Assembly: GCA_937914905.1 (NCBI GenBank)
Contig: CALESU010000132.1
Location: 1 to 9,126 of the forward strand
Length of the DNA stretch: 9,126 bases
Source of the DNA: an uncultured bacterium
GTDB taxonomy: Bacteria > Patescibacteriota > Microgenomatia > UBA1406 > GWC2-37-13
Direction of reading: 5' to 3'
The translations under genes and the position numbers were made by a program. Every line of letters begins with the position of its first letter. Position 1 is the stretch's first letter. The notes below the pieces were generated by a model. The model saw only the letters and a program-made list of their open reading frames with translations. It ran no database searches and was not told where the DNA came from. This document shows, one piece after another, positions 1 through 9,126 of this stretch.

Positions 1-64
1 ATAAATACCAGTTAGTTGAAAAAGAAGTATTTTCGTATGTACTCTGGGGGGGTATAGTATTGCC

Positions 65-251
65 GACACTGATTCACTGCAATATCTAATCCCAAGGGTC
101 AACTTACGAAAGAACGGTTTGAAAAGGTGTCGACACGTGTCTTAGGAGCAAACATAGAGGCAATCCGTTGAGGGAACTTCCATTAAGTGAGTAAAAATAT
201 GAGACTGTGAATCGTCGACACAAATTCTTTGCAAGAATAGTGTCAATTTTT
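65..251 (+). ncRNA. Candidate small structured RNA, identity unknown
   Basis: GATTCAC at 71-77 is the exact reverse complement of GTGAATC at 207-213 and could close a domain of about 140 nt. Inside, AACGG (113-117) can pair with CCGTT (165-169) and GTTTG (117-121) with CAAAC (149-153), sharing G117. The overlapping palindromes GTGTCGACAC (127-136) and GACACGTGTC (132-141) sit at the tip. A terminator-like hairpin follows at 217-251. A TATAGT -10-like hexamer lies at 53-58, which would start RNA near 65, but I see no good -35. It does not match tmRNA, RNase P, SRP or tRNA hallmarks. It could also be a chance fold or the 3' end of something left of the window. Confidence 0.25.
217..251 (+). terminator. 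Hairpin plus T5, probable intrinsic terminator
   Basis: GACAC (217-221) pairs with GTGTC (240-244), and ATTCTT (224-229) pairs with AAGAAT (233-238) around a TGC loop. The internal mismatch is AA opposite A. TTTTT follows at 247-251 after AA. That is 11 base pairs and a short U tract, which fits termination of a rightward transcript coming from 1-216. The inner helix is AU-rich, so strength is uncertain. Confidence 0.45.
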
Positions 252-716
252 AGGATAAATGATAGGTCATTTGTTTTTGAAGAGCATATATGGGGCGTTT
301 TTGGATGTCATGCCCTCTAAAAAATGCCATTTTCCAAGTAAAGATTCCGCGCGTTATGGAGAGAAGACAAAAAAGGGCGTTTTGGCAAAATACAAATTCT
401 TCTGCTAAATAGATATGGGAAATGCACGGACCGTATAAAGGCGATAAATGAGAATAATGGAAAATATCAAGAAGAACAACTTTTGGTTTAGGTTATTGCA
501 GAGGGATGAAAAAGAGTAAGTCAAACGTTAATACTTCTTTTATCCATTTTAATAGCGAAAAACAACGCCGGGAAATAATAGGATAGTTTTAATAGATAGC
601 CTGTTGTAACAATATGTCACTTTTATTAAAGCTCTGCAAGGCTACAAAAGTTATTATCAGTTAAATAATTATACGAGTTATTAATTATTACTTATTTACT
701 GCTATCTTGATCGTAT

Positions 717-743
717 TGATAGGCTATAGAGAGCCATTTATCA
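717..743 (-). terminator. Hairpin across the fmt stop codon, weak terminator candidate
   Basis: On the leftward strand, TGATA/TATCA and GGCT/AGCC form a two-part stem with a three-base bulge (AAT) and a six-base loop, spanning the fmt TGA stop. No T tract follows leftward, so it is not a classical intrinsic terminator. It may stabilise the fmt mRNA 3' end, or the end may be Rho-dependent. Low confidence. Confidence 0.2.
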
Positions 744-1721
744 CTTTTGCTGAAAATAATTATAAGCTTTGCAAAAAACGTTAAATTCGACCGGTTTTTT
801 ACCCTCGAGTTGTACTGTTTGGATAAATGGCGACCCTTCCTTATCTTCAAAAGAGATTTTTAACAGTTTCAGTCTTTTGATTTTTCCTGCGATTTGTACA
901 GAAGTCCATAGTCCTGGCCAAGGCATAAGGGCTCGAAACAAAGACTGTAATGTGCTTCGGGAGGAGCGTGTTTGTTTTACATGAATGTTATTTTTTGCAA
1001 AATATCTTTGAAAGATACCAGGTAACTCATTTTCACTTATCTGCTTGTTACAGAGGGCTTTTTGTATAAATACTTCTTCTATAAAGCCATCTTCTCGTGA
1101 CAGCAGGGGCGTGTAAGTTGCATGTGCATGGTGTTGGGGTCGGGGAGTGAGAATGCCCGAAGAAAGACTTTCCAGAGACGTTTGGATTTGTTCTCCTGCA
1201 AGCATGATCAATCTCTCTTCAATATCTTCTCGAAGCTCATTTGGGTTGATTTGAATTTCATTTTGAGCGAGAATATCGCCTTCATCCATTTGAGCATTCA
1301 TTTGGATAAGCGTTGTACCCGTGGCAACGTCTCCCAGAATAATGGGAAAAACAGTAGGTGTCGGGCCGCGATAACGGGGGAGTAATGAAGGGTGTACATT
1401 CCAAAAACCGTGCTTAACCTGGCTTAACAGGTCTTGTGAGAGTATTTTGCCATATGCAAATACAATACAAAGGTCAATAGCACGCCCAGAGAGCTCCTGC
1501 CTTAAGCGCTTACTGTTTACGGAGTTCAAGGGCTCGTCAAATACATCTATATCATGTTCTAGCCCCACTATCTTAACAGGAGTAGGCTCGACTTTAAGGT
1601 GATGGCCCACGGGCTTATCTTGTTGGGTTGCGATGAAAGAGATGGGTAATTGATACTGATCAAGCAAGTTGCGCAGGAGTTTAGCTGAGAGCACGGGGCT
1701 TCCAAAATAAGCGATATGCAT
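741..1721 (-). CDS. fmt: Methionyl-tRNA formyltransferase
   Basis: Transfers the formyl group of 10-formyl-tetrahydrofolate to Met-tRNA(fMet) in the cytoplasm, making the initiator tRNA for bacterial translation. The protein is 326 aa, close to the family norm of about 310-320. The N-terminal formyltransferase domain covers roughly residues 1-190. It shows the start MHIAYFGSP, the folate-site pattern TQQDKPVG (32-39), the signature NVHPSLLPRYRGP (108-120) and MDEGD (145-149). The expected catalytic trio is Asn108, His110 and Asp146. The C-terminal tRNA-binding domain (about 205-320) is present, with YTPLLSREDG and RALMPWPG recognisable. The ATG at 1721 aligns with the family N terminus. It starts 3 bases after the stop of the upstream envelope gene, so the two are probably cotranscribed. 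No SD precedes it. Identification is secure. Confidence 0.97.
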   Translation of the reverse strand: MHIAYFGSPVLSAKLLRNLLDQYQLPISFIATQQDKPVGHHLKVEPTPVKIVGLEHDIDVFDEPLNSVNSKRLRQELSGRAIDLCIVFAYGKILSQDLLSQVKHGFWNVHPSLLPRYRGPTPTVFPIILGDVATGTTLIQMNAQMDEGDILAQNEIQINPNELREDIEERLIMLAGEQIQTSLESLSSGILTPRPQHHAHATYTPLLSREDGFIEEVFIQKALCNKQISENELPGIFQRYFAKNNIHVKQTRSSRSTLQSLFRALMPWPGLWTSVQIAGKIKRLKLLKISFEDKEGSPFIQTVQLEGKKPVEFNVFCKAYNYFQQK

Positions 1722-1724
1722 GGA

Positions 1725-2243
1725 TTAGGGGAGAAATTGTATTGTACGTTCGACGAGCGCTTCAAGCTCAGACGAAATCACCAGAGTGACAGGAGTTGAT
1801 CTGCGCGGATGCAAAAAGGAGACCATTATAGAGCCATCAGATTTTGTGAGGCTCCCCTTATACTCTTTTCCATTGAGGGGAATGAGGACCGTTGTGGTGG
1901 CGCTCGACTCCTCTAAAGGGGAAAGAGAAGCCCCGCAACCAAACTCAAACAGCGAGCGATTTGTGGGATCTTTGACAGAGGCAGACTGCGTGCCTGTTGC
2001 AGAAATAGTGTAGTCCGCGGGGTAGACAAATGAGAGGGCGCATGCGTTGCTCGTGAACACGTCATACGAGCGGGGAGCTTGCGATGGAGAAGGTGGAGGG
2101 GTTGGCGTGGGGAATGTCTTGACGATCTCTTCAATCGCTTTATCTGTTAGCTGCACGCGCTTTCCATACTGAACTCCCAGAAGAAATGAGAGAGAGATAA
2201 TCAAGAGTGCGAGCAGAATAAATGGTCCTTTTTTGTGCTGCAT
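1725..2243 (-). CDS. Membrane-anchored envelope protein of unknown function
   Basis: I do not recognise a family. From the ATG at 2243 the protein is 172 aa. A short basic start (MQHKKG) is followed by one hydrophobic segment (about 7-24), a charged helix (about 28-45), and a Pro/Thr/Ser linker beginning PTPTPPPSPSQAP. The remaining ~115 residues look like a small beta-rich domain, presumably outside the cell. Two cysteines (in NACAL and FGCGA) could form a disulfide. A GTG at 2297 would add 18 residues ahead of the membrane segment, but these look like leader sequence containing two hairpins, so I prefer 2243. Neither start has a strong SD. It is followed by fmt after 3 bases. A TACAAT -10-like box on this strand (2302-2307) could start its mRNA near 2294, but the -35 is poor. 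Confidence 0.8.
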   Translation of the reverse strand: MQHKKGPFILLALLIISLSFLLGVQYGKRVQLTDKAIEEIVKTFPTPTPPPSPSQAPRSYDVFTSNACALSFVYPADYTISATGTQSASVKDPTNRSLFEFGCGASLSPLEESSATTTVLIPLNGKEYKGSLTKSDGSIMVSFLHPRRSTPVTLVISSELEALVERTIQFLP

Positions 2244-2259
2244 GGTGGTATAAAAATAC

Positions 2260-2289
2260 GGGAGAATTCTCCTTGTCCCTGTCGGGACA
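2260..2289. promoter_or_regulatory. Two tandem palindromes in the leader of the leftward gene pair
   Basis: GGAGAATTCTCC at 2261-2272 is a perfect 12-base palindrome. One base later, TGTCCC (2274-2279) and GGGACA (2284-2289) form a perfect 6-bp inverted repeat around TGTC. Both lie between the probable leftward start of transcription (about 2294) and the ATG at 2243. They could be operator half-site pairs or two adjacent RNA hairpins in the 5' leader of the envelope gene-fmt mRNA. Neither has a following T run. Confidence 0.4.
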
Positions 2290-2316
2290 TTCCGCACCCT
2301 TATTGTATACTATCTA

Positions 2317-2345
2317 TTGACAAAATATCGAGACATGTGTATAGT
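2317..2345 (+). promoter_or_regulatory. Strong sigma70-type promoter facing rho
   Basis: TTGACA at 2317-2322 is a perfect -35. The spacer is exactly 17 bases, and TATAGT at 2340-2345 matches the -10 consensus at five of six positions. Transcription should start near 2351-2353, exactly where the long self-complementary region begins. It lies 337 bases before the rho ATG, so it drives either a separate RNA or a long rho leader. Confidence 0.75.
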
Positions 2346-2350
2346 AATGA

Positions 2351-2533
2351 TGATCCTCCAAATGAAATATCAAATTGAAATCTTTTTTGAACAAGCAATT
2401 TCTAGGGTAATCCGTCGATGAGGATCGAACGGCTATCAAGCGCTGTTTTCCGGGCAAACGTAAGTCTGCAGGAGCGCGCTCACCCATTAAACTAGAAAAA
2501 AAGATTCACACAAGAATTTCATACGGAGGATTA
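2351..2533 (+). ncRNA. Long structured RNA or rho leader element, apparently novel
   Basis: The two ends pair over their whole length on the rightward strand. TGATCCTCC (2351-2359) pairs with GGAGGATTA (2525-2533), with one G-U pair. ATGAAAT (2362-2368) pairs with ATTTCAT (2516-2522) across a 2x2 loop. After a 7x7 internal loop, TGAA-A-TCTTTTTT (2376-2388, one bulged A) pairs with AAAAAAGATTCA (2497-2508). TCTAG (2401-2405) then pairs with CTAGA (2492-2496). The head (about 2405-2485) is GC-rich in AT-rich surroundings. It contains a hairpin CCGTCGAT/ATCG-A-ACGG (2412-2432, one bulged A, GAGG loop) and the palindrome GAGCGCGCTC (2472-2481). GGT (2406-2408) and ACC (2482-2484) can close it. 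The outer G-U pair would be A-C on the other strand, which favours this strand. Size and rod shape recall 6S RNA, but no hallmark of 6S, SRP, tmRNA or a known riboswitch is visible. No U-rich terminator follows. Confidence 0.55.
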
Positions 2534-2542
2534 TTTAGTTGT

Positions 2543-2563
2543 ATGATACTACTTAGGGAGTAA
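2543..2563 (+). CDS. Possible six-codon leader ORF (MILLRE)
   Basis: ATG at 2543 and TAA at 2561-2563 enclose six codons. GGAGGA at 2525-2530 is one of the few SD-like sequences in the window and stands 12 bases before the ATG, longer than ideal. In the fold above, GGAGG is fully paired with CCTCC (2355-2359), so the site would be hidden when the RNA is closed. The TAA shares its last A with the next ATG (TAATG). It is too short to judge by codon use; position is the only evidence. Confidence 0.15.
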   Translation: MILLRE

Positions 2564-2685
2564 TGTTTGAACTTCTGTATTTTAGCCTTAAGAATAGTCA
2601 ATCGTTTTTTTACGACAATTGGTACAGTATCACCATTCTCATAACCAACGCTAGTTTTCCATTATTATTTTATTTTTCTTTATGA
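2563..2685 (+). CDS. Possible 40-aa rho leader peptide
   Basis: An uninterrupted 40-codon ORF begins with ATG at 2563 and ends with TGA at 2683-2685, overlapping the rho ATG as ATGA. The product starts MFELLYFSLKNSQ and ends FPLLFYFSL; it is rich in Phe, Leu, Tyr and Ser, with a hydrophobic second half. AGGGAG (2555-2560) precedes the ATG by only two bases, which is tight for an SD, so initiation may rely on the preceding TAATG overlap. Since rho has no SD of its own, coupled reinitiation from this ORF is attractive. AT-rich DNA could yield such an ORF by chance. E. coli rho also has a small upstream leader ORF, rhoL, but I see no sequence link. Confidence 0.3.
   Translation: MFELLYFSLKNSQSFFYDNWYSITILITNASFPLLFYFSL
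2620..2628 (+). promoter_or_regulatory. Possible proximal rho promoter (extended -10)
   Basis: TTGGTACAGT contains TGG directly before TACAGT (2623-2628), an extended -10 arrangement nearly identical to the TGGTACAAT before csoR. No convincing -35 is found, as is common for extended -10 promoters. A start near 2635 would give a 47-base rho leader without the structured region and would skip the start of the 40-aa ORF. Confidence 0.3.
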
Positions 2686-3992
2686 CATCTTCTGATAAGA
2701 CTGCTTATCAAGACAATCCCCAAGATGAACTTGGAGGAACTCTCGACGTATCTTCTATGCTCGACACTTATGTCGAAAAACCGATAGAAAAAATTATTCG
2801 TCCCAATGAATCGCATCTCCCCAATGAACCTCAAGGACCCAAAGAGCCCATGAGTGACAAATTAAAAGAAGATTTAAAGTCAAGCTATGAGGCAGATGGT
2901 ATTCTTGACGTCACCTATGGAGGATACGGATTTTTACGAAAAGATTACTCTGTCAATCCCGATGAAGATATTTACGTGTCAACATCTCAAATTAGAAGGT
3001 TTTGGCTCAGAAGAGGAGATCATGTAAAAGGCTTGGCTCGACCACCGAAAGATGGAGAGCGATTTCATAGCATGCTTCTCATAAAAGAAATCAATGGCAA
3101 GGAGTTGACCGAAGAAGAGAGTCGTCAGCGACACAAATTTGACTCGCTCACTTCTCTTCATCCATCTCGTCATCTTCGTCTGGAAACAGAGCAAGACTTA
3201 TTGTCCACACGCATCATTGATCTTATTGCGCCTATTGGCTTTGGTCAGCGCGCACTTATTGTTTCTCAGCCTAAAGCAGGGAAAACAACCTTTTTACGAG
3301 ATATCGCAAAGGCTGTTGCCATCAATCACCCCAAAGTGCACATGATTGCAATCCTCATTGGCGAAAGGCCCGAGGAAGTGACTGAAATTAAAAGATCTAT
3401 TGTGGGAGAGGTTGCGGCATCTCATTTTGACGAAACAGCACGTCAACAGACAAAAGTTGCCAACCTTGCGCTCGAACGAGCAAAACGCTTGGTAGAGATG
3501 GGAGAGGATGTAGTTATTCTCCTTGACTCTATCACACGCCTTGCACGAGCTTTTAATATGAGTATTACCAACTCAGGAAGAACACTCTCCGGAGGCTTTG
3601 ATCCCCAGGCACTGTATCCTGCTAAGAAATTTCTTGGCGCAGCACGCAACTGTGAAGAAGGAGGAAGTCTCACCATAATTGGAACAGCACTTGTGGGGAC
3701 AGAATCCCGGATGGATGACCTTATCTACGAAGAATTGAAGGGTACCGGAAACCTTGAGATTCATTTAGACCGAAAGTTTGCCGAAAAACGCATTTACCCA
3801 GCAGTTGATATTACGAAGTCGGGAACTCGGCATGAAGAACTTCTCTTTGATGCAGAGACCTTGAAAAGAGTAACGACATTAAGACGCATGATGGCGCTCA
3901 GAACATCTGAAGAGGGTCTCATGGCTTTTATCGACAAGCTGCCAAAGACCAAATCAAACAAAGATTTTTTGGAGACCTTACACAAGGGCTAA
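2682..3992 (+). CDS. rho: Transcription termination factor Rho
   Basis: Ring-shaped hexameric RNA/DNA helicase that loads on untranslated RNA and uses ATP to end transcription. Length is 436 aa. The cold-shock-like RNA-binding domain spans about 71-138 (GILDVTYGGYGFLR, DIYVSTSQIRRFWLR, RPPKDGER). The RecA-like ATPase has Walker A PKAGKTT (197-203), the catalytic-Glu motif GERPEEV (227-233), Walker B VVILLD (277-282), a Q-loop region SGRTLSGG, and RNCEEGGS plus KGTGN in the R-loop and subunit-contact areas. The first ~65 residues are acidic, Pro/Asn-rich and probably disordered; the helical N-terminal domain of typical Rho is not recognisable. Gly227 replaces the Asp that opens the DERPEEV motif of E. 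coli Rho. The ATG at 2682 has no SD and overlaps the stop of an upstream 40-codon ORF. No intrinsic terminator follows. csoR starts 45 bases downstream with its own promoter. Confidence 0.97.
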   Translation: MTSSDKTAYQDNPQDELGGTLDVSSMLDTYVEKPIEKIIRPNESHLPNEPQGPKEPMSDKLKEDLKSSYEADGILDVTYGGYGFLRKDYSVNPDEDIYVSTSQIRRFWLRRGDHVKGLARPPKDGERFHSMLLIKEINGKELTEEESRQRHKFDSLTSLHPSRHLRLETEQDLLSTRIIDLIAPIGFGQRALIVSQPKAGKTTFLRDIAKAVAINHPKVHMIAILIGERPEEVTEIKRSIVGEVAASHFDETARQQTKVANLALERAKRLVEMGEDVVILLDSITRLARAFNMSITNSGRTLSGGFDPQALYPAKKFLGAARNCEEGGSLTIIGTALVGTESRMDDLIYEELKGTGNLEIHLDRKFAEKRIYPAVDITKSGTRHEELLFDAETLKRVTTLRRMMALRTSEEGLMAFIDKLPKTKSNKDFLETLHKG

Positions 3993-4000
3993 TCAAAGAA

Positions 4001-4032
4001 TGGTACAATGAGGTGTTGCTAGTTTGAAACAC
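4001..4032 (+). promoter_or_regulatory. Extended -10 promoter and possible operator before csoR
   Basis: TGGTACAAT at 4001-4009 is an extended -10 (TGn plus TACAAT), with no clear -35. Transcription would start near 4016, 22 bases before the csoR ATG. The inverted repeat GTGTT (4013-4017) and AACAC (4028-4032), ten bases apart, straddles the likely start, with a GTTTGAAAC near-palindrome inside (4022-4030). This is a plausible self-operator for the adjacent regulator. It differs from the GC-rich operators of copper-type CsoR. Confidence 0.4.
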
Positions 4033-4037
4033 ATCAT

Positions 4038-4268
4038 ATGAGCGGGGTTGACATGCGAGTGAGTAGAATTTTGGGACAGGTCAAAGGTATTCAGAAAATG
4101 GTGAAGGAAGATAGGGATTGTGTGGAAATCTTGCAACAGATTTCTGCAGTAAAAAAGGCTATAGATGGCCTTACTTCAGAGATTGTAACCCAGTACTTTG
4201 ACGCGATTGTTCCCGAAGAGAAAAAAGCGGAAGTACAGAAAATGATAGATCGGACCGTCAATGTATAA
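4038..4268 (+). CDS. CsoR/DUF156-family transcriptional repressor lacking copper ligands
   Basis: A small all-helical DNA-binding regulator of the CsoR/RcnR/CstR/FrmR family, 76 aa, near the short end for the family. Diagnostic sequence: RVSRILGQVKGIQKMV (7-22) then DRDCVEILQQISAVKKAI (25-42), matching the family's R-RIEGQVRGI and CVDIL-QISAV blocks. Family members work as homotetramers that leave DNA when metals or reactive thiol species bind. Cys28 matches the first ligand (Cys36 of M. tuberculosis CsoR). By ungapped alignment, the His61 and Cys65 positions are Tyr53 and Ile57, so the Cu(I) trio is absent. The second Cys needed for CstR-type persulfide sensing is also gone. trxB starts 12 bases downstream, so they are almost surely cotranscribed; I infer regulation of trxB and possibly the genes beyond. 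No SD. M6 (4053) is an alternative start. Confidence 0.88.
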   Translation: MSGVDMRVSRILGQVKGIQKMVKEDRDCVEILQQISAVKKAIDGLTSEIVTQYFDAIVPEEKKAEVQKMIDRTVNV

Positions 4269-4280
4269 GTTGATCATTCT

Positions 4281-5270
4281 ATGAATCCAGTACTTAAGGT
4301 AGTTATTATCGGCGGAGGACCATCGGGCTTGAGTGCTGCTGTTTATAACGCACGAGCCGGGCTCGCTCCCCTTGTTCTTGCCGGATCTCCTCCCGGAGGA
4401 CAGCTCATGCTTACCACAGAGGTTGAGAACTTTCCCGGATACAAGAGTATTCTCGGGCCCGAACTGGTGCAAACACTGCGAGATCAAGCTCTTTCGTTTG
4501 GCGCGCAGATAAAAGATCAAAACGTAGTTTCTATTGACGTTACTTCTCGTCCCTTTCACATTCATACATCAAATGAAGAATATAGTGCAGAGTCCGTGAT
4601 CATTACAACAGGAGCAAAAGCACTCTGGCTTGGTCTTGAGTCCGAGGAGAGGCTCCGCGGAAAAGGAGTGTCAGCATGCGCTACATGCGATGGATTTTTT
4701 TTCAAAAATAAGACTGTGGCTGTAGTAGGAGGCGGAGATACCGCACTTGAAGAGGCGCAAACATTGAGTCGCTTTGCTAATATTGTTTACCTTTTGCATC
4801 GTCGATCCGAGTTGAGAGCCTCAAAAATAATGCAACAGCGTATTTTCGATAACAAACACATAAAGGTGATGTGGAATGTCGAAATTGCGGAGATTCTGGG
4901 GGATATGAAAGTAGAAGGAGTTCGTTTGAAAGGAACTCTTGATCCTTTTGCAGAAACCCAATTAAAGCTAGATGGAGTTTTTGTAGCAATAGGACATAAG
5001 CCAGACACCTCGGTATTTGCAGAAGGAATTCAGCTTGATGAAAAAGGATACATTCTCACCGGAGCTTCGCATGCTCTTGCCATGGCTCATACTCAAACCT
5101 TTGAAAAAACATCCTCATTCAACTTTAACTATCCATCAATGACATCAGTCCCGGGCATTTTTGCTGCAGGAGATTGTGTAGACCTTTTTTATCGACAAGC
5201 AAGTACTGCAGCGGGGATGGGCGTGGGGGCCTCTCTCGATGCTGAGCGATGGCTTATCCACGAGTCTTAA
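4281..5270 (+). CDS. trxB: Thioredoxin reductase (NADPH)
   Basis: FAD-dependent cytoplasmic enzyme that passes electrons from NADPH to thioredoxin through an active-site disulfide. Length 329 aa, slightly above the usual 305-320. Seen in order: FAD dinucleotide fold GGGPSG (11-16); GGQLMLTTEVENFPG (39-53), typical of low-molecular-weight TrxB; redox-active CATC (Cys133, Cys136) in ACATCDGFFF; NADPH fold GGGDTA (150-155) with HRRSELRA (173-180), whose arginines mark NADPH preference; and the second FAD motif PGIFAAGDC (291-299). About 20 extra residues (around 262-283) lie before that motif compared with common TrxB. Thioredoxin is not in the window. It sits 12 bases after csoR and 25 before gdhA. 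No SD; its start context CATTCTATGAATC is shared with gdhA. Confidence 0.95.
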   Translation: MNPVLKVVIIGGGPSGLSAAVYNARAGLAPLVLAGSPPGGQLMLTTEVENFPGYKSILGPELVQTLRDQALSFGAQIKDQNVVSIDVTSRPFHIHTSNEEYSAESVIITTGAKALWLGLESEERLRGKGVSACATCDGFFFKNKTVAVVGGGDTALEEAQTLSRFANIVYLLHRRSELRASKIMQQRIFDNKHIKVMWNVEIAEILGDMKVEGVRLKGTLDPFAETQLKLDGVFVAIGHKPDTSVFAEGIQLDEKGYILTGASHALAMAHTQTFEKTSSFNFNYPSMTSVPGIFAAGDCVDLFYRQASTAAGMGVGASLDAERWLIHES

Positions 5271-5295
5271 ACCATTAGAACTTTTTTACCATTCT

Positions 5296-6567
5296 ATGAA
5301 TCACTCTGGTACTGATATGCTAGCTTCCGCTCACGAACTGTTGCATGAGTCAGGAAAACTCTTGAACCTTCCCAAAGGAACTATTGAGAGGCTCATTGCA
5401 CCTGACCGGATCATTGAATTTTCTCTCCCTTTGATGAGAGATAACGGAGAAGTAGAAATCGTACCCGCATTTCGCGCTCAACACAATAACTTGCGCGGTC
5501 CCTATAAAGGAGGAATTCGATTTCATCCTCACGTTACCCGAGAAGAAGTACAAGCATTAGCTACTCTAATGACGGTCAAAACTGCTGTTGCCAACATTCC
5601 TCTTGGCGGAGGAAAAGGTGGTATTGTAATAGATCCCAAAACACTTTCGCGATCTGAACTTAAGCGGTTGAGCATGCTCTACGCAGAGAAGCTTGCTCCC
5701 TTTATGGGGCAAGATGTAGACGTTCCCGCTCCTGACGTAAACACCAATCCAACCATCATGAGATGGATGCTTACTGCATACGAAACTATTAAAGGCAAGA
5801 AAGAACCGGCTGCGTTTACTGGAAAAGCCGTAGAAGATGGCGGAAGCTTGGGACGGGAAGAGGCAACGGGGTATGGAGGGGTTATCGCTCTTCAGGAGCT
5901 TCTATTGCACATGAGTCCTAGCAAGCAGTCGGGACTCACGATTGCTATTCAAGGATTTGGAAATGTGGGTTATTACTTTGCAGAAGCCGCACATAAACAT
6001 AACCATCACATTCATGCAATTTCTGATTCAAAAGGAGGTATCAGGGTAGACTCGACAGAAGGATTTGATCCTGTTGCAGTAGCACAATGCAAGAAAGAGA
6101 AGGGTAGTCTGTCTGCATGTTTCTGCGATTCTCAATCATGCGCGGACACAAATGGTAAAACCTTATCCAATGAGGAACTTCTCAAACTTCCGGTAGATGT
6201 ACTTGTCCCAGCGGCTCTTGAGCAAGTCATAACTTCTCAAAACATGCGTGATATTAAAGCCAAGATAATTGTCGAGATGGCAAATGGCCCCATTTCGGAA
6301 GAAGCTCGCCATTATCTTTCGGGAAAAGGTATCCATATCATTCCCGACGTTCTTGCAAATGCGGGAGGAGTGATGGTTTCTTATCTTGAATGGGTACAAT
6401 GCAAACAGGGATATTGGTGGAGTAAAGAAGAGGTTTTATCTCGTCTGGAAAGTCTTATGAAGGAAGCATTTGCGGACGTATGGAATTGTGCACAAGAGCG
6501 AAAAGTTGATCTCAAAACAGCTTCGTTTTTACGAGCATTACAACGTTTAGAAACACAATTAATCTAA
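5296..6567 (+). CDS. gdhA: Glutamate dehydrogenase
   Basis: Catalyses reversible oxidative deamination of glutamate to 2-oxoglutarate and ammonia with NAD(P), linking nitrogen and central carbon metabolism. The ATG at 5296 gives 423 aa, standard for hexameric GDH; an upstream ATG at 5239 would overlap trxB and add 19 unrelated residues. Key sites: GPYKGGIRFHP (68-78, Lys71), TVKTA (Lys95), PLGGGKGG with catalytic Lys107, DVPAPDV with Asp147, DGGSLGREEATG (181-192), nucleotide motif GFGNVG (220-225) and SYLEW with Ser362. Lys71 and Ser362 match the residues that hold the glutamate side-chain carboxylate, so glutamate rather than leucine or phenylalanine is the likely substrate. Cofactor preference is not clear. 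Four cysteines (265, 275, 277, 282) cluster in a surface-type segment of the nucleotide domain. It lies 25 bases after trxB with no SD. Confidence 0.95.
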   Translation: MNHSGTDMLASAHELLHESGKLLNLPKGTIERLIAPDRIIEFSLPLMRDNGEVEIVPAFRAQHNNLRGPYKGGIRFHPHVTREEVQALATLMTVKTAVANIPLGGGKGGIVIDPKTLSRSELKRLSMLYAEKLAPFMGQDVDVPAPDVNTNPTIMRWMLTAYETIKGKKEPAAFTGKAVEDGGSLGREEATGYGGVIALQELLLHMSPSKQSGLTIAIQGFGNVGYYFAEAAHKHNHHIHAISDSKGGIRVDSTEGFDPVAVAQCKKEKGSLSACFCDSQSCADTNGKTLSNEELLKLPVDVLVPAALEQVITSQNMRDIKAKIIVEMANGPISEEARHYLSGKGIHIIPDVLANAGGVMVSYLEWVQCKQGYWWSKEEVLSRLESLMKEAFADVWNCAQERKVDLKTASFLRALQRLETQLI

Positions 6568-6585
6568 CTATTTAATGCATCGCTC

Positions 6586-7659
6586 ATGAAAGATATACTC
6601 CAATTTCTCTTGTTTTTACGATCATATGGAACATCGCGCTTGCTCGGATTTGGAACTCAAGTAGAAAAAGGGAAAGATATTATCGTAGCCTTATTGGTAG
6701 TGAAAAGGGGAAAATATTCGGGTTCATTCCTTCATGTTTCCTTTTTTCTTCTCGTGATCATAGTCCTTATTGCGGGGCCTGCAATAGCCGAAAACAACCC
6801 ATTTGATACGAACGAACAAGATCAGGGCCGAAGCTTTCAGAGTGCGACCATTGGATATGATCCCTTCGATAATCCAGTAAACACGGTTATTTCAGAAAAG
6901 CCACGTGATAGGGTGTATCCGCATACGGTGTCTGATGGAGAAACACTTGCTTCACTTTCAAAACGATATGGCGTAAGCGTGGACACAATTAAGTGGGCAA
7001 ATAATTTGAAAACCGACATGATTCGAGCTGGGCAAAAACTCGACATCCCCCCCATTACGGGAATTGTGCATAAGGTAGTTGCAGGAGATAATATCTATGC
7101 AATTGCCAAAAAGTATAATACTGACGCCCAGAGTATTGTAAATTTTCCGTTCAACGATTTTACAGATCCTGATACGTTTCAATTAACGCCAGGTCAAGCT
7201 TTATACGTTCCTGAAGGGACAATTGTTGAAGTGAAGCCCAATATCCAAAAGACAACCACCTTTAGGCAAATTGCAAAAGCGCAAGCTGGAGTTCAAGGAA
7301 CTTCAAGCTTTATTTGGCCCGCATCAGGGAACATCACAACATACCCTGTCTGGTATCATATGGCTCTTGACATCGCAAACTCCTCTGCGCCGCCCATTAT
7401 AGCCTCTGACACAGGGACGGTGACCTATACGGGGTGTCTTGGGTATGGGTATGGTTGTCATGTCATTATTGACCATGGAAACGGATATCAAACTCTATAT
7501 GCTCATCTATCTGCCATAGAAGTTTCCGCGGGGCAGGTCGTATCAAAATCCCAACGAATCGGGGTAATGGGCTCCACAGGAAGATCAACGGGAACCCATT
7601 TACATTTTGAGATCCGGACAGGAGGTGGTCCAGTGAATCCTCTGGGCTTTCTTCAATAA
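6586..7659 (+). CDS. Membrane-anchored LysM-domain M23 peptidoglycan peptidase
   Basis: A predicted cell-wall hydrolase of 357 aa. A basic, partly hydrophobic N-terminal region (1-47) precedes a strong membrane segment (about 48-65), which may serve as an anchor or an uncleaved signal. An Asn/Asp-rich linker repeats the pattern NPFD/DPFDNP. Two LysM peptidoglycan-binding modules follow (about 111-155 and 160-209). The C-terminal LytM/M23 zinc peptidase domain is at about 244-355. Zinc and catalytic residues are all there: His258 and Asp262 in HMALD, His307 in YAHL, and the HxH pair His338/His340 in HLHFE. It therefore looks active, unlike the EnvC type. Cys284 and Cys291 could form a disulfide. 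It begins 18 bases after gdhA with no SD, and the next gene starts 6 bases after its stop, probably in one transcript. Confidence 0.92.
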   Translation: MKDILQFLLFLRSYGTSRLLGFGTQVEKGKDIIVALLVVKRGKYSGSFLHVSFFLLVIIVLIAGPAIAENNPFDTNEQDQGRSFQSATIGYDPFDNPVNTVISEKPRDRVYPHTVSDGETLASLSKRYGVSVDTIKWANNLKTDMIRAGQKLDIPPITGIVHKVVAGDNIYAIAKKYNTDAQSIVNFPFNDFTDPDTFQLTPGQALYVPEGTIVEVKPNIQKTTTFRQIAKAQAGVQGTSSFIWPASGNITTYPVWYHMALDIANSSAPPIIASDTGTVTYTGCLGYGYGCHVIIDHGNGYQTLYAHLSAIEVSAGQVVSKSQRIGVMGSTGRSTGTHLHFEIRTGGGPVNPLGFLQ

Positions 7660-7665
7660 AGAGCC

Positions 7666-8256
7666 ATGGAACAGGTTGTAATTCACAAAAAATTATTGTT
7701 CACGATCGTAGGATTATGCTTGTTTTCACTTGTCATAATCTCCACACTTTATACTTTCAGAAAGCCTAGATATGCGCTTTATGCTTGTGTAGATTCAGAC
7801 GTCGCTACGTATATTATCGAATCTCCGGATAGCTATTTTGACGTGTATTCTGGTAATTCAGCAAAAAACGTTCTCTGGTGTCTGGGAAAGTATCTGCCAT
7901 TTTTTGAACGCTCATTACGATCATTACATGTCAAAAACCAGACCATTCATGATGAGATATCCCTCAGGTATAAGATTCAATCTACAAGCACCATTTCCCC
8001 GGCGAATAATGAATGGAGTATAGATAGAGACCATATCTCAGTTATCATGGATGAAGTGCATATTTTGGCCTATTTTCGCCCCATTACGTCTCCGTTTACT
8101 GCCTTACAACAAATAACCACTGATAAGCCGACACTGTTCATATCTCCGCTCAATAAAACAGAAATTCGATCCTTAATTGAAGGAAATGGAGAAAAGGAAA
8201 TACAGTTTGAAGAAGTAGAAAACGGTTCGCGATATAGTTACGATCTGTTACGGTGA
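7666..8256 (+). CDS. Single-pass membrane protein of unknown function
   Basis: I do not recognise a family. The 196-aa protein has a short charged N terminus, one membrane segment (about 9-30) followed by the positive FRKPR, and an outside domain of about 160 residues. It has two cysteines (Cys41, Cys72) that could pair, and a Glu/Asn-rich C-terminal part. I see no catalytic motif. The ATG at 7666 lies 6 bases after the M23 peptidase gene with only a weak AAAGAG upstream, so translation is probably coupled. Adjacency suggests it works with, or is exported alongside, the cell-wall hydrolase; this rests on position alone. Its stop overlaps the convergent PaaX-like gene by 9 bases. Confidence 0.8.
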   Translation: MEQVVIHKKLLFTIVGLCLFSLVIISTLYTFRKPRYALYACVDSDVATYIIESPDSYFDVYSGNSAKNVLWCLGKYLPFFERSLRSLHVKNQTIHDEISLRYKIQSTSTISPANNEWSIDRDHISVIMDEVHILAYFRPITSPFTALQQITTDKPTLFISPLNKTEIRSLIEGNGEKEIQFEEVENGSRYSYDLLR

Positions 8257-9000
8257 TTGAGGGAGTAAGATAGAGCGTATTTCTCTAAAAAGAGTGAGTC
8301 CCTCAAACCCGATCCAACTTTCTCCAACGAGCTGTTGAGGAAGTCCAGGATCTTCTTTCAAGATATCGACATAGGCTGAAATAACCAGCTTCATTTTCTC
8401 TAATTTATCCATATCACGAGATAAGATTTGATGCCATGTTTTAAATAAAGTCCTATATGCGGATTCAAGCTCAGGAGTATTCCATACTTTTTGAATGAGC
8501 TCTGTACGATCTCCAAATACATGGGTAGATTCAAATGCCTGCACAAATTGCTCTTCTTCTTTCTGTGCAACCAGTTTACGAAGCGCAGGAATTATAGGAT
8601 GGGGTGTGACCCAAAAAGATCTGTGCCAAGGACCCAAACCCCAACTTGCAACCTCTCTTCTTAATCGATCCCTAAGCTCTCTTTTACTCTCAGGGATCTC
8701 ATAAGAGAGGATGCGAAACAGCCCATCCCATTTTTCAACAGAGTATCTGAAGGAGGGGAAGGATAAAAACCCGATAGAATGCCCAGTTTCGGTAAGTCTA
8801 TAGCTTGGAGTGGCAGAAGATGGGTCTTGCTCCAATAAACCTTCAGATAAAAGACTTTCGACCGTGAGAATCGTTTTTCTATTCCAAACGATATCAAAAA
8901 CAATGCATATGTCTGAGCTCAAATGAAGGAATGACCGATTATCTGCAGGAAGCAGCAAAAAAGTTAGTAAAATTTTCGTTCGTCTATCTTTGATGCCCAT
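8248..9000 (-). CDS. PaaX-like transcriptional regulator
   Basis: 250 aa, three-part layout of the PaaX family. The N-terminal winged-helix-like region (about 1-75) includes KDRRTKILLTFLLL and a second part ending YRLTETG. The Cas2-like middle domain (about 90-165) has WDGLFRILSYEIPESKR, RLRREVASWGLG and SFWVTPHP. The C-terminal domain has AYVDILKEDPGLPQQLV followed by SWIGFEG, typical of the family. In E. coli, PaaX represses phenylacetate genes and responds to phenylacetyl-CoA. No such pathway is here, so the target and ligand are unknown and the symbol paaX is withheld. The ATG at 9000 fits the family N terminus and a promoter placed for leaderless transcription. It faces away from the gene left of it, sharing 9 bases tail-to-tail. 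Confidence 0.85.
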   Translation of the reverse strand: MGIKDRRTKILLTFLLLPADNRSFLHLSSDICIVFDIVWNRKTILTVESLLSEGLLEQDPSSATPSYRLTETGHSIGFLSFPSFRYSVEKWDGLFRILSYEIPESKRELRDRLRREVASWGLGPWHRSFWVTPHPIIPALRKLVAQKEEEQFVQAFESTHVFGDRTELIQKVWNTPELESAYRTLFKTWHQILSRDMDKLEKMKLVISAYVDILKEDPGLPQQLVGESWIGFEGLTLFREIRSILLPQSP

Positions 9001-9006
9001 ACCCTA

Positions 9007-9035
9007 ACAATATCAACAAAAATAACGTCTGTCAA
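9007..9035 (-). promoter_or_regulatory. Promoter of the PaaX-like gene, probably giving leaderless mRNA
   Basis: On the leftward strand a perfect TTGACA (9030-9035) is followed by a 17-base spacer and TATTGT (9007-9012). Six bases separate the -10 from the ATG, so the A of the start codon sits at about +1. No SD can fit. The remaining right end (9036-9126) is AT-rich; TATAAA at 9075-9080 on the rightward strand has no matching -35. Nothing else is supported there. Confidence 0.65.
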
Positions 9036-9126
9036 GAGATACAATCAAGTGCTGTCCAGAAAGGATAATGTGGCTATAAAAGCAGAAGAGAGCTTCAATT
9101 GCTAATAAAAAATTGTACCTGATAAG

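Follow-up and report, generated by a model that had tools for sequence, protein, structure and literature searches.

The RNA of about 180 nt that follows a near-consensus promoter is most probably a 6S RNA that has diverged strongly and gained one extra hairpin, and it would bind the housekeeping RNA polymerase as a mimic of an open promoter. It lies in a window (the whole stretch of DNA analysed, 9,126 nt) whose source is related to Candidatus Roizmanbacteria (Patescibacteria, Microgenomates group). This is a conserved RNA gene; that it is a 6S RNA by descent and in its working is very likely, judged from the analysis below. The RNA begins just 3′ of the promoter and is followed, 149 nt downstream, by rho, whose product is 77% identical to that of the best named relative and 87% identical to the Rho of locus L102; the ORF on its 5′ side has the opposite orientation. 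The features are as follows.

2317..2345, + strand: promoter TTGACA-17-TATAGT (-35 at 2317-2322, -10 at 2340-2345), 11/12 consensus positions
2351..2533, + strand: 6S-like RNA, family boundaries 2352-2532 (fold z -5.03; 71.7 bits with model R1, 65.2 bits with model R2)
2351..2359, + strand: closing helix P1, 5′ arm (GATCCTCC), from RNAfold
2362..2371, + strand: second helix, 5′ arm (7+2 bp), from RNAfold
2376..2388, + strand: U-rich helix below the bubble, 5′ arm (4+8 bp), from RNAfold; family helix CUUUUUC/GGAAAAAG
2389..2400, + strand: central bubble, 5′ side (GAACAAGCAATT), unpaired in RNAfold; predicted template of a product RNA
2405..2407, + strand: P2 above the bubble, GGG, pairing with CCC 2483-2485; conserved pairs
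2412..2432, + strand: extra hairpin P3, from RNAfold; both-sided changes in 4/4 pairs
2439..2480, + strand: hairpin P4, from RNAfold; both-sided changes in 14/15 pairs (alignment A2)
2483..2496, + strand: CCC of P2 and 3′ side of the bubble, from the sequence; its end can pair with 2401-2405 in the window
2497..2508, + strand: U-rich helix, 3′ arm, from RNAfold
2514..2522, + strand: second helix, 3′ arm, from RNAfold
2525..2533, + strand: closing helix P1, 3′ arm (GGAGGATT), from RNAfold
2682..3992, + strand: rho (Pfam ATP-synt_ab and Rho_RNA_bind)

RNAfold gives -53.7 kcal/mol for the plus strand of 2351-2533, and 0/200 shuffles fold equally well; together with the promoter, this bears out the structured RNA 5′ of rho proposed in the preliminary description. 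The four nested helices described there are reproduced (9; 7+2; 4+8; 5 bp), as is the branched head. The innermost, 5-bp helix (2401-2405/2492-2496) is present in the window fold but is not common to near relatives: its letters are identical in only two of five (L102 and L033), and it is missing from the RNAalifold consensus of the window and these five near relatives (n=6). As to a start “exactly” at 2351, the outermost pair common to the family is 2352-2532. The minus strand folds almost as well (z -4.68); the rightward strand, also claimed earlier, is upheld by homology, with R1 scoring 71.7 bits on the plus strand versus 25.5 on the minus strand.

The closing stem joins the ends of the 181-nt RNA by a 9-bp helix, and P1 has both-sided changes in 8/8 pairs in the wider set. 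The 5′ side of the bubble is unpaired and conserved across the family (mean column identity 63% in 33 members, versus 46-49% for the head hairpins), and the window fold closes part of the bubble through the 5-bp helix. Above it, the GGG/CCC pairs of P2 occur in 15/15 sequences of alignment A2 and 6/6 of alignment A8. The head is a three-way junction, with P3 branching directly above the bubble; both P3 and P4 are backed by covariation, and P4 is the likely equivalent of the 6S apical arm.

For comparison we fetched 80 related rho loci. BLAST showed the RNA in the corresponding position in L033, L001 and L014; many further copies, of 159-210 nt and mostly 3′ of TTGACA and TATACT boxes, emerged when the upstream sequences were read. 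A covariance model, R1, built from 15 rho-linked RNAs matches 46/80 rho loci and the window at E ≤0.01, always upstream of rho and on the same strand; the window is in the training set of neither R1 nor R2, and the 34 loci without a match include two (L039, L040) whose contigs start inside rho. One R1 match in L051 (E 0.034, not upstream of rho) and the reverse-strand matches were put down to chance or to mirrored helices. Promoter matches of at least 10/12 stand at the corresponding place in 39/43 rho-linked RNAs (window counted), versus 0.7% of shuffled upstream sequences. The 109 members measure 143-211 nt (median 175); the locus sets overlap, part of L082-L111 repeating named loci (for example, L082 is L019), and L117 and L125 are near-identical.

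Of the helices, RNAalifold on 37 MAFFT-aligned sequences brought out only P1 and P4 clearly, because the alignment had put P3 and the U-rich helix out of register; the structure was therefore drawn by hand for 15 sequences. In a structure-independent alignment of these, 28/46 pairs changed on both sides, versus 18.4 +/- 2.1 in shuffles. None of 500 shuffles reaches 28, and when the pairing partners are shifted by 1-3 columns the count is at most 18, a comparison biased in favour of the drawn structure, which came from the same 15 sequences. When 33 members of the wider set are fitted to the model, 44/46 pairs change on both sides. A covariance model of rho upstream regions and a search for covariation among relatives had both been proposed in the preliminary description; the former finds homologues, and the latter is present.

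The RNA also occurs away from rho. R1 (E ≤0.01) matches 62/281 genomes of the class, and R2, a wider model of 33 sequences, matches 122/281 (E ≤0.001, one match apiece, its training genomes counted in). From 32 weaker R1 matches and 20 weaker R2 matches that were fetched, we took 44 loci without rho: it is found in 0/44 in the flanking DNA available, which runs to <1,500 nt downstream in 5/44. L125 and L107, outside the 44, have no rho match either, and a match to rho in L136 (23% identity, E 1e-6) was taken as another ATPase. Among the 44 loci, 26 have a same-strand tRNA-Thr gene no more than 600 nt downstream; in 23 it is tRNA-Thr(UGU), with Tyr(GUA) and Thr(GGU) often next in line. Because many copies lack a neighbouring rho and many lie 5′ of tRNA-Thr, the RNA is its own gene, with at least two usual addresses, and is not primarily a rho leader. 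Outside the rho-linked group, L112-L143 and L189-L208 display the order 6S-like RNA, tRNA-Thr(UGU), tRNA-Tyr(GUA), tRNA-Thr(GGU), often with tRNA-Trp(CCA).

Structured RNAs upstream of rho are known as rho leaders, the Pseudomon-Rho motif being an example, and the RNA could likewise be the rho 5′ untranslated region, controlling Rho synthesis by attenuation or translation. We consider this unlikely. Its same-strand position upstream of rho at 46/80 related rho loci fits such a leader, as does a survey of promoters, which covered the rho-linked loci except four of the 46 (L021, L025, L035 and L036): in 41/43 loci, counting the window, no promoter in the gap between the two genes reaches the 5% level set by shuffles, so expression of rho may rest on the promoter of the RNA. 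Only L001 and L047, a Gottesmanbacteria locus, depart from this, L047 having a second promoter before rho that 2% of shuffles equal; in L048 and L064 such a promoter is suggestive (equalled by 8% of shuffles). These second promoters, the 0/44 count at other loci and the model ties to 6S RNA (below) argue against a cis-acting leader, which as a general role must be given up; unlike rho leaders, the RNA is also found away from rho and is matched by no Rfam family. Since 41/43 loci have no better-than-chance promoter between the two genes, transcription that starts at the RNA is predicted to continue into rho in Roizmanbacteria, and such co-transcription is likely.

Size, paired ends and a bubble suggested 6S RNA. 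Rfam 15 yields nothing at gathering score in the window, and around the RNA only weak, implausible matches up to E 10, such as snoRNA models; the claim that the RNA is undescribed thus stands as far as Rfam 15 families go. In L005 and L048, Rfam scans bring up either no match or weak ones to unrelated families. The 6S model RF00013 exceeds its cut-off in 0/20 class genomes that all carry the RNA, and in 0/137, 0/40 and 0/26 in further class sets. Among the 137 there is one sub-cut-off match, in G125 (42.2 bits, E 1.8e-7), a genome placed in the 40-genome set because it was already known. In G040, which is outside the R2 training set, RF00013 (38.2 bits, E 1.1e-6) and R2 (44.3 bits, E 4.1e-7) mark the same place, as does R1; in G080 RF00013 (19.9 bits, E 0.017) and R2 (37.3 bits, E 1.1e-5) again coincide. 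At E ≤10, RF00013 thereby agrees with R1/R2 in 1/40 genomes (G040) and 2/26 (G040, G080); weak matches in G056, G242, G187, G184, G195 and G010 (E 0.11) lie elsewhere than the R1/R2 sites.

Across the phylum, RF00013 finds 19/286 genomes at E ≤0.001, three of them over its cut-off. On the sites so found, R1 has no match at E ≤10 and R2 only two weak ones (L167, E 0.15; L162, E 0.34). The weak members of R2 mostly do without P3 and have a bubble GGGAGG...CACCCAC, as in the RF00013-found RNAs. A third model, R3, was built from 15 hairpin-less relatives, none found by RF00013 at that place (L198, L201 and L207 were omitted from 18); it was limited to the core because a whole-RNA alignment of this set had misaligned ends. 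R3 recovers 19/20 RF00013-found loci (19 from the phylum and one from the class, 3/20 passing the Rfam cut-off) at the right place, 16 with E <0.01, and among matches listed up to E 5 none in these loci lies elsewhere. The three over the cut-off are among the weaker for R3 (E 0.17, 0.0041 and 0.03). R3 also matches hairpin-bearing members (L007, E 8.5e-5; L048; L106) and 39/286 genomes of the phylum; it matches neither the window nor Escherichia coli ssrS. The E-values of R1, R2 and R3 are rough, and the searches covered Patescibacteria, control genomes and E. coli ssrS.

Short motifs and gene order can be set beside the models. CCCAC(C/U)U occurs at the bubble in 16/20 hairpin-less members and 18/20 RF00013-found RNAs; CCCACCU is found in 0/43 rho-linked RNAs, by a search pattern that also misses E. 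coli ssrS. Apical CCGUGG, expected 0.3 to 0.6 times, is present in 5/43 rho-linked, 8/24 other hairpin-bearing-type, 5/20 weak-R2 and 9/20 RF00013-found RNAs, and is absent from the window. The RF00013-found L167 lies 5′ of tRNA-Thr(UGU)-Tyr-Thr, the same address as the R2 family, and 13/20 R3 loci of the phylum have a tRNA-Thr gene. By eye, L206:2001-2177 and L208:2001-2188 combine a CACCCACCU bubble with a P3-like extra hairpin, making them possible intermediates. The RF00013-found 6S RNAs of L153, L158, L160, L161, L162, L165 and L168 adjoin a tRNA-Pro gene.

Common descent with known 6S RNAs is very likely by these sequence comparisons, through the chain from R1 to R2 to R3 to the RF00013-found loci and not directly. 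Of the three options in the preliminary description, a 6S-like regulator is the one favoured, by the RF00013/R2 agreement in G040 and G080 and by the R3 recovery. The likeness to 6S RNA (ssrS, RF00013) extends to size, paired ends, a bubble between two arms, GGG/CCC above the bubble and the model link, and E. coli ssrS likewise precedes another same-strand gene (fau). Known 6S RNAs differ in being rods, where this RNA has the extra P3 and a three-way junction above the bubble; it also lies below Rfam detection, and its addresses are before rho or tRNA-Thr/Tyr genes. We have not filed it as an RF00013 member because, on both counts tested, its score falls below the cut-off and its shape departs from the rod. 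The short RF00013-found 6S RNAs of other Patescibacteria resemble it through R3 and the apical CCGUGG, but have no P3, measure 143-161 nt where fully matched and in several cases stand beside tRNA-Pro.

The branched head, which departs from the 6S rod, would also suit a 6S-related RNA with another target, the sigma-free core of RNA polymerase. The actinobacterial Ms1 RNA binds that core and is structurally related to 6S RNA (PMC9130861). Such a target is quite improbable here: Ms1 belongs to another lineage, where it replaces 6S RNA, whereas the hairpin-less relatives here resemble ordinary 6S RNA and match RF00013. The likening to Ms1 is by description.

That the RNA is a diverged form of a different stable RNA, SRP RNA or RNase P RNA for instance, is very improbable, although both leave a vacancy. 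In 20 chosen Microgenomates genomes searched for SRP, RNase P and tmRNA, SRP RNA was found in 0/20 by either Rfam model (RF00169, RF01854), and RNase P RNA (bact_a) in 12/20, none over the cut-off, and in none of the eight Roizmanbacteria-type genomes (G001-G016 of the list); each is missing or very diverged where it was not found. Against this, the RNA itself has no SRP or RNase P match (searched to E 10 in the window and to E 5 in L005 and L048), tmRNA is a separate gene (over the cut-off in 16/20) and the chain of models leads to 6S RNA.

For a diverged 6S RNA, the mechanism can be modelled on known systems. In known 6S RNAs, according to PMC8876501, the apical arm holds a -35-like element and the 3′ side of the bubble a -10-like one; the 5′ side is the template of a product RNA, whose synthesis unwinds the lower helix and so frees the enzyme. 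Here the apical arm would correspond to P4, the 3′ side to the stretch that follows CCC (2483-2496), the 5′ side to 2389-2400, and the lower helix to the U-rich one (2376-2388/2497-2508). The central bubble would take the place of melted promoter DNA inside the polymerase and block initiation when growth falls off; the enzyme would be released once a short product RNA, templated by the 5′ side of the bubble, opens the helix below. The GG known elsewhere for product RNA, at positions 4/5 or 5/6 (PMC8414754), is not evident in the 6S-like RNA. In Roizmanbacteria, the RNA would be the first cistron before rho, with processing or incomplete termination separating it from the rho message. More tentatively, Microgenomates may have evolved a branched 6S RNA in which the extra hairpin reshapes the promoter mimic, with Roizmanbacteria joining RNA and rho under a single promoter.

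Nearly all bacteria are said to have 6S RNA, a global regulator (PMC8414754). The open-access literature, subscription papers being outside our scope, gave no account of it in Patescibacteria, the candidate phyla radiation or CPR bacteria, and nothing relevant on a small RNA of Roizmanbacteria; “6S RNA” is also used there for an SRP RNA. The Rfam model passes its cut-off in 3/286 phylum genomes, and the new models reach 122/281 class genomes. If the 6S reading is right, Microgenomates genomes can now be annotated for the 6S-like RNA, and RNA control of the polymerase would persist in very small genomes, in branched form and with a link to rho. The branched form would then test how much of the rod 6S RNA needs, and in Roizmanbacteria one promoter would yield both a brake on transcription initiation and a termination factor.

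Elsewhere in the window, positions 1-740 are without an ORF of at least 60 aa on either strand, and at 4038-5270 a CsoR-type metal-sensing repressor domain is encoded directly 5′ of a pyridine nucleotide-disulphide oxidoreductase gene.
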